DNA of 64,000 nucleotides, from contig JAHHGV010000003.1 in assembly GCA_019359695.1 (NCBI GenBank), positions 186,001 to 250,000 of the forward strand, given 5' to 3'. The notes under the pieces are model-generated. The model did not search any database, was not told the origin of the DNA, and saw only the letters and a program-made list of their open reading frames with translations. The position numbers and the translations under genes are program-made. Shown piece after piece: positions 1-64,000 of the stretch (positions are counted from its first letter, which is position 1; each line of letters begins with the position of its first letter). Source of the stretch: Brasilonema angustatum HA4187-MV1. Its GTDB lineage: Bacteria; Cyanobacteriota; Cyanobacteriia; Cyanobacteriales; Nostocaceae.

Positions 1-143
1 AACTCTTCCAGATATGAATACATGAGCGCGGACTTGCTTTGGGTGCGGTGTGGTATTCTGCATTAACTGGTCAAGTCTTTACTATTTTCAGTTTACCTTG
101 TTTATGATCCACCAGAAAATTTTGAATTCCAACTAACTTGTGT

Positions 144-518
144 ATGTCTAACTTGCCACCACTGACAACAGAAACTATTTGGGCAATTCTGAATGAGCAC
201 ATTGATGATGCTACAGTCAACCAATTGGTATGGCATTGCTTGGGGTATCGCTATGACTCCTCAACAGAAGAGTGGGATACTCACCAAGTCGCACCAGAAT
301 GGCGGGATGAGTACCCACAACCACCAGATTTTATCGATAGTCGCCCCGCAACTGTCAAGCTGACTCGTTCTATTCCTCAAGAGAACAAACAGTCATTGAA
401 AGAAAAACTGGGTTTCAAAGGTTATAAAATTGGTGAATTTGGACCTCGGCAAACACGGAGGGCAACAGCGGCAAATTGGTTGTTAAGTTATATGCAACTC
501 AATAGCATTGACTTCTGA
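144..518 (+). CDS. DUF1823 family conserved cyanobacterial protein
   Basis: The product is a soluble protein of 124 residues. It matches what I recall of the cyanobacterial/plastid DUF1823 family, which typically starts with a MSNLPPL-like N-terminus and carries a conserved WHCLGYRYD segment near residue 32. No biochemical function is known to me. I prefer the ATG at 144 over the in-frame TTG two codons earlier because the family starts with MSNLPP. There is no signal peptide or membrane segment. The C-terminal part is basic. It converges on the membrane gene at 637-1008 across a hairpin-containing gap. Confidence 0.8.
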   Translation: MSNLPPLTTETIWAILNEHIDDATVNQLVWHCLGYRYDSSTEEWDTHQVAPEWRDEYPQPPDFIDSRPATVKLTRSIPQENKQSLKEKLGFKGYKIGEFGPRQTRRATAANWLLSYMQLNSIDF

Positions 519-572
519 TTGGGCTGTTCGCGTAACGTCCCGCAGGCGTATTCCCAGGAATTTTAGGTGCTA

Positions 573-599
573 AGGGCACAAAGTAATACTCTGTGCCCT
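573..599. terminator. Hairpin between convergent genes
   Basis: Inverted repeat AGGGCACA (573-580) and TGTGCCCT (592-599) with an 11-nt loop lies between two convergent genes. There is no clear T-run on either side, so intrinsic termination is only plausible. Confidence 0.4.
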
Positions 600-636
600 C
601 ACAGCAAGGCTTTGTGTTTTACCCAATTGAAAACTG

Positions 637-1008
637 CTAATCACCAAGTGATTTACTCGGTACTTCAACTGCTGTCACATCAATTGTGCCTTCTGGAGTC
701 AAGCGCTGAAAATGTCCCTGTTGCACCATCAACTGTTCCCCACAATTAGGACACTGCAACTGAGAGTGCTTTAAACCCGTAAATTGGTATCTACAAACGG
801 GACATTGATCAGTGACCAAATTGTATTGCAGCCAGAAGCGAAACCCAAAAAAAATGAGAATGGGTGCCAACAACAATAGCCCAATAATAATCAGCAAGGA
901 GTTAACCAACCAGCCCAAGCCTAATGACGCCAGCAACCATGTAATTGCTAGCAAGGTGAGCCAAGGGCGTAAATTAGATAGATTAAGCTGAAACGTTTTA
1001 AGGCTCAT
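637..1008 (-). CDS. Small membrane protein with C-terminal zinc ribbon
   Basis: This 123-residue protein has two closely spaced hydrophobic segments (roughly residues 15-35 and 37-60), followed by a four-cysteine zinc-ribbon-like knuckle: CPVC near residue 69 and CPNCGEQ near residue 86. The layout suggests a membrane-anchored protein with a cytoplasmic metal-binding head. I do not recognise a named family, although similar proteins occur in cyanobacteria. The acidic/polar tail follows the second CxxC. It sits convergent with the DUF1823 gene and far from the next minus-strand gene, so it is probably monocistronic. Confidence 0.7.
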   Translation of the reverse strand: MSLKTFQLNLSNLRPWLTLLAITWLLASLGLGWLVNSLLIIIGLLLLAPILIFFGFRFWLQYNLVTDQCPVCRYQFTGLKHSQLQCPNCGEQLMVQQGHFQRLTPEGTIDVTAVEVPSKSLGD

Positions 1009-1197
1009 TTTTTAAATGTCTCTTGCTCTCCCTCTAGGATAGCGATTTTATTGACACAGTCCTAGTCATGCTTTGCATACAGTCACAAGCACAACGTCGG
1101 CACAAAATTCCATTCAAGCTAAAAAGTCAATAGTCACTTATTCATTCTTAATATAAATCAGTCACAAAACTCAACAAAGATGCAATGGTTAACTCAT

Positions 1198-1247
1198 CCC
1201 CCGGCTATGAAATTTTCACTCCGTTTAATTTCATAAAAAGCCGGGGG
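1198..1247. repeat. Large imperfect hairpin in intergenic region
   Basis: Arms CCCCCGGCT (1198-1206) and AGCCGGGGG (1239-1247) enclose a second pair ATGAAAT/ATTTCAT (1207-1213 and 1228-1234), with an AAAA bulge. Sixteen paired positions in total, no flanking T-run. It lies in the 430-bp gap between 1009 and 1439, which otherwise holds no gene I can support. Confidence 0.6.
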
Positions 1248-1341
1248 GAAATCGAACTCATTAGTCCTTAGTCGCGAGTCTTAGTAGTTTTAGTTCCTAA
1301 GAGGAACCGCTGCGCTACATGATTTTTCGTATTTAATCATA

Positions 1342-1376
1342 CTAATGACTAATGACCAATAACTAATGACTAAGGC
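1342..1376. repeat. Short heptanucleotide repeat tract (TAATGAC type)
   Basis: About four degenerate copies of a 7-bp unit close to ctAATGACt occur in tandem. This is the short tandemly repeated repetitive sequence type known from heterocystous cyanobacteria. The same unit recurs near 34660 and 36420. Confidence 0.7.
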
Positions 1377-1439
1377 GACAAGGCGACAATTCCTCCCCGC
1401 TCTAGAACGAACGGGGCAACCGAAGTCGCCTTCTGGTGA

Positions 1440-2618
1440 CTATGAATTCTTGAGGGAAGACAAAAGCTGTTCTTTTAAGCGCAGCGCAAAAGTATGGATA
1501 CCAAATAGAGCGATCGCCTGTTCTCGCAACCATCGTCCATCACAACGTTGGTCATCTCCTTTGAGTATTTCTATACAAGCTTGTGCCACTGCATTTGGTT
1601 CCCGGTGTGGCACTCGCCATCCCAGTGTACCATCCTGCAACGGCTCGGCTGACCCATCTGCATCACCGGACAACACGGGGACACCACAAGCCATCGCTTC
1701 TAGGTAGACAATGCCAAAACCTTCAGCAGAGGGCATTACGTAAGCATCAGCAAGACGGTAGTGTTCTACTAATTCTTGTGTGGGAACGAACCCAGCAAAG
1801 ATAATGCGATTGCCAACCCCTAAATCTTGAGCAAGTTTGGCTAATCGAGGTTGATCATCGCCACGACCAATAACCAAATATTTTACCTCAGGGAAAACCT
1901 CAGCTATTTGTGGTAGCGCTTTAATTGTGACATCTACACCTTTATAAATATCACCAGACCACAGTCGCGCCACGGTCATCAGTACTTTTGCTCCTGTCAA
2001 ATCATAGCGTTCTAACAACGCTGTCGATTTTGTTCCTGGAGTAAAGTTATTACCATTCACAGCACAAGGTAATAGTTTGACTTTGTTAGGGTCAAGGTTA
2101 TTGACAGCACACGCTACTTGACGAGTGTAACGACTTACTGTCCAAATGTGCGCTGCTTTTTGCAAACTAAACTTCGTAAGGGTTGGTAACGCCTCCCAAA
2201 CTTCTTTACCATGAGTCATAACTGTGTAAGGTATTCCCAAAGGTTGACACAACAAACCAACTAAGGGGGCAAGGTTTACATGACCGCAGAAAACGTGACT
2301 TGGTCGGTGGCGCAACAGATGGGAAAGTAATGCTAGAGTGATTCTGATTCGTCCCAGTTGAGGAGACTGGGATTTGAAGTAATGAAATTTTAAACGTTCT
2401 GACTCAAAAGGATTTGAGCAGCTATGACTATCTCTGAGTAAAAATACTTCTGCATAGAAAGGTTCGTCAAGTGCTAGGTAGGCTCGAAAAATATCCTTTA
2501 CATATGATTGAATTCCGCCTTCTCCCTCAAAAACTTCTAGGAACACGAAGACTTGATTTACTTTAGTGTTGGAATTTTGACTGAAATCTATACGTTTTTC
2601 TGTGAGAAATTTATCCAT
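1440..2618 (-). CDS. Glycosyltransferase family 4
   Basis: This 392-residue protein has the two-lobed GT-B pattern of family 4 transferases. The N-terminal lobe contains an EGEGGIQSYVKD segment (glycine-rich loop for sugar-nucleotide binding). The C-terminal lobe carries PSAEGFGIVYLEAMACGVPVL, in which the EGFG...E pair matches the EX7E donor-binding motif. It probably transfers a sugar from a nucleotide donor to an envelope or exopolysaccharide acceptor; donor and acceptor cannot be read from sequence. No membrane segment is obvious. The gene is isolated from other polysaccharide genes, and its shine-dalgarno is weak. Confidence 0.9.
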   Translation of the reverse strand: MDKFLTEKRIDFSQNSNTKVNQVFVFLEVFEGEGGIQSYVKDIFRAYLALDEPFYAEVFLLRDSHSCSNPFESERLKFHYFKSQSPQLGRIRITLALLSHLLRHRPSHVFCGHVNLAPLVGLLCQPLGIPYTVMTHGKEVWEALPTLTKFSLQKAAHIWTVSRYTRQVACAVNNLDPNKVKLLPCAVNGNNFTPGTKSTALLERYDLTGAKVLMTVARLWSGDIYKGVDVTIKALPQIAEVFPEVKYLVIGRGDDQPRLAKLAQDLGVGNRIIFAGFVPTQELVEHYRLADAYVMPSAEGFGIVYLEAMACGVPVLSGDADGSAEPLQDGTLGWRVPHREPNAVAQACIEILKGDDQRCDGRWLREQAIALFGIHTFALRLKEQLLSSLKNS

Positions 2619-2687
2619 AATTGACTACTTTGCTTCGAGATTAACTTTCTCAAACTACTATTTTGTAGTCAATTTCATTGAAAACTC

Positions 2688-3131
2688 TTACGACTGCCCC
2701 TGTAAACCATACTTGACGATGAGCAAGCAATTTCTCCCATCTGCACCACGTTCATAGACAACGTGGTCAGCCAAACGCCGCAGAAGAAACCATCCATATC
2801 CTCCTACTTGAAGTGTACCTGGCTCTGGTTCTTCAAGCGCATCAGGATTGAAAGGTTTTCCATAATCCCAGATTCTCATCTCCAACCGATCCATCCATAA
2901 AGAAACATCAATTTCTATGGCTGTTTCCGGAGGTAAAGCATGATGAGCGTGACGTACGGCGTTGGTAAAGCCTTCTGCTAATGCTAGGTTGAGGCGATAG
3001 AGTTGACTTTCTGACCAACCAAGTTGAAACAAGTGTTGTAGACAAAATCGTTCAAACCATTGTTGCACCTGATTTAGAAGCTTCAGTTCGCTCTTCACCG
3101 TCAGATGGTCTTGCTGCACGATGCTTAGCAT
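2688..3131 (-). CDS. Anti-sigma factor-like ATP-binding protein (RsbW/SpoIIAB type)
   Basis: A GHKL-fold HATPase_c domain fills the 147 residues. An N-box is visible as EGFTNAVRHAH, a G1-like element as WDYGKPF, and a G2-like glycine motif as GGYGWFLLRRL. Proteins of this type bind sigma factors or anti-anti-sigma (STAS) partners and can phosphorylate the latter on serine. An upstream in-frame start at 3239 would add 36 basic, low-quality residues. I prefer 3131, which begins MLSIVQQDHL, as usual for cyanobacterial relatives. No sigma factor or STAS partner is adjacent, so its target is unknown. Confidence 0.85.
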   Translation of the reverse strand: MLSIVQQDHLTVKSELKLLNQVQQWFERFCLQHLFQLGWSESQLYRLNLALAEGFTNAVRHAHHALPPETAIEIDVSLWMDRLEMRIWDYGKPFNPDALEEPEPGTLQVGGYGWFLLRRLADHVVYERGADGRNCLLIVKYGLQGQS

Positions 3132-3594
3132 TGACCTTGACTTATGATAAGTGAGTGAAAAATGTTTGTACCTTTTGTATACTACAGATTTTATATTCTG
3201 CAATATAGTGTCCATACAAAATTTAAATCCGAAATGCAACCTGGTTAATGAAAGTTAACGCCTGTTTATTTATCAAGAAAAGCACACCTTGTACTTTTCC
3301 AGAAACAAAGATTTTCAAAGAACTTTGTGTGGACGCTTTATCGCTATCATGACCGGGGATTTTAAGAAGATTTCGCCTCTTATATCCCAACTGCTTTGGT
3401 TCCCAGCACACCACATGGTGCCCAAGTCGGCTGAGTATTATTTCTTTATTAATTAGAGTGTTGGGTTCCTATGCTGCAATCAACGCGTAGGTTTCCACCT
3501 TTTTAGTGACGCAATCTATTTTAGCGTATTTTTTGACAAAACTGAAGCCGAGCCCCTGGTTTCTCTCGCCAGTGCAGGTTCACCTATTTGAAGA

Positions 3595-3626
3595 AAGTTT
3601 GAGGTTGGATATCGAACCTCAAACTT
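3595..3626 (-). terminator. Rho-independent-like terminator after petBD
   Basis: A perfect 12-bp stem, AAGTTTGAGGTT (3595-3606) with AACCTCAAACTT (3615-3626) and an 8-nt loop, lies 40 bp downstream of the petD stop. On the minus strand it is followed by a pyrimidine-rich stretch (TTCTTC). It most likely ends petBD transcription. The rest of the 3240-3594 stretch shows nothing I can annotate. Confidence 0.75.
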
Positions 3627-3666
3627 GGTAGCTAATGCAATGCCCGTATTTTTTTAGGTAACTAAT

Positions 3667-4149
3667 TTAGAACAGTCCAAAGGTAAAGGACTTATCTATT
3701 GGGAAAGTTGCACCAATTCCCAACCATAAAGTCACCAAGGTACCAAATAAGAATACCGTAGTTGCTACTGGACGGCGGAAGGGGTTTTGAAACTTATTCA
3801 CGTTCTCAATAAAGGGAACGAGCATCAGTCCTAGAGGTACCGAACCCATCAGTACCACCCCTAAGAGCTTGTTAGGAACTGAACGCAAAATCTGAAATAC
3901 GGGATAAAGATACCACTCTGGTAGAATTTCCAGCGGTGTAGCGAAGGGATTCGCTGGTTCCCCATTCATGGCAGGATCTAATACAGATAAAGCCACGATA
4001 CAAGCAAAAGACCCCATAATCACAATTGGGAAGACGTACAGCAGGTCATTAGGCCAAGCTGGTTCGCCGTAGTAATTGTGACCCATGCCTTTTGCTAGTT
4101 TGGCTCTTAACTTTGGATCGCTCAGGTCAGGTTTTTTCTGTGTCGCCAT
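3667..4149 (-). CDS. petD: Cytochrome b6f complex subunit IV
   Basis: This is the 160-residue subunit IV of the cytochrome b6f complex in the thylakoid membrane. With cytochrome b6 it forms the quinol-oxidising core. The family-standard length, the N-terminal KKPDLSDP segment, the Qo-site PEWY motif ([13 protein letters not shown], about residue 77) and three hydrophobic helices (about 36-56, 95-115, 128-150) identify it. It lies 199 bp downstream of petB on the same strand, as in other cyanobacteria, and is followed by a strong hairpin. The product links photosystem II to photosystem I and respiratory electron flow. Confidence 0.98.
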
Positions 4150-4348
4150 TTTTTAATGTGCTCTCCTGCTGAAATTAATTTCAAGCTTTTGTCAAAACCA
4201 TAATAAGTGTGGGCATTAACTTTTAGCTTAAGATGCGAGTGAAGTGCTCTTCTACCTGTTATGTTTAGCCTTTAACTTTCCATAAGTTTAGAACAAATGA
4301 CTCGATCTTGAAACTAACAGTTTATGCCCAACCGTTCACAACTTGCGA

Positions 4349-4996
4349 TTACAATGGGCCGGAAATCCCTTGTTTACGAATCATCAAGAAGTGGAATAGC
4401 ATGAAGACGGCAATTAGCCAAGGCAGCACAAAGGTGTGTGCGCTGTAGTAACGAGTCAGTGTCGCTTGACCAACGCTGGAGCCGCCACGTAGTAAGTCAG
4501 CCATCAGGGTACCGACCACGGGAATTGCTTCTGGTACACCACTTACAATTTTCACCGCCCAGTAGCCAACTTGGTCCCAAGGCAATGAATAGCCAGTCAC
4601 ACCAAAAGAAACTGTGATCACAGCTAGAATCACACCACTCACCCAAGTCAATTCGCGGGGCTTTTTAAACCCACCCGTCAGGTAAATCCGGAAAACGTGC
4701 AAAATCATCATCAGCACCATCATACTGGCAGACCAGCGGTGGATGGAACGAATGAGCCAGCCAAAGTTCACATCATTCATGATGTGCTGCACCGAAGAAT
4801 AAGCTTCAGCAACAGTTGGTCTGTAGTAGAATGTCATGGCAAATCCAGTCGCGAACTGGATAAGAAAGCACGTCAGAGTGATTCCACCCAAGCAGTAGAA
4901 GATATTGACGTGAGGAGGGACATACTTGCTGGTGACGTCCTCAGCAAGCGCTTGAATCTCCAAGCGCTCCTCAAACCAGTCGTAAACATTAGCCAT
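4349..4996 (-). CDS. petB: Cytochrome b6
   Basis: Cytochrome b6 of the b6f complex, 215 residues, the usual length. Four transmembrane helices carry the histidine ligands for two b hemes (for example RSIHRW and ILHVFRIY in helix B, and SAHTFVLPW and MLFHFLMI in helix D). Cys35, in NIFYCLGG, is the residue that covalently holds the extra heme c-n in this family. The start [15 protein letters not shown] is canonical. It is first in the petB-petD unit and divergent from ctpA; the 385-bp shared upstream region must contain both promoters. Confidence 0.98.
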
Positions 4997-5381
4997 ACAA
5001 GCTCAGGTTCCTAAAAATCGATTCGCGGTTGATAAACTTCCCAAATTGTTTCAGCTTTGGGATTTTAGTTAAACAGGCATTTGCTCGTTTCTTTTTGAGC
5101 AGTCAGAATGTTAAAAGTTTAAAAAAAACTTTACACTCTGAAAAGAGGGTATGTATTGCGTTCTCTTTGGCGTCAAACACACAGTGGTGGTGGACACAAT
5201 GTCGATTTTATCTTTTTGGAAGTAGAATGTGCGCTCTTTAATTTTGATCTTGACTGAACAATTAGATGAGAGCAATGCACCACTTCTATAAAAAAAGTAA
5301 CATAGTCGAGAGACAGATTTCATCAAAAAGTAAAGACGCTTAGGCAAACTCTGGCAATTTGGGTTGAAAGTGGAAGTAAAA

Positions 5382-6623
5382 ATGGGATTCATGCAGAAGA
5401 AAGTTTTTCGGGCGGGATTATCCCTGTTATTAGCGTTTTGGGTAGGTTTTTGCGGTTTTTGTCAACCTGCCTCAGCTTTGAGCGACGAACAAAAGCTAGT
5501 AGCACAAGTGTGGAGAATTGTTAATCGGACATATTTGGATGAAACATTTAATCATCAAAACTGGGCGTCGGTACGGCAAAAGGCTCTGGCAAAGCCGCTC
5601 AAAGATGACCAATCTGCTTATTCAGCAATTCAAAACATGCTCCAGAGTCTTGACGACCCTTTTACCCGTTTTTTAAATCCAGAACAGTACCGCAGTCTAC
5701 AGGTCAATACTTCTGGGGAACTCACAGGAGTTGGATTGCAAATCGCTCTCAATGCCGAGACGGGTTTATTAGAGGTTGTAGCCCCCATAGCAGGTTCACC
5801 AGCAGAAAAAGCCGGAATTAGACCGCGCGATCGCATCTTAAAAATTGAGGGTATCTCCACAGAAAAACTTACCCTTGACGAAGCTGCAGCCAAAATGCGG
5901 GGAGCGATTGGTAGTTCTGTCACTTTGTTCATGCAACGAGACAAGGAAGAATGGCAAGTTCAACTGGTGCGCGATCGCATTGCACTCAACCCAGTCGTAG
6001 CAGAATTACGCTCTTTCCCTCAAGGAAAGTCTATCGGCTATCTTCGCCTCACACAATTTAATGCTAACGCTCCTATGGAGTTAGCACATGCCATTTCCAG
6101 TTTAGAAAAAAAAGGGGCTGATGCCTACATTCTCGATTTGCGAAATAACCCAGGCGGACTATTACAAGCTGGAGTTGAGATTGCCCGCTTGTGGTTAGAA
6201 TCTGGTACCATTGTTTACACAGTGAATCGTCAAGGCACTCAGGGGAGCTTTGAAGCATTTGGCCCAGCCATGACTCGTGATCCACTAGTGGTTTTGGTCA
6301 ATCAAGGAAGCGCCAGTGCTAGCGAGATTCTTGCTGGTGCGTTGCAAGATAATGGTCGTGCGACTTTAGTAGGAGAAACCACCTTTGGCAAGGGTTTAAT
6401 CCAGTCCTTATTTGAATTATCCGATGGTTCTGGCTTAGCTGTCACTATTGCTAAGTATGAAACCCCCAACCACCGTGATATCAATAAACAAGGTATAAAG
6501 CCAGACAAATTGATTTCCTCTGAACCAATCACTCGCGAACAAATTGGCACAGAAGCAGATGTTCAATATCAAGCAGCTATAAAATTTTTGGCGAAAAACT
6601 CTGTAGTAGCAGGCGCAGCATAG
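5382..6623 (+). CDS. ctpA: Carboxyl-terminal processing protease CtpA
   Basis: CtpA is a lumenal serine protease that trims the C-terminal extension of photosystem II D1 protein so that the manganese cluster can assemble. The protein has a signal peptide (hydrophobic core LLLAFWVGFCGF, cleavage near QPASA-LSD), then a PDZ domain (about residues 95-180) and a tail-specific protease domain. The catalytic Ser lies in the GSASASEI segment and the Lys in FGKGLIQ about 25 residues later. I chose ATG 5382 because GGAAG sits 5 nt upstream; the in-frame TTG at 5364 lacks this. Position divergent to petBD matches the arrangement reported in other cyanobacteria. Confidence 0.95.
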   Translation: MGFMQKKVFRAGLSLLLAFWVGFCGFCQPASALSDEQKLVAQVWRIVNRTYLDETFNHQNWASVRQKALAKPLKDDQSAYSAIQNMLQSLDDPFTRFLNPEQYRSLQVNTSGELTGVGLQIALNAETGLLEVVAPIAGSPAEKAGIRPRDRILKIEGISTEKLTLDEAAAKMRGAIGSSVTLFMQRDKEEWQVQLVRDRIALNPVVAELRSFPQGKSIGYLRLTQFNANAPMELAHAISSLEKKGADAYILDLRNNPGGLLQAGVEIARLWLESGTIVYTVNRQGTQGSFEAFGPAMTRDPLVVLVNQGSASASEILAGALQDNGRATLVGETTFGKGLIQSLFELSDGSGLAVTIAKYETPNHRDINKQGIKPDKLISSEPITREQIGTEADVQYQAAIKFLAKNSVVAGAA

Positions 6624-6711
6624 TGTGGGTTAGGGGAGATGAGGGAGTGCGGGAGTGTGAGAAAATATCAATACCTCCTACTGTTCCTCTTTCCTTCCCT
6701 CCCCATCTTTC

Positions 6712-7449
6712 TCAAAGTAGGGGTTGTACTTGTCCTAAAGCCGTTAAATCCAAAGAAGCCAAACGCGTATAAGCATTATCGATAACACGCTTTCCCCGGA
6801 GAAAGCCTGTGTTAGCGCCAGGGCAAATGTATTGTAGTGTTTCTGGCGTGAACCGCTCTAATAGTAACTTGACACTTTTGATTTGTCGGAACCAGTGAAA
6901 AGTTTTAGCCCTTCGTAGGGGTACAGGTTCACCTTGCTGGTTGGGAAGGATATGACGTCCGGTAAATAGTACGCCGCCTCGCTCTTGGTAGTATAGACTT
7001 GATGAGCCAGGAGAATGACCAGGTGTCCAAATTAATTGCGCTGTTGAATTTAAGGTAAAATCTATATTAAAGGTAGTTACATCTACTCCTGGTAATAGGT
7101 AAGCTTCTTGCTCCTGAATCAAAACTTCACAATTGAAAGTTTTCTGAATTTCTGCTGTTTTGCCAATAGCGCCTCGATGAGTCAGAAATAGGTGGCGCAC
7201 TCCTCCATGCGATCGCAAAAAATCTTGATGAATTTGATCCCAAGCTGGACAATCTATCAGAATATTGCCTTCGTTTCTTACAATAAAATAAGCAGTCCCC
7301 CCTAATGTGTCTCTGTTTGGTGGAAATGCAAAAATTGTACTTAGCGCCAAATCCGAGCGGGGGTTTTCACAAATCAGACCTTCGTTAGAGAAGACCGCTC
7401 GTGGTAGCTTTGCCGTATAATTATTTGACTCTTGAGGCAAGGAACACAT
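6712..7449 (-). CDS. Metallo-beta-lactamase-fold protein with lost metal ligands
   Basis: The 245-residue protein has the MBL-fold pattern: strand-rich N-terminus, LFLTH at about 87-91, and TPGHSPGS at about 142-149. However, the usual HxHxDH motif reads HRGAIG. The Asp of the FTGDH-type motif is Arg165 (FTGRH), and the final PGH-type His is replaced (CPGANTG). Only His91 and His145 remain of the normal ligand set. A hydrolase with two metals is therefore unlikely; a binding, single-metal or structural role is possible. No signal peptide. The gene stands alone between ctpA and a divergent site-2 protease. Confidence 0.85.
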   Translation of the reverse strand: MCSLPQESNNYTAKLPRAVFSNEGLICENPRSDLALSTIFAFPPNRDTLGGTAYFIVRNEGNILIDCPAWDQIHQDFLRSHGGVRHLFLTHRGAIGKTAEIQKTFNCEVLIQEQEAYLLPGVDVTTFNIDFTLNSTAQLIWTPGHSPGSSSLYYQERGGVLFTGRHILPNQQGEPVPLRRAKTFHWFRQIKSVKLLLERFTPETLQYICPGANTGFLRGKRVIDNAYTRLASLDLTALGQVQPLL

Positions 7450-7643
7450 GGGAAAAACTGTTAGATGAGGAGTTGTCGAAAATCAGGTGACAGTGTTGGA
7501 CAATTGAAGTAGAAACGCAAAATTTCCCAGGACTGTTGACTGTTGTCATAAAAATTGAATTTTGGGGGCATATGCTTGTGGTTGGGGCTGCAAAGCGCTT
7601 GACGACAAGCAAGATTTAACATATTAATACAACTGAAAGTCAC

Positions 7644-9122
7644 ATGAATTTTTGGTTTCTTCTTCTACTGGGACTAATCACTTATTTGATGGTGCAGCGC
7701 AGTGTTGCTCAAATCACCAGAACGCCTGTGTGGCTCTTGTGGTTAGTACTCATGATACCAGCACTGCTATGGACAACTTGGACAATAGTATACGGGGCAA
7801 AACAACCTCCGCCAAGAGCGTTGATGATTTGGCCATTAATTATCTGTCCTCTGTTATACTGGGTATTGTTTCAGTGGGGGCGTCGCTCGCTAAAGGGAAC
7901 TCATACTGAACCACAAAAAGTACCACAATTACAACCGGATATACATAATATCGCAGAACCAGCACCAGTGCGTCCCATTGAGCCAACGGAAGAAACCCAG
8001 CTAAGAAATTGTTTTCCCTGGTCTGTATACTACATTCAAAACATTGAGTATCGACCCCAGGCAGTCATCTGTCGAGGTCAATTGAGGACGACACCAAACA
8101 ACGCCTACGAGCGGATTAAGGCAAATGTTGAAAAAGAATTTGGCGATCGCTTTTTAATTATCTTTCAAGAAGGTTTTACTAATAAACCTTTCTTTGTGCT
8201 TGTTCCTAATCCTCAATTGGCAAAAGCTAACAGTCGCGGTCAACAAAAGATAACACGACCAGGATTAGCGCTCATACTCCTAGCACTGACATTGGTAACG
8301 ACTACCTTGGTGGGTGTGCGATTTGCTGGTGTCAATTCTACAATGCTTGCATCCAACCCAGCCGAACTTCTCAAGGGATTGCCTTATGCCTTAGCCTTGA
8401 TAACGATTCTGGGTACGCACGAACTTTGTCACTACTTAACGGCACGATTCTACAAAATTCGTTCAACCCTGCCTTACTTTATCCCAATGCCTTTCTTCTT
8501 GGGAACCTTCGGTGCATTTATTCAAATGCGTAGTCCAATTCCCAACCGCAAAGCTTTATTCGACGTCAGTATCGCAGGACCCCTTGCTGGCTTTATCATG
8601 ACCTTACCACTTCTGGTATGGGGTTTGGCTCATTCCGACATAGTTCCCCAGCCAGAAAAAACAGGATTGCTCAACACAAATGCCCTCAATCCCCAATATT
8701 CAATTTTACTGGCGTTACTTTCAAAGCTAGCTTTGGGAAGTCAGCTAACATCAAACTCAGCTATTCATATGCATCCAGTGGCAGTCGCTGGTTTTTTAGG
8801 ATTAATTGTAACAGCACTGAATTTAATGCCAGTAGGACAACTGGATGGAGGTCACATAGTCCATGCGATGTTTGGACAAAGAACAGCAGTGATTATTGGT
8901 CAAATTTCTCGCTTGTTACTGCTGCTACTTTCTTTGATACAGCCAGAATTTTTTCCGTGGGCACTTATCTTATTGTTCTTACCATTGATTGATGAACCTG
9001 CTTTGAATGATGTCACAGAACTTGATAATAAGCGTGATATAGCGGGATTGCTAGCAATGGCTTTGTTAGTCATCATTGTACTACCGTTACCGCAAGTACT
9101 TGCTAGCTTGTTACATATTTAA
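7644..9122 (+). CDS. Site-2 protease family (M50) membrane metalloprotease
   Basis: A 492-residue polytopic membrane protein of the M50 family that cleaves substrates inside the membrane. The zinc-binding HExxH is visible in GTHELCHYLTAR (near residue 258), and the third ligand motif in NLMPVGQLDGGH (near residue 395). Two N-terminal helices precede a soluble region (about 90-190), then about six further helices. This extended architecture resembles the cyanobacterial/plastid EGY-like group of site-2 proteases. Its substrate cannot be inferred; family members act in regulated proteolysis of anti-sigma factors or in thylakoid development. The start ATG directly follows a region of short open frames that I do not support. 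Confidence 0.92.
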   Translation: MNFWFLLLLGLITYLMVQRSVAQITRTPVWLLWLVLMIPALLWTTWTIVYGAKQPPPRALMIWPLIICPLLYWVLFQWGRRSLKGTHTEPQKVPQLQPDIHNIAEPAPVRPIEPTEETQLRNCFPWSVYYIQNIEYRPQAVICRGQLRTTPNNAYERIKANVEKEFGDRFLIIFQEGFTNKPFFVLVPNPQLAKANSRGQQKITRPGLALILLALTLVTTTLVGVRFAGVNSTMLASNPAELLKGLPYALALITILGTHELCHYLTARFYKIRSTLPYFIPMPFFLGTFGAFIQMRSPIPNRKALFDVSIAGPLAGFIMTLPLLVWGLAHSDIVPQPEKTGLLNTNALNPQYSILLALLSKLALGSQLTSNSAIHMHPVAVAGFLGLIVTALNLMPVGQLDGGHIVHAMFGQRTAVIIGQISRLLLLLLSLIQPEFFPWALILLFLPLIDEPALNDVTELDNKRDIAGLLAMALLVIIVLPLPQVLASLLHI

Positions 9123-9139
9123 CAACTGAAGCAAACCTA

Positions 9140-9193
9140 GAGGACTGCCGAGTCCCAAAAGCTACTCAAACAAATCCAGAAACAGCAGTCCTC
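9140..9193. repeat. Inverted repeat after site-2 protease gene
   Basis: Nine-bp arms GAGGACTGC (9140-9148) and GCAGTCCTC (9185-9193) flank a 36-nt loop. This may be a transcript-end structure, but there is no T-run. Confidence 0.45.
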
Positions 9194-9271
9194 ACCACTA
9201 GTACCGCAAAGCGGAAGTCAAAAGTCAAAAGTATTATGGAACGGGCTTTTTAGGAATTTTAAATGGTGAAC

Positions 9272-9332
9272 CAGCGCTGCAGGAGGGTTTCCCTCCGTAG
9301 GCGACGGGCGTTCCCGAAGGGTTGCCCTATTT
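9272..9332 (+). repeat. Palindromic repeat element (CCAGCGCTGCAGG family)
   Basis: This is a copy of an interspersed GC-rich element. It begins with CCAGCGCTGCAGGAGGG, contains the self-complementary GGAGGGTTTCCCTCC, and continues with GTAGGCGACGGGCGTTCC. Related copies occur near 15110, 20964, 27757 and 52965. Confidence 0.75.
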
Positions 9333-9345
9333 ACGCCGCTCTGTA

Positions 9346-10020
9346 CTAGTTACTTTTAATCCAATCTCGAAGCGCACGAATCACAGTATTTTCGTTTTGA
9401 GTTTGGCGCTGTTGCAAAAATTGATTGAGCGCTTGTGCAGATACCTTGGGAAAAGCAAGGCTAAATTCTGATTCAACATAGTCTCGATGAGACGCATCTA
9501 TTTGCAGGTGATAAATTTTTAATCCCTGTTTTTTGGTGTAGCACCAAACTTCAGGAATGCCTAGGGCAAGGTATACTCCAATTCTGTGGGTAGAAGGACT
9601 CGTAATATCCACTTCAATAACCAGATCGGGCGGCAAATCTTTAGGAATTTCAGGATCGAGTCCTTGGAGTTGATTGGCGTTCTGAATATAAAAACAAGTA
9701 TCCGGTTCTGCGCCTTTATCAAGATCCTCCCTGTCTAGAGTTGTTGATCCCAAATCAATAACATTTAATTCCAGTTCTTCTGTCAGAGTTGTGACAATTC
9801 TTGCCAACAGCCGATTAATAATTTCGTGGAGTTTGGATGGCATCTTAATTTGGAGGATTCCCTGATCATAGGTCAGACGGGCAGCACGGTGGTCACCCAT
9901 GTCAGTCAATAGGGCTTTGTAAGTTTGCCAACTCACATTGGGGAGGACAACATTTTGGGTGACTTTGCCTTGAAAGTCTTCCAGTTCAAGCTCACTCACT
10001 TGTGTGGAAATCATCACCAT
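9346..10020 (-). CDS. Uma2 family (DUF820) restriction-endonuclease-fold protein
   Basis: The 224-residue product belongs to the Uma2/DUF820 family, highly multiplied in cyanobacteria and predicted to have a PD-(D/E)xK nuclease fold. Visible core motifs are GAEPDTCFYI (about residue 110) and PDLVIEVDITSPS (about residue 131), followed by GIPEVWCY. Cellular role is unknown. The start at 10020 is supported by GGGAG 9 nt upstream on the minus strand; a second ATG two codons in is possible. A second, divergent member occurs at 27026-27601. No partner gene suggests a toxin or restriction system. Confidence 0.85.
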   Translation of the reverse strand: MVMISTQVSELELEDFQGKVTQNVVLPNVSWQTYKALLTDMGDHRAARLTYDQGILQIKMPSKLHEIINRLLARIVTTLTEELELNVIDLGSTTLDREDLDKGAEPDTCFYIQNANQLQGLDPEIPKDLPPDLVIEVDITSPSTHRIGVYLALGIPEVWCYTKKQGLKIYHLQIDASHRDYVESEFSLAFPKVSAQALNQFLQQRQTQNENTVIRALRDWIKSN

Positions 10021-10250
10021 ATGTGCTGTCTCCCTAGTTAAGACTATATTATCAGAGCGTTTTCTCTCGGGTCTTTATCTATTATCCACGGTTCAAAAGT
10101 GCATGATGTCATCCATTCCGAGAAGCGATTGCGCTTTTGTGCTGACGGAGGTTTTATCTTTAATTGGAATAGTATCAAACAAAATGCTTGTGGATTGATC
10201 GCAAGAGTCACAAATATTGCTAAATAGTTCAACCTATAAAAATCTAAAAT

Positions 10251-10284
10251 GTAGGGTGCGTTAACGAAGTGTAACGCACCCTAC
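10251..10284. repeat. Perfect inverted repeat GTAGGGTGCGTTA
   Basis: Perfect 13-bp arms (10251-10263 and 10272-10284) separated by 8 nt. This TAGGGTGCGTTA palindrome is a common interspersed element in cyanobacterial genomes. It lies in the 364-bp gap between a Uma2 gene and the HlyD gene; I see no other feature there. Confidence 0.8.
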
Positions 10285-10384
10285 GGAAATCTTATGTTTA
10301 ATTTGGTTGACTTACTTACTAGCTTGCCAAATAGGGGAATTCTCGTACTCGCAGCAGTACTTTTGTATGCATTGTGATCCTCTC

Positions 10385-11929
10385 TTACCTCACCGACTTG
10401 AGGCTATCAACTTGCTTGGTAAACAAATTGCTGAAAATGCTCATGACAGTACGATTACGTACCTTAATATTTGCACTTATTGACATCCCTGATTGCAGAG
10501 GTAATTCCTGATTGTTAATACGCAAAAATTGTTTATCTAAGCGTATTTTAGCAGGAAAACTCTCATATGGACGAACTTGTTCAGGTGGCAAGGCATCAGA
10601 ACCAATCCAAACTAACTCACCTTTAATATCGCCAAACTCACTAAAGGGGAAAGAGTCAATTCTAATGTTGACTTTCATTCCTTTTCTCACAAAACCAATG
10701 TCTTTATTGGTGAGAAAAACTTTAGCCGTGAGAGCTTCATCAGGGACAATTTTGAGCACTGGTTGACTAGAACTAGCAACAAATCCGGGAGACTTGGCTT
10801 TGAGGTCGAAAACAATTCCATCAGATGGAGCACGCAGTTCTTGATATTGTAAAGTGACTTGAGCTTGGCTAATCTGACTGTCAATTTCAGTAATCTGCTT
10901 CTCATTTTCTATGATTGCTTTGTTCAAGTCTCTATCAACAGTTGCAATTTGTTTTTCGTTGTCAGCAATTTTTGTGAGTAAATCCTTTTTTGCTCCAGAC
11001 ATTGTATTTAGGAGCTTTTCTTTTGATTGGGCGATCGCATATTGTAAACGCGCTTGCTCCTGCCTTAACTGTTCCATTTCAGCTTGCTGCTGACTGACTT
11101 CCTGTTTTTGCTTGAGGTATTGTACGCGAGAAATTCCTCCTTGTTTAGCAAGTGGTTCAATACCATTAAGAATGGTCTGACTAACATCTTTAACTTGTTT
11201 AGCAGAGGAGAACTGAATTTGCGCTTGACTAAGCTGTCTTTCTAATTTTTCTGTTTCCAATTTAGCATCTGCGAGCCGAGAATTTAATTCTGCTTTGCTA
11301 AATTCTAAACGAGCTTCTTCCTCTGGCGCTAACTGATGATTTTGAGAGTTTTCACTCAACTGAGCACGATACAATCGATTTTCGGCTATCAGCGCTATTC
11401 GATTTTTTGTCAAAGAAGCGATCTCTGGAGGGAGATTAGTTCGCTCAATGAATTGCGGATTTGATAAAGCATTTTTCGCAACAAGTTGGGTACGGTAAAA
11501 TTGAACTTCCTGCATTAATGTGTTGCGAACTTTCTGTAGAGAAAGCAGTTGCGATCGCGCTGTCGTTGGATCTAGCCTTAACAGTACATCACCACGGTGT
11601 ACCTTTTGCCCATCCTTAACATAAACAGCTTTCACAACCCCGTTCACAGGTGTTTGTATTTCTTTTACTGTATCTTGCGGTTCAAGCTTCCCTTGAGCTG
11701 GAACTGCTTCGTCAATTTTGGCAAAATTTGCCCAAATCACTACCAAAGTTGTCATTCCCAACAGTCCCCAAAGAATCACCCGTGAGAACAAAGGCGACTG
11801 TTTCAGCACAACAGATGGTGTAGATTCGTTCTGTTGGACAATTTGTACAGGTACTTTAATCTCAGTGTCTAGTATTTTTCCAGAGACAACACGTTTGTGA
11901 TCAAGTTTCATTGTTTTCAATTCACTCAT
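10385..11929 (-). CDS. HlyD-family membrane fusion (adaptor) protein
   Basis: A 514-residue periplasmic adaptor of a type-1 secretion system. One transmembrane helix (about residues 49-68, ILWGLLGMTTLVVIWANF) follows a cytoplasmic N-terminus. Next come a biotinyl-lipoyl-like half-motif (TPVNGVVKAVYVKDGQKV), a long alpha-helical hairpin rich in Gln/Glu/Leu (about 130-355), the second lipoyl half (LRAPSDGIVFDLKAK) and a beta-barrel domain. It links the inner-membrane ABC exporter to an outer-membrane TolC protein. It is downstream of the ABC gene on the same strand, separated by 127 bp of heptamer repeats. No cargo gene is adjacent; a TolC-like protein lies far away at 45893. Confidence 0.92.
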   Translation of the reverse strand: MSELKTMKLDHKRVVSGKILDTEIKVPVQIVQQNESTPSVVLKQSPLFSRVILWGLLGMTTLVVIWANFAKIDEAVPAQGKLEPQDTVKEIQTPVNGVVKAVYVKDGQKVHRGDVLLRLDPTTARSQLLSLQKVRNTLMQEVQFYRTQLVAKNALSNPQFIERTNLPPEIASLTKNRIALIAENRLYRAQLSENSQNHQLAPEEEARLEFSKAELNSRLADAKLETEKLERQLSQAQIQFSSAKQVKDVSQTILNGIEPLAKQGGISRVQYLKQKQEVSQQQAEMEQLRQEQARLQYAIAQSKEKLLNTMSGAKKDLLTKIADNEKQIATVDRDLNKAIIENEKQITEIDSQISQAQVTLQYQELRAPSDGIVFDLKAKSPGFVASSSQPVLKIVPDEALTAKVFLTNKDIGFVRKGMKVNIRIDSFPFSEFGDIKGELVWIGSDALPPEQVRPYESFPAKIRLDKQFLRINNQELPLQSGMSISANIKVRNRTVMSIFSNLFTKQVDSLKSVR

Positions 11930-11941
11930 AGCCGTAGTTTT

Positions 11942-12056
11942 TATCAGTTATCAGTTATCAGTTATCAGTCATCAGTCATCAGTTATCAGTTATCAGTCAT
12001 CACTGTTCCCTGTTCCCTGTTCCCTGTTCACTGTTCCCTGTTCCCTGTTCACTGAT
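11942..12056. repeat. Heptanucleotide repeat tract between ABC exporter and HlyD genes
   Basis: Two adjacent tracts fill almost the whole intergenic gap: degenerate TTATCAG/TCATCAG heptamers (about 11942-12000) followed by CTGTTCC/CTGTTCA heptamers (about 12003-12053). This is typical cyanobacterial STRR sequence. Its place inside a presumed operon means it would be transcribed. Confidence 0.85.
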
Positions 12057-15041
12057 TTAAAGTTGTGCTTCTTGTTGTTGATAAAGGCAGTAGTAACGTC
12101 CCTTTTGCTCCATCAGTTCATTGTGGGTTCCTTGTTCTGCAACTAACCCTTTTTCTAGTAGCAAAATGATGTCAGCGTTCTTGATTGTACTTAAACGATG
12201 GGTAATAAAAAACACTGTTCTTCGTCTAAATGCTTCTGCCAAGTTGTCACAAACTTGCCGTTCAGATTGATAATCTAGAGCACTGGTTGCTTCGTCGAGA
12301 ATCAACAAGCGAGGGTTTTGTAAGACTGTACGAGCAATAGCAATACGCTGTCGCTGTCCTCCAGATAAGGATGAGCCTCTCTCTCCAACTCTGGTGTTAT
12401 AGCCATTGGGCAAAGACATAATAAAGTCATGAGCTGCAGCAACTTTGCTTGCTGTCATAATTTCATCAGTTGTGGCGTCAGGATTTGTCAGTGCAATATT
12501 TTCCTGTATGGTTCCGTCAAACAAAAGTGAGTCTTGAAGCACCATGCCAATCTGACGACGCAGGGAGTAAAGTTCTATTTTGGAGATGTCGTAGCCATCG
12601 ATGAAAATTCTGCCAGACTCTAAGTCATACAGTCGTGGTAAAAGTTTCATCAAAGTGCTTTTACCAGAACCACTTTGTCCGACAATACCAACAAATTTTC
12701 CGGTTGGGAAATCCAGGTTAATATTATTCAACTGAAGTGGAGCAGTTGGTGTGAAGCGAAAGCAGACGTTTTCATACTTGACAGTACCATCAATAGCAGG
12801 TATAGGAATGTTTTGACTGTCTTCATCAACTTCTGAGGGAGTATCCAAGATATCTGCAAGGCGTTCTAGAGAGAGAGCCGTTTGTTGGAAGTTCTGCCAC
12901 AATTGGGTTAATCGTAATAAAGGAGCGGTGACGTAACCAGAAATAATCCGAAAGGCAATGAGTTGTCCTAAAGTGAATTGTCCTTTGAGGACTAAGTAGG
13001 CTCCTACCCATAACACAAGTAAGGAAGAGACTTGGTTAAGAAAATTGCTGGTGACACTAGCAGCCGTGGAAGTGACAACAGTTTGGAATCCAGCGGTGAC
13101 ATAATTACTGTAGTATTCTTGCCACCGCCAGCGCGATCGCAATTCAATATTTTGGGCTTTGACTGTTTGAATACCTGACAGCGCCTCGACTAAATAAGAT
13201 TGTGTTTCAGAGTAACGTTCAGCCTTAAAACGCAGTTGACGGCGCATGATTGAGGAAAAAACTATCGTCAGAAAAGCAAACAAGGGTACAATCGCCAAAG
13301 CTACAAGAGTCAAAATCCAACTGTAAACCAGCATCACCGCGATGTAGATTGTCGAAAAAACTGCGTCCAACACAACTGTTAAAGCAGTTCCTGTCATAAA
13401 AGAGCGAATGTTTTCCAGTTCACTGGCGCGAGTGGCTAACTCCCCAACAGGACGTCGTTCAAAATAGCGCAAGGGTAAACGAAACAAACGGTCAATAATT
13501 TCAGAGCCTAAAGTCAAGTCAATCCGGTTAGTCGTATCAACAAAAAGATAGGTGCGGACACTCGTTAAAAGTCCTTCAAAAACAGCCATGATTAAGAGCA
13601 AAATCCCCAATACGTTCAGGGTTTCAAAGCCGTTCTGAATAATCACTTTGTCGATAATGATCTGGATGATTAAGGGATTAGCCAGACCAAACACTTGGAC
13701 AAAAAAGGAAGCAATCAGAACTTCCAAGAGAACTTTGCGATATTTCAGCAAAGAAGGGACAAACCAACTTAAACTAAATCGCTTTCTAGGAGTATACTTG
13801 GCAACTTTCAGCAGTAAAACCTGACCTTCTTGACCCCAATTTTCAACAAAATGATCAGGATCTTGCTGGACAATCCCAACTTCTGGTACTCCCAGGACTA
13901 GCTTTTTCTCGCTAATTTCATAAACGATAGCGAAAGTATCTTGCCAGCGAATCATAGCTGGAGCTTGCAGTTTTGTGATTGCTTTTGCTGACACGTTTAT
14001 CATTTGAGTATTTAACCCAATGAGTTCACAAACAGCACCGCAAAGCTGTAGTGAAAGAGTTTGAGTGCGCGAAATCTGGTTGTTGAGGATTTGATCAATC
14101 ACATCCCGGCGAAAGGGTATATTTAAATGCTGGCTCAGCATTTGGAAGCAAGCTAAAGTCGCCTTTAGAGGACCTCTACCATGAACATGAGGATATTTTG
14201 GCTGTGATTGAGTATCTGATGGTTTTTCTAACCTACGAGGATGCTCTGGTGCTAATGGTACTTGTTGTAGTAAAGGGTCTATCCTTAAGGAATCTTTGGT
14301 TCTAGATATAGATGCAGAGGCAGAAAGGGTTGCCCGAGGCAAACCGACTAAGCGAACATAACCAAAAGTTTGTACCTCTAGATACGTCATGGCATCGTTT
14401 AGTTGTAAGCGGGTTCCCACAGGAAAATCTTTAAGTATCCCACCACTGACAAACCACACCAATTGAGGATCTAGCTGATCCAAAGGTATTGTCTCTTCTA
14501 GGAACGTGCAGACAACTGCTTCGTCTAAAACTTTGAGAGTCAGTTCTTTGATATCTGTCGCACCATATGAAGCCAAGACAGTTTCACTATCAGCTCGCTT
14601 TGCTAACTCAGTACTCAGTAGTTCAAAAACTTCAACCGCAGTACAGCGATTTTCAAAACAAATAGAAATAGCAGGAGAATGACTCAGCAACGCTAAAAAC
14701 TCTGTGGCGCTTAGAGTCAGACAAATGGTTTCTGTAGAGGCTATGACTGTTTCGCATGGAATCCCTCTTATTAAACTAGTCCAACCCAGGATTTCTCCTT
14801 TTTGAACTAATTGCAGCGTTTCAGGCATCTGAGCATTCGGGTCATAACCCAGCAAGCGGGCTTGTCCTTGATAAATGATAAATATTTGAGAAGGCATTTG
14901 TTCCCGCACCAAAACGCTCTGACCCATGTGGTAGCGTAACATCTCAAACTTTGGAACTAATTTTGCCAGTTCTTGTGTCGGCAGTTGATTGAAGGGAAAT
15001 AATTCAGAGATGAACTCTTGTATGGAAGCAGTATAAGTCAT
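12057..15041 (-). CDS. Type-1 secretion ABC exporter with cNMP-binding and degenerate C39 domains
   Basis: This 994-residue protein is an ATP-driven exporter. Order of parts: cyclic-nucleotide-binding-like domain (about 20-140, FIIYQGQARLLGYD), a second poorly defined segment, a peptidase C39-like domain (about 290-420), six transmembrane helices (about 430-710), and an ATPase domain with Walker A GQSGSGKST, signature LSGGQRQRIAIAR, Walker B LLILDEATSALD and H-loop THRLS. In the C39 region the consensus Cys-Gly-x-x-Cys reads ATLAC, so the catalytic cysteine is missing, and the catalytic His also appears absent (WQDTFAIV). It therefore resembles the HlyB C39-like domain, which binds but does not cut substrate. 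It is the upstream gene of the exporter-adaptor pair. Confidence 0.92.
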   Translation of the reverse strand: MTYTASIQEFISELFPFNQLPTQELAKLVPKFEMLRYHMGQSVLVREQMPSQIFIIYQGQARLLGYDPNAQMPETLQLVQKGEILGWTSLIRGIPCETVIASTETICLTLSATEFLALLSHSPAISICFENRCTAVEVFELLSTELAKRADSETVLASYGATDIKELTLKVLDEAVVCTFLEETIPLDQLDPQLVWFVSGGILKDFPVGTRLQLNDAMTYLEVQTFGYVRLVGLPRATLSASASISRTKDSLRIDPLLQQVPLAPEHPRRLEKPSDTQSQPKYPHVHGRGPLKATLACFQMLSQHLNIPFRRDVIDQILNNQISRTQTLSLQLCGAVCELIGLNTQMINVSAKAITKLQAPAMIRWQDTFAIVYEISEKKLVLGVPEVGIVQQDPDHFVENWGQEGQVLLLKVAKYTPRKRFSLSWFVPSLLKYRKVLLEVLIASFFVQVFGLANPLIIQIIIDKVIIQNGFETLNVLGILLLIMAVFEGLLTSVRTYLFVDTTNRIDLTLGSEIIDRLFRLPLRYFERRPVGELATRASELENIRSFMTGTALTVVLDAVFSTIYIAVMLVYSWILTLVALAIVPLFAFLTIVFSSIMRRQLRFKAERYSETQSYLVEALSGIQTVKAQNIELRSRWRWQEYYSNYVTAGFQTVVTSTAASVTSNFLNQVSSLLVLWVGAYLVLKGQFTLGQLIAFRIISGYVTAPLLRLTQLWQNFQQTALSLERLADILDTPSEVDEDSQNIPIPAIDGTVKYENVCFRFTPTAPLQLNNINLDFPTGKFVGIVGQSGSGKSTLMKLLPRLYDLESGRIFIDGYDISKIELYSLRRQIGMVLQDSLLFDGTIQENIALTNPDATTDEIMTASKVAAAHDFIMSLPNGYNTRVGERGSSLSGGQRQRIAIARTVLQNPRLLILDEATSALDYQSERQVCDNLAEAFRRRTVFFITHRLSTIKNADIILLLEKGLVAEQGTHNELMEQKGRYYCLYQQQEAQL

Positions 15042-15109
15042 GCGATTTTGGATAAGTTACTAGTCCTTAATCATTGGTCAGAAATCAAAAGTCTTGGACT
15101 TTTGAGTGT

Positions 15110-15248
15110 TGACTTGCACCCTCCTACCTCCGGGTATGCGCACACAGGAGACGCTAAGAGTGAGCGCGCAGCGTCTGGTGGAGAAGATACGCCAGTCGCC
15201 TGCGCCAGGGTTACCCTACCAAGAGCGCCGCTGGTCTCACCTTTGGTC
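15110..15248 (-). repeat. GC-rich palindromic repeat cluster
   Basis: A GC-rich stretch inside an AT-rich gap. On the minus strand it reads CCAGCGGCGCTC, then GCGCAGGCGACTGGCG, and CAGACGCTGCGCGCTCACTC, matching the family described at 9272 in a diverged form. Short open frames here are by-products of the repeat. The 847-bp gap 15042-15888 otherwise holds AT-rich sequence and one terminator. Confidence 0.6.
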
Positions 15249-15818
15249 TTACTTTGTGGAAACTCCATCTTGTGACTGAGATGAAGAAGAGATATGACCT
15301 GATAAAGTGATAAGACAAGTTAAAGGTCAGAAGATAAACTAATTGTTTGTTCTGCTTTTTGAGCCACGTTTGAAACACTTATTCTGCCAGCCATTGTGCA
15401 AAGATGAATTTTTCTAGTCGTATAAGCACAAACCAACCTCCCATGTGAGTCGAACGTCAAAGTTGACATGGTTTACAAAATTGAAGGTATATGCACCAAT
15501 ACCGAAAGCGCGAAAGTTCTCAGTAGTTCTCTTTCCTGCTGTGTTACTCGCTCTTTTAATTGGTGTGTGGCAGATTTAAACGACCCTGACTAGTTTTTGG
15601 TAGGCACTTGTGGCGTAGACTTTATTTCTACTTTGTCAGGAATGAAAACCTTTTACAATATCTTCACTATCTTAAGGTGATTTCAGGCAGATTGTAACGT
15701 CAAAATACTATTGATTTCTCAAGGATTTCATCAATCTTTCAGTACTTTTACTGTAGAATCATATATTTTTTACTTAAAAAATAAAATTAATAATTCTGTA
15801 CAAACTTAACCAAAACTA

Positions 15819-15840
15819 TAGCCCCTATTAGCAGGGGCTA
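15819..15840 (-). terminator. Terminator after bilin lyase gene
   Basis: Arms TAGCCCCT (15819-15826) and AGGGGCTA (15833-15840) with a 6-nt loop lie 48 bp past the stop of the lyase gene. On the minus strand the hairpin is followed by TAGTTTTGGTT. Consistent with termination of the HEAT-lyase unit. Confidence 0.75.
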
Positions 15841-15888
15841 GTGAAATCAGATCTGGAATCACCGTAAGGTGCTTGTAACTTATACAAC

Positions 15889-16455
15889 TTAACTGGATGC
15901 TGAGTTAGTTGCCTGAGAAACTTTCGCTGTAGGTTGACCTCCACCCATGCGAATTTCAGAAGTGAATGAAGCTGTGCTAAAACCATCAACACGTTTCACC
16001 ACACTCACCCGCATCCGCAAATTGGGACTGGCAAACCACAGGCGTTCCTCATAGCACACGGTTTCGTACTCTATTGTTAAGGTCAATGCGTCATCACTGC
16101 CTATTTTGTAGCGTCCAACAACTGGGGGTTTCCCAGGAGAATCCATTGCCCGCAGGAATTTGCCTTCATTGGGATTATCTTGATCTGGAATAGCAACGAA
16201 TACTGTAGAACCAGTCTGTTTTTTTTCATTCCCTGCCATAGTGGCATTCCAAGTCACTTTGGCACCGTAACAACTGGGGCTATGGTCAACATTGTACTGT
16301 TGGCACAGTTTTACTACTTCTGGATCATTACTACTCAGTGTTTCTATGATTGTGTCTGATTTGCCGTTTTCTGATTGCTTACAAGCCAAATCATGACTGG
16401 TACGATGGGAAAACCATTTACCAGCGATTAACTGAAAAAACTCTTCAATATTCAT
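15889..16455 (-). CDS. Phycobiliprotein lyase, CpcS/CpeS family
   Basis: The 188-residue product matches the S-type bilin lyases, lipocalin-like beta barrels that attach phycocyanobilin or phycoerythrobilin to a cysteine of phycobiliprotein subunits. Family features include the N-terminus [21 protein letters not shown], the strand WNATMAG, and [19 protein letters not shown] (about 137-155). The last 15 residues are a low-complexity tail. Which subunit it serves (CpcS- or CpeS-like) cannot be decided here, and no phycobiliprotein gene is in the window. It follows a HEAT-repeat gene by 148 bp on the same strand, an association that fits chromophore attachment or phycobilisome turnover. Confidence 0.88.
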
Positions 16456-16603
16456 TAATGAAATTACCTTGCCTCAAAATCTTTTTTATTTCACTTCTTC
16501 CAAGGTAGCAGGAGGGAGTCACCCCCAAAGCAATTCGCTCATTCAAAATTCGCTCATGGACTGCGTCCCGCTGCGCTAACAAAATTCAAAATTTTTGAAT
16601 GGC

Positions 16604-17275
16604 TTAATCTGCTTCCTCCAAGCGTTTCAGGGAAATTCTCGCCGCTTCAGCAACGTGGTTATGGCTATCTTTTTCCAGGTATTTTAAAGCTGAAATACTT
16701 TTTGGACTGGGAAGATGACCTAAGGCTTCTGCAAGACGCTGACGCACTAACCAATCATCTGATTGGGCAAAGCGCAAAATGAGATCCACAGACTCGATAT
16801 CTTTGATTTCTCCTAATGCAGCGATCGCCGCTTGTTGTAAAATGACTTCTTCACTGTCCAATGCTTTTATGAGGATTTCACGGGCACGACTGTCTTTGAG
16901 ATTACCAAGTGAAACAGCTGCGCTAAACCGTACTAACCAATCAGTATCTTCATAAAATATTCGCATTAGGGGTTCAACAGCTCTAACATCACCTAAATAT
17001 CCTAAAGCACCTGCAGCATCCGCACGTATACCATAATCCGGGTCAGTTTCTAGGATTCGCACCAAAATTGAGTAACTTTCTTCTGTTTGCTTGACTCCCA
17101 AGGCAAAGATTGCCATTGATCTCAGTTGCAGAGACTGGTCATCCAGGACTTTTTTAATCAAAGGGAGTGCGTCCTCTGCTGCAATATGCCTCAATGAGGC
17201 GAGGGCTACCATGCGATCGCGCAAATTTGAACTTTCTAACTGGGTGGAAATTTCCTGTAAGCTTGGGACTGCCAT
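16604..17275 (-). CDS. HEAT-repeat protein (CpcE/F- or NblB-like)
   Basis: A 223-residue all-helical protein made of about six HEAT/PBS-lyase repeats of about 31 residues. Recurrent motifs are LRSMAIFALGVKQ, IRADAAGALGYLGD, VRFSAAVSLGNLKD, LQQAAIAALGEIKD and VRQRLAEALGHLPS. Proteins of this shape in cyanobacteria include the E/F-type bilin lyase subunits, chaperone-like CpeZ, and NblB, which acts in phycobilisome degradation. Length is closest to the NblB group, but assignment is by resemblance only. It lies upstream of an S-type lyase gene on the same strand, supporting a phycobilisome role. Start MAVPSLQEIS is the only good candidate. Confidence 0.82.
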   Translation of the reverse strand: MAVPSLQEISTQLESSNLRDRMVALASLRHIAAEDALPLIKKVLDDQSLQLRSMAIFALGVKQTEESYSILVRILETDPDYGIRADAAGALGYLGDVRAVEPLMRIFYEDTDWLVRFSAAVSLGNLKDSRAREILIKALDSEEVILQQAAIAALGEIKDIESVDLILRFAQSDDWLVRQRLAEALGHLPSPKSISALKYLEKDSHNHVAEAARISLKRLEEAD

Positions 17276-17500
17276 CTTCTTTACTTAAATGAGTTTTCCT
17301 ATTTTTCTTCATATTAAGTATCATTACAAATTCTCAGACAGATTCGTTAAACGCAGGAGTAAGTAAATCCGTACCAAGTTGATTTGAAAATCTAACTACA
17401 GGATTAGTAACTGTAGTATGACAAAATGTTACTCTTTTAAAAATCAAAACAAGTTCGTAACAAAATATTTACATCTTTGGATCACGCAAAGTTAAAACCC

Positions 17501-18076
17501 ATGAAAACCCAACAAAATCAACACTTTTTTGGTAAAACACTTGGTATAGCGATCGCTACAGCCAGTCTTTTGATCAGCACTCCAACTTTCGCCCAGACTC
17601 CCTCAGCTTCACCAACCAAACCAGCCACGTCAGGTGCTCCAACTACTGGAACAACTGGTGCAGGTACAGTTGTCGATGTTGCCAGCTCCAATAGTTCTTT
17701 CAAAACCCTGACCAAGGCTTTGAAGGAAGCTGGTCTTGTAGAAACCCTATCTGGAACTGGTCCATTTACCGTGTTTGCACCCACGGATGCTGCATTTAAT
17801 AAGCTACCAAAGGCGACTTTGCAAAAACTACTCAAGCCAGAAAACAAGGCAACTTTGACCAAGATTTTGACCTATCATGTCGTGTCTGGTGCACTTGATT
17901 CCAAAAGCCTCAAGTCCGGTCCGGTTAATAGCGTTGAAGGTAGCCCACTTAACGTTAAAGTTGGCAAAGGTGTAACGGTGGATAAAGCAAAAGTCACCAA
18001 ACCAGATGTCACAGCTAGTAATGGCGTGATTCACGCGATTGATACAGTGCTTATTCCTCCAGGCGTGAAGCTGTAG
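17501..18076 (+). CDS. Secreted fasciclin (FAS1) domain protein
   Basis: This protein of 191 residues has a Sec signal peptide (hydrophobic [14 protein letters not shown], cleavage after TFA-QTP), a Pro/Thr/Ala/Gly-rich linker (about 34-60), and one FAS1 domain. FAS1 hallmarks are [32 protein letters not shown] and the C-terminal [20 protein letters not shown]1 proteins are extracellular or periplasmic adhesion modules. ATG 17501 is chosen because it begins the signal peptide; the TTG at 17477 adds eight charged residues. The 200-bp upstream gap is AT-rich and probably holds its promoter. Confidence 0.9.
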
Positions 18077-18224
18077 TGTTTGCGCTACAACCTCTAACGA
18101 CATAGAGAACGATACATCTCGGCTTGGAGTTCAGCCTTTACCCCGTGTTCTCAAAAAAGGGCTAGAGGCGTAGATACAGGTTATATTGCGTACGAAGTGC
18201 GTTGTAACCAATGCCATATTCAGC

Positions 18225-18340
18225 TTAGTTGTTCTGACGTTCCTTGAGTTGCAGTAAAATTTACGTGTGCATTTCGCGGCTAACTGTGTAGAAAGACGGT
18301 GACACCAAGCCAGAAATTAAAGCGATCAGATCTGGCTATG
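18225..18340 (-). pseudogene. Decayed 3' end of a GPH-family transporter gene
   Basis: On the minus strand this stretch encodes SREMHT, a stop, then ILLQLKERQNN and a stop. The intact transporter at 18844-20304 ends with TREMHAQILLQLKERQNR. Nucleotide similarity continues about 50 bp further upstream, through the region equivalent to its last transmembrane helix, but the frame is broken. It is the remnant of a second copy of that gene, lost except for its 3' end. Confidence 0.8.
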
Positions 18341-18378
18341 TCTTGAGCTTACACACTAGTGATCCAGTTTTGTCCACA

Positions 18379-18405
18379 GATTGGTGTAAACGCTATACAC
18401 CAATC
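18379..18405. terminator. Hairpin after small membrane gene
   Basis: Perfect 10-bp arms GATTGGTGTA (18379-18388) and TACACCAATC (18396-18405) lie 23 bp past the end of the gene at 18428-18712. No T-run follows, so it may be a processing or stability element rather than a true terminator. Confidence 0.45.
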
Positions 18406-18427
18406 TCGAACAAAAATTCGTTGTTTT

Positions 18428-18712
18428 TCAAAACCTTATGGTATAAACCTTTGATGCAACAACCCCAATTAGCACGAGCAGACCTAAGGCTCTGCGAAAA
18501 TAATTAACGCCTTGAAATAATTCCTCCCACGCCCAAGTAAACAAGGAGCCAAAAGCCACAGCGTCTAACACTGTATTGATTTCGCCGCTTGTAAAAATTA
18601 GTTTCAGTAAACTAGCTACACCCCACACAATAAGGGGTGGGTTTGGTGGCTGAGCCACAACAATCTGACCTTCGCTGTCGCGGAAGATTTTATCGAATAA
18701 TGTATTTTCCAT
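18428..18712 (-). CDS. Small conserved membrane protein, unknown function
   Basis: A protein of 94 residues from the ATG at 18712 (MENTLFDKIFRDSEG). It has a hydrophobic stretch PLIVWGVASLLKLIFTS, a second amphipathic stretch containing WAWEELFQGVNYFRR, and a C-terminal hydrophobic helix ALGLLVLIGVVASKVY. It looks like a two- to three-helix membrane protein. I do not recognise the family. It lies between the intact GPH transporter gene and the remnant copy of that transporter, all on the minus strand, so it was probably part of the duplicated unit. The upstream in-frame start at 18760 is less likely. Confidence 0.65.
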   Translation of the reverse strand: MENTLFDKIFRDSEGQIVVAQPPNPPLIVWGVASLLKLIFTSGEINTVLDAVAFGSLFTWAWEELFQGVNYFRRALGLLVLIGVVASKVYTIRF

Positions 18713-18843
18713 TGTTTGGATGCCCGCGATTGCTGCGCGGTTTATAAGACCTATAACCAAATCTACATCAGAAACTGATGTGGAATCAGAAGAATTTAAC
18801 GCGACTTGGGAAGATATTGGAACAACTATCAGAGAATAATCAG

Positions 18844-20304
18844 CTAAACATCTGTATTCTCTACTCTGTTTTGACGTTCCTTAAGCTGCAGTAAGATTTG
18901 CGCATGCATCTCGCGGGTAATTGGGTAAAAATACGTTAAAACGACGCCACAAACTAATGCGATCGCTGGTATCGGACCAATAGAGAAGCGAATGACTTCT
19001 AACACCGAATCTGGTTGAATTGGTATCGGAATTTCGTTTGTGGGTTTAATATAACCACCGGTACCCAATTGTTGTAAAACAACGTTAACTGCAATCCCCA
19101 AACAGATTTTTTGCACAAATACTATGAAGCTATAAAAAATGCCTTCCCGCCGCTGTCCTGTTTTTAATTCATCCAGTTCAATCACATCAGGTAACATTGA
19201 CCAGGGAATAAGATAAGCAATGGATACGCCAAAACCTGCCATGACTGCTAAAAAGTACATCAACACAACTTGACCAGGCTGTACGAAAAAGAGTCCTACC
19301 TGAGCGATAATCCACAAACTCATACCCATATAGTACACGGCTTGTTTGCCATAACGGCGACTGATGGCACTCCAAACAAATAGCATAGACATAGCAGTGC
19401 CTTGCACCGCCAAAAGCACTAAGCTAATATGCCATTGTGGAAGGCGCATCCAACTGGTGACAAAGTAAGGGATAATACCAGCCGTTAGCTGGACAGCTAA
19501 CCAAGAACATAGATAAATCCCCACCACAAATAAGAAAGCGCGATTTGTAAAAGCAATTTTGAGTTGCTGCAATAAGGGAATAGAGACACTTTGCTCTGTT
19601 TCGGGGTGTAACTTTGCGACAGCTTGAGCACGTTTTTTGGTTCCCCAAACACACCAATACACAGGTAAAACAGAGATAACCGCACAGATCGCTCCTAGTA
19701 ATAAAAACTGTTGAGTGCGGTTACCAGGAATCACCAGGGAGATGACTAAACCGATAATAAGAGCAATAATGCTACCGCCAATAGAAAAGGTAAAGCGAAA
19801 ACTGTTAAGACTGGTGCGTTCGTCGTAATCTTGCGTCAGTTCTGCAGTCAGAGCAGTGTATGGTAAATTGACGATTGTATAAAAACTATTAAAAAAAATC
19901 GAAATGGCAGTGTAATACCAAAACAAGCTCCACTGATTCGCCTGATCGTTATTACTAAACTCAGGTACAATCCACTGCAAAAAAAAGAACACTCCAAAGG
20001 GAATTGCTCCCCAAATCATCCAGGGATAGCGTCTTCCTTGTTGACTTTGGGTGCGATCGCTCAACACCCCCACCATTGGATCGTTAACCGCATCCCACAC
20101 TTTGCCGATCAGCTGGGTTTGTCCTGCTAATGTGGGACTTAAACCAGCAACATCCGTGAGAAAGGGAGACAAATAAGAAATCCCAATCATCGCAGTGATC
20201 GCCGTACCCAAATCCCCAGCACCAAAAGCAAGTTTGGTACTCAAATCCAGTTTTTCACTTTCAGGAGTCTGTTGAGAGGAGCCATCAGAAGCAGAATTGC
20301 TCAT
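18844..20304 (-). CDS. GPH-family cation:glycoside symporter (MelB-like MFS)
   Basis: The 486-residue protein has about 12 transmembrane helices and fits the glycoside-pentoside-hexuronide:cation symporter family. Markers are the N-terminal KLAFGAGDLGTAI, the loop DAVNDPMVGVLSDRTQ...GRRYPWMIWG, PYTALTAELTQDYDERTSLN after helix 4, and LPDVIELDELKTGQRREGIFYS in the second half. The family usually imports sugars with Na+ or H+, but the cyanobacterial group is unassigned and the substrate cannot be read. A decayed second copy of its 3' end lies downstream. It is divergent from the phosphoribosyltransferase gene. Confidence 0.9.
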   Translation of the reverse strand: MSNSASDGSSQQTPESEKLDLSTKLAFGAGDLGTAITAMIGISYLSPFLTDVAGLSPTLAGQTQLIGKVWDAVNDPMVGVLSDRTQSQQGRRYPWMIWGAIPFGVFFFLQWIVPEFSNNDQANQWSLFWYYTAISIFFNSFYTIVNLPYTALTAELTQDYDERTSLNSFRFTFSIGGSIIALIIGLVISLVIPGNRTQQFLLLGAICAVISVLPVYWCVWGTKKRAQAVAKLHPETEQSVSIPLLQQLKIAFTNRAFLFVVGIYLCSWLAVQLTAGIIPYFVTSWMRLPQWHISLVLLAVQGTAMSMLFVWSAISRRYGKQAVYYMGMSLWIIAQVGLFFVQPGQVVLMYFLAVMAGFGVSIAYLIPWSMLPDVIELDELKTGQRREGIFYSFIVFVQKICLGIAVNVVLQQLGTGGYIKPTNEIPIPIQPDSVLEVIRFSIGPIPAIALVCGVVLTYFYPITREMHAQILLQLKERQNRVENTDV

Positions 20305-20372
20305 AATATCTTGCGCTCATATTAAAATCAAAGGAATTTGTCATACATTCTTAGCAATAAATTAAGTTCCCC

Positions 20373-20897
20373 ATGCCAGACCTTTACGTTTCTTGGTCAG
20401 ATTATCACCAAAAAATTGAACAACTGGCTGCTCAAGTTTATCAATCCGGCTGGAAATTCAACCAAATTGTTTGTCTTGCTAGAGGAGGACTGCGCGTAGG
20501 AGATATCCTCTCACGTATTTATAATCAGCCTTTGGCGATTTTGGCAACCTCATCTTACAGTGGCTCTGGTCAGCAACAAAGGGGCAGTTTAATATTTTCT
20601 CATCACTTGACAATGACCACTGAAAATTTAGGTTCGCGGATTCTTTTGGTAGATGATTTGGTAGATTCTGGAATCACACTCAAGGAAACAATTCCTTGGC
20701 TAAAAGAACATAGTGATTCTCCTATTGAGGATATTCGTACCGCTGTTATTTGGTACAAAGCCTGTTCAGTGGTAGCACCTAATTACTACCTTGATTATTT
20801 GCCTGACAACCCTTGGATACATCAACCTTTTGAACCTTACGAGTTGATGAATCCAGAGGATCTTGTGGCAAAGGTGAGTCATCAATTAGGGGTGTAA
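20373..20897 (+). CDS. Phosphoribosyltransferase family protein
   Basis: A 174-residue type-I phosphoribosyltransferase. The PRPP-binding motif is ILLVDDLVDSGITLKE (about residues 91-106), preceded by the flexible-loop region. VCLARGGLRVGDILSR (about 33-48) is the pyrophosphate-loop region. The overall pattern resembles xanthine/hypoxanthine-guanine type enzymes that salvage purines, but the base-recognition hood (IWYKACSVVAPNYYLD, PWIHQPFE) is not enough to fix the substrate. The gene is followed by a repeat-rich gap. Confidence 0.85.
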   Translation: MPDLYVSWSDYHQKIEQLAAQVYQSGWKFNQIVCLARGGLRVGDILSRIYNQPLAILATSSYSGSGQQQRGSLIFSHHLTMTTENLGSRILLVDDLVDSGITLKETIPWLKEHSDSPIEDIRTAVIWYKACSVVAPNYYLDYLPDNPWIHQPFEPYELMNPEDLVAKVSHQLGV

Positions 20898-21170
20898 GGG
20901 TATAAGGGGGTAAGGGTGTAAGGGTGTAGGGGCAAAACAAGTCAAAACCATAAGGTGCCAGTGCGGGGGTGAAGCAGCGCTGCGGGAGGGGAGCCAGTGC
21001 GTTGCGGTGAATCCAGCGCTGCAGGCGGGTTTCCCGCCGTAGGCGACTGGTGTTAGCGAAGCGGAACCGAAGGTTCTCCCCGGAGGGAGCCAGTACTTGA
21101 TGAGGGTTTCCCTCACTTGGTATCTGGCGTTGGGGTTCCCCCCGTTGTAGCACCTGGCGTTTTCCCTCCT
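20898..21170 (+). repeat. Repeat-rich intergenic block with palindromic elements
   Basis: The block starts with GTAAGGGTGTAAGGG-type heptamers (about 20898-20935). It continues with several palindromic units: CAGCGCTGCGGGAGGGG near 20970, CCAGCGCTGCAGGCGGG with GGCGGGTTTCCCGCC near 21012, GCGAAGCGGAACCGAAGG near 21056, and AGGGTTTCCCTC near 21103. The 447-bp gap before the lipid kinase gene has no supported gene; open frames here are repeat by-products. Confidence 0.8.
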
Positions 21171-21344
21171 ATGGCACAAAGTGCCACGCTACGCTATCAG
21201 TACTGGCTCCCCTACACCCCTGTGTTTCTTGAAAGTCTCCACGGATTCTCAAAAATCTTTGGAGGATTACCATAGAATAAATTTTCAGCAAAGTGCATAT
21301 CAGAAGTAGAGAATTATAGGTACACACTACAAAAAACACGGCAA

Positions 21345-22223
21345 ATGAAACATCGTGCACTACTGCTCATAAATACTCACGCCCGCCAAGGGGAAAACCG
21401 TCTAGCTGAAGCAGTTGAATGTCTTAAAGAACTGGGCTTCGATTTAATTGATGAGTTCCCAGAAAAACCACAACAGTTATACGACGTTATTATCCGCCAC
21501 CAACATGAAGTTGATTTAGTGATCATTGGCGGTGGTGATGGCACTCTCAATGCTGCGGTAGACGCTTTGGTAGAAACGCAGTTACCTCTGGGAATTATCC
21601 CTCTAGGAACTGCCAACGATTTAGCTAGGACTTTAGAAATTCCAAATTCTCTCCCCGAGGCTTGCAAAATTATTGCCAATAATCAGGCACGACGTATTGA
21701 TTTGGGGTGGGTAAATGGTAAACACTTTTTCAATGTAGCAAGCTGTGGGCTGAGTGTGAAAATTACTCAGCGACTAACCAAACAAGTGAAGCGTCGTTGG
21801 GGAATACTCGCTTACGCGATCACTGCATTGCAAGTGGTTTTGAAATCTCGACCTTTTAGGGCACAGATTAGTATCAACGGCACATCTACCCCAGTAAAAA
21901 CTGTGCAAATTGCTGTAGGGAATGGTCGATATTATGGTGGTGGTATGGCAGTGGTTCATCATGCCGCAATTGATGACCATAAATTAGATATGTACAGTGT
22001 GGAAATTAAACACTGGTGGCAAATTATCCCCTTGTTACCTGCCATGCGAACAGGACGACATATTTTGTCGCCTCATGTCCGTACTGTCAGCGCTCAAGAA
22101 TTTGAGATTCATACACACAAACCACGCCCCATTAATACAGATGGTGAAATTACGACTTACACTCCTGCTCAATTTCGTGTTGTTCATAGTGCTTTAGCTG
22201 TGTTTGTACCATCAAATAAATGA
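21345..22223 (+). CDS. YegS/BmrU-like lipid kinase (diacylglycerol kinase catalytic domain)
   Basis: A 292-residue kinase of the DAGK_cat/NAD-kinase fold. The nucleotide-binding signature IIGGGDGTLNAAVDAL (about residues 60-75) is followed by PLGIIPLGTANDLARTL. The C-terminal half contains NGRYYGGGMAV, typical of YegS/Rv2252/BmrU proteins. It is predicted to phosphorylate a lipid such as diacylglycerol or phosphatidylglycerol at the inner membrane. No membrane segment is needed for this family. It is followed 84 bp later by an ExoD-like gene on the same strand, perhaps co-transcribed. Confidence 0.9.
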   Translation: MKHRALLLINTHARQGENRLAEAVECLKELGFDLIDEFPEKPQQLYDVIIRHQHEVDLVIIGGGDGTLNAAVDALVETQLPLGIIPLGTANDLARTLEIPNSLPEACKIIANNQARRIDLGWVNGKHFFNVASCGLSVKITQRLTKQVKRRWGILAYAITALQVVLKSRPFRAQISINGTSTPVKTVQIAVGNGRYYGGGMAVVHHAAIDDHKLDMYSVEIKHWWQIIPLLPAMRTGRHILSPHVRTVSAQEFEIHTHKPRPINTDGEITTYTPAQFRVVHSALAVFVPSNK

Positions 22224-22307
22224 TGAACCTGAATCATGACTGATAATCATTGATGAATGAGTAAGTTAGAAGATAGGACATTTTATATCTGATCAATCAT
22301 CATCACA

Positions 22308-22913
22308 ATGCAGCTAAAATTTTCTCAAGATATTAAATTCCTGCTGCAAAGGTTAGCCGAACAGCCACTCAGTCTTGGTGATGTTTTGGCAGAAACCTCA
22401 GAACGTGGTTTTAGCGTAGTCATTGCATTATTGGTTTTGCCATTTTTGTTTCCTGTTCCACCTGGATTAACTGGACCTTTTGGTGGTGCTTGCTTGATAT
22501 TATCAGCACAGATGGCTTTGGGAAGGCGATCGCCTTGGTTGCCTAAAAAAATTGCGACATATAAATTTCCCCGTTCTTTTACTCAAATAATTTTAAAAAA
22601 CCTACAAAAAGTCACCAGGATTTTAGAAAAAATTACCCGTCCTCGATTGGCAAAAGTAGCAGAACATCCTTTGACTTGGCGATTCAATGGGTTTTGTATT
22701 TCTTGGTTAGCAATTTTATTAATTTTGCCAATTCCTCTGACTAATCCTATTCCTCCAGTAGGTATATTGCTCTTAGCAGTAGCCACTATAGAATCTGACG
22801 GTTTCTTGATGTGCGTTGGCTACGTTTTCACGGTTTTGACGACTTTACTATTTGGATTCATCTTTTATGCTTTGTGGATGGCTCCTAGCTTATTGCCAAC
22901 ATTTTTCCATTAA
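22308..22913 (+). CDS. ExoD-like membrane protein
   Basis: A 201-residue protein of the exopolysaccharide synthesis ExoD family. The N-terminal segment PLSLGDVLAETSERGFSVVIALLVLPFLFP and the PVPPGLTGPFG turn are typical, followed by LGRRSPWLPKKI and three further hydrophobic stretches (about 130-150, 155-170, 172-195). The family was named from a rhizobial exopolysaccharide mutant, but its molecular activity is unknown to me. It sits downstream of the lipid kinase gene. Confidence 0.85.
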   Translation: MQLKFSQDIKFLLQRLAEQPLSLGDVLAETSERGFSVVIALLVLPFLFPVPPGLTGPFGGACLILSAQMALGRRSPWLPKKIATYKFPRSFTQIILKNLQKVTRILEKITRPRLAKVAEHPLTWRFNGFCISWLAILLILPIPLTNPIPPVGILLLAVATIESDGFLMCVGYVFTVLTTLLFGFIFYALWMAPSLLPTFFH

Positions 22914-23001
22914 TTTTTGAAGACTGGTTGTAGGTTTGTCAAGGTGTGGAAAAATCAGAATCTCAAACAGCAGTCAGAAATAAGATTGTGAAATAAAAAA
23001 A

Positions 23002-23022
23002 CCCTCAGTCTATAACTGAGGG
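23002..23022 (-). terminator. Minus-strand intrinsic terminator with T-tract
   Basis: Stem CCCTCAG/CTGAGGG (23002-23008 and 23016-23022) is followed on the minus strand by TTTTTTTATTTC. It is a textbook minus-strand terminator. The plus strand has no T-tract, so it does not serve the ExoD-like gene. What it terminates is unclear; see the weak frame at 23124-23321. Confidence 0.75.
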
Positions 23023-23123
23023 CGTCAATTAGGGTGCATCTACCATATCTGTATCCGCCATAAGTTTCTTTGGATCAGGAAGAATAAAAAAGTATTCCGT
23101 TGTTGTTTCCAGTTTTTCTTGGT

Positions 23124-23321
23124 TTAATTCTTGATGTCGCCAGCACACTTGTTGTATTTATCGTCCTTGTCGTTATCCTTCAGACGGCTTGCTTGTTTAA
23201 GCACTGGAATATATTGGTTAATCATCCAGATTAGAACCTCTATTGTGGAGTCTCCTTGCTGAATACACCAATTTTGCAGACAAAAATCAAGTGTTAATTG
23301 AGTATGAGATGCATCTTTCAA
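23124..23321 (-). CDS. Possible small protein, weak support
   Basis: An open frame of 65 codons with a TTG start and no visible ribosome-binding site or ATG. The translation is protein-like at first (LTLDFCLQNWCIQ, LIWMINQYIPVL), then becomes Lys/Asp-rich. The only argument for it is the minus-strand terminator about 100 bp downstream. It could equally be a decayed gene or the transcript could be a small RNA. No family recognised. The 469-bp gap 22914-23382 contains nothing else I can support. Confidence 0.2.
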   Translation of the reverse strand: MKDASHTQLTLDFCLQNWCIQQGDSTIEVLIWMINQYIPVLKQASRLKDNDKDDKYNKCAGDIKN

Positions 23322-23388
23322 AAAATATTTCTTTGGATAGTAGAATTGTTAGCTAAAAAAGGAAGATAGTTAGCAGCGCGAGGTGAAA

Positions 23389-23577
23389 ATGCGCCAACTC
23401 ATTATCCAAGTGCCACGGGGCAACGGTAAAGCAGTTATTGACATCGCCAAATCTCACAATGGTGCAAACCTTTCACGGTTGGAAGGAAATGCAGACGAAC
23501 CGATTGATGTGGTGATCGTTCACGTTTCCAATCGAGAAGTTGGAAAACTTAAGGACGAGTGCTTTGCTTTTTCTTAG
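23389..23577 (+). pseudogene. Truncated DUF389 membrane protein gene (N-terminal fragment)
   Basis: The first about 52 residues (MRQLIIQVPRGNGKAV, then HNGANLSRLEGNADEPIDVVIVHVSNREVGKL) match the N-terminal cytoplasmic region I associate with DUF389/TIGR00341-type membrane proteins. All the membrane helices are missing. After GKL the frame runs into unrelated sequence (KDECFAFS) and stops. The start ATG 23389 has GAGG 5 nt upstream, so it may still be translated. The break joins directly to the 3' part of a K+-channel gene, implying a deletion. Confidence 0.7.
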
Positions 23578-23747
23578 CGTTATATGCGTTTGCCGTGTTT
23601 GGTTATGTCACTGTAACTCTGGCGACGTTTTTTATTGGTCGTGATGCCGATGATGACCAAGCAGAGTTAGCCGGAATGCTTCAGAGTGAAATTATAGCGT
23701 TGCGGGGGGAAATTCAAGAATTATTGCATCAGAATTTACAGCGTTGA
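23559..23747 (+). pseudogene. C-terminal fragment of a potassium-channel-like gene
   Basis: The frame encodes FFLALYAFAVFGYVTVTL, then ATFFIGRDADDDQAELAG and a coiled tail (SEIIALRGEIQELLHQ). This is the pattern of the last membrane helix and C-terminus of two-TM potassium channels (ion_trans_2) in cyanobacteria. The pore (TVGYGD-type) and first helix are absent. It has no proper start and overlaps the end of the DUF389 fragment in another frame. It is best read as the 3' remnant left by the same deletion. Confidence 0.65.
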
Positions 23748-23779
23748 CGTTAGCAAAGATTAATTAGTGAGGAAAGTTC

Positions 23780-24787
23780 ATGAAAGCAGAAATTACCGCA
23801 GCGTGGGACAAGGTTAATAGCATGATCAATGGTTTCATAGCTTTGTTACCAAACATTGTCTTGGGGTTAATTGTCTTCATCTTCTTTCTGTTTATTGCTA
23901 GCAGAATTAAGGCACTAGTTAAGCGGTTAACTAGCAACCGTCGCTACGCTCGGAATTTGGGACTAGTGCTGGGAAGGTTAGCGCAGGGGGTGACAGTTTT
24001 GATTGGATTGTTTATCGCCCTTTCCATTATAATTCCTACATTTAAAATCAGTGATTTGGTGCAATTGTTAGGAATTAGCAGTGTTGCCATTGGTTTTGCT
24101 TTCCGCGATATTTTGCAAAACTTCTTAGCTGGGATTTTAATTCTGCTGACTGAACCTTTCCAAATTAATGACCAAATTGTTTTTAAAAACTTTGAGGGAA
24201 CTGTAGAAAGTATCGAGACACGGGCGACGACAATCAGAACTTACGATGGTCGGCGGATTGTGATTCCTAACTCGGAATTGTTTACTAATTCGGTAACTGT
24301 AAACACTGCCTTTGATAACCGTCGATTAGAGTACGATGTTGGCATTGGCTACGGTGACGACATTGATTTAGCCAAGCAGTTGATGCTAGAAGCAATGCAT
24401 AGCATAGACGAGATTTTAAAAGATCCGGCTCCTGATGTACTGGCTATGGAACTAGCCGGAAGTAGTGTTAACATCCGTGTACGTTGGTGGATTAATCCAC
24501 CACGACGGGCAGATAGTCTGACTTCACGGGACAAGGTGATTACTGCAATTAAGAAAAAACTTGTTGCAAATGGCATTGATTTGCCCTTCCCAACTCAACA
24601 AATTTTATTCCACGACCAGACTGAAGAGACAGATGGAAACAGATCGCGTCAGCGTGAAGGTTGGCCATCTGGTAAAGGTCAAGTACCGAAGCCTCGCCGT
24701 ATCAGTGATTCTCTCAGGTTACTTGCTCAAAAGCAAGACGATGGCAACAGTAAGGTAGATTCTACAATGGTCAATAACGAAATATGA
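23780..24787 (+). CDS. Mechanosensitive ion channel, MscS family
   Basis: A 335-residue small-conductance mechanosensitive channel. Three hydrophobic helices lie at about 21-43, 68-90 and 96-130. The pore-lining third helix and following turn read LLGISSVAIGFAFRDILQNFLAGILILLTEPFQ. The beta domain begins NDQIVFKNFEGTVESIETRATTIRTYDGRRIVIPNSEL, highly typical. An extra 50-residue polar C-terminal tail follows the cytoplasmic domain. It would open under membrane tension to release solutes during osmotic downshift. Its stop overlaps the start of the DUF2254 gene by 4 bp, so the two are translationally coupled. Confidence 0.93.
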   Translation: MKAEITAAWDKVNSMINGFIALLPNIVLGLIVFIFFLFIASRIKALVKRLTSNRRYARNLGLVLGRLAQGVTVLIGLFIALSIIIPTFKISDLVQLLGISSVAIGFAFRDILQNFLAGILILLTEPFQINDQIVFKNFEGTVESIETRATTIRTYDGRRIVIPNSELFTNSVTVNTAFDNRRLEYDVGIGYGDDIDLAKQLMLEAMHSIDEILKDPAPDVLAMELAGSSVNIRVRWWINPPRRADSLTSRDKVITAIKKKLVANGIDLPFPTQQILFHDQTEETDGNRSRQREGWPSGKGQVPKPRRISDSLRLLAQKQDDGNSKVDSTMVNNEI

Positions 24788-26130
24788 AAAATGTAAAACT
24801 GAGCAAACTGTGGGATACGCTCCACTCAAGTTACTGGTTCATTCCCTCAATTATGGCCATAATTACTACTGCGTTGGCATTCACAATGTTAATGCTCGAT
24901 CGCACAGGTAAAGCAAATATTAATTATTGGTGGAGCTACACTGGTGGAGCAGACGGAGCGCGATCGCTTTTAGGAGCGGTTGCAGGTTCAATGATTAGCG
25001 TTGCTGCCACAGCATTTTCAATTACAATCGTGGCGCTTCAGTTAGCTGCTTCCAATTTTGGGCCGCGGCTTCTACGTAATTTCATGCAAGATACTGGTAA
25101 TCAAGTTGTCCTTGGTACATTTATCAGTACGTTTATCTATTGCTTGCTCATACTTCGGACTATTCATAGTGAAGGAGATGGATATAGTCGGTTTGTACCA
25201 CAAATTTCGATTACGTGTGGTATTTTACTAGCAATTATTAGCATCGCAGTTTTGATTTATTTTATCGATCATGCTTCTACAATAATTCAGGCTTCGCACA
25301 TCATCGAAAATGTTAGTGATGACTTAGATAGAGCCATTGATCGCTTGTTTCCCAAAAAAATCGGACGTAGTGGCCCATTCGGACAAGAAGTTGCAGAAAT
25401 ACCTGAGAATTTTGACTTAGTTGCTTCTCCGGTAAGAGTTACTGATAATGGTTACATACAAGCAATTGACGACGAAGAATTAATTAAAATTGCCCGAAAA
25501 CACAATCTTTTACTGCGTGTCGAGTCTCGACCAGGAAAGTTTGTTATTAAGAACAGTAATTTGGTTATGGTTTTCCCAGGTGAATTGGTGAATCGAAAAT
25601 TAACCAAACAAATTAATGATGCATTTATTTTGGGTAAAGAACGTAGCGAACAGCAAGATATCGAGTTTCCCATAGTTCAGTTAGTAGAAATTGCCCTACG
25701 TGCGCTTTCTCCAGGGATTAATGACCCATTTACCGCAATTCGATGTGTTGATAGACTGGGAGCAGGACTGTCCCGTTTAGCTCAAAAAGATTTTCCTTCA
25801 CCCTACCGTTACGATGAAGATCATAAATTACGTGCGATTGCTTTTGGGGCGACATTTGAGGGATTGGTTGATAGTGCCTTTAACGGAATTCGCCAATATG
25901 CACGCTCTGATACATCAGTAACCATTCGTTTATTGGAAGCGATCGCCAGTATTGCGACTTACACTAACAATCCAGAATCCCAAGCAGTTTTACAGCGTCA
26001 TGCTGACATGATTTTGCGCGGTAGCCAAGAGGGTTTACCAGAAGAACTAGACCGCAAAGACGTACAAGAAGGGTATCAAGCCGTTATCAAAGCTTTAAAC
26101 TGCAACAGTGGTATTAAACATTGGAATTAA
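24784..26130 (+). CDS. DUF2254 family membrane protein
   Basis: The 448-residue product matches DUF2254: four N-terminal transmembrane segments (about 18-40, 60-95, 112-125, 145-160), with SLLGAVAGSMISVAATAFSITIVALQLAASNFGPRLLR between helices, then a soluble C-terminal half containing ALSPGINDPFTAIRCVDRL. Function is not established to my knowledge. The ATGA overlap with the mscS gene and the nearby channel remnants suggest a role in membrane ion or stress physiology; that is inference. Confidence 0.88.
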   Translation: MKNVKLSKLWDTLHSSYWFIPSIMAIITTALAFTMLMLDRTGKANINYWWSYTGGADGARSLLGAVAGSMISVAATAFSITIVALQLAASNFGPRLLRNFMQDTGNQVVLGTFISTFIYCLLILRTIHSEGDGYSRFVPQISITCGILLAIISIAVLIYFIDHASTIIQASHIIENVSDDLDRAIDRLFPKKIGRSGPFGQEVAEIPENFDLVASPVRVTDNGYIQAIDDEELIKIARKHNLLLRVESRPGKFVIKNSNLVMVFPGELVNRKLTKQINDAFILGKERSEQQDIEFPIVQLVEIALRALSPGINDPFTAIRCVDRLGAGLSRLAQKDFPSPYRYDEDHKLRAIAFGATFEGLVDSAFNGIRQYARSDTSVTIRLLEAIASIATYTNNPESQAVLQRHADMILRGSQEGLPEELDRKDVQEGYQAVIKALNCNSGIKHWN

Positions 26131-26177
26131 TCGTAAAAGAAGCTTTTTTAAGTAATATTTTCGTATTGGTTATACGT

Positions 26178-26756
26178 ATGAAAACTATAAATTGGCGAGG
26201 ATATTGAGTTATCGCGTGGGTAGGACAAGCTCTACTAGCAATTTTTGCGATCGCTGCAGCAGTTCAAGGTAAGTGGTTAAACGCTTTGAGTTTGGCAATC
26301 TTCCTTATTGTATCCTTCGTGTTTGTTGTTAAAGATGATAAATTACCTACCTTATTTGATTTTTTATTCGTCTTGGCTGCATTGCTAAATGCTACTGGTT
26401 GGGTATGGAATTTATTTGGTATGCCAGGCCCCTATGACGAAATGGTTCATGGTTATACAACTTTTGCAATTACCTTAGCACTGAGTTTTTTAGTATATAG
26501 TTCAATGTTGAATATATTTCGGAATCATACAATTTTATATCTGGTGACAATTATTAGTTTTGGCATTGCGATCGGTGCTTTATGGGAAGTTACCGAATGG
26601 TCTGCTGGGAAAATTCTTAATACTCAAGTAATTGAAAGTTTAGATGACACTATTATTGATTTAATTATGGATTCTCTTGGGGCTGTATTAGCAGCTTTAA
26701 TTAGCCTTTGGGCATTGCGAGAGTGGATATCTCGTAGAGAGCTAGTGAGTTACTGA
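26178..26756 (+). pseudogene. DUF2238-type membrane protein gene with in-frame stop at codon 10
   Basis: Reading from ATG 26178 gives MKTINWRGY, then TGA at 26205-26207, then VIAWVGQALLAIFAIAAAVQG running in the same frame into the downstream protein, which ends at 26756. Frame and hydrophobicity are continuous across the TGA, so the full gene of about 190 codons seems interrupted by a single nonsense change (TGG to TGA is one step). From TTG 26286 a 156-residue protein could still be made, containing FDFLFVLAALLNATGWVWNLF, PGPYDEMVHGYTTF and GALWEVTEWSAGK, typical of DUF2238/YjdF-like membrane proteins. Sequencing error or downstream restart are alternatives. Confidence 0.6.
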
Positions 26757-27025
26757 GTGCTATCAAAACTTTGGTTTACAATAGTATTACCCGGCATAAT
26801 AGCCTGGAGTTTAGACTAAAAGCGATAAAAGGAAACGCAAGGTAACTGAAATTACTGGTAAAAAATACTTTCTCGTAATTCTCAAGCCATTAGTAACTCT
26901 TTCAAGGCGATTATACCTACGACGTTTTGCTGTTGACGCATTGTCCCCTAAAAAATTGGGCAGCCTTCGTGTTATTGATCTGTCGGCGCAGTCGGGTACT
27001 CTATGAGATATTTGATATCAAATCC

Positions 27026-27601
27026 CTAAGTATCTAATGGTATTTTCGCCTTTTGAAACACTTGCTCAGCAGTAAATTCCAATCCCTCAAATAGAGAATC
27101 TGTAAGTAATTCCTCTCCCATATAAGTCTGGGGTGCTGCATCTGGATAAAAAACCGTAATGCTTCTAGCTTTACTATCTACCACCCAAACCCGCAGCACC
27201 TTAGCGTCTAAATAGTCTTTTGCTTTAGCAGCCATTTGTCCAAAAGTTTGTCCTGGCGAAATGATCTCAATGACCAAATCGGGAGGAACAGAACACACTC
27301 CGTCTTCTTCCCAGTCGGCGGGTAAAAGTTCATTGGAGATGTATAAAATATCAGGTATGGGCACCCAATCTCGTCCCCGACGGGTTAATGCAATAGCCAA
27401 TTCTGGACAAACCTCACCTTTGCCCTGACACCATTGCTCAATCAAATACAGTAGGGTGCGGGTAAGTTTAGAGTGAAATTTTTTTGGTGACATCTTAGGA
27501 ATTGCCTGACCATCAACCAGTTCGTAAGTGATATCTCCGTCGCCTGGGGGAAGATTCAGGAACTGTTGCAAGGTCAGTTGATTGTTAGCTTGGAGTATCA
27601 T
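27026..27601 (-). CDS. Uma2 family (DUF820) protein
   Basis: A 191-residue member of the Uma2 family with predicted PD-(D/E)xK nuclease fold. The pattern includes LTLQQFLNLPPGDGDITYELVDG at the N-terminus, then RDWVPIPDILYIS, PPDLVIEIISPGQ (catalytic strand region, about residues 109-121), and LDAKVLRVWVVDSKAR. It is only distantly like the copy at 9346-10020. Role unknown; the gene stands alone. Confidence 0.87.
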   Translation of the reverse strand: MILQANNQLTLQQFLNLPPGDGDITYELVDGQAIPKMSPKKFHSKLTRTLLYLIEQWCQGKGEVCPELAIALTRRGRDWVPIPDILYISNELLPADWEEDGVCSVPPDLVIEIISPGQTFGQMAAKAKDYLDAKVLRVWVVDSKARSITVFYPDAAPQTYMGEELLTDSLFEGLEFTAEQVFQKAKIPLDT

Positions 27602-27727
27602 GACGCGAATGAACTGGCGGCTAATTTCATTGTAATTGGGTCATATCTTGCAGCGATCGCCAACCACCGCCAGAGGTTAGAAACTCCACAGCGAGTAGCG
27701 AAAATCCTATCAAGAAGACTAAACTTT

Positions 27728-27858
27728 TACAGTGAACAGTGATAACTGATAACTGTTCACCCTTCGGGGAGAACCTTCGGTTCCGCTTCGCTAACGCCAG
27801 ATGCCTACGGAGGGAAACCCTCCTGCAGCACTGGACTCACTGGTAACTGATAACTGAT
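27728..27858 (-). repeat. Palindromic repeat flanked by heptamer repeats
   Basis: The core (27757-27841) is the reverse complement of the 9272 and 21012 elements: CCAGTGCTGCAGGAGGG, GGAGGGTTTCCCTCC, GTAGGCATCTGGCGTTAGCG, GGAACCGAAGGTTCTCCCC on the minus strand. Both sides carry TGATAACTGATAACTG heptamers. The pattern suggests an element sitting within, or spreading with, STRR sequence. Confidence 0.8.
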
Positions 27859-27862
27859 TCGG

Positions 27863-28957
27863 TCATTGCATTGCCTGCAACACCTCTCGGATAGTATCTG
27901 ATGGCACTTCATCAGTAATCGTCACCACACCAATTTGCGTTGGCAGAATAAACCTGACTTTACCCGCTTTGACTTTCTTATCTAGTTGCAAAGACTCAAT
28001 AATTGCTTCAATATCCACACCGGACGGTAACTGAGTTGGTAAACTTGCTTTTTGAATTAGGGCGTCTTGACGTTCAGCTTCTTCCTTTTTCCACATCCCC
28101 AGTTTGACAGCAATCTGCCCTGCTGCAACCATACCAATGGCGACTGCTTCACCGTGATTCACGACTCGATAACCTGTTAAACTTTCTACTGCATGCGCAA
28201 TGGTATGACCGTAGTTGAGAATTGCCCGGAGTCCTGCTTCTTTCTCATCCTTACCGACGACATCTGCTTTGGCTTGACAAGAACGGTTGAGAATGGCTTC
28301 AATCAATTCAGCTTTGATGTAGCGTAGTTGATCTAAGCGTTTACTCTCTTCCATTTGGGCAAATAACTCCGCATCCCAAATGACGCCGTACTTAATAACT
28401 TCTGCCATTCCAGCACGAAATTCACGAACTGGTAAACTTTTCAGGACTTCTGGATCAATCAAAACCAAGCGCGGTTGATGAAACGCCCCTATCAAGTTTT
28501 TGCCTTGGGGATGATTGACACCAGTTTTGCCACCTATCGCTGCATCTACCATTGCCAAAAGTGAGGTTGGCACTTGTACAAAGTTAATTCCTCGCAGCCA
28601 AGTGGCAGCAGCAAAGCCAGTCATATCCCCAATGACTCCTCCCCCTAAAGCTACCATCGTTGAGGAGCGTTCTATGCGGTTTTCTAGGGCGGTGTCGTAA
28701 ATTTTCTGTACGGAACTGAGGGTTTTGTAGCGTTCACCGGGGCTTAAATTGCAGCTAACAACTTCAAACCCCGCAGCTTCCAGAGATGCTAGTACCCTTT
28801 CCCCATAATGTTTGAAAATAGTCGGGTTAGAAACCAATAGGACTTTTTTGCCCAGCTTCAGATTGCTCATCATCTCGCCCAGCTGATCTATGCCCCCTGG
28901 TGCAATCGCAATCTCATAAGACTGTTGTGGTAGATTTACGTTAATAATTGAAGTCAT
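27863..28957 (-). CDS. aroB: 3-dehydroquinate synthase
   Basis: AroB, 364 residues, converts DAHP to 3-dehydroquinate, the second step of the shikimate pathway, in the cytosol with NAD+ and a divalent metal. Diagnostic segments: [22 protein letters not shown] (NAD-binding glycine motif, about 104-125), [20 protein letters not shown] (about 130-149), [10 protein letters not shown], and the metal-binding [12 protein letters not shown] and [11 protein letters not shown]. Length is standard. A periplasmic chorismate mutase gene lies elsewhere in the window, but no other shikimate gene is near. Confidence 0.97.
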
Positions 28958-28989
28958 ATCAAGTTCGATTAATTATTTACAATAAAAAC

Positions 28990-29050
28990 ACCTCACCCCC
29001 ATCCCCTCTCCGAATTCGCGGAGAGAGGTGCCCGAAGAGCGGGGTGAGGT
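28990..29050. repeat. CACCTCACCCC-type inverted repeat element
   Basis: Outer arms ACCTCACCCC (28990-28999) and GGGGTGAGGT (29041-29050) enclose a second palindrome, CCTCTCCGAATTCGCGGAGAGAGG. This resembles the small CTCACCCC palindromes scattered in cyanobacterial genomes. It sits in the 451-bp gap between aroB and the next minus-strand gene, which also contains TGATAACTGATAACTG and TTCACTG heptamers at 29377-29406 and no supported gene. Confidence 0.75.
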
Positions 29051-29408
29051 TCTTGGTTTTTTATAAGTGTTCATCCGGACATGATATCATAACCAAATCC
29101 CAAACAAGCGCCCCACGGCTGTATTCTACAGCATTCACAGTCCTTATACCGGATGTGAGACGCTTTCTGCTTCACCTTTTCAATATTATTCACAACTGGT
29201 TAAAAAGGTCGCTTTGCTAAATTTGGGAATGAATTATGGTTGTAGTCAATCCCTGTAGAGACGTTGCATCCGAAAGTTCTACATCAATAGAAATTTAGAA
29301 ACTCATATCTTGATTCAGCAACGCCAAAAAGGTAGAGTTATGAGGCACACTTATCAATCATCAAGCAATTAATCACTGATAACTGATAACTGTTCACTGT
29401 TCACTGCT

Positions 29409-29795
29409 TTAATTCGTAGTCTCCTGAACAACTTGACCTGGAGCGTTAATTTCAACGGATTTGTTACCAGAACCATCAACAGAGATACGGAATAAGCGTT
29501 CACCCTCAGACGAAGTATAACTTGTCTGTTGATCGGAATTTTGAACTTGAACAGGAGCAGCATTCAGTTGCAGCTTGTTTGCTTTCCTGTCAAAGACATT
29601 CATCCGCGTTTGGGTTCCTTGACGGAAAACTCTTATACTGTAGTTTGGTGTTTGAAAGGTAGTGACTGTTGTTTGTGGTTTAATGAGTGTAGTGGAGGGT
29701 CTTTTGACTGTTTGAGCGACAACAATACTAGGTTTAAACCCCAACCCACCAATTACCACTAAAGCGGTAGCTAGAAAAGCGTATTTCGTAATCAT
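29409..29795 (-). CDS. Small secreted protein, unknown function
   Basis: A 128-residue protein with a signal peptide (KYAFLATALVVIGGLGF, likely cleavage after VVA-QTV), followed by a Thr/Gln/Val-rich region and a beta-strand-rich C-terminus (YSIRVFRQGTQTRMNVFD, RLFRISVDGSGNKSVEI). Likely periplasmic or exported. No known domain recognised. It is divergent from petL and ends next to heptamer repeats. Confidence 0.7.
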   Translation of the reverse strand: MITKYAFLATALVVIGGLGFKPSIVVAQTVKRPSTTLIKPQTTVTTFQTPNYSIRVFRQGTQTRMNVFDRKANKLQLNAAPVQVQNSDQQTSYTSSEGERLFRISVDGSGNKSVEINAPGQVVQETTN

Positions 29796-29960
29796 AAGTC
29801 GTTATTCTATTGTTATAGCCACAATAAATTTGGATTGATTATAACTATGAAGTCTCTCTTGTTATAGGATAACTTAGCAAAGGTTCAAGAAATATTTTTA
29901 TTGAGTCGTTCATCTGTAAATGATTGAATAATATTTATAAACGATTTTGGAGAAAGTTCG

Positions 29961-30056
29961 ATGTTTGCTATCATTGCTTACTTACTGTTCTTAGGTCTGT
30001 TCTTTGGGATCGCTGTTGGGTTACTTTTCGGTCTTCGTGCTGTCAAGCTGATTTAA
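29961..30056 (+). CDS. petL: Cytochrome b6f complex subunit PetL
   Basis: A 31-codon gene encoding one transmembrane helix, MFAIIAYLLFLGLFFGIAVG followed by LLFGLRAVKLI. It matches the 31-32-residue PetL family, in which the middle motif LFFGIAVG and the basic KLI-like C-terminus are conserved (for example in Mastigocladus). PetL is a peripheral single-helix subunit that stabilises the b6f dimer. GGAGAAAG lies 5 nt upstream of the ATG. It stands alone, far from petBD. Confidence 0.9.
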   Translation: MFAIIAYLLFLGLFFGIAVGLLFGLRAVKLI

Positions 30057-30111
30057 TTGCTCTTTTGAGTTGCACCTAAAGGCGAGGACAGTTGCCTACT
30101 CAGAGTTGTTG

Positions 30112-30132
30112 GAGCGGAGGAAACCTCCGCTC
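30112..30132 (+). terminator. Hairpin downstream of petL
   Basis: A perfect 9-bp stem GAGCGGAGG/CCTCCGCTC with an AAA loop, 55 bp after the petL stop. There is no T-run, so it may stabilise the 3' end or be a repeat. Confidence 0.45.
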
Positions 30133-30199
30133 TCGCCGCTCTTGTAAGCTGTCCCTCGCAAGCTTTTCTTCAGCTTCTTAGCGTCTTTGCCCGAGATTT

Positions 30200-31210
30200 T
30201 TATCCCACAACGGCTTCTATAGGTGCTTTAGATTGACCGACAAAAGGAGAACGCGTCTCTAGACCAAGCAAATTTAGCATTTCATGGTCAGCGTTGTATC
30301 CTGGACAAGGAGTGGTAACTGTTAACATATGCCCATCGTCACTGGAAAAGATAGAATTGGCTCCTGCCAAAAAGCATAAAGCTTGTTCTACCTGCGAAAG
30401 TCTGGCCCTACCTGCACTAAGACGAATATCCGAAGCAGGCATGACAATGCGTGCCGTGGCAATCATTCGCACCACTTCCCAAATAGGAACATCAGGTTGA
30501 TTTTCCAAGGGCGTGCCCTGAACTTGTGAGAGAATATTTATTGGTACTGACTCTGGATGTGGATGCAAAGTTCCCAGAGTGTGCAACATAGATATGCGGT
30601 CATCTACGCTTTCGCCTAAGCCGAGAATACCGCCAGAGCATACAGTTACATTTGTTTGCCGGACGTTGTTAATTGTGTTGAGGCGATCGCCATAAGTTCT
30701 GGTTGTAATGATAGTGCTGTAGTAGTCTTCGGAGGTATCCAAATTGTGGTTGTAGGCATAAAGCCCTGCTTCTTCCAAGCGCTTGGCTTGTGCTTGAGTT
30801 AGCATGCCTAAAGTGCAGCAAACCTCTAAACCCAATGCTGTCACCTCTTTAACCATGTCCAACACGTGCTCAAATTGGGAGTTATCGCGCACCTCTCGCC
30901 AAGCTGCGCCCATGCAGACACGACTCACCCCACTTTCTTTTGCTTGTTGGGCAATTTTAACGACTGTTTCTTTTTCTAAGAGTGCTTGTGCGTTAACCTC
31001 TGTTTTGTAGCGGGAGGACTGGGCACAGTAGCTACAATCTTCTGGACAACCCCCTGTTTTGATAGATATCAGTTTACAGACTTGTATTTTGCTTGGATCA
31101 TGAAATTGGCGATGTACACTAGCCCCTTGATAAATCAGATCTAGCAGTGGTGTATCATGTATTTTACGTATTTCTGATTCTTGCCAATCGTACCGTATTA
31201 CTACTGACAT
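30200..31210 (-). CDS. bioB: Biotin synthase
   Basis: BioB, 336 residues, is a radical SAM enzyme that inserts sulfur into dethiobiotin to make biotin. The radical SAM cluster motif CxxxCxxC is [12 protein letters not shown] (about residues 51-62). Further family marks are RVCMGAAWR, the [10 protein letters not shown] segment, [10 protein letters not shown], and [12 protein letters not shown] near the C-terminus, which includes the Arg ligand of the second [2Fe-2S] cluster. Length is standard. No other biotin gene is adjacent, which is common in cyanobacteria. Confidence 0.97.
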
Positions 31211-31352
31211 TTCTATACTTTAGTTAGATTTGTAGATAATTTTAGCTCTTTCTCAAGTATTAACTAGCTGATGTTCCTCATACAGAAAGCCTCACTGCTG
31301 TTAAATTATGAAGGGGCACCGATAGCAATGGTAAGCAAATCTTCAGTAGTAT

Positions 31353-31925
31353 ATGGAATTGGAATTGCCGAATCTGACGACACAACGCTTGTTATTAAGA
31401 CTAGCAACAAATGATGATATACCAAAAATCCTCAGATTTTACACTGAAAATAAAGTATATCTTACTCCATTTTCTGCTCTTTGGTTTGATAACTTCTTTA
31501 CAGAAGAGTATTGGCTAAATCAGTTAGAAAATAACTATTTAGAATTTCTTAACGATATATCATTAAGATTATTTATTTTTTTTAAAGCTAATCAAAAAAA
31601 CATTATTGGATTTATCAACTTTTCCAATTTTGTCAGAAGGTCTGCACAGTACTGTAATGTAGGATACGGTCTTGCAGAAGCTGAACAAGGAAAAGGTTAT
31701 ATGACAGAGGCATTGCAAGCAGCGATTGACTATGTATTTCAAGACTTAAATATGCACCGAATTATGGCAAATTATATGCCTCATAATCAGCGTAGTGGTA
31801 ACGTACTGAGAAAGTTAGGATTTGTTGTAGAAGGCTATGCCAGGGACTATTTATTAATTAATGGAAAATGGCAAGACCACATCCTTACAAGTATCACTCA
31901 TCCTAACTGGCGGGCAAATCCATAA
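31353..31925 (+). CDS. GNAT family acetyltransferase, RimJ-like
   Basis: A 190-residue GNAT N-acetyltransferase. It starts with the typical RimJ/RimL N-terminus LTTQRLLLRLATNDDIPKIL. Acetyl-CoA-binding motif A is GYGLAEAEQGKGYMTEALQAAIDYVF (about residues 107-132), followed by NMHRIMANYMPHNQRSGNVLRKLGFVVEGYARDYL. Relatives acetylate N-terminal residues of ribosomal proteins or small molecules; the substrate here is unknown. It precedes selO by 82 bp on the same strand. Confidence 0.9.
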   Translation: MELELPNLTTQRLLLRLATNDDIPKILRFYTENKVYLTPFSALWFDNFFTEEYWLNQLENNYLEFLNDISLRLFIFFKANQKNIIGFINFSNFVRRSAQYCNVGYGLAEAEQGKGYMTEALQAAIDYVFQDLNMHRIMANYMPHNQRSGNVLRKLGFVVEGYARDYLLINGKWQDHILTSITHPNWRANP

Positions 31926-32007
31926 GCTTGTACACATAAAATTCAAGCATTTTAATCCCAACTGAGCTACACCCAACAACAATTTTGGATAACTTGGATA
32001 AATAGTA

Positions 32008-33465
32008 ATGACTTTGGCTGAAACTGCAAACAACACCCATTCTACCAATCCTTTTCTCAATCTCCACTACGAAAGAGCTGTTGAATCTCTGGGTGAGGAC
32101 TACTACGATGAAGTCGCCGCAGCAGAATTTCCTCAACATATCCTACGGTGGCGTAATGATGCACTTTTACACCGCCTAGGACTAAATCCGCAATTGGTAA
32201 AAGACGATGATTTTATCTCAGCCTTTGGCAAATTTGAGGAACGAAAACCACTTTTAGCACTGTGTTACCACGGTTATCAATTTGGGGAATACAATCCTTT
32301 TTTAGGAGATGGTAGGGGCTTTCTCTACGGACAAGTACGTGGTACTGATGGCGAACTATACGACTTTGGCACCAAAGGTTCCGGTAAAACTCCTTACTCC
32401 CGTGGTGGTGATGGTATGTTAACACTCAAGGGTGGAGTACGGGAAGTTCTGGCTGCAGAAATGTTACATCACTTGGGTGTACGCACTTCACGTTGTTTGA
32501 GCATGATTGAAACAGGCTTATCCCTTTGGCGAGGTGATGAACCTTCTCCTACTCGTTCTTCGGTGATTGTGAGGATGGGGCGATCGCACATTCGGTTTGG
32601 GACTTTTGAACGACTGCATTATTTGCGACGTCCAGATTTGACCAAAAAACTACTAGACCATGTCATTGAGCAGTATTATCGAGATTTCATCACCGAAGAA
32701 GATAAGTATGTTCTATTTTATGCCAATTTAGTTAAACGCACAGCAGAACTAGTGGCGCAGTGGATGGCAGCAGGTTTTTGTCATGCAGTGCTCAACACAG
32801 ATAATATGTCAATAACTGGGGAAAGTTTTGATTACGGTCCTTATGCTTTTATAACGAGTTACCAGCCCTACTTCACCGCTGCCTATTTCGATCATTATGG
32901 ACGCTACTGTTACACTCATCAACCTGGAATTTGTAAGTGGAATTTAGAAACACTCCAAGACGCCCTCAAAGGTGTTATTGATTACGGTGATATGCAGGCT
33001 GGATTGGCTGGATTTGATGAGCATTATCAAAGAGAATACCGCACTTTAATGTTAAAGAAGTTGGGTTTTGAGCAACTGTCACACCCAGAAGCGGATGAGC
33101 TTTTAAATCTCACAATGAAATTTTTGCAAGATAGCCAAGTTGGTTATCATCAGTTCTTTTACGAAATGGCTCGCACCTTTTCATTAAAATGGCGAGATGA
33201 ACCAGGTTTGATTATGGCAGATTCAGATCTTGTACCAGCATCAGGAGTATCAGAAGTTTTTGATAATTGGTGTCTTATATACCATAAAATGTTAAATAAT
33301 TTTGACCCGGATCAAATAGATAGTATTGCCCAAACTCTAACTCGTCAAAATCCCAAAACTGTAATACATAAACCAGTGATTGAATCAATTTGGCAATCCA
33401 TTGTTCAGGAAGATAACTGGCAACCTTTTTATGAGTTAATTGAGTGCATTCAGTCTGGAAAATAG
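32008..33465 (+). CDS. selO: SelO family protein adenylyltransferase (YdiU)
   Basis: A 485-residue SelO pseudokinase-fold enzyme, which transfers AMP from ATP to protein Ser/Thr/Tyr (AMPylation), shown for the E. coli and eukaryotic members. Signature segments are [57 protein letters not shown] (nucleotide-binding region, about 118-165), [12 protein letters not shown], and [26 protein letters not shown] (catalytic region, about 252-277). Length is at the short end of the family. The following hairpin probably ends the transcript. Confidence 0.94.
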
Positions 33466-33560
33466 ACATGGCTAAAACCTGATTAAAGTTATTCAACCTT
33501 AATCGTTGTGTTGAGCCTCAGAATTAGACCTACGTTATCGGCAAGTGTTTAAGTTCTTAC

Positions 33561-33598
33561 CTTGGGGTGCAAGCCCAGGCCCCAAGCTTTCTTAGTTT
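33561..33598 (+). terminator. Terminator after selO
   Basis: CTTGGGG (33561-33567) and CCCCAAG (33580-33586) form a 7-bp stem followed by CTTTCTTAGTTTTTG. Located 96 bp past the selO stop. Confidence 0.6.
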
Positions 33599-33702
33599 TT
33601 GATTAGATTATAAAATCAAAATCTCTAAATTACGCTTTTGAACGCGAATTGGTACTAATAGAAAACTCGCGTTACGAATATGTGTAAACAAGCGAGCTAG
33701 TT

Positions 33703-33813
33703 GTGAGCGAAGAAGAATTTTATCGGTGTATCCAAATTCTCCGTCAGCAGATAGAGACGCTGCAAAAGTACTCAAAAGGAGCTATAAAGCGTACACCAGG
33801 AGATGCTATTTAG
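33703..33813 (+). other. 36-codon open frame, unrecognised
   Basis: GTG-initiated frame encoding VSEEEFYRCIQILRQQIETL and then QKYSKGAIKRTPGDAI before a stop. It looks protein-like (amphipathic helix, charged) but has no clear ribosome-binding site and no family I recognise. It could be the end of a lost gene. It lies in the 378-bp gap between selO and the convergent glycerate kinase gene. Confidence 0.25.
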
Positions 33814-33843
33814 AAATTTTTTCTGAGGATTTTACCATCGAAT

Positions 33844-34665
33844 CTAAATATCATTTGGTCGATAAACTGCACCAAATGAGTGATCACTATTAACCTCAAT
33901 CACTAAATCAACAAATGTGGGAGATTTAACTAACGGATTGATGAATAATTCTGGGTGCAAAGAACACCAAAAGTAATTTACAAATTGCTCCACTTGTTTT
34001 TCACTCATTCCTGACTTACCAGCAGCAATCATTTGCCGTTCCGCTTGTTTGCGCCACTCTAAGGAAAGACGATAATCTTTGGGATATAGCAAAATTAGGT
34101 TATCTAACTGCTCCCACAGTGGTAGGTAATCGCTGAGTTTGTTATTCATCTGACGGGCAAACGCTTTATCCTCATCTGTTATGATAGGGGGTGGTGCGGT
34201 GTCAAACGCAGTAGGCTCAATTGGTCGTACACCCACAAACCAACCTTCAAACAAGACAATATCTACATTCTCTACAATTTCTGGAGTCGTTCTATCGCCA
34301 GCACCCGCGTGGAGAGATTTGTCGAAACGGGGAACTGCAACAGGACTTTTGCGCTGGCGGATCTGCTGCAGTATTGTTAAACCCAATTCTACATCGTGTG
34401 TTCCTGGAGGACCACGCCAAACTAAGCGCGGTTGTTTCTGTTTTAATGCCAAGCGCTGATCATATGTTTTGTACAAGTCATCTAAAGATAAACTCAGCGT
34501 ACGGTATCCCAACTGTTTGAGAATCGCGCACACAGTATTACACATCGTCGTTTTGCCTGTTCCCTGTCCTCCTAATATACCTTGTATGAACGGACGCCCC
34601 AATTGTTGGTGATTAGATACTAGTTGTTTTGCTAAAGATAGCCAAAGATTATTTTCATTAGTCAT
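33844..34665 (-). CDS. glyK: D-glycerate 3-kinase (plant/cyanobacterial GLYK type)
   Basis: A 273-residue P-loop kinase that returns photorespiratory glycerate to the Calvin cycle as 3-phosphoglycerate. The Walker A motif is GGQGTGKTTMC (about residues 32-42). Other family segments are SLDDLYKTYDQRL, WRGPPGTHDVELG, VPRFDKSLHAGAGDR and VLFEGWFVGVRP (Walker B region). The last two are highly typical of GLYK. Its start codon lies directly against a heptamer repeat tract, so its leader is made of repeat sequence. Confidence 0.93.
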   Translation of the reverse strand: MTNENNLWLSLAKQLVSNHQQLGRPFIQGILGGQGTGKTTMCNTVCAILKQLGYRTLSLSLDDLYKTYDQRLALKQKQPRLVWRGPPGTHDVELGLTILQQIRQRKSPVAVPRFDKSLHAGAGDRTTPEIVENVDIVLFEGWFVGVRPIEPTAFDTAPPPIITDEDKAFARQMNNKLSDYLPLWEQLDNLILLYPKDYRLSLEWRKQAERQMIAAGKSGMSEKQVEQFVNYFWCSLHPELFINPLVKSPTFVDLVIEVNSDHSFGAVYRPNDI

Positions 34666-34705
34666 TAGTCATTAGTCATTAGTCATTAGTCATTAGTCAT
34701 TAGTC
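34658..34705. repeat. (TCATTAG)n heptamer tract upstream of glycerate kinase
   Basis: Six to seven near-perfect copies of TCATTAG/AGTCATT abut and include the first codons of the kinase gene. A C/T-rich CCCTTCT-type tract follows (about 34725-34808), filling the gap to the DUF565 gene. Confidence 0.85.
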
Positions 34706-34814
34706 AAAAATAATTTTTTTCTACTCTCTTCCCCCTGCCCCGTTCGGCTGCCCCCTGTGCTCCCTTCTCCCTGCCCCCTTCTCCCTTCTCCCTGCTCCCT
34801 TCTCCCTTTTCCGT

Positions 34815-35147
34815 TCACGAACCAAGCTTGAAAGCTTCCAGAAACAAGCTGTACATAAAACCGATTTTAAGGATATTGAGAGATTCTATCCAAAGCGCCT
34901 GTCGCTCTCGTATGCTACGACCGTAGTATATCCGGCTGCCGACTTCTGTTAATGCCAATAACACTCCAGCAACAACAATGTCCCATTCAGCAGTTTGTCC
35001 AGATGTGGTGGCAACTGCGCTTCCCAGAAAAAAACCGAACAAACAACTAATTATCAAAACCGAAAACCGTCGCCAAGGATTGAAAAACCATAGCCGCAAG
35101 CGCAATGCAATGGCATTGAATAAGTTGTTTAGGCGTGTGTTTTGCAT
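34815..35147 (-). CDS. DUF565 / Ycf20-like membrane protein
   Basis: The 110-residue protein starting MQNTRLNNLFNAIALRLR matches the Ycf20 (DUF565) family conserved in cyanobacteria and plastids. Marks are WFFNPWRRFSVLIISCLFGFFLGSAVAT (first membrane helix), a second hydrophobic stretch WDIVVAGVLLALTEVGSRIYY, and a C-terminal segment LNILKIGFMYSLFLEAFKLG. In algae and plants Ycf20-like proteins are linked to thermal energy dissipation; the cyanobacterial role is not clear to me. I prefer 35147 over the frame start at 35204, since families begin at MQNTRLN. Confidence 0.87.
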   Translation of the reverse strand: MQNTRLNNLFNAIALRLRLWFFNPWRRFSVLIISCLFGFFLGSAVATTSGQTAEWDIVVAGVLLALTEVGSRIYYGRSIRERQALWIESLNILKIGFMYSLFLEAFKLGS

Positions 35148-35204
35148 GAATGGAACTTCCGCAATGACTAGGAGAGTAGGGGGCACCCGAGCACCCGAGC
35201 ACAA

Positions 35205-35694
35205 GCAGCAGGGAGGCAGGGAGAAATATTTTCATGTCTTCTGCTGTAAGCACTTTATGAGGGCTAGTTTTAAGGTAAAGTCAAGAAATCATGACATATT
35301 TCTATAGGGGGATTCAAAAAATAAAATGTCCTAAAGTTATTCGTTAATGTGTAGAAAACGGTTATTAGTGTTGATGCCTAGCCCAGAGGCTGGGTAATTG
35401 ATTGTGGATTTCTTGCTGGCAAGTGCCATATGGAGGATATCTGGCTTAGCATATGCTTGCTTAAATAGTATTGTGGGTATTTGTTAGGTTTTGAATAAGC
35501 ATACAAAATATATACTTTTCTTCATTGTGAGCAACAACCTTGCTGTTTCTCTTAAAGAAGCATACATGATATATTTCACGCACTAGTTCCCAGACAGCCT
35601 TGGGTGGGCAACTTTTTTAAATTGCTCTTACCGCTATTGGGCTGCTACTTGGTCAAGCCCACACCAAAAATCATTATCAGTAAAATATATTACC
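35205..35694. other. Gene-free gap
   Basis: About 490 bp with no supported gene. It contains a CA-rich GCACCCGAGCACCCGAGC direct repeat (35184-35204 boundary) and a small AGCCCAGAGGCT hairpin near 35381. The open frame at 35604-36005 is a shadow of the lipoprotein gene. Confidence 0.5.
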
Positions 35695-36300
35695 ATGAGC
35701 CCGCCAGTGTATTGTCACGCTGTTCTGGTAGGTTTTTCGTTGGGAGTGCTGTTTCTACCAATGGGATGCCGTCAGAAGAGTGTATCCTTCGAGTCCACAA
35801 AATTAGAAGCTTCTTCTCTACCGTCTGCTCAAACACATCAGGAACAGAGCGCAGCATCATCATCATCTGGTTCCTCAGTATCTACAAAAAGTTATCAAGT
35901 CGAAAGTGGCAGTGGGGGGATCAAGCATACCGTTATGACATATCAACAGGGATCAAGTGGCCAAGCAGCGAATCAAGGAACTTTACGAATGAGCAACCAA
36001 ACTAATCAACCTGTGCGCCTTGCTCTACTGTCGCGACGTTCTCTAAAGAAAGGCTCTTCCTCTGGACAGATTAAAGATGCTGTCCCAGCACACTGGGATT
36101 TTGCTCCACAAGAAGGAAGTGAGAAGGGGATGATTCTAGCTTTACCTAACGGTAAGTTAGAACTGGAGAAGGGAGATATTTTAGTTGCCTTTGCACAAGA
36201 TGGTTCCCGTCGCTACTGGGGTCCATATGTCGTTGGAGAAACTTCCTCACCAAGCTGGAATTCTCAAAAGAAAGAATGGCAACTTATTCTTAGTCCTTAG
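35695..36300 (+). CDS. Putative lipoprotein, unknown function
   Basis: A 201-residue protein. The N-terminal signal ends with a lipobox-like LPMGC (Cys25), so it is probably lipid-modified and anchored to a membrane. A Ser/Gln-rich linker (about 30-85) precedes a compact C-terminal region with LRMSNQTNQPVRLALLSRR, AHWDFAPQEGS and RRYWGPYVVGE. This C-terminal part looks like a conserved cyanobacterial beta-strand domain, but I cannot name it. The glycosyltransferase gene follows by 137 bp on the same strand. Confidence 0.7.
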   Translation: MSPPVYCHAVLVGFSLGVLFLPMGCRQKSVSFESTKLEASSLPSAQTHQEQSAASSSSGSSVSTKSYQVESGSGGIKHTVMTYQQGSSGQAANQGTLRMSNQTNQPVRLALLSRRSLKKGSSSGQIKDAVPAHWDFAPQEGSEKGMILALPNGKLELEKGDILVAFAQDGSRRYWGPYVVGETSSPSWNSQKKEWQLILSP

Positions 36301-36437
36301 CCACGAGTTATTAATCATTAGTTCTTAGCCCTTGTGGTGTTGAGTACCTGGAACCGAAAAACTGAGCCAAAGTCATGTTGATTAATTTAGGATTTAGACT
36401 GTTGACTGGTTACTTATAACTAATGATTAATGACTAT

Positions 36438-38192
36438 ATGGGCAAACACCGAGGACTCGCTGTCACTCTGTCGATTTTATGGTTAGTTTTGATTGGTGGG
36501 GTAGCATTCTTTTGGCATTTGGGCAGTATTGGCTTGATTGATGAGACAGAGCCACTGTTTGCAGAAGCTTCCCGCCAGATGTTTGTTACAGGTGATTGGA
36601 TTACTCCATTTTTCAATGGTGAAACTCGTTTTGATAAACCAGCTTTAATTTACTGGTGTCAGGCGATCGCCTACTGGATTTTTGGAGTCAATGAATGGGC
36701 AGTCCGTTTGCCTTCAGCGCTTGCTGCTATGGGACTAATTAGTTTGGGATTTTACACTATACAGTGGCATTTAGCAAGACAAGACTACCTTGAGCGAACA
36801 ACTCGCCCAACTCGACGCTGGTTAACAGCTGGTTTGGGAGCTGCTGTCATGGCATTCAGTTGCGAAATGATTGTCTGGGGCAGAACGGGTGTTTCTGATA
36901 TGTTGCTGGTTGGCTGCATGGACTCGGCGTTGTTGTGCTTTTTTCTAGCTTATGCCCAACCCTCACAATCAGAAATGAAAGCACGCTGGTATTTGGCTTT
37001 TTATGTCCTGACTGCGGGTGCAATTTTAACCAAAGGACCAGTGGGAATTGTCTTACCTGTGCTGATTATCGGCATATTTTTGCTTTATTTGGGAAATGCA
37101 AAAGCCGTTTTGCGGGAAATGCGTCCCCTTACAGGTTTACTCATTACTTTATGCTTATCAGTACCCTGGTATCTGCTAGTTATTTGGCGTAATGGTGAAA
37201 ATTATATTAACTCGTTTTTTGAATATCACAATTTTGAACGTTTTACAAGTGTGGTCAATCACCACTCAGCCCCTTGGTATTTTTACTTTTTCGTTGTATT
37301 GGTAGGTTTTGCACCATACTCAGTGTACTTACCTTTGGCAATGGCAAGGCTGAAATTTTGGCAACCAAAGTACTGGCGTTCTCAAAAACGCTCTAGTCAA
37401 CTTGGTTTATTTGCCTTTTTCTGGTTTATTGGTGTTTTTGGCTTCTTCACCACTGCTGTCACCAAACTCCCCAGCTATGTGTTGCCCTTAATGCCAGCAG
37501 CAGCTATTTTGGTAGCTTTGTTATGGAGCGACTTGCTTAAGGATGAGAAGATCACGCAGCAATATTCTTCTGATTCTCTTTATCGTCCCCTTTTCTGGAC
37601 AGGTTGGGTGAATGTCGTATTTTTATCAGTGCTAGCAGTCGCAATGTTTTACGTTCCTCAGTTAATACGTGATCCCGCTGCACCCAAGTTCTCCGAGTTG
37701 TTTGAACAATCAGGCTTATCAGTACTCGGAGGTGTCATTTGGCTAGTTTGTGCTCTCATAGTGGCTGCTTTACTGGTGCGTCGTTATTATCAACCGGTGT
37801 TAATGGTGAATGTGTTGGGGTTTGCGGCGTTTTTGGTTTTTGTCCTCACGCCTTGTTTGTTTTTGATAGATCAGGAACGTCAGCTACCTTTACGGGAATT
37901 GTCTGCGATCGCAGTCCAAGCAGAACAACCGAATGAAGAACTTGTCATGGTGGGTTTCAAAAAACCAACAGTTGTTTTCTATACTCATAAACAAGTTACT
38001 TACGTTAAAGTATCTACAAATGCTGCACAATATATTAAAGACAAAGCCGCCAAGAAAACACAGCCTCCCTCAGTGTTGGTTCTTGCTGAGCCGAAAAAGT
38101 TTCCTGAAATGAACTTAAAGCCAACTGATTACAAAAAGTTGGGTACAAGCGGGGCTTATCAACTGATTCGAGTTTCGTTTAACAACAAATAA
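36438..38192 (+). CDS. ArnT-like glycosyltransferase family 39 membrane protein
   Basis: A 584-residue polytopic GT-C glycosyltransferase. The first extracytoplasmic loop has the typical DETEPLFAEASRQMFVTGDWITPFFNGETRFDKPALIYW, containing the catalytic Asp/Glu pattern and the FDKPALIYW motif of ArnT/PMT-like enzymes. About 11 membrane helices and a C-terminal periplasmic domain (about 500-584) follow. It should transfer a sugar from a polyprenyl-phosphate donor to lipid or protein at the outer face of the inner membrane; donor and acceptor are unknown. ATG 36438 is preferred because the earlier ATG at 36423 lies inside TAATGA-type repeat sequence. Confidence 0.88.
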   Translation: MGKHRGLAVTLSILWLVLIGGVAFFWHLGSIGLIDETEPLFAEASRQMFVTGDWITPFFNGETRFDKPALIYWCQAIAYWIFGVNEWAVRLPSALAAMGLISLGFYTIQWHLARQDYLERTTRPTRRWLTAGLGAAVMAFSCEMIVWGRTGVSDMLLVGCMDSALLCFFLAYAQPSQSEMKARWYLAFYVLTAGAILTKGPVGIVLPVLIIGIFLLYLGNAKAVLREMRPLTGLLITLCLSVPWYLLVIWRNGENYINSFFEYHNFERFTSVVNHHSAPWYFYFFVVLVGFAPYSVYLPLAMARLKFWQPKYWRSQKRSSQLGLFAFFWFIGVFGFFTTAVTKLPSYVLPLMPAAAILVALLWSDLLKDEKITQQYSSDSLYRPLFWTGWVNVVFLSVLAVAMFYVPQLIRDPAAPKFSELFEQSGLSVLGGVIWLVCALIVAALLVRRYYQPVLMVNVLGFAAFLVFVLTPCLFLIDQERQLPLRELSAIAVQAEQPNEELVMVGFKKPTVVFYTHKQVTYVKVSTNAAQYIKDKAAKKTQPPSVLVLAEPKKFPEMNLKPTDYKKLGTSGAYQLIRVSFNNK

Positions 38193-38227
38193 CTCAGAAG
38201 TTAAGAAGAATTTAGTTCAATCTGGCT

Positions 38228-41200
38228 TTAATCTGAGGTTTCCAAAGTTTTATTAATCTCATTTAGTAAGTTCTCCATTGATATGGAGCGAGGTAAGATT
38301 TGGGAGGCAAGAGTACTTATGACAGTTTCTATTGACTCCAACTGGGGAATGTGAGTTTGCTCATCTTCAACCTGATCAGAATTTAACCGCTGATCAAGGA
38401 GTAAAACTGGTGGTAAGTCGAAAGGCAACTGTTGCAACGCTTTGAGGGCTGAGTATACCTCTTTGTTGATGCTAGACTCTCCCAGGCAAATGAGCAGTAG
38501 ATCAACACTTTGATGGCGAATTTGTTGTAGCAGTTCTGCCCAAGATCGACTCATGGAGGCTTTGAACCCACCTGTTTGCAGGTACTGAATCAAAGCTTGA
38601 AACCACTCAGAACCACGAGAGATAATCCAAGGACACGGAGTATTTTCCCCAGCAATCGGGCTATTCAATGAGAAATTTTTTGGTGTACGACAACCCTTAA
38701 CCTGCTTGTGAGTTGTATCTGGTAAATCTGGCAGTATCCCTAAATCTACCACTAAGATGTTGGGTCGGCAGTAGCATGTATCAGATGCAATTTGCAGAGC
38801 TGATAATAAAGCATCTGTTTTGCCGCCGTTATGATTTTTATCTGTGCCCAATGGCGTTAAGCAAGGAAACACAGAAAGCCCAGGCATCACAGAAGCAGCC
38901 TGCGTGGTTGACACATTACAGGTGACAAGCGGTAGATTCGCTAAACGGGGGTGTAATGAGAGTTGTTCCAGCAAAGCTTCGGCTGCTGGCATTTCTGTAT
39001 CCAGCAAAACTACATCAAACTGCCAAACCCGAGTTAGCAATTCTGCCTGATCCAAGTCATCCACTTCTATAACCCGATGCTGTTGAAGTAACGATTGCGA
39101 AGTCGAAGATTCACTATCAGGATGAACCAACTTCAAAATTTTTAATGGTGTTTTGTTAGCAAAAATTTCTTCATCATCTGATTTTTGCTGCTTTTGTTCT
39201 GGTGGAGTACACAGACTTTCTATCAACGGTGTTAAGACTTGATGCTGTACTGGCAAACTCAAGAAACCATCTGCTTGATTGGCAAATGCTTGCTCTTTTT
39301 CAGCTCCTGTTGCTGTCACAATGGTAGGAATATGAGATGTTGCGACATCCGACTTGAGTAAGGTCAGTACATCCCAACCTGACAGCAAGGGGAGCAACGG
39401 ATTGAGGAAGATAGCTTTGGGTTGCAAGCGTCGAGCTTTTTCTACAGCCTCACATCCTGATCGGGCAATCACAACTCGGTAACCCAAACCTGTCAATTGT
39501 TCGGTCAAATCTTCTATATACCGAGCAACTGCTTCCACAACTAAGACGAGGGATTTAGAAGAAGTCAACTGATGGGTTGTAGACGCCTGAACGGCGGCTT
39601 CCCGTAAAGCCCAAGGTGACTTTCCGTAGACGCCCGTGGAATGGTTAGACAAATCGAATGACGGCTTTGCTTGTGTAGGCGACTGCGTTTGCGATAAGCC
39701 CGCTTGCTGACGCTTTGCGTATCGCGTTGACGTACCTTGTCTGTGGGATTTAGGCGGAACTTGCCCTGGCGCAAAAGCCGTGCCTTTGGCATAAGTCATA
39801 CCCGTTTGCCCGATTCGTGCCGCAGGCATAAGGCTTGTCGTCAAGTGGGGTTGGGTTGCGTTGATGGGTTGTAGACGTTCTGTAGGCGTCTTCCCAGATC
39901 CAAGGTGGTTTGCCGTAGACGCCCGTAGAGCATCTTTTTGGGTTGATGGGGCAGTAGGATGATGCGGCGCAAAAGAAATTGTTCCCATCTCCTCATCTGC
40001 CAATCTCCCCGACTCTTTGGGAGGACTGGGTGGAAGAAGTAGTGTAAACTGGCTACCTTTACCCTCACGCGACAAGAAGCTAACATCACCACCGTGAAGA
40101 CGAGCTAAGGCTCTGGTTAAGACAAGCCCCAAACCTGTTCCTTCATGCTGACGGGTGAGAGGATTTTCAAGTTGTTGGAATTTTTGAAAGATTAAATGCT
40201 GTTGATGTTCTGGAATACCAATACCTGTATCCCAGACTGTAAAGGCAATCCAACCCTCCCAACGACTAACCCCAAGTCCAATTTCACCAGCTGTTTCAGT
40301 AAACTTAAAGGCATTGGAAAGCAGGTGTACTAGCATTTGGCGCAAGCGCAACTCATCCGCCACAATTTGCTCTAAGCCTGGTTCAATTGAGAGGGTGAAT
40401 TGGTGTTCTTGTGGAGGCGTACTTTGAGCAAGTGAGTTTGAGGAAGCTTTGTTAGTTTGGGTATGAATAGCTTTTGCCTCAGAGACAGCACGCTCAGACA
40501 CTTTTTGAATGTTGGCGTTGGTGAGCGTAAGCTCCATTTGTCCCGTTTCCATACGGGTTAAATCCAAAATATCATTAACCACACTCATCAGGTGGCGTCC
40601 ACTTTGGTGAATCAGTCCTGCATAACGGGCTTGACGCTCGTTTAATTCTCCCAACTGCTGATCCACCAGCAACCGCGATAATCCTAAAACCGCAGTCAGA
40701 GGAGTTTTGAGTTCATGACTAATACAAGCTAAAAACTCATCTTTTAACCGATTGAGTTGAATTAAATCGGCATTTTTCGCCGCCAGTTCTTTGGAAAGCT
40801 GCTGCTGCTCTGTGACGTCAGTGGCTAGCATCAGCCACAACTCACTATTGAGTGCTGAGTTTTTGGTAGGCAGAGGTGTTTTTGAATCTGTACTCAAGAC
40901 TTTCAATTCAGGACTATCTAAAGGGATTTTGGCAAACTGCCAAACCCGCTCCTGACCATTTTGCACTTCTACTATGCAGGTACAAGTCCCTTGTTGGCTA
41001 TCTAAAAAGCAGCGATTTGGTGCCGGATTTTCAACTATTGGCTGCTCTTGAAGGTTATGAGTGTGAGTGTCAGGAGCCACCCCCAGTGTTGAGCGAGGTA
41101 ACACATCTTTATGAGGCATAACTTCGCTTCTAAGTGACGAAGAATTTTCTTGAGAAGAATGCTGATTATTACTCAAAAAAGAGGAAATTTTGGCTGCTGT

Positions 41201-42040
41201 TTGAGTCGCGTACTGTAATTTTTTGGAGGAGACTTTTGCCAAAATCGTTTCTACTTGTCGCCGGACTCCTTCTGGATCTTTTAATGCTCCCAATTGCTGC
41301 CACCAAGCCGGATTTTGCGTCACCACTTCACCGTTGCTTGTTTGTAGCGTTAAAGGCCAAGGCAGGCGTTCTAATAACTGCACAAGTGGCTTACATTCTC
41401 GTTTTTGCTCGCCTGTATGAGTTTTCTCAGTGGTTGCCCTAACTCCAGCGACTTTGGTGTTGTCATCACCAAGAGTATCCACAGATGACTTTTGAGGTGC
41501 TTTCTTTGAACTTGTCCGCTTAGTCCCCTTATGAGTCTCAATTTGGAGTTTTTGTGTTGTCAACAGTTTCAACAAGCGTAAGCTATCCACAAGCCCCAAA
41601 AATTTGCCATTTGAGTCAACCAGTGCCCAATCTAAATTCGTGTTTTCTTGAATCTGCTGGGAACCAAGAAACGAACTCAATTGCTCTATACGCAAAGATG
41701 CTGGTATTGTTTGTATAGGTTTAATTAACCCTTGACCGATTGTGGAAAGGGGTTGCTGTAAATCTAAATAGTTAGAATCACCTTTGCCTTGACCTGCTGT
41801 CAACAATTGTGGTAGCAAACGGGCAGAGTAAACCAAGCCTAACAAGCATTTTTGCTTATCTAAAACTGCTAGGCGATCGCCGGAGGCGGGGCTTTGCCCA
41901 TCACGAAAAGCGCGGCTCCCTTCCGGAGCATGGCACTGCTGTTGTTGAAAAATGTCCAGCACAGTTGCCAGAGTAGCTGTTTCTACGCAGCTAGGCACGG
42001 TTGCTATAAAGTCAGAAAGCGGGTATTGTAGCATTGACAT
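38228..42040 (-). CDS. Hybrid histidine kinase with CBS-like input and receiver-like modules
   Basis: The 1270-residue protein has several modules. The N-terminus (about 1-175) resembles a pair of CBS-type repeats (LAVLDKQKCLLGLVYSARLL; WALVDSNGKFLGLVDSLRLL). A PAS-like region (about 225-430) precedes a histidine kinase core with the H-box FLACISHELKTPLTAVLGLS (about 440-460), and HATPase with N-box LLSNAFKF, DTGIGIP and GTGLGL. After a repeat-derived linker come three receiver-like domains (about 835-945, 965-1045, 1140-1230). The first lacks the phosphoacceptor (IFLNPLLP), the second keeps an Asp (VVLLDTEMP), and the third is degenerate. Ligand and partner are unknown. It is convergent with the glycosyltransferase gene. 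Confidence 0.87.
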   Translation of the reverse strand: MSMLQYPLSDFIATVPSCVETATLATVLDIFQQQQCHAPEGSRAFRDGQSPASGDRLAVLDKQKCLLGLVYSARLLPQLLTAGQGKGDSNYLDLQQPLSTIGQGLIKPIQTIPASLRIEQLSSFLGSQQIQENTNLDWALVDSNGKFLGLVDSLRLLKLLTTQKLQIETHKGTKRTSSKKAPQKSSVDTLGDDNTKVAGVRATTEKTHTGEQKRECKPLVQLLERLPWPLTLQTSNGEVVTQNPAWWQQLGALKDPEGVRRQVETILAKVSSKKLQYATQTAAKISSFLSNNQHSSQENSSSLRSEVMPHKDVLPRSTLGVAPDTHTHNLQEQPIVENPAPNRCFLDSQQGTCTCIVEVQNGQERVWQFAKIPLDSPELKVLSTDSKTPLPTKNSALNSELWLMLATDVTEQQQLSKELAAKNADLIQLNRLKDEFLACISHELKTPLTAVLGLSRLLVDQQLGELNERQARYAGLIHQSGRHLMSVVNDILDLTRMETGQMELTLTNANIQKVSERAVSEAKAIHTQTNKASSNSLAQSTPPQEHQFTLSIEPGLEQIVADELRLRQMLVHLLSNAFKFTETAGEIGLGVSRWEGWIAFTVWDTGIGIPEHQQHLIFQKFQQLENPLTRQHEGTGLGLVLTRALARLHGGDVSFLSREGKGSQFTLLLPPSPPKESGRLADEEMGTISFAPHHPTAPSTQKDALRASTANHLGSGKTPTERLQPINATQPHLTTSLMPAARIGQTGMTYAKGTAFAPGQVPPKSHRQGTSTRYAKRQQAGLSQTQSPTQAKPSFDLSNHSTGVYGKSPWALREAAVQASTTHQLTSSKSLVLVVEAVARYIEDLTEQLTGLGYRVVIARSGCEAVEKARRLQPKAIFLNPLLPLLSGWDVLTLLKSDVATSHIPTIVTATGAEKEQAFANQADGFLSLPVQHQVLTPLIESLCTPPEQKQQKSDDEEIFANKTPLKILKLVHPDSESSTSQSLLQQHRVIEVDDLDQAELLTRVWQFDVVLLDTEMPAAEALLEQLSLHPRLANLPLVTCNVSTTQAASVMPGLSVFPCLTPLGTDKNHNGGKTDALLSALQIASDTCYCRPNILVVDLGILPDLPDTTHKQVKGCRTPKNFSLNSPIAGENTPCPWIISRGSEWFQALIQYLQTGGFKASMSRSWAELLQQIRHQSVDLLLICLGESSINKEVYSALKALQQLPFDLPPVLLLDQRLNSDQVEDEQTHIPQLESIETVISTLASQILPRSISMENLLNEINKTLETSD
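39560..39965. repeat. Repeat-element sequence inside the hybrid kinase gene
   Basis: This part of the coding region, a linker between the kinase core and first receiver, carries recurring GTAGACGCCCGT (near 39627 and 39916), TTGCCGTAGACGCC/TTTCCGTAGACGCC and GGGTTGTAGACG (near 39573 and 39864) units. It encodes low-complexity peptide. A separate GC-rich GGAGGCGGGGCTTTGCCC insert lies at about 41880-41935 near the N-terminus. Confidence 0.65.
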
Positions 42041-43394
42041 ATGGCAATGAGGTCGCTCTTGTTAGGGGTTGGGCTTCCGGCACCACCAGCTAATTGCCAA
42101 AGAAGCTATGTGGATGTTTAAGTTTCAAGCTATATCTTCAAAGAAAACTGAGTTTAGCATTGTCAGCAAAAATTGAATGGCTTAGAGATGAGCCTCTTCC
42201 TGAGTGACAATTTTTTGCCAGCAAGAGTGCTCTACACAGTGATCGGCATTTTTATTTGCCGCTTGACAGTTTGGAGGTGAGTTTACCCTGCACTCAACCG
42301 CCAATTTTTGGAAAAAGCTCCCCTAAGAAATGGGGGAAGTCGTATGCGTTGGGCAGAGCAAGGCTTTGGCAATAGCTCTTGTAGTAACTGCAAAGCACCT
42401 GTCGGGACACGTAGCGTGTCCCAAAAAGACTACTCATGAGCCAGCGTTAACAATGAGTGCAAATCCTTGTCGAGCAGTGGCTCTGGTTCTGTAGCACCAC
42501 AGTTCTTCTGAAAGGTAAATCTTCATCCGAACTGCTCGCTGTCTCATTGCCCTTAGGGTATTGTGGGCGTCCACACTGGTGTCTTCAAGCGTGTTGAAAC
42601 TTGTCATCGATAGCTACAGCTACACCAATTATGGCTCTAAAGATTCGCTATTGAACCTTTAGGAATTATAATGATTTGGAATGCGACAATCGTTTATCTT
42701 TGTTTAAGTATCTTATTAATGAGCAAAGTCAAGAAATCTATAATTAGGTAGATATCAACAGTGCAGAAATACTACATCTAAACAACACCGGAGGGTGGCA
42801 CCCCCAAAATTAAGACCAGGGCAAAGACTTAGTGAGGGTAGTAAATATGCACATCCTCATTTGACTCAACGCTTCCTCTACCATGTGCCAAGTTCTATAA
42901 CTTACTAGCAGTAACAGACAGATCATTCTAAAGCACGTTTTTATAACATACTCAGTCCTTTTCGTCAACTGGCAAATTTGCTTTGTACCTTGATATTTAC
43001 TAAAAAAGTATTTTATTTAGGTTATGAGCTAAAGGAGTTTTTAAGCGTCAAAAGTTAGAAGAGTGATCATTTTCACGCTTGGTCCTGGCTTCACTTTAAC
43101 AAGAAGCTCCAAAGTTCTTAATCATAGGGTGGGCAACTATGATGTATCAACACAGATGTTATTCCTCATAATGATTTTCCACGTAGAAATCAAACCATTT
43201 TGGACGACTCAAGTTGATTCAACTAATGAACAACGGTTTTTTGGGCAGATGAGCGACGTCACTGACGTGATTGTTACCCAACTTTACCAATTTTTAGTGA
43301 GACCTACCACGCAAAGGAACATTCAGTATCTACTCAAATTGCTGCCCACCAATATAAATAGAATATTAAGTTTTAATTGTTCCGATGCTGTTAA
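42041..43394. other. Long gap before kaiA
   Basis: A 1.35-kb stretch with no recognised gene. It holds a hairpin GGGACACG/CGTGTCCC (42404-42411 and 42415-42422) and a short minus-strand frame (about 42438-42573) encoding MRQRAVRMKIYLSEELWCYR and then TRATARQGFALIVNAGS, which I do not recognise. The 124-codon plus-strand frame at 43063-43437 overlaps kaiA out of frame and does not look coding. The kai promoter must lie in its last part. Confidence 0.5.
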
Positions 43395-43742
43395 ATGGCA
43401 CAAGAAGCGAATTCCATCAGTTTTTTTCAACCAATGACGAGAGCCGAAGAGCAGGCATTGTTGCGACAACTCAAATCAGACTACCGCCATATCCTTATAA
43501 ATTACTTTACCACTACAGACCAAACACTGAAAGACTACATTGATAAATTTATAAATGCAGTCTTTTATGCTAATATTCCTGTGCCTCGAGTCATAGAAAT
43601 TCACATGGAACTGATAGACGAATTTTCCAAACAGCTAAAATTAGAAGGAAGGAGTGATGAAGCATTACTTGATTACCGTATAACATTGATTGATATACTG
43701 GCTCATTTGTGTGAACTATACCGTTGTTCAATTTCTCAATAG
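43395..43742 (+). CDS. kaiA: Circadian clock protein KaiA, short form (C-terminal domain only)
   Basis: The product has only the KaiA C-terminal dimerisation and KaiC-binding domain: LKSDYRHILINYFTT, DKFINAVFYANIPVPRVIEIHMELIDEFSKQLKLEGRSDEALLDYRITLIDILAHLCELYR. The N-terminal pseudo-receiver domain of Synechococcus KaiA is absent. This short form is known from Anabaena/Nostoc, where KaiA is 102 residues; starting at the internal ATG 43434 would give exactly 102 here, while 43395 gives 115 and keeps the FFQPM segment present before the domain in long forms. KaiA stimulates KaiC autophosphorylation. It precedes kaiB and kaiC. Confidence 0.93.
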   Translation: MAQEANSISFFQPMTRAEEQALLRQLKSDYRHILINYFTTTDQTLKDYIDKFINAVFYANIPVPRVIEIHMELIDEFSKQLKLEGRSDEALLDYRITLIDILAHLCELYRCSISQ

Positions 43743-43857
43743 TATAACTTCATCAAAGGTTCAACAGTTTTCGTTAGTAGAAATCGCTCCTTAAAATTCC
43801 ATCAAAGTCAATAAAAGGATATTGTGGTTCTATCTGTACTTGTAGCCTGTAGCTAAT

Positions 43858-44178
43858 ATGAATCAACCACGAAGAACCTATGTTCTCAAGCTTTATGTGG
43901 CAGGGAATACTGCGAACTCAGTACGGGCATTAAAAACACTCAAAAATATTTTGGAACAAGAGTTTCAAGGTGTTTATGCTTTAAAAGTTATTGATGTGCT
44001 GAAAAGCCCGCAGTTGGCGGAAGAAGATAAAATATTAGCCACGCCAACATTATCCAAGATTTTGCCTCCGCCAGTTCGGAGAATTATTGGAGACCTTTCA
44101 GACAGAGAAAGAGTGTTGATTGGATTAGATTTGCTTTATGAAGAATTGAGCGAAGACGAGCAAGAACCGTTTGAATAG
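43858..44178 (+). CDS. kaiB: Circadian clock protein KaiB
   Basis: KaiB, 106 residues, is the thioredoxin-like, fold-switching clock protein that binds phosphorylated KaiC and sequesters KaiA. The sequence [29 protein letters not shown], then [54 protein letters not shown], is diagnostic. An acidic C-terminal tail ([12 protein letters not shown]) is typical. It lies 115 bp after kaiA and 83 bp before kaiC. Confidence 0.98.
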
Positions 44179-44261
44179 TAAGTTCTACTACAAAATGAAT
44201 CAGCAATAGTTACTAATTTTTATATAAAAACTGGGTTTCCTTCCTATTTGTAAACTTCAAC

Positions 44262-45821
44262 ATGAGTCAGAAAGAAAATTTAGAACAAACCAAGACACCG
44301 ACACGAGGTGTAGAAAAAATTCGGACAATGATAGAGGGCTTTGACGATATTAGTCATGGTGGCTTACCTGTAGGAAGAACGACTTTAGTTAGCGGAACCT
44401 CTGGAACTGGCAAAACTTTATTTTCTCTCCAATTTCTTTATAACGGTATTACCTACTTTGATGAATCAGGAGTCTTTGTTACATTTGAAGAATCTCCTGA
44501 TGATATTATTAAAAATGCTGGAATTTTTGGTTGGAATTTGCAACATCATATCAATGAAGGAAAATTATTTATACTGGATGCTTCTCCCGATCCTGAGGGA
44601 CAAGATGTTGTTGGCAACTTCGACCTTTCTGCCCTGATTGAGCGTCTACAATACGCAATTCGTAAGTATAGGGCAAAACGCGTTTCTATTGACTCAATTA
44701 CAGCAGTTTTTCAGCAATATGAAGCAGTGGGAGTTGTGCGGCGAGAAATATTTCGTCTCGTTGCTCGTCTGAAACAATTAAGTGTGACTACAATTATAAC
44801 CACAGAACGCACGCAAGAATACGGGCCTGTTGCCTGTTTTGGCGTAGAAGAATTTGTTTCCGATAATGTGGCAATTGTGCGTAATGTTTTAGAAGGAGAA
44901 CGTCGCCGTCGCACAATGGAAATACTCAAACTGCGTGGTACAACACATATGAAAGGTGAATATCCTTTTACAATTACTAATGCAGGAATTAATATTTTCC
45001 CATTGGGAGCAATGCGCTTAACTCAAAGGTCTTCAAACGTCAGAGTATCCTCTGGCGTTAAAGCCTTAGACCAAATGTGCGGCGGTGGTTTCTTTAAAGA
45101 TTCGATTATTCTAGCAACAGGAGCAACAGGTACTGGTAAGACTCTTTTGGTGAGCAAGTTTCTGCAAAATGGCTGTGTTCACAGTGAACGAGTGATATTA
45201 TTTGCCTATGAAGAATCACGCGCACAACTCTCTCGCAATGCTTCCTCATGGGGAATTGATTTTGAGGATTTAGAACGTCAAGGTTTGTTAAAAATAATTT
45301 GTACGTATCCGGAATCAACCGGTTTAGAAGACCACTTGCAAATTATTAAATCAGAAATTGCTGAATTTAAACCATCTCGTATTGCCATTGATTCTCTTTC
45401 TGCACTAGCACGAGGGGTAAGTAATAATGCGTTCCGGCAATTTGTGATTGGTGTGACGGGTTATGCCAAGCAAGAAGAAATTACAGGCTTTTTTACCAAC
45501 ACAACCGAGCAATTTATGGGTTCGCACTCTATTACAGACTCTCATATTTCTACGATTACAGACACAATTTTGATGTTACAGTATGTGGAAATTCGGGGAG
45601 AAATGTCGCGGGCAATCAACGTCTTTAAAATGCGTGGATCGTGGCATGACAAGGGTATTCGCGAGTATAATATTACGGCTGACGGTCCCGAAATTAAAGA
45701 TTCGTTCCGCAATTACGAACGAATTGTCAGCGGTGCTCCTACGCGCGTTACTATCGATGAGAAGGCGGAACTGTCTCGCATTGTCAAAGGATTTCAAGAC
45801 ACACAGAGTTCCGATCCCTAA
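44262..45821 (+). CDS. kaiC: Circadian clock ATPase/kinase KaiC
   Basis: KaiC, 519 residues, is the hexameric ATPase, autokinase and autophosphatase at the centre of the clock. Two RecA-like domains carry Walker A motifs GTSGTGKT (CI, about 45-52) and GATGTGKT (CII, about 287-294). The autophosphorylation pair is Ser430/Thr431 in DSHISTITD, one position earlier than S431/T432 in Synechococcus elongatus. CI catalytic glutamates are in TFEESPDD. The C-terminal A-loop and tail (DEKAELSRIVKGFQ) where KaiA binds are intact. Stop is followed 71 bp later by the tolC/hgdD-like gene. Confidence 0.99.
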   Translation: MSQKENLEQTKTPTRGVEKIRTMIEGFDDISHGGLPVGRTTLVSGTSGTGKTLFSLQFLYNGITYFDESGVFVTFEESPDDIIKNAGIFGWNLQHHINEGKLFILDASPDPEGQDVVGNFDLSALIERLQYAIRKYRAKRVSIDSITAVFQQYEAVGVVRREIFRLVARLKQLSVTTIITTERTQEYGPVACFGVEEFVSDNVAIVRNVLEGERRRRTMEILKLRGTTHMKGEYPFTITNAGINIFPLGAMRLTQRSSNVRVSSGVKALDQMCGGGFFKDSIILATGATGTGKTLLVSKFLQNGCVHSERVILFAYEESRAQLSRNASSWGIDFEDLERQGLLKIICTYPESTGLEDHLQIIKSEIAEFKPSRIAIDSLSALARGVSNNAFRQFVIGVTGYAKQEEITGFFTNTTEQFMGSHSITDSHISTITDTILMLQYVEIRGEMSRAINVFKMRGSWHDKGIREYNITADGPEIKDSFRNYERIVSGAPTRVTIDEKAELSRIVKGFQDTQSSDP

Positions 45822-45892
45822 ACTTGGCATCGTGATATATTCTGTGGTGAGAAAACAGTTTCAGCCGCTTAATTTTTGTGTGAGGGGATGCG

Positions 45893-48094
45893 GTGAACAA
45901 ACAGCAAATATTTAGTAGTTTCTTACCTGGTGTAACAGCAGCAGTATTAGCAACTCAGCCTGCTTGGGCAAATCCTGCACCAGCCACTGGAGTAAAGCTT
46001 TTTGCCTCTTCCGATGGCTTGACTTCTACTTTCGAGAGAACTCCAACTGCTCTCGATATTAAAAAGGCGCAACTGCCTCATACTGCTAGTAGCAGGTTTC
46101 TAGCCGCAGCAGTACCAACTGTTGATGTTATGGGAGGTGGTTTAATATCTTCTATAACTCGTAGCGGTGTCGAGGTAGTATTGACAGGAAAAACTGGTGT
46201 ACCAGTAACAAGGGTAGCACATAAGCTTCAAAGTATGCTTATGAGTTTTAAACCTACCCCAAATCAAAGCCAGTTGATAAATAAAATTCCTCAGTCTGGG
46301 ACAAGCATACAAAAACAAAACAATCCACAAATTGTTGCCGAGGAATCAAAAAATACATTTTCTGCTTATAACGAGATCCCAACACCTACTTCCACTGTTG
46401 AACAAAAAACGCCTTCTTCGGGGCAAGTCACTACAGAAAAGAAAAGTTCTGCTCAGTTACCAAACAAGTCACAAACCCCAGTTCGTGGATCAGTAGAACT
46501 CGCAAAGCTGTTGGAGCAGATGAACTCATGCCCACAACAAGCGAGCAATGGTAAAAATCAGGTCGGTCGTTCTGCTTCCGTGCCCCAGAAGTCCTCTACC
46601 TGCTCCCAACAAAATACCACAAAAAATCTGGTAGCTCAGGCAAGTTCTTCTAACTCACAAGGAACAACTCCTGCGCGAATAACTCAGGCGGGTTCTTCCA
46701 GGCGATCGCAAACAACTCCTGCGCAAACAACTCCTGTGCAAACCACTCCTGCGCCAGCAGGTTCGGTGCGGCTCCCTAATTATCTCAAAGCCAACCCGAA
46801 TCCTCTACAGTTTCCTACCAAACCAGAAGAAGTTAAAATTCAGGGAACTCAACCGATTACTTTGGCACAGGCTCTGGAGATCGCACGACGAAACAATCAG
46901 GATCTACAGATATCATTACTGACTGTAGAGCGCAGTCGAGCTAGCGTAAGGCAGGCGCAAGCCGCGTTGTTGCCTAATGCCAGTTTGAGTGCAGGTCTCA
47001 CCCGTGGTGGACCTGCTTTCTTGAATCAACAACAAGCTAATTCCACAGGCACAGCACTCGAAAATGTACCCTCTACTACAAATTTCCAAGGCAGTGCTTC
47101 TGTGCAGTACGATCTCTACACCTCTGGACGAACAACAGCCAGCATTCGACAAGCTGAGGAACAGCTACGTTACTATGAATTGGATGTTGAGCGTCAATCT
47201 GAGGAAATCCGCCTGACTGTCACCTCTCAATACTACGATCTGCAAGCAGCTGATGAACAGGTGCGCATTGCCCAGTCTGCTGTGAGAAATGGTCAAGCTA
47301 GTTTGCGGGATGCACAAGCTTTAGAAGCAGCTGGTGTGAGTACTCGATTTGATGTTTTACAGGCTCAGGTTCAATTAGCGAATTACCAACAACAGCTGAC
47401 AAGTGGTATCTCACAGCAGCAAATTACTCGCCGTAAATTAGCCCAAACATTAAGTTTGCCGCAGTCAGTTGATATTAGTTCGGCTGATCCAGTCGGAATA
47501 GCAGCTCTGTGGAATGTTCCACTGCCTGAAACTCTTGTCTTAGCTTTTAAAAATCGTCCAGAACTGCAACAGTATTTGGCGCAACGGAACATTAATGAAC
47601 AACAACGACGGGCAGCGCTTGGTCAGCTAGGTCCTCAAGTGAGTTTGGTTGGTACCTATCAACTCACTGATCGCTTTGATGATCAGACAAACGGTACCGA
47701 TAATTATTCCCTAGGAGTTAGAGCTAGTTTGAGTTTGTACGATGGTGGAGCAGCAAGAGCAACCGCATCTCAATACAAGACCGGCATTCGGATTGCTGAA
47801 AATCAGTTTGCCAGTGCGCGCAACCAAATTCGCTATGACGTAGAAAGTTATTATTCTCAACTGCAATCTAACTTGCAGAATGTTCAAACGGCTAGTACTG
47901 CTCTTGAACAAGCTAGAGAGTCTCTACGTCTAGCACGTTTGCGATTCCAAGCAGGTGTTGGCACTCAAACTGACGTTATTAACGCAGAAAATGCCTTGAC
48001 ACAAGCTGAAGGTAATAGAGTCACAGCAATTTTGAATTACAATCGCGCTCTGGCTGGTTTACAACGAGCAGTCACCTCTAGAGCAGCACGCTAG
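45893..48094 (+). CDS. hgdD: TolC-family outer membrane protein, HgdD-like
   Basis: A 733-residue outer-membrane efflux protein. It begins with a signal peptide (FLPGVTAAVLATQPAWA, cleavage near AWA-NPA), then a cyanobacteria-specific N-terminal region and a long Ser/Thr/Gln/Pro-rich linker (about 145-290), then two TolC repeats (ALEIARRNNQDLQISLL and the second from about 540). GTG start has GAGGGG 7 nt upstream. As I recall, Nostoc 7120 has hgdD (alr2887) immediately after kaiABC, the same order as here. HgdD exports heterocyst glycolipids, works as the general TolC, and would be the outer-membrane channel for exporters such as the 10.4-15 kb pair; that link is inference. Confidence 0.9.
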   Translation: MNKQQIFSSFLPGVTAAVLATQPAWANPAPATGVKLFASSDGLTSTFERTPTALDIKKAQLPHTASSRFLAAAVPTVDVMGGGLISSITRSGVEVVLTGKTGVPVTRVAHKLQSMLMSFKPTPNQSQLINKIPQSGTSIQKQNNPQIVAEESKNTFSAYNEIPTPTSTVEQKTPSSGQVTTEKKSSAQLPNKSQTPVRGSVELAKLLEQMNSCPQQASNGKNQVGRSASVPQKSSTCSQQNTTKNLVAQASSSNSQGTTPARITQAGSSRRSQTTPAQTTPVQTTPAPAGSVRLPNYLKANPNPLQFPTKPEEVKIQGTQPITLAQALEIARRNNQDLQISLLTVERSRASVRQAQAALLPNASLSAGLTRGGPAFLNQQQANSTGTALENVPSTTNFQGSASVQYDLYTSGRTTASIRQAEEQLRYYELDVERQSEEIRLTVTSQYYDLQAADEQVRIAQSAVRNGQASLRDAQALEAAGVSTRFDVLQAQVQLANYQQQLTSGISQQQITRRKLAQTLSLPQSVDISSADPVGIAALWNVPLPETLVLAFKNRPELQQYLAQRNINEQQRRAALGQLGPQVSLVGTYQLTDRFDDQTNGTDNYSLGVRASLSLYDGGAARATASQYKTGIRIAENQFASARNQIRYDVESYYSQLQSNLQNVQTASTALEQARESLRLARLRFQAGVGTQTDVINAENALTQAEGNRVTAILNYNRALAGLQRAVTSRAAR

Positions 48095-48130
48095 GTTACT
48101 CAATACTCATCAGGTGGCAGTGCACCTTTG

Positions 48131-48190
48131 AAGGGGAAAGGGGAAAGGTTAAAGGTCTTTCGCTTTTCCTCTGCCCCTTTACGTTTTTTA
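48131..48190 (+). terminator. Terminator after hgdD-like gene
   Basis: An imperfect purine/pyrimidine stem, AAGGGGAAAGGGGAAAG with CTTTTCCTCTGCCCCTT, is followed by ACGTTTTTTAG. It lies about 37 bp past the stop. Confidence 0.65.
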
Positions 48191-48268
48191 GTGAATTGTT
48201 GATTCGATCAATCAAAATTGTCATATCCTAGCATAAAGGAAAACTTCAAACACTGAAAACACAATCTG

Positions 48269-48646
48269 ATGACGAAAGTTACGGCAAAAGAAATTGCACT
48301 GTTTCGCTCTCAAGTTGCAGATGACTTTATAGCTATGGAAGCACTCGATATTATAGAAGAATGTGATGGAGATTTGGAAGATGCTGCAATAACTTTAGCG
48401 ATTCGAGCCGGACAACAACCAGAAATAGCAAATTCAGAATGGTTAGATGCTTTAGCTCGAAAATGGCGTGCCGTTATTTGTCAACAAGAATTTCGGGATG
48501 ATTTGGTTAACGGCTCAGTTAAAGGGATGATGGAACATCTCAAAACAATGCCGACGTTTCCTAAGATGTTAGCAACGCCTGTTTTAATATATGTGTTGAA
48601 GAAAAGTGTAAAGAATTTTTGCGAGCCTCTTGACTTAGTACAGTAA
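48269..48646 (+). CDS. Conserved hypothetical protein
   Basis: A 125-residue mostly helical soluble protein with no signal peptide. An acidic N-terminal half (DDFIAMEALDIIEECDGDLEDAAITLAIRAG) resembles a UBA/CUE-like short helical bundle in spacing, although this is only impression. The C-terminal half has MMEHLKTMPTFPKMLATPVLIYVLKKSV. I do not know a function. It is 37 bp from the next plus-strand gene, likely co-transcribed. Confidence 0.7.
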   Translation: MTKVTAKEIALFRSQVADDFIAMEALDIIEECDGDLEDAAITLAIRAGQQPEIANSEWLDALARKWRAVICQQEFRDDLVNGSVKGMMEHLKTMPTFPKMLATPVLIYVLKKSVKNFCEPLDLVQ

Positions 48647-48682
48647 TATTTTCATCCTTATTAGACTTGAATTTTAACATCA

Positions 48683-49186
48683 ATGAATTATCTTATTGCC
48701 GTTTTAGCTGACCGCATCCAAGCAGAAGCTGCTTATCTAGCTTTAGAAAAAGAAGCGATAAAATCTACAATTTTGGGTAGAGGTTATAAAACTGCTGATG
48801 AATTTGGCTTGATTGACCCCAACGAGCAAGCAAAGAAGCAAACTCAGTTCATGGCTGTTTGGCTGGTACCCTTTGGATTTTTCGCAGGTATTACTTTTAG
48901 CCTCCTCACTGGCTTGGACACTTTTGCTTGGGCAGGTGAAATTGGCAATCACATTATTGGTGGACTGTTAGGCGCTGGTGCAGGCGCTATGGGTAGTGTG
49001 TTTGTCGGTGGTGGAGTCGGTTTATTGGTTGGAAGCGGTGACGCCTTACCTTACCGCAATCGCTTAAATGCTGGCAAATACTTGATTGTCGTTCAAGGTT
49101 CTGAAATTCTTACCCGTCAAGCAACCCGTGTTTTACGCCAGTTTGAACCAGAAAATATTCAAGGTTACGCTGCACCTAGGGAATAG
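48683..49186 (+). CDS. Conserved glycine-rich membrane protein
   Basis: A 167-residue protein. The soluble N-terminus (MNYLIAVLADRIQAEAAYLALE) resembles a ferredoxin-like/ACT-like small domain. Two hydrophobic segments follow: FMAVWLVPFGFFAGITFSLL and a Gly/Ala-rich IIGGLLGAGAGAMGSVFVGGGVGLLVGSG. The C-terminus has KYLIVVQGSEILTRQATRVLRQF, looking like a second half of the small domain. Glycine-zipper helices suggest membrane insertion or oligomerisation. Similar proteins are common in cyanobacteria; function unknown to me. Confidence 0.72.
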   Translation: MNYLIAVLADRIQAEAAYLALEKEAIKSTILGRGYKTADEFGLIDPNEQAKKQTQFMAVWLVPFGFFAGITFSLLTGLDTFAWAGEIGNHIIGGLLGAGAGAMGSVFVGGGVGLLVGSGDALPYRNRLNAGKYLIVVQGSEILTRQATRVLRQFEPENIQGYAAPRE

Positions 49187-49188
49187 TA

Positions 49189-49313
49189 ATCAGTGAACAG
49201 TGAACAGTGAACAGTGAACAGTGAACAGTGAAAACTGGTAACTGGTAATTGATAACTGCTAAGTTGTAACTAGATAACTGATAACTGATAACTGATAACT
49301 GATAACTGTTTAA
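49189..49313. repeat. Heptanucleotide repeat tract (CAGTGAA and TGATAAC)
   Basis: Five to six tandem CAGTGAA units (49191-49229) are followed by degenerate AACTGGT/AACTGAT units and four or more TGATAAC units (about 49270-49308). This fills the entire gap up to the next start codon, so the leader of the S4 gene is repeat-derived. Confidence 0.88.
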
Positions 49314-49314
49314 A

Positions 49315-50094
49315 ATGTTGCCACGGGAAGAACTTTTAAAAGGTGTTGAAAATCGAGATAGTATAGCTCGTGTGATTGACCAGGCGGAACTTGCCATCAA
49401 AACTTGGGAAGTGGTTTTCACTGATTTTCTGTCTCCTCCAGAGTTAGCAGAAATCATGGTGGTGTTTAGCCGTCTGACAGAAGTGCAGTTGGTGGTTTGG
49501 GGTGGATATCCCCAAGCTGAACGCAAAAGAGTGGCGATCGCCCGTTCCGAAATTCCTTTGGATCAATCTCAAGTCGCACTCACCGCTTTAGACATAGCCG
49601 GAAATTTCTTGTTTGATACCGCCACTCACCGCGACTTTTTGGGCGCAATGTTGGGAACTGGGATTGTCCGTGAAAAGACGGGGGACATTATTGTACTCGG
49701 CGAACGGGGCGCACAGGTAATCGTCGTACCGGAGTTAGCAGAGTTTTTGGAAATGAATCTTAAGCAGGTGCGATCAGTTCCCGTGAAAACTCAGCCTATA
49801 GATTTGAGTGAGTTGAAGGTGCGGGAACCCAAGAAAAAAGAACTAACCACTGTGGAAGCTTCTTTAAGGTTGGATGCGATCGCCTCTGCTGGTTTTGGAA
49901 TGTCCCGTAGCAAAATGGTTGAGTTAATTGACAGCGGAGATGTTCGCGTCAACTGGAAGGAAATAACTCAAGCAAGTTCTCAACTAAAAACAGGCGATTT
50001 AATCGCCATTCGTAGTAAAGGACGTTTAGAAGTTGGGGAAATTGCTGTTACTAAAAAAGACCGCTACCGCGTACAGTTAACAAGATTTATGTAG
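49315..50094 (+). CDS. Photosystem II S4 domain protein (YlmH-like)
   Basis: A 259-residue RNA-binding-type protein. The N-terminal domain (LLKGVENRDSIARVIDQAE, FTDFLSPPELAEI, VVWGGYPQAERKRVAI, DFLGAMLGTGIVREKTGDIIV) matches the YlmH family; the C-terminal S4 domain (about 183-245, LRLDAIASAGFGMSRSKMVELIDSGDVRVNW) binds RNA. In photosynthetic organisms the family is annotated as photosystem II S4 domain protein because of a reported PSII role, though its activity may lie in translation or ribosome rescue. The ATG abuts a repeat tract with no strong ribosome-binding site. Confidence 0.9.
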   Translation: MLPREELLKGVENRDSIARVIDQAELAIKTWEVVFTDFLSPPELAEIMVVFSRLTEVQLVVWGGYPQAERKRVAIARSEIPLDQSQVALTALDIAGNFLFDTATHRDFLGAMLGTGIVREKTGDIIVLGERGAQVIVVPELAEFLEMNLKQVRSVPVKTQPIDLSELKVREPKKKELTTVEASLRLDAIASAGFGMSRSKMVELIDSGDVRVNWKEITQASSQLKTGDLIAIRSKGRLEVGEIAVTKKDRYRVQLTRFM

Positions 50095-50095
50095 G

Positions 50096-50117
50096 CAGAG
50101 GCGCTATAGCGCCTCTG
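50096..50117. terminator. Bidirectional hairpin between convergent genes
   Basis: CAGAGGCGC (50096-50104) and GCGCCTCTG (50109-50117) form a perfect 9-bp stem with a TATA loop, 1 bp after the S4-gene stop. TTGTTAAACTGTTTTTG follows on the plus strand. It ends the S4 gene and possibly also the SDR gene transcript. Confidence 0.75.
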
Positions 50118-50120
50118 TTG

Positions 50121-50906
50121 TTAAACTGTTTTTGCCTTAAACTGTTTTGCCAAAAGACTCAACAAAGTTTTACGTGGAACCAAGCTGGATAATTTACTAA
50201 TAAAGTGAGTACTAAAGCCACCAATAACAACGCTAGGATCTCCCCTTTCCAAAGCTTTCAAAGATTCGCGTACGACTTCTTGTGCAGTGGATATTTTATT
50301 TGTTTTAGCTGCAAGTGCAGGAGGAAACTTAGCTTTTGCCAAGAAGTCTGTCTCAACTGGTCCTGGGCAAGTCACTAATACACGGACACCATAGTCACGA
50401 TTTTCTGCCCAAAGTGCCTGACTAAAACTGACAATGAACGCTTTACTGGCAGCATAAACAGAAAGGTAAGGCATTGGTTGAAACCCGGTGAGGGAAGATA
50501 CATTAATAATGCTTCCAGAACGACGTTGCCGCATTTGTTGCAAGAATTTATGAGTTAAATCTACTAATGCCAAGATATTCAATTGTACAATCTTAACTTG
50601 TCGTTCTTCGTCCTTCTCAGCAAAGTCGCCATACTCGGCAAAACCAGCATTGTTGATTAACAAGTCAATCGTTAATCCCTTTGATTTGACAGCATCAAAT
50701 ACATCATTAGTAGCGCTTGTTTCTGTAAGATCTTTAACAACAATATCTACTTGAACTTTGTATTTTTCTTGCAGTTGTTTGGCTAGTTGGTTTAATTTTC
50801 CTTCCGAACGAGCAACTAAAACAAGATTTGTATTATATGCAGCTAATTCCTCGGCAAAGACTTTACCAATACCATCAGAGGCACCAGTAATTAAAGCAGT
50901 TGACAT
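50121..50906 (-). CDS. Short-chain dehydrogenase/reductase (SDR)
   Basis: A 261-residue classical SDR. The NAD(P)-binding motif is TGASDGIGKVFAEEL (TGxxxGIG), the structural motif NNAG appears as LLINNAGFAEYGDF, and the catalytic Ser-Tyr-Lys are in NVSSLTGF and YAASKAF (YxxxK). VARSEGK following the second strand suggests NADP preference. The PGPVETDFLAKAKFP segment is typical of DltE/YqjQ-like oxidoreductases. Substrate unknown. It is convergent with the S4 gene. Confidence 0.92.
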   Translation of the reverse strand: MSTALITGASDGIGKVFAEELAAYNTNLVLVARSEGKLNQLAKQLQEKYKVQVDIVVKDLTETSATNDVFDAVKSKGLTIDLLINNAGFAEYGDFAEKDEERQVKIVQLNILALVDLTHKFLQQMRQRRSGSIINVSSLTGFQPMPYLSVYAASKAFIVSFSQALWAENRDYGVRVLVTCPGPVETDFLAKAKFPPALAAKTNKISTAQEVVRESLKALERGDPSVVIGGFSTHFISKLSSLVPRKTLLSLLAKQFKAKTV

Positions 50907-51295
50907 TCTCGGTACTATGAAAAGTTTTTAACTATTGTACAAATTGTAACAATTTTCTTGATAGACTCTTTTTGATTTCAACTAACTTAAAATTAATATA
51001 TCGAACTGTTTCATTTCATCTGCGTTGGGGCATAGTCGAAGTTTCTACTATATTCTGATGTTTTTTTCCAAATTTGTCCTTGCATCTGGTGGGAAGGCAA
51101 CCTCAGAATAATTCTGGAATCAACCCGTCGCTAAAAAGTCAACAGCCCTGTTGTGTTCAAGCTTTCAGTATAAGCACATGTTGATTGTATACACTTGTAT
51201 GAGCAAAATAAATACAGAATTTACCAACTCGCAGGCAACTTTAGCAAATTAATATTGACCATTCTGCTAAATCTATGCTATCTTATGAAAGCTTC

Positions 51296-51369
<74 letters not shown>

Positions 51370-51643
51370 TTAGATCTTCAATGAAGTGATTAATTATTTG
51401 TCGTCGCTGACAGGTTAATATTGTCATGACTATCAAAGTATAAGTTCGAGTATACAAAAGCCCAGCCTTATCCCAGGACTTCTGTGGTCAAAATTAATAC
51501 CATATGGTAGAAAAGTAACTAGTCGAGTATTCTCTAGAAAATGGCAGGAAGTTTTTAGTAGAAGTAGAACAACCAGAGGATACAGCGGTTGGGAGGGTTG
51601 GTCTTCCATCCGGTCGTATAGTTGCTGAAGCAAAACAGATTCC

Positions 51644-52585
51644 ATGTCAAGCGATAGTTACTTGCAGACGTTTAGAACAGCGATCGCTCGTATTTACCAC
51701 ACCCACGCTAATGGAATCACAAGAGTTGTCGGTGCTGGTTTCCTGGTTGGCGATACGCGAGCGCGTCAAGCCAGAGGCTTATCGCCATCTCCTCACCTGT
51801 GCTCATGTAGTTGCAGAAGCTTTGGGCATTCCCCGCAACACACAAGAATTACCCACCGGAACCATAGAGCTTTGCAGCATTACTCGCTCCTAACCGCAAC
51901 TGGAATATCACCACAAGACAAGAGGTTATCCTCTTTGCCAAGATTGCTATCCAGGTGTTGCGTCAACTAGGTGAAGACTATGCTGCTTTAGAACAAACAT
52001 CTCAAGTTATTCCTGAGTTTTCGGAAGAATCTAATAATCCTCCTAAAATATTAACCTTTGAATTTGAAGTCGCAACAATCGATCTCAAACAAACAGACTC
52101 AATAAGAAAAAAACAGAACTGACAATCAAGCGTCACCGGCAACAAGCTCAATGCTTTATTAAAGATTTAGGAAACGGAGTTGATCTAGAGATGGTAGCTA
52201 TTCCTTCTGGAAGCTTTTTGATGGGTTCGCCAGAAGATGAACTGGACCACGATGAATCGGAAAGCCCTCAACATGAAGTAATAATTAAACTCTTTTGTAT
52301 GGGTAAGTATCCCCTCACTCAGGCACAATGGAAAGGAGTCCCCTCTGTGCCAAAAGTGAAGCACAAACTCGACTCTAATTCATCTGAATTTAAAGGAGCC
52401 CCCACAGACGGAAGCGCGTGGCTAGACAATAATGATAATGACAATATTTTTTTCTGCTGCGCGGTGGTTCGTGGGGCGACGTTCCCGGTAATTACCGTTC
52501 TGCTAGCCGTATCAGGAACTATCCCGACGACGGCGGCAATGTCGGCGATTTTCGTGTTGCGTGTGCTGCCGCGTGGACTCGGTAG
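51644..52585 (+). pseudogene. Broken trypsin-like / formylglycine-enzyme-like gene
   Basis: Pieces of one gene appear in several frames. First is a trypsin-like start (LQTFRTAIARIYHTHANG, GAGFLVGD), then HLLTCAHVV in a second frame, which is the region of the catalytic His. Next is a linker (FAKIAIQVLRQLGEDYAAL, ILTFEFEVATID). Then comes a formylglycine-generating/SUMF1 start (MVAIPSGSFLMGSPEDE, MGKYPLTQAQWK). After an internal deletion, the C-terminal core LLRGGSWGDVPGNYRS and DDGGNVGDFRVACAAAWTR follows in yet another frame before TAG 52583. Protease-FGE fusions are common in filamentous cyanobacteria; this copy has frameshifts and a deletion and cannot make the full protein. Confidence 0.8.
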
Positions 52586-52760
52586 CCCTTCCTCCTTTTT
52601 TCTTTTTTTATTTCTTCTTGTCAGCGCAGCGATCTGGAAAAATCTTTGAACAAATACCCGACGCAAGCCCTTCGATCAAGCAGAAAGCCCATCCCAGTGA
52701 CTCACCACCAAGGCAGAAAGTTCCTGTTGCTAGGAGATTGTTATCTAGGCAACAAATTGA

Positions 52761-52790
52761 TAATAGATAACTGTTGACTGTTAACTGTTA
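52761..52790. repeat. Short heptamer tract after pseudogene
   Basis: GATAACTGTTGACTGTTAACTG consists of three degenerate 7-bp units of the same kind seen elsewhere. Confidence 0.6.
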
Positions 52791-52837
52791 AAACTCGAAA
52801 ATTTAGTTTTAATGAAACGAGTGCGATCACTGAATAC

Positions 52838-52925
52838 CATTTCTTTATCAAGTAAGCTTAATTCAATTTCTTTATGAAGTTAAGCTTAATTGAACTTGTT
52901 TATGAAGTTAAGCTTAACTGAACTG
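52838..52925. repeat. 28-bp tandem repeat, about 3 copies
   Basis: Copies begin at 52854, 52882 and 52910 with AAGCTTAA and contain TTTATGAAGTT; a partial copy (ATTTCTTTATCAAGT) precedes them. The period of 28 equals four heptamers, so it may be an expanded heptamer array. No coding potential. The gap 52586-53291 holds otherwise only repeats. Confidence 0.75.
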
Positions 52926-52964
52926 AACTATAGTCCCAGCGATAGATGCCGAACTATCCGTAGA

Positions 52965-53034
52965 GCGCGTTCTTCGCACTGGCTCACGCCACATGCCTCA
53001 ACGCGGGGAACCCGCGCACAGCAGTGGCCCCCCT
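52965..53034 (-). repeat. Palindromic repeat element, diverged copy
   Basis: On the minus strand: CCACTGCTGTGCGCGGGTT, CCCCGCGTTGAGGCATGTGGC, GTGAGCCAGTGCGAAGAACG. It aligns in order with the 9272/21012/27757 elements but is diverged. Confidence 0.6.
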
Positions 53035-53291
53035 AAGTAATATTATTTTACGAAAGTAGTGATATGAATCGCTTACCTCCTGGTAAAAATCGAGTCTAAT
53101 TGTAGAGACCTAAAGGTCAAAGGATATAACCAGGGAATAATGTCTACGGAGCTTTTTTTGGTAATCATAAAGTTTCTTGGCCCGATTCCGGAATCATTCC
53201 AACTCAACTTGTAGTTGTGTACCAGTTGGATTTGATTGAACACCAAACCTCAGCTAAATTTATATTTCTCATAAAATACCGAAAAACTACT

Positions 53292-53648
53292 ATGAACGAC
53301 TTTCTGGCAATTCAATTTAAATTCAACACTCGTAGCTTGCTAAAGCTTGGTTTGCTTTCAGTAGCGCTATTGCTTCCACTTGGAACTTATACTCAGGCTA
53401 ATGCAAACTCAGTTCCAAAGGAAAAAGTTGAGGTGATATCGGTTCCACGTGAGGAAGCATACTTTATAGAGAAGAAACAACCAACTTCTTCTGGTAGTCA
53501 GACTGATTCACAAGATGGAAATAATTCAGGCAATGGCACTACATTGCCACATGTTCCCAATCGCCAAGAAAATTTACAGGGTTTAGCAGGAACAACAAAT
53601 TCTGTGTACAAGAAGAAACAACCTCAAATAGCTTATCCCAAACAATAA
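53292..53648 (+). CDS. Secreted low-complexity protein, unknown function
   Basis: A protein of 118 residues from ATG 53292 (MNDFLAIQFKFNTRSLLK). The signal peptide core is LGLLSVALLLPLG with likely cleavage after QANA-NS. The mature part is Ser/Gly/Asn/Gln-rich and ends in KKKQPQIAYPKQ. No domain recognised. The in-frame start at 53217 would add 25 unlikely residues before the signal. The role may be cell-surface related, but this is a guess. Confidence 0.55.
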   Translation: MNDFLAIQFKFNTRSLLKLGLLSVALLLPLGTYTQANANSVPKEKVEVISVPREEAYFIEKKQPTSSGSQTDSQDGNNSGNGTTLPHVPNRQENLQGLAGTTNSVYKKKQPQIAYPKQ

Positions 53649-53828
53649 CTAGCGTAGTTGTTAAAAGCATATCTTCAAAAAGTACATCCCATTAAGGTTA
53701 GATATAGTTCTGGCAATCTCGAATCAGCAATCATCAATAAATGAATGCTATATCCACTCTGTCTTTCAAAGGTACAAGATTTTATAGTGGATCGCATTCA
53801 GTTTGGCAAGACATAATCCGCAGCCGAG

Positions 53829-54113
53829 TTAATCCAGTAAGTTGTCGGTTAACGTATGGCATTTATTTCTTGCAACATTTTGATGAGTTGAAACTAATAG
53901 CAGCTTGCGGGAAGTGCAATAAATACGCAAGAATATCAGACTTAGTAAAGTCACCAAAGCGATCATTAAAACTGTTCCATACGCCTTAGTATGCCACCAT
54001 AGTCGCGTCAGCATAGCTGTACTGAGTCGTATAGGCTCCCACAAGGGAGGAGTTAACTTGTTTGAATCATGAATGGTAACAACTAAGGACGTTGCTCTAT
54101 TAACCATTGCCAT
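53829..54113 (-). CDS. Small membrane protein, unknown function
   Basis: A protein of 94 residues from the ATG at 54113, chosen because AAGGAG (complement of 54122-54127) lies 8 nt upstream; a second ATG at 54119 would leave only 2 nt. It has one clear hydrophobic helix (TVLMIALVTLLSLIFLRIY, about residues 47-65) flanked by polar, basic segments. No family recognised. The strong ribosome-binding site is the main argument that it is real. Confidence 0.5.
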   Translation of the reverse strand: MAMVNRATSLVVTIHDSNKLTPPLWEPIRLSTAMLTRLWWHTKAYGTVLMIALVTLLSLIFLRIYCTSRKLLLVSTHQNVARNKCHTLTDNLLD

Positions 54114-54260
54114 TTTCATTGCTCCTTGAACAGCCAAAGCGAGTTACTCAACTTTGTGAGATATTGTACGGTAAGCCTATAAAATTAGTGTACTTTATAG
54201 GCAATATCTCATACCTGCCAGAAAAAAGCAAGGCAAACATACTCATTGCTACATGTTGAT

Positions 54261-54297
54261 GCTCCCCACCCTTAGCCGTCAGCTGAGGGTGGGGAGC
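54261..54297 (-). terminator. Strong GC-rich hairpin
   Basis: Perfect 12-bp arms GCTCCCCACCCT (54261-54272) and AGGGTGGGGAGC (54286-54297), with a further inner AGC/GCT pairing. It follows the beta-barrel gene on the minus strand by 68 bp. There is no T-run, so termination is likely but not certain; it might also be a palindromic repeat. Confidence 0.6.
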
Positions 54298-54365
54298 GTC
54301 AATTTCTTATCCACCTTATATCCCCACTTCATAAGAGGGATGCGGATATAAGGCTATTTTCTAAA

Positions 54366-54857
54366 TTAGAATCTCAAACCCACTCCACCTTGTAACGAGA
54401 AAGCTGTACCACCATCACGGACAGCATCAAAAGCAATGACAGCGTTACCAAAAATCACAGTATTGCTATTTGGGACAACGTAATCAATTCCTGGTTGCAG
54501 GGCAAACCCGATTTTATTCCCAACAGGGGAAGGTGTATCACCGCCAGCGAGAACAACTCCAGCTCCTATGTAAGCATCGGTTTGCCAGTTAAGGGGGTAG
54601 TCGTAGGAAACTGTTGGGACAAGAGCGACATTTGAACCAATGAAAGCCTGAGCGCGAAAAGAAACAGGAACTTTAAGAAGCTTGTAGCGAGCAGCAATCA
54701 CTCCTCCAACTCGGGCACCATCTGCAAAACCAACCGCAGGACCTACACCGACATAGCTACCATATGCCACTTGAGCTTGTGCTGGTTGGGTGAATTGAGC
54801 AAAACTTAAAAGTGAACCAGCTAAAACAACTGATACAAAGTACTTAAGACGCTTCAT
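54366..54857 (-). CDS. Secreted beta-barrel-like (outer membrane) protein
   Basis: A 163-residue protein with signal peptide (YFVSVVLAGSLLSFAQF, cleavage after AQA-QVA). The mature region is built of alternating strands rich in Gly, Ala, aromatic residues and Val, and ends in a C-terminal phenylalanine (GGVGLRF), as in outer membrane barrels. Its size suggests an 8-stranded barrel. I cannot assign a function. It is transcribed towards the GC-rich hairpin. Confidence 0.7.
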   Translation of the reverse strand: MKRLKYFVSVVLAGSLLSFAQFTQPAQAQVAYGSYVGVGPAVGFADGARVGGVIAARYKLLKVPVSFRAQAFIGSNVALVPTVSYDYPLNWQTDAYIGAGVVLAGGDTPSPVGNKIGFALQPGIDYVVPNSNTVIFGNAVIAFDAVRDGGTAFSLQGGVGLRF

Positions 54858-54921
54858 TTCCTCGCTCCTTAAAAAATTGCTGAGCTAAATTATTGTAAAT
54901 TTTATGGCTTTTATGATTAAT

Positions 54922-57078
54922 TTACGGACAACGAGGATGAATACCTCCTTGAGTACAAATGTAAGCTATTTGCTTGGGATCTAAATTTTTGACTTGACTG
55001 AAATCGACTCCCTCCACAACTGCAGATTGCACCCCTAACGCTGGAGTTTGCACAAATTGCTCTGTTTGGTTTTGTTTGCTCGGGGTAAGAATTGCTCCTT
55101 GAAAATCAGCTCCTGCCAGATTCGCCCCTCGTAAATCTGCAAGGCTCAAGTCAGCATTTCGCAAGTTGGCATTTTCCATATTCGCTGAGCGCAAAATTGC
55201 GTTAGCAAGACGAGTCGCGTTCAGGTTAGCATCTTTGAGATTGGCATGATCAAAATAAGCTCCTGTGAGGTCAGCTCCTTGCCAATCAGTTTTGATTAAG
55301 TTGGCAAATGACAACTGTGTTCCTACTGCAATCACACGACCTAGACGAGCAGCATATAGATCCGCGTCTTTGAGTTGTGCATTGCTCAAGTCGGCTCCAG
55401 TCAGACTCACATTTTCCAAAACGGCACCCTGCAAATCGGCTCCCTCTAGCTGGGCGCTACTGAGGTTAGCAGCAGTTAAGCGTGCGTTGGATAAGTTAGC
55501 TTTGTTGAGAATAGCGCGGCTCAAATCAGTCCGAATCATCAGCACACGGCTGAGGTTAGCTTCAGTAAGATTTGCTTGCCTCATCCGTGCTTGGCTTAAA
55601 TCAGCAATCCAATCATCGTAGGTATCCCATCGACCATCCTCGCCTACTCCCCGGAAGCGACTCCCCTTAAAACTGCCAAAGGATAGGTTCGCGGATTTGA
55701 ACTTAATTCCCCATAAATCTTTTTTATCTAATACCAAGTTGAAAGAGCTTTGCTCAGAGCCGTTTTGACCTAGGTAAACATTACTGAGATCCAAGCCATT
55801 AGTTTGACCGTTGTAGACAGCTAAAATTTTACCAATCGTATACTGGTTTGCTTGCAACTGCTTTTCTAACACTTCTGGTGGTAAAGCTTTGCTACCTTTT
55901 CCAGACTGTAACTCCCCTGTTAACAACTGATTCATGCGTTTTAAATTGGGGATAGCATTGGGTCCAACGGTTATCAAAGCTCGTTGAATCGTTTGAAGTA
56001 AAATAGGGTCAGTTTCCTTAGACAGCAAATCGACAAGATATTGGGTTGCTTGTGGGTCATTAAGAGTACCCATAGCTAGAATTGCTTTCTGGCGTTCGTT
56101 GTTTGTAGCAGTAGAGTTAGGATTTAAGTCTTTGATCAGTGCCAGAAACTGCTGACTATTGCTCTGTTCGGTAACTCGCTGATTTCGCAGTATTTGAACG
56201 TAAATTTGAGTACCAACTAAAATCACTAAAGCCGCACTCATGCAAAGGAATGCGACTCCTACCACTGTATAATTTGGATTTTGCGGTATTCCCTGCCGTT
56301 GCTTGGATTGCTGGCGAGGCTTTTCTTGTGTGATCACAATTGATGCGATCGCATCTTCCTCGTCTTTTTCGCTCTCAAATGACTGACTTCCCTGACCATC
56401 GCGTTGGGACTGCACTGTTAAAGGTTTGCTGTCATCATCTACAGTATAAGTGCCTGCAAGTGTGTTGTGCAGTGCGCGACGGTCTTGCTGCCAAGGCAAA
56501 CCTTTGGCTTCTAACACAAGCATGATAACCGCCAAGCTGGCAAAACCCCCTAAACTGGGAAATAAAAAACTGTTACGCCAAAGAAAATAAGCGACGGACA
56601 CAGGCAGACCCCAACGACCAAGTCCTTCTCGCACCAAAACGGCTTTGAAACCGGGTGGCTTACCTTCAGCGTTGACAACTTTAATTCCAAATCGATGTTT
56701 CGCCGGTGTGGCACCAGTTTTCGCTAGTAAATACAACTGAGCGCCTGAGACTGTCAGGGGTGCGAGCAAGGCTATTGTCCATAACAAGTTTGTGGGTGAT
56801 GCTACGTTCCGAGTACCATAGCTGATAGGCAAAGCTAATGGAGAGGCGATCGCACGTTCTGTTTGTACTAACAAAGGGTTGAGTGGCACTCGATCCAAAT
56901 CACTTCTAGAATTGGCATACGCACCTATCCCAAAGGGCACCAATCCACTGGCAACAACCAGTGTGATTTCAACTGCCCAAGCAGCAATGCGCCTAGTCGC
57001 TAAGGGCAATGAATTGGTTTTTCTCGGTTCTTTGCTTCGACTAGATTGATCACTTGTCCTCACACTTGGGGTTCCCAT
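54922..57078 (-). CDS. RDD-domain and pentapeptide-repeat membrane protein
   Basis: The 718-residue protein starts with an RDD-type membrane domain (about 28-215): RRIAAWAVEIT, KTGATPAKHRFGIKVV and VREGLGRWGLP, with several hydrophobic helices. A further helix lies at about 275-295 (VVGVAFLCMSAALVILVGTQI). Then comes a HEAT-like segment (AILAMGTLNDPQATQYLVDLL), and finally about 30 pentapeptide repeats A(D/N)LxX from about 480 to 680, forming a right-handed beta-helix. Such combinations are frequent in filamentous cyanobacteria; function unknown, perhaps membrane organisation or protein binding. The gene at 57137-57478 lies 58 bp upstream on the same strand. Confidence 0.88.
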   Translation of the reverse strand: MGTPSVRTSDQSSRSKEPRKTNSLPLATRRIAAWAVEITLVVASGLVPFGIGAYANSRSDLDRVPLNPLLVQTERAIASPLALPISYGTRNVASPTNLLWTIALLAPLTVSGAQLYLLAKTGATPAKHRFGIKVVNAEGKPPGFKAVLVREGLGRWGLPVSVAYFLWRNSFLFPSLGGFASLAVIMLVLEAKGLPWQQDRRALHNTLAGTYTVDDDSKPLTVQSQRDGQGSQSFESEKDEEDAIASIVITQEKPRQQSKQRQGIPQNPNYTVVGVAFLCMSAALVILVGTQIYVQILRNQRVTEQSNSQQFLALIKDLNPNSTATNNERQKAILAMGTLNDPQATQYLVDLLSKETDPILLQTIQRALITVGPNAIPNLKRMNQLLTGELQSGKGSKALPPEVLEKQLQANQYTIGKILAVYNGQTNGLDLSNVYLGQNGSEQSSFNLVLDKKDLWGIKFKSANLSFGSFKGSRFRGVGEDGRWDTYDDWIADLSQARMRQANLTEANLSRVLMIRTDLSRAILNKANLSNARLTAANLSSAQLEGADLQGAVLENVSLTGADLSNAQLKDADLYAARLGRVIAVGTQLSFANLIKTDWQGADLTGAYFDHANLKDANLNATRLANAILRSANMENANLRNADLSLADLRGANLAGADFQGAILTPSKQNQTEQFVQTPALGVQSAVVEGVDFSQVKNLDPKQIAYICTQGGIHPRCP

Positions 57079-57136
57079 TGGATAATTCCCTTTAATTTTA
57101 TTAATACGCCACTAGGCCTGTACGTTTAAAAATAAA

Positions 57137-57478
57137 CTACTGCTGGTTAACAGAGTTATTGGATACTAAGAATTTGTATCCTACGTACGCCAATATTGCC
57201 AATAGTGCCAGACTGATCACAGCAGCGACGAGTTTAAGTACTGCTTGTAGTATGGCTAAGCCCAATAACAAACCGACACCAGAAACTACAAGCTTTTGCA
57301 CTCCAGAGAGATTGTTGAAAAAGGTCACAAATCGCACCAAATTATAGTACAAGCTTGGGAAACCAGACTGAGAGGACTTTACTAATTTTTGTGACTGTGG
57401 AACTATCACTAGGTCGGTATTAATTTCTGCCTCTACCTTTTGGAGGCGACTTTTTAAGTCTTCTTCTGGAGGATTCAT
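57137..57478 (-). CDS. Conserved small membrane protein
   Basis: A 113-residue protein. The polar N-terminus (PPEEDLKSRLQKVEAEIN) has an amphipathic coiled segment. A middle region (LYYNLVRFVTFFNNLSGVQKL) leads into two hydrophobic helices (LVVSGVGLLLGLAILQAVL and LVAAVISLALLAILAYVGYKFL). It is conserved in appearance with cyanobacterial hypothetical membrane proteins, but I cannot name it. It lies directly upstream of the RDD/pentapeptide gene, likely co-transcribed. Confidence 0.7.
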   Translation of the reverse strand: MNPPEEDLKSRLQKVEAEINTDLVIVPQSQKLVKSSQSGFPSLYYNLVRFVTFFNNLSGVQKLVVSGVGLLLGLAILQAVLKLVAAVISLALLAILAYVGYKFLVSNNSVNQQ

Positions 57479-57790
57479 TTGTTTCTACTTTAGCTTAAAC
57501 ACTGAATGAACAACGAACCAGCCAAATCCCTTTGTTGGCGGTTGTCTTAGTGATTTTAGTTAATGTCTTTGTTCTAAGAACTGCTCTTGGTAGTCAAGAA
57601 TCAAGTTTTTAGCGTCAGCTTTACCTATAAATTCTCATTTTTCTTAATATTTAATCATATAATTATTTTTCCCAAAATAAAACTTTATACAGTTCACTTA
57701 GAAACAAAGACAGATGGTTATCGTCACTTAATTTTAAAAGATTATGTATCAAATTTTTCGAGAGAAAAAGTCGGGAGCATAACAAGAAAT

Positions 57791-58231
57791 ATGAAGATGC
57801 CTGGGCGATTTCAAATTGTTCCCGCAGCATTAATGATCAGCTTAGTTTTCACCAATGCTCATTTGGCTGAGGCGCAAGTTGTGCAAATTACTTCTCCTTT
57901 ACAGCCAGATCCGCTGATTGTGAAAGGTACGTCCGGCGGAGCAGTTCCAAGCAACTGTGGTAACATTACCACTAAACCTAATCAAGTGATACAGGTGAAA
58001 GAATCACTACCCTATCTGCGGTTAACAGTTGAAACTGGGGGACAACCAACTCTATTAATTCATGGTCCAGGAGGACACTTTTGTGTGTTGGCAGATAAGT
58101 ACTCTGGGGGCAAGCCGGAAATTTCTGGTTATTGGCAGGCAGGAAATTACTCTTTATATGTAGGAGAGTTATCTAGAGGACAGTATAACTATACTCTATC
58201 AATTTCGCAACAAAAGATACTTAAAAAATAA
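57791..58231 (+). CDS. Secreted protein, unknown function
   Basis: A protein of 146 residues starting MKMPGRFQIVPAALMISLV, with signal peptide and likely cleavage after LAEA-QVV. The mature domain has strands and two cysteines (SNCGNI and GGHFCVLAD) that may form a disulphide; PYLRLTVETGGQPTLLIHGPGG and YWQAGNYSLYVGEL suggest a compact beta domain as in pre-peptidase C-terminal-like modules. The longer in-frame start at 57587 adds 68 AT-rich, unlikely residues. Confidence 0.68.
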   Translation: MKMPGRFQIVPAALMISLVFTNAHLAEAQVVQITSPLQPDPLIVKGTSGGAVPSNCGNITTKPNQVIQVKESLPYLRLTVETGGQPTLLIHGPGGHFCVLADKYSGGKPEISGYWQAGNYSLYVGELSRGQYNYTLSISQQKILKK

Positions 58232-58348
58232 CCAAGAGTTCAGAATCGTAAGTAGCCTTCATAGGCATTTGGCCACGAGCGTCAATGAATATATTTCCCC
58301 TCAATCTCTCCCTCCTATTAACTTTTTCGTCGTAAGTCCCAAAGCTCT

Positions 58349-58368
58349 GCGGGGGAAGCTTCCCCCGC
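58349..58368. repeat. Perfect 20-bp palindrome
   Basis: GCGGGGGAAGCTTCCCCCGC, with outer AAAG/CTTT pairing extending the structure. It lies in the gap between the secreted protein and the convergent chorismate mutase gene; perhaps a transcript-end structure. Confidence 0.7.
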
Positions 58369-58455
58369 AAGACTTTGTCGCACTATAACGGTACTCCGTT
58401 TAGTGTCGGGATATAAGACGGGAGGCGAGGCGGTTTGGTTTTGTCTCCATCTTCT

Positions 58456-59127
58456 CTACAGAGAAACTTTTTGACACGAAGCCTCTTTGACTTCAAGCAT
58501 TGGTGCAAGAGCAGTACGTTGTACTTCTTGGCTAATGCCATTTCCACGGAGAATAATTGAAGCGCGTGACTGAAGAAAATCTCGTACTGCCGGACAACCA
58601 AGGGATGGCATCAGCTCTGCCAATACAGGAAGAAATGCTACATTCAATTTGTCTAGAGATGGTCTCAAAGTTTGATTCAAGTCTGGAACGTTAGTAAAAT
58701 TTTTCACTCCAAGCTTTTGCCAAGTTTGAAAATCAGCTTGCTGGATTTGCTTTCCGGCTTCTATCTGTCCTCGAAAAAAAACTGCAACTGTATCGGGTTG
58801 GAGATTATAATTTATTGCCTGCTGCTGTATTTTTGTTATTAGTTCTTGTTCTCGTTGACGGTCTTCAATAGGGCGTTTCTGATTCCATTTCCAGCGAGCA
58901 ACATCATGAGCAATCATTAACCTCTGCTGCATGAGTTGAAGCAATTTATTAATTTGTACCTGTTGGTGTGCAGCTACATTATTTACAAAACTGAACTGTG
59001 GTTGTGGATTTTGAGAGAGCAAATGATATTTTAAGTACCCAGCAGCTAGTGCACTGCTGAAGAACAGTCCAAGGAAAATCAGAGTTGCTTGCAACTGGAC
59101 ACCCTTTCGGAAATGATTTGCTGTCAT
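58456..59127 (-). CDS. Secreted chorismate mutase, AroQ-gamma class
   Basis: The 223-residue product has an N-terminal signal or anchor (LQATLIFLGLFFSSALAAG) followed by an all-helical domain. The segment LLQLMQQRLMIAHDVARWKWNQKRPIEDRQREQELITKIQQQAINYNLQPDTVAVFFRGQIEAGKQIQ contains the Arg/Lys/Gln pattern of the gamma-class AroQ chorismate mutases, which are exported to the periplasm. It would convert chorismate to prephenate. Why this occurs outside the cytoplasm is not known. A C-terminal region with a Cys pair (SLGCPAVRD, EASCQKV) may form a disulphide. Confidence 0.85.
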   Translation of the reverse strand: MTANHFRKGVQLQATLIFLGLFFSSALAAGYLKYHLLSQNPQPQFSFVNNVAAHQQVQINKLLQLMQQRLMIAHDVARWKWNQKRPIEDRQREQELITKIQQQAINYNLQPDTVAVFFRGQIEAGKQIQQADFQTWQKLGVKNFTNVPDLNQTLRPSLDKLNVAFLPVLAELMPSLGCPAVRDFLQSRASIILRGNGISQEVQRTALAPMLEVKEASCQKVSL

Positions 59128-59268
59128 CGCTGGTACCAGAAATTGATGATGAACTACCCTGTTGTCCTATCCTGGGTTGAGAGCGGAGTTTCCGCAATCT
59201 CTTGCGAGGTGGACTGAAATTTTTGACCCGATAGTTGGAATTTAAACAAGCAAATGACTGTTAGCAAA

Positions 59269-59445
59269 CTATTCGTAAATAGATGCCAACACTTTATCTG
59301 CTGCTGCCCGGAATGCAGTAGCGCCACCCGCGCTCATATCACGGGGCGCACAGGTACGATTCCTCACATAGGTGAGAGTGATGGCTCCTACAGCAGCCAG
59401 AATCGGATCAGTATTGTTTTTGCCACCTGTCTGTCCACTTAGCAA
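59269..59445 (-). CDS. Possible 58-residue protein antisense to the ABC-F leader
   Basis: From TTG 59445 the minus strand reads MLSGQTGGKNNTDPILAAVG, then AITLTYVRNRTCAPRDMSAG and GATAFRAAADKVLASIYE before TAG. Composition is strikingly protein-like (no low complexity, sensible hydrophobic pattern) compared with the surroundings. No family recognised and no strong ribosome-binding site or ATG is present; upstream a TAA closes the frame. It may be a short gene or the 3' end of a lost one. Confidence 0.4.
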   Translation of the reverse strand: MLSGQTGGKNNTDPILAAVGAITLTYVRNRTCAPRDMSAGGATAFRAAADKVLASIYE

Positions 59446-59659
59446 GGTGCGCCATTTCCATTATTATCGCTTATTATCGCTGCAAGCCATCACAGAAATT
59501 CATAGCAAAATCAAATCTTGTAATTTAGTAAACAAGTATGGAAAACTTCTGTCTGTTGAGGAATTGACGAGCAAGAATTTTGAGTTAAATTTTGTTAAGA
59601 TTGGATTCAATATAATTACTTCTGCCTTATCTATCAATTGCCTACCTTGGAGACACCTC

Positions 59660-61354
59660 ATGCTGCGACTTGAACATATCAGTAAAATTTATCCCACAGG
59701 CGAAGTTCTCAAGGATGTCAACTGGGAAGTCAAAGCTGGCGATCGCATTGGTTTAGTCGGTGTCAATGGTGCCGGAAAATCCACCCAACTCAAAATTATT
59801 ACAGGGGAAACTGAACCCACGTCTGGCGAAATCATTCGTCCTGCCAGTTTACACATAGCTTACCTCAATCAAGAGTTTGAAGTCGAACCCACTCGCACTG
59901 TTAGAGAAGAATTTTGGACGGTTTTTAAAGAAGCTAATTCTGTGCAGGTGTCTCTAGCGCAGGTGATGCGAGAGATGGAAAGCGCAACTCCAGAGGAACT
60001 GGATAAACTGATTCATAAGTTAGATCGCTTACAACGGCAGTTTGAAGCATTAGATGGCTACATCTTGGACACACGAATTGGGAAGATTCTACCAGAGATG
60101 GGGTTTGGGCTAGAAGATGGCGATCGCCTTGTGAGTGCCTTTAGTGGCGGTTGGCAAATGCGAATGGGTTTAGGCAAAATTCTTTTGCAAGAACCTGACT
60201 TATTACTATTAGACGAGCCAACGAACCACTTAGATTTAGAAACGATTGAGTGGTTAGAAAATTATCTCAAGGGGCTGAATACCCCAATGGTCATAGTTTC
60301 TCATGACCGCGAGTTCCTTGACCGTTTGTGCACGCAAATTGTCGAAACAGAACGCGGTGTTTCCAACACCTACCTTGGCAATTATTCAGCATATTTGCAA
60401 CAAAAAGCTGAAAGTCAAACAGCCCAAGTTGCTGCTTACGAACGCCAGCAAAAAGAATTAGATAAACAACAAGCTTTTGTTGATAGGTTCCGGGCTAGTG
60501 CTACCCGCAGTACTCAAGCGAAAAGCCGAGAAAAACAACTAGACAAAATTGAACGTATCGAAGCACCGACGGATAATTTAAGAACATTGCACTTTCGTTT
60601 TCCCGCTGCACCCCGTAGTGGACGTGAGGTGGTGAATATCAAAGATTTAACTCACGTCTATGATGATAAGATTTTGTTTTTGGGTGGAAATCTTTTCATC
60701 GAAAAGGGCGATCGCATTGCTTTTCTTGCTCCTAATGGTGCAGGCAAATCCACTTTGTTACGCCTGATTATGGGTGTTGAACAACCCACAGAAGGAACTG
60801 TGACATTGGGTGAACACAATGTTCTCCCTGGATACTTTGAACAAAACCAAGCTGAAGCTTTGGATTTGAAAAAAACTGTTATGGAAACTATCCATGACGA
60901 AGTTCCTGATTGGAAAAATGAAGAAGTTCGCACTCTTTTAGGAAGATTTCTCTTCAGCGGTGACACTGTGTTCAAAGCAGTGGCGGCATTAAGTGGAGGT
61001 GAAAAAGCACGTCTTGCCTTAGCAAAAATGCTGTTACAACCAGCCAATTTATTAATACTGGATGAGCCTACTAACCATTTAGACATTCCAGCAAAAGAAA
61101 TGTTGGAAGAAGCCATTCAAAACTATGAAGGCACAGTACTTGTTGTTTCCCATGATCGTTATTTCATTTCCAAGGTAGCAAACAAAATTGTGGAAATCAG
61201 GGAAGGAGATTTCCGCGTCTATTTAGGAGATTACCACTATTACTTAGATAAAATAGCAGAGGAAAAAGAAGAAGCAAAATTAGCAGCAATTGCTGCCGAA
61301 AAAGCCGCCAAAAAAGCTGCTAAAGCAGCAAAAAGTGGCACAAAAAAGAAGTGA
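59660..61354 (+). CDS. ABC-F family ATPase (ribosome-associated type)
   Basis: The 564-residue protein has two ATP-binding cassettes without membrane domains, as in Uup/EttA-like ABC-F translation factors. Walker A motifs are GVNGAGKST (about 38-46) and APNGAGKST; signatures are AFSGGWQMRMGLGKIL and ALSGGEKARLALAKML; Walker B LLLLDEPTNHLD and LLILDEPTNHLD. The linker between the cassettes is rich in charged helix (AAYERQQKELDKQQAFVDRFRASATRSTQAKSREKQLDK), the P-site tRNA interaction motif region. The C-terminal tail is Lys/Ala-rich. I chose ATG 59660 (MLRLEHISKIYP); the longer frame from 59372 adds 96 unlikely residues. Confidence 0.95.
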   Translation: MLRLEHISKIYPTGEVLKDVNWEVKAGDRIGLVGVNGAGKSTQLKIITGETEPTSGEIIRPASLHIAYLNQEFEVEPTRTVREEFWTVFKEANSVQVSLAQVMREMESATPEELDKLIHKLDRLQRQFEALDGYILDTRIGKILPEMGFGLEDGDRLVSAFSGGWQMRMGLGKILLQEPDLLLLDEPTNHLDLETIEWLENYLKGLNTPMVIVSHDREFLDRLCTQIVETERGVSNTYLGNYSAYLQQKAESQTAQVAAYERQQKELDKQQAFVDRFRASATRSTQAKSREKQLDKIERIEAPTDNLRTLHFRFPAAPRSGREVVNIKDLTHVYDDKILFLGGNLFIEKGDRIAFLAPNGAGKSTLLRLIMGVEQPTEGTVTLGEHNVLPGYFEQNQAEALDLKKTVMETIHDEVPDWKNEEVRTLLGRFLFSGDTVFKAVAALSGGEKARLALAKMLLQPANLLILDEPTNHLDIPAKEMLEEAIQNYEGTVLVVSHDRYFISKVANKIVEIREGDFRVYLGDYHYYLDKIAEEKEEAKLAAIAAEKAAKKAAKAAKSGTKKK

Positions 61355-61807
61355 AAAACTGTAGGTGTAACTGTCCTAAGTCATTCATGAGAATCTTTGT
61401 TTGTGTCTGACATTTGTGTGCTTAGTGATCGCCTGCCGTTCGCTGCGCGTTTGCCCCAATGGTGCGGCGATAGCTTCGTGCGCAGCATAGCGGCAGATCA
61501 CTTACATAGTCGCCCTCGTCGCACCGAAAGCCGTCATTAGCTTTGCGAGGATTGTCATGAAACGTAAAGCGACACCCTGCTTTAAGCGCCTCTATGTTCA
61601 ACAAAAATCTCACAATTCAAATCGGATTACTGTAGATAGTCCTCATCCCGAATATCACAAGAAATTACCAAAGATAAACAAAGTTTAAGAATTGTCTAAA
61701 AGCCCACAGTTATGCAAAAAAAGTAGGTCATAAGCAGAAATTCACTTGCGGCTGCTAATAGCAATGGTATCATTCGGGTATTACAAAAAGTAAAGGGCAG
61801 TTTTACT
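61355..61807. other. Gene-free gap with GC-rich repeat
   Basis: About 450 bp. A GC-rich stretch with GTTCGCTGCGCG, GGTGCGGCGATAGC and CGTGCGCAGCATAGCG (about 61436-61500) resembles other palindromic elements here. The open frame at 61422-61613 on the minus strand is judged a by-product. Confidence 0.5.
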
Positions 61808-63406
61808 ATGACCAAGGCACCTATTGCTCCCGTGGTGCTAGTCATTTTAGACGGATGGGGCTACTGCGAGGAGAGTCATGGAAACGCCATTGCTGTAGCT
61901 AACACTCCGGTGATGGATAGCTTATGGGCGGCTTATCCCCACACCCTCATCCGAACATCAGGGAAAGCGGTGGGGTTACCAGAAGGTCAAATGGGCAACT
62001 CGGAAGTTGGTCATTTGAACATAGGCGCTGGTAGAATTGTCCCCCAAGAATTAGTACGGATCTCAGACGCAGTAGAGGACGGTTCTATTCTCAGAAATCC
62101 AGCACTTGTGAAGATTTGCCAGGAAGTTTATAGTCGAAATGGCAAGCTGCATCTGGTTGGGCTAACTTCTGAGGGTGGAGTGCATTCGCACATCACTCAT
62201 CTATTCGGACTACTTGACTTAGCAAAGATTCAGGGAATATCCCAAGTTTGCATACACGCCATTACTGATGGGCGTGACACCACTCCCACTGAAGGAGTGA
62301 AAGCATTGGGGCTTCTTCAAGACTATATCGACCGTATAGGCGTCGGGCGCATAGTCACAGTTAGCGGTCGCTATTACGCGATGGATCGCGATCGCCGCTG
62401 GGATCGAGTTAAACGCGCTTACGACGTGATGACGCAGGATGGACCAGGAAATGGTCTAAAAGCTGTCGAAGTCCTACAAGCATCGTATGCAGAACGTTTG
62501 ACGGACGAATTCGTGCTCCCAGTCAGAATAGCACCTGGAGCTATCGAACCAGGAGACGGAGTCATCTTTTTTAACTTCCGCCCCGACAGATCAAGACAAC
62601 TGAGCCAAGCTCTTGTCAATCCAGAATTTAACGGTTTTGAAAGACAGCAAATCACCCCACTGTCTTTTGTTACCTTTACACAGTATGACCCAGAATTACG
62701 AGTTGGGGTTGCTTTTGAACCGCAAAATTTGAGTAATATTCTTGGGGAAGTCATTTCCAAGCATGATTTAAAGCAGCTTCGGACTGCAGAAACCGAAAAA
62801 TACGCTCACGTCACTTACTTCTTCAATGGGGGTCTGGAAGAACCTTTTAAAGGAGAAGACCGACTATTGATAAGCTCTCCTATGGTGCCAACTTATGATA
62901 GTGCTCCTGCAATGTCAGCACAAGCAGTGACAGACGTGGCGATCGCAGCAATTGAAAAGGGCGTATACTCGCTTGTTGTCATCAACTATGCCAACCCAGA
63001 CATGGTAGGACACACAGGTAACATCCAAGCGACTGTCAAAGCGGTTGAGACAGTTGACCAGTGTTTGGGTCGCCTACTCTCCGGTATTGGTAAAGTCGGG
63101 GGGACAGCAATTATAACTGCTGACCACGGCAACGCTGAGTATATGCTAGATAGCAACGGAAATCCCTGGACCGCGCACACGACTAACTTAGTTCCCCTGA
63201 TTTTAGTCGAAGGTGAAAAAGCTAAAATCCCAGGACATGGTACAGATGTCGCCTTGCGGAGTGATGGTAAGCTATCCGACATTGCACCGACAATTTTGGA
63301 TATTCTACAACTACCTCAACCAATAGAAATGACAGGGCGATCGCTACTGCAAAACGCCGAGTATGACGTGCAACTTTCTCGCACTCCTGTACAACTGGCG
63401 ATGTGA
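61808..63406 (+). CDS. gpmI: 2,3-bisphosphoglycerate-independent phosphoglycerate mutase
   Basis: GpmI, 532 residues, interconverts 3- and 2-phosphoglycerate in glycolysis using two Mn2+ ions and a phosphoserine intermediate. The N-terminal metal site begins VVLVILDGWGYCEE. The catalytic serine is in GQMGNSEVGHLNIGAGRIV (about residues 60-78). Other family marks are HAITDGRDTTPTEG, VSGRYYAMDRDRRWDR, FNFRPDRSRQL, ANPDMVGHTGN and ITADHGNAEYM. Length fits. It is followed by a strong terminator and then secG. Confidence 0.97.
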   Translation: MTKAPIAPVVLVILDGWGYCEESHGNAIAVANTPVMDSLWAAYPHTLIRTSGKAVGLPEGQMGNSEVGHLNIGAGRIVPQELVRISDAVEDGSILRNPALVKICQEVYSRNGKLHLVGLTSEGGVHSHITHLFGLLDLAKIQGISQVCIHAITDGRDTTPTEGVKALGLLQDYIDRIGVGRIVTVSGRYYAMDRDRRWDRVKRAYDVMTQDGPGNGLKAVEVLQASYAERLTDEFVLPVRIAPGAIEPGDGVIFFNFRPDRSRQLSQALVNPEFNGFERQQITPLSFVTFTQYDPELRVGVAFEPQNLSNILGEVISKHDLKQLRTAETEKYAHVTYFFNGGLEEPFKGEDRLLISSPMVPTYDSAPAMSAQAVTDVAIAAIEKGVYSLVVINYANPDMVGHTGNIQATVKAVETVDQCLGRLLSGIGKVGGTAIITADHGNAEYMLDSNGNPWTAHTTNLVPLILVEGEKAKIPGHGTDVALRSDGKLSDIAPTILDILQLPQPIEMTGRSLLQNAEYDVQLSRTPVQLAM

Positions 63407-63414
63407 AATAGTCA

Positions 63415-63463
63415 AAAATGATGAATTATGTAAACAAAGAAAATTCATAATTCATCATTTTTA
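63415..63463 (+). terminator. Terminator after gpmI
   Basis: A 16-bp perfect stem AAAATGATGAATTATG (63415-63430) with CATAATTCATCATTTT (63446-63461), loop 15 nt, and T-rich continuation. Located 9 bp past the stop. Confidence 0.75.
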
Positions 63464-63522
63464 ATCTATAATAAAGAATTGGTCTATCTTAAAACTCGAT
63501 AATCAACTATATTTTAGATACC

Positions 63523-63756
63523 ATGACCATTGCTAACGTCGTAGAATTTATTTGGGCACTTTCCGCTGTTGGTCTCATTGTTTTGGTTTTGCTGCATAGT
63601 CCCAAAGGTGATGGCATAGGAGCTATTGGTGGACAAGCCCAGTTGTTCAGCAGCACTAAGAGCGCAGAAAATACATTAAACCGAGTGACTTGGGCACTCA
63701 CAGCCATTTTTCTTGGTTTAACTGTAGTTTTAAGTGCTGGTTGGCTCCCTAAATAA
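63523..63756 (+). CDS. secG: Preprotein translocase subunit SecG
   Basis: SecG, 77 residues, is the small subunit of the SecYEG translocon that aids protein export through the inner and thylakoid membranes. Two hydrophobic helices (EFIWALSAVGLIVLVLLHS and VTWALTAIFLGLTVVLSAGW) flank the conserved cytoplasmic loop KGDGIGAIGGQAQLFSSTKSAEN, typical of cyanobacterial SecG. It lies between gpmI and a partial downstream gene. Confidence 0.95.
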   Translation: MTIANVVEFIWALSAVGLIVLVLLHSPKGDGIGAIGGQAQLFSSTKSAENTLNRVTWALTAIFLGLTVVLSAGWLPK

Positions 63757-63765
63757 GATGAAAAT

Positions 63766-64000
63766 ATGGGGAGACAAACCCAAAAACTCATATTAAGTAC
63801 TCCCAAAAGTACTATTAAAACTACCATTACAAAAACTGTAGTCTTGCAGCGCTTGATTGTCTCACTAGCATTAGCTATTGGTACAGCGCTGCTTATTATT
63901 TTGACCAGCTTTCAATCCAGCGCCATCCCTGTTACCTCTGCCTCACCTCCCCTCAAGCCTCATCCACTACCACCAACACTGACGCAGTGGCAAGATAGCA
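63766..64000 (+). CDS. Partial gene: membrane-anchored or exported protein, N-terminal part
   Basis: An ATG at 63766 opens a frame that runs off the window. The first residues are polar and basic (MGRQTQKLILSTPKST), followed by a hydrophobic helix LIVSLALAIGTALLIILTSF and then Pro-rich LPPTLTQWQDS. Proteins with this PPTLTQW start in cyanobacteria are, as I recall, often annotated as matrixin-like metalloproteases, but nothing catalytic is visible here. Only 78 residues are seen. Confidence 0.55.
   Translation, partial: MGRQTQKLILSTPKSTIKTTITKTVVLQRLIVSLALAIGTALLIILTSFQSSAIPVTSASPPLKPHPLPPTLTQWQDS

What the first reader, a model, noticed from the sequence alone, without database searches (positions are those of the whole stretch)
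39560..39965. Palindromic repeats invading the hybrid kinase gene
The linker between kinase core and first receiver is encoded by recurring GTAGACGCCC and GGGTTGTAGACG units like interspersed repeats found elsewhere. The frame stays open over about 135 codons, so an intergenic-type element has become protein-coding. A second repeat-like insert lies near 41880-41935. It changes spacing between signalling modules.
Basis: partly seen in the sequence, partly recalled or inferred. Interest (0 to 1): 0.6.

Follow-up and report, generated by a model that had tools for sequence, protein, structure and literature searches.

The report
Small mobile repeats inside a kinase
In this cyanobacterium, short repeats that normally lie between genes or inside a common 8-letter palindrome have become part of a signalling protein beside the circadian clock genes, probably adding floppy loops, without breaking the reading frame.

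Summary
The gene (38228-42040, minus strand; 1270 aa; CBS-like N-terminus, HisKA, HATPase_c, receiver; beside kaiABC-like ORFs) has a 157-aa linker between ATPase and receiver; 92 other ortholog rows have 23-70 aa (median 46). The linker is a mosaic of interspersed repeats: two GTAGACGCC units of a mostly intergenic family (39 exact 10-mers in 8.5 Mb, control 12), one 27-nt element flanked by the halves of a HIP1 octamer (7 copies in the genome), and pieces of two other families. The second site (41876-41929) is cleaner: a 54-nt insert in a HIP1 octamer (GCGATCGC), made of nested 30- and 24-nt elements with hairpin stems. The same codons carry in-frame inserts of several sequences in 11 of 110 ortholog rows (9 of 83 on a tree, at least 6 state changes). 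Best reading: SDR5-like small mobile elements (recalled from Elhai 2008; insertion in HIP1 read in Elhai 2015) plus REP-like repeats, kept where they preserve the frame and fall in a predicted CBS loop and a predicted disordered linker; probably near-neutral. This is a known kind of phenomenon, with one HIP1 site serving as a replicated natural experiment.

The parts
38228..42040 (-). Hybrid histidine kinase gene, 1270 aa: CBS pair (N-terminus), HisKA 433-500, HATPase_c 562-671, Response_reg 832-938
   Evidence: ORF; Pfam; CBS matched by 51 of 51 aligned members at E<=0.1, best 2.5e-9, the window member 0.002 and below the curated cut-off
39548..40018 (-). 157-aa linker between ATPase and receiver, a mosaic of interspersed repeats; predicted disordered
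   Evidence: AlphaFold pLDDT under 50 over model residues 249-402, in a model that is poor overall
39574..39606 (+). GTAGACGCC-family unit, copy 1 (antisense to the gene)
   Evidence: nhmmer 17.1 bits, E=7.9e-4 in 464 kb
39914..39939 (+). GTAGACGCC-family unit, copy 2, same orientation
   Evidence: nhmmer 11.1 bits, E=0.059; overlaps the 30-nt direct repeat, 87%
39691..39725 (-). Element B: GCG + 27 nt + ATCGC, i.e. flanked by the two parts of a HIP1 octamer; 7 copies in the genome, the other six 28 or 29 nt long
   Evidence: congener G002 has GCGATTAC there and lacks the element; RNA fold z=-2.36
39642..39699 (-). Piece of another interspersed family (AGTCGCCTAC..GCCGTCATTCG..), 76-80% to the longer copies elsewhere
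39816..39845 (-). 30-nt piece with a 27/30 match elsewhere in the genome (one further short match)
41876..41929 (-). 54-nt in-frame insert at a HIP1 octamer in the first CBS domain: outer 30-nt element (41900-41929) followed by an inner 24-nt element (41876-41899) nested at its end
   Evidence: G004 has the 30-nt element alone; AlphaFold places it as a pLDDT<50 loop between helix 22-34 and strand 54-58
41873..41880 (-). HIP1 octamer GCGATCGC, intact at 84 of 99 empty ortholog sites

Best explanation
Very small mobile repeats have inserted repeatedly into this kinase gene and were kept because they preserve the frame and fall where protein structure matters little. Two kinds are present. (1) Elements of 24-30 nt with hairpin stems that sit in HIP1 (SDR5-like): at the second site the inserts repeat GCGAT (or a variant of it) at their end. 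(2) Units of a mostly intergenic GTAGACGCC family and pieces of two other families in the interdomain linker. Shown: copies elsewhere in the genome, empty sites in relatives, nesting, covariation in hairpin stems. Predicted: position in a loop and a disordered linker. Inferred: mobility (no transposition was observed), the route (RNA intermediate or DNA hairpin with a cut at HIP1), selection for frame, and near-neutrality of the encoded peptide.
For: Repeats elsewhere. Empty and filled sites: 11 of 110 rows filled, 84 of 99 empty rows with intact HIP1; nested inserts in the window (30+24 nt) and in Calothrix CSU_2_0 (54 nt, read as 24+30). Recurrence: at least 6 state changes on an 83-row tree (quick method, gains and losses not told apart). 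Stems: 24-nt set, 98.4% of cells paired, covariation 0.189 against 0.054 shuffled; 30-nt set, 94.7%, 0.101 against 0.043. Same process in other own genes: in CbiE/T the insert is in own, G005, G006 and, altered, G004, and absent in G001, G003 and four of four other-genus rows. Linker dN/dS 0.73-1.09 against 0.21-0.30 for the rest in the three closest congeners. Predicted loop and disorder.
Against: The 3n excess in long ORFs (9 of 10 against 9 of 21; p=0.015) is partly circular, because an ORF is only found intact across the element if the frame survived; the 200-aa threshold was set after seeing the data; two of the ten are in this same gene (7 of 8 without them, p=0.038). Element sets came from patterns that demand part of a hairpin; in an unpatterned 464-kb sample 1 of 24 GCGAT..CGATCGC spacers had a perfect 5-bp stem, and 23 of 1274 GCGAT sites in all. 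Single-sequence folds are at best modestly better than shuffles: z -0.68 to -2.36 for five typed elements, -1.23 for the window's inner element, +0.07 for the whole insert. The L059, L105 and L116 inserts have no perfect 4-bp stem at the start. Scytonema-clade inserts share letters and may be one event; L105 and L116 are sisters. More distant congeners give linker dN/dS 0.41-0.47. Empty sites in CbiG/CobJ of two congeners are not HIP1.
Confidence: 0.83

Rival explanations
1. The linker and CBS loop are fast-evolving disordered regions that grew by replication slippage and local duplication, and matches to repeats elsewhere are incidental.
For: The two ends of the linker are duplicates of each other (30-nt repeat 289 nt apart); the linker evolves fast.
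Against: At least 39 further matches in the own genome; a profile made without this gene finds one linker copy at E=7.9e-4; inserts of 24, 27, 30, 45, 48 and 54 nt with different sequences at one octamer, which slippage does not readily give.
Confidence: 0.08
2. The inserted peptide is functional: the longer linker or CBS loop tunes coupling between kinase core and receiver, and was selected.
For: The frame is kept in the congeners whose linker was read; linker length differs by lineage (100, 157-158, 187 aa within the genus).
Against: dN/dS near 1 in close congeners; disorder predicted; different sequences in different lineages; similar elements in unrelated genes.
Confidence: 0.07
3. Recombination or gene conversion between repeats brought ready-made mosaics from intergenic arrays into the gene, rather than element-by-element insertion (may act together with the best explanation).
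For: The linker holds pieces of several families side by side, as the intergenic copies seem to.
Against: At the second site single and nested states exist in sister lineages (30 nt alone in G004, 30+24 in the window); G002 lacks element B within an otherwise similar linker.
Confidence: 0.2

Closest known systems
SDR5 small dispersed repeat of filamentous cyanobacteria (Elhai et al. 2008, Genome Res; paper not held, content recalled; one point read as a passage of Elhai 2015, PMC4390886)
   Same: Precise insertion in HIP1 between nucleotides 3 and 4 (passage); small hairpin with compensatory changes and nesting (recalled for SDRs).
   Different: The 28-30 nt forms lie outside the 21-27 nt recalled for SDRs. 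Identity with the SDR5 consensus could not be checked. The emphasis here is on frame-preserving copies in genes and repeated use of one ortholog site.
GTAG-tagged REP elements, including cyanobacterial GTAG-12/15/16 (PMC3733652, abstract and passages seen)
   Same: Unit begins GTAG, is mostly outside long ORFs, and occurs sometimes inside genes, as that paper reports for REPs.
   Different: Consensus folds no better than shuffles; no profile match in the six Y1_Tnp loci; identity with GTAG-12/15/16 not tested.
Rickettsia palindromic elements in protein genes (review PMC10969869, passages seen)
   Same: Repeats inserted in frame in unrelated genes and translated.
   Different: RPEs are about 150 bp and belong to another phylum; sequences not compared.

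Membership tests
SDR5 (HIP1-nested small dispersed repeat) | Sits inside HIP1, between nucleotides 3 and 4 | tested here: met
   Second site: GCGAT-[insert ending GCGAT]-CGC in several lineages, placement ambiguous within the repeated GCGAT. Element B: GCG-27 nt-ATCGC, though the one empty site seen is not an intact HIP1. Feature read.
SDR5 (HIP1-nested small dispersed repeat) | Hairpin secondary structure supported by compensatory changes (recalled) | tested here: met
   sets of typed rows, mostly from patterns that require part of one stem; four of the five both-sided pairs in the 24-nt set rest on a single row each
SDR5 (HIP1-nested small dispersed repeat) | Size 21-27 nt (recalled) | tested here: inconclusive
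   Inner element 24 nt and element B 27 nt fit; outer element is 30 nt
SDR5 (HIP1-nested small dispersed repeat) | Published consensus sequence | not testable with these tools
   Elhai 2008 not held
GTAG REP / REPIN | GTAG tag at one end of a palindrome | tested here: inconclusive
   Tag present; consensus fold z=+0.72
GTAG REP / REPIN | Association with a RAYT (Y1 transposase) gene | tested here: inconclusive
   Six Y1_Tnp matches in the own genome; 0 of 6 loci carry a profile match; RAYT and IS200 not told apart
GTAG REP / REPIN | Mostly extragenic | tested here: met
   Of 28 sites outside this gene with a locus (30 of 39 sites had one), 25 have no ORF of 200 aa or more across them

The most novel reading that the evidence does not exclude
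HIP1, which lies mostly inside ORFs in this genome, works as a landing pad that directs tiny hairpin-bearing mobile elements into coding DNA. Because frequent element lengths (24, 27 and 30 nt) are multiples of three, these elements act as a lineage-spanning generator of short protein loops, hitting the same codons of orthologs again and again.
Probability: 0.33. Interest if true: 0.65.

Novelty: new member of a known kind. Interest (0 to 1): 0.43.

Why it matters
The kinase gives a replicated natural experiment: one HIP1 site, intact in 84 of 99 empty ortholog rows and filled by small elements of different sequence in several lineages, with single and nested states. That makes the poorly understood mobility of very small bacterial repeats, and the role of HIP1 as a target, open to direct comparison and test. 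It also shows how selfish DNA can lengthen a signalling protein without breaking it.

Tried and rejected
Rejected: slippage alone (different inserts at one octamer). Rejected: the GTAGACGCC unit as a stable palindrome. Weakened on recheck: the 3n test as evidence of selection, since an ORF can be seen across an element only if the frame survived. Tried without result: GTAG profile near Y1_Tnp genes (0 of 6 loci); unpatterned hairpin excess in 464 kb (1 of 24 spacers; too few); Elhai 2008 full text (not held). Paper searches for small dispersed repeats, HIP1, in-frame repeats and SDR5: only PMC4390886, PMC3733652 and PMC10969869 were opened, by passages; the others were judged from listings. 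The first ortholog alignment took wrong-strand ORFs and was redone.

Rows dropped: L040 and L072 (linker cut by contig end) from the length statistics. Six of the 30 listed loci were left out of the GTAG profile: two in this gene, one reverse duplicate, three off-consensus by eye (some that stayed in are also off-consensus). The 24-nt covariation set (14 rows) leaves out elements with another stem partition (own inner, L132, L133) and rows that repeat a kept row; the 30-nt set (10 rows) leaves out other lengths, one identical copy, L206 and the two G151 copies. The tree used 83 of 110 rows. For structure prediction 51 and 30 rows were chosen.

Full report
What was checked. The gene at 38228-42040 (minus strand) encodes a 1270-aa protein with HisKA (433-500), HATPase_c (562-671) and a receiver (832-938), and an N-terminal CBS pair, matched by 51 of 51 aligned members at E<=0.1 (the window member itself 0.002, below Pfam's cut-off). 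It is divergent from three ORFs that read as kaiA, kaiB and kaiC (43395, 43858, 44262; names from recall, not searched).

The organism. The nearest named ortholog record is Brasilonema sp. CT11 (94%), then Scytonema tolypothrichoides VB-61278 (92%) and Brasilonema bromeliae (84%) (the window's own genome may be left out there). The window's genome is G000, 8.5 Mb in 98 contigs.

The linker. Between the end of the ATPase and the receiver the protein has 157 aa. I compared 110 ortholog rows: own, 29 others for which one search gave loci (a match was found in 59 of 59 genomes), and 80 of 137 genome contigs matches kept; some genomes seem to be in both sets. Sixteen rows have 100 aa or more, two are cut by contig ends, and the other 92 have 23-70 aa, median 46. 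The long ones with a place on the tree lie in the Brasilonema/Scytonema clade, plus L058. Within the genus the linker is 158 aa in G001, G003 and G004, 187 in G002, 100 in G005 and G006. G011, of another genus, has 157 aa of mostly different, also repeat-like sequence (its repeats were not searched for in its own genome). So the expansion is lineage-level and still changing.

What the linker is made of. Against its own genome the 406-nt stretch matches itself and at least 39 other places at E<=1 (40 of 93 candidates scored), on four parts of the query. (a) The GTAGACGCC unit: the exact 10-mer occurs 39 times against 12 for the reversed pattern. Thirty sites had loci; two are in this gene; of the other 28, 25 have no ORF of 200 aa or more over the site. 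Many share the context TTTCCCGACTTGTAGACGCCC followed by GGAGGGCGGCTTCCCG or a variant. A profile from 24 of them, built without this gene, finds 39574-39606 at E=7.9e-4 and 39914-39939 at E=0.059 in 464 kb. (b) Element B at 39691-39725 reads GCG + 27 nt + ATCGC, the two parts of HIP1 around an insert; the genome has 7 such copies, the other six of 28 or 29 nt and without an ORF of 200 aa across them. Congener G002 lacks it and has GCGATTAC there. (c, d) Pieces of two further families.

The second site. At 41876-41929, 54 nt interrupt a HIP1 octamer whose codons read Cys-Asp-Arg in most orthologs. Congener G004 has only the outer 30 nt; the inner 24 nt follow in the window. In 110 ortholog rows the site is filled in 11 and empty in 99; of the empty ones 84 keep GCGATCGC. 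Inserts, by row: 54 and 30 nt in Brasilonema (own; G004 and CT11), 24 nt in Scytonema hyalinum and G011, 27 nt in Scytonema NIES-4073, Tolypothrix campylonemoides and HT-58-2, 48 nt in Anabaena subtropica, 45 nt in Nostoc parmelioides, 54 nt in Calothrix CSU_2_0 (24+30 nested by my reading). On a quick ML tree of 83 rows without the insert columns, presence/absence needs at least 6 changes. Gains and losses are not told apart; Scytonema-clade inserts may be one event, and the two 45/48-nt rows are sisters.

The element. The window's inner 24-nt element with its HIP1 halves folds as two hairpins closed by the octamer ends (z=-1.23). Of the five HIP1-nested sequences folded (z -0.68 to -2.36; one typed with a base that differs from the window, one joined), two show that form, one shows two hairpins without the closing helix, and two fold otherwise; the whole 54-nt insert is no more stable than shuffles (z=+0.07). 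Covariation is the better evidence. On 14 distinct 24-nt elements 98.4% of cells pair and the covariation score is 0.189 against 0.054 shuffled (0 of 500 reach it): the column pair 10/14 has four pair types, the other four pairs of that stem change on both sides in one row each, the closing helix never varies and the second hairpin shows no both-sided change. On 10 distinct 30-nt elements 94.7% pair, 0.101 against 0.043 (0 of 500), with both-sided changes in both hairpins, while the number of further pair types is not above the shuffles (431 of 500 reach it). The search patterns fixed part of the first stem in most rows, but not the pair 10/14 nor the second hairpin. At the ortholog site itself, where no pattern was used, 8 of the 11 element sequences written out have a perfect stem of at least 4 bp right after GCGAT or its variant (two of the eight are near-copies), against 7.5-9.3% in random sequence. 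The GCTC form occurs 16 times in the own genome (control 0) and in 11 of 148 sampled genomes of the order, own included, some by chance-like matches; the seven other same-family genomes in that sample had none.

Frame. Of 31 HIP1-nested elements found by four patterns (one copy shared), 10 have an ORF of 200 aa or more across them, and 9 of those 10 are 3n long; of the other 21, 9 are (one-sided Fisher p=0.015; 7 of 8 and p=0.038 without the two in this kinase). This is partly circular, as a frame-breaking insert would have hidden the ORF, and the threshold was set after seeing the data. It shows that intact ORFs carry mostly 3n elements, not how many were lost. Seven of the eight other long ORFs have a Pfam family, among them type III pantothenate kinase, a glycosyltransferase, CbiG/TP_methylase and a TPR-CHAT protein. 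Sister species give empty sites: in CbiE/T the insert is present in own, G005 and G006, altered in G004, absent in G001, G003 and four of four rows of other genera (G002 not covered); in CbiG/CobJ it is present in own, G003, G004 and G005 and absent in G001 and G006, where the site is not HIP1. HIP1 itself lies mostly in ORFs (412 of 444 strand-counted hits in 464 kb; 77% of bases in ORFs).

Consequence for the protein. AlphaFold gives the second insert as a loop with pLDDT under 50 between helix 22-34 and strand 54-58 of the first CBS domain (mean pLDDT 74.7). The linker is under 50 over model residues 249-402 (mean 55.4, a poor model). dN/dS against the three closest congeners is 0.73-1.09 in the linker and 0.21-0.30 in the rest, from few changes; against three more distant ones 0.41-0.47 and 0.23-0.25. 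This fits a tolerated, weakly constrained spacer whose frame is kept.

Known or new. Elhai 2015 (PMC4390886, passages) states that SDR5 inserts precisely between nucleotides 3 and 4 of HIP1. PMC3733652 (abstract and passages) reports GTAG REPs in cyanobacteria and REPs within genes. The MITE review PMC10969869 (passages) describes in-frame Rickettsia elements. So the kind is known. I did not find repeated in-frame use of one HIP1 site across orthologs in the listings of seven searches of an open-licence library that lacks Elhai 2008; that paper may hold coding examples.

Verdict.

Noticed in passing
39227-39547 (receiver, minus strand; protein aa 832-938): The receiver has Asn where the phospho-acceptor Asp is expected (IFLNPLLPLLSG); this Asn is invariant in 30 of 30 aligned rows, so it is probably a pseudo-receiver, in a kinase beside kaiABC-like ORFs. 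Position of the Asp assigned by eye.
   Followed up: partly
L226:1186-3009 (own genome, C61): A 608-aa open stretch carries the GTAGACGCCC consensus in a repeat-like mosaic in frame from about aa 105, perhaps a second own gene with this family translated; no ortholog was compared.
   Followed up: partly
11929-12060, 34657-34816, 49178-49315: Heptamer-type tandem repeats (ATCAGTT, TTAGTCA, CAGTGAA and similar) in the window.
   Followed up: no
9271-9319, 21007-21138, 27760-27840: Other dispersed repeats (CCAGCGCTGCAGG..GGTTTCCC..), inverted copies up to 81 nt at 90% in the window.
   Followed up: no
L240 (CbiE/T ortholog of G004): G004 carries a longer, different insert within the CbiE/T insert, apparently another nested case.
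   Followed up: partly
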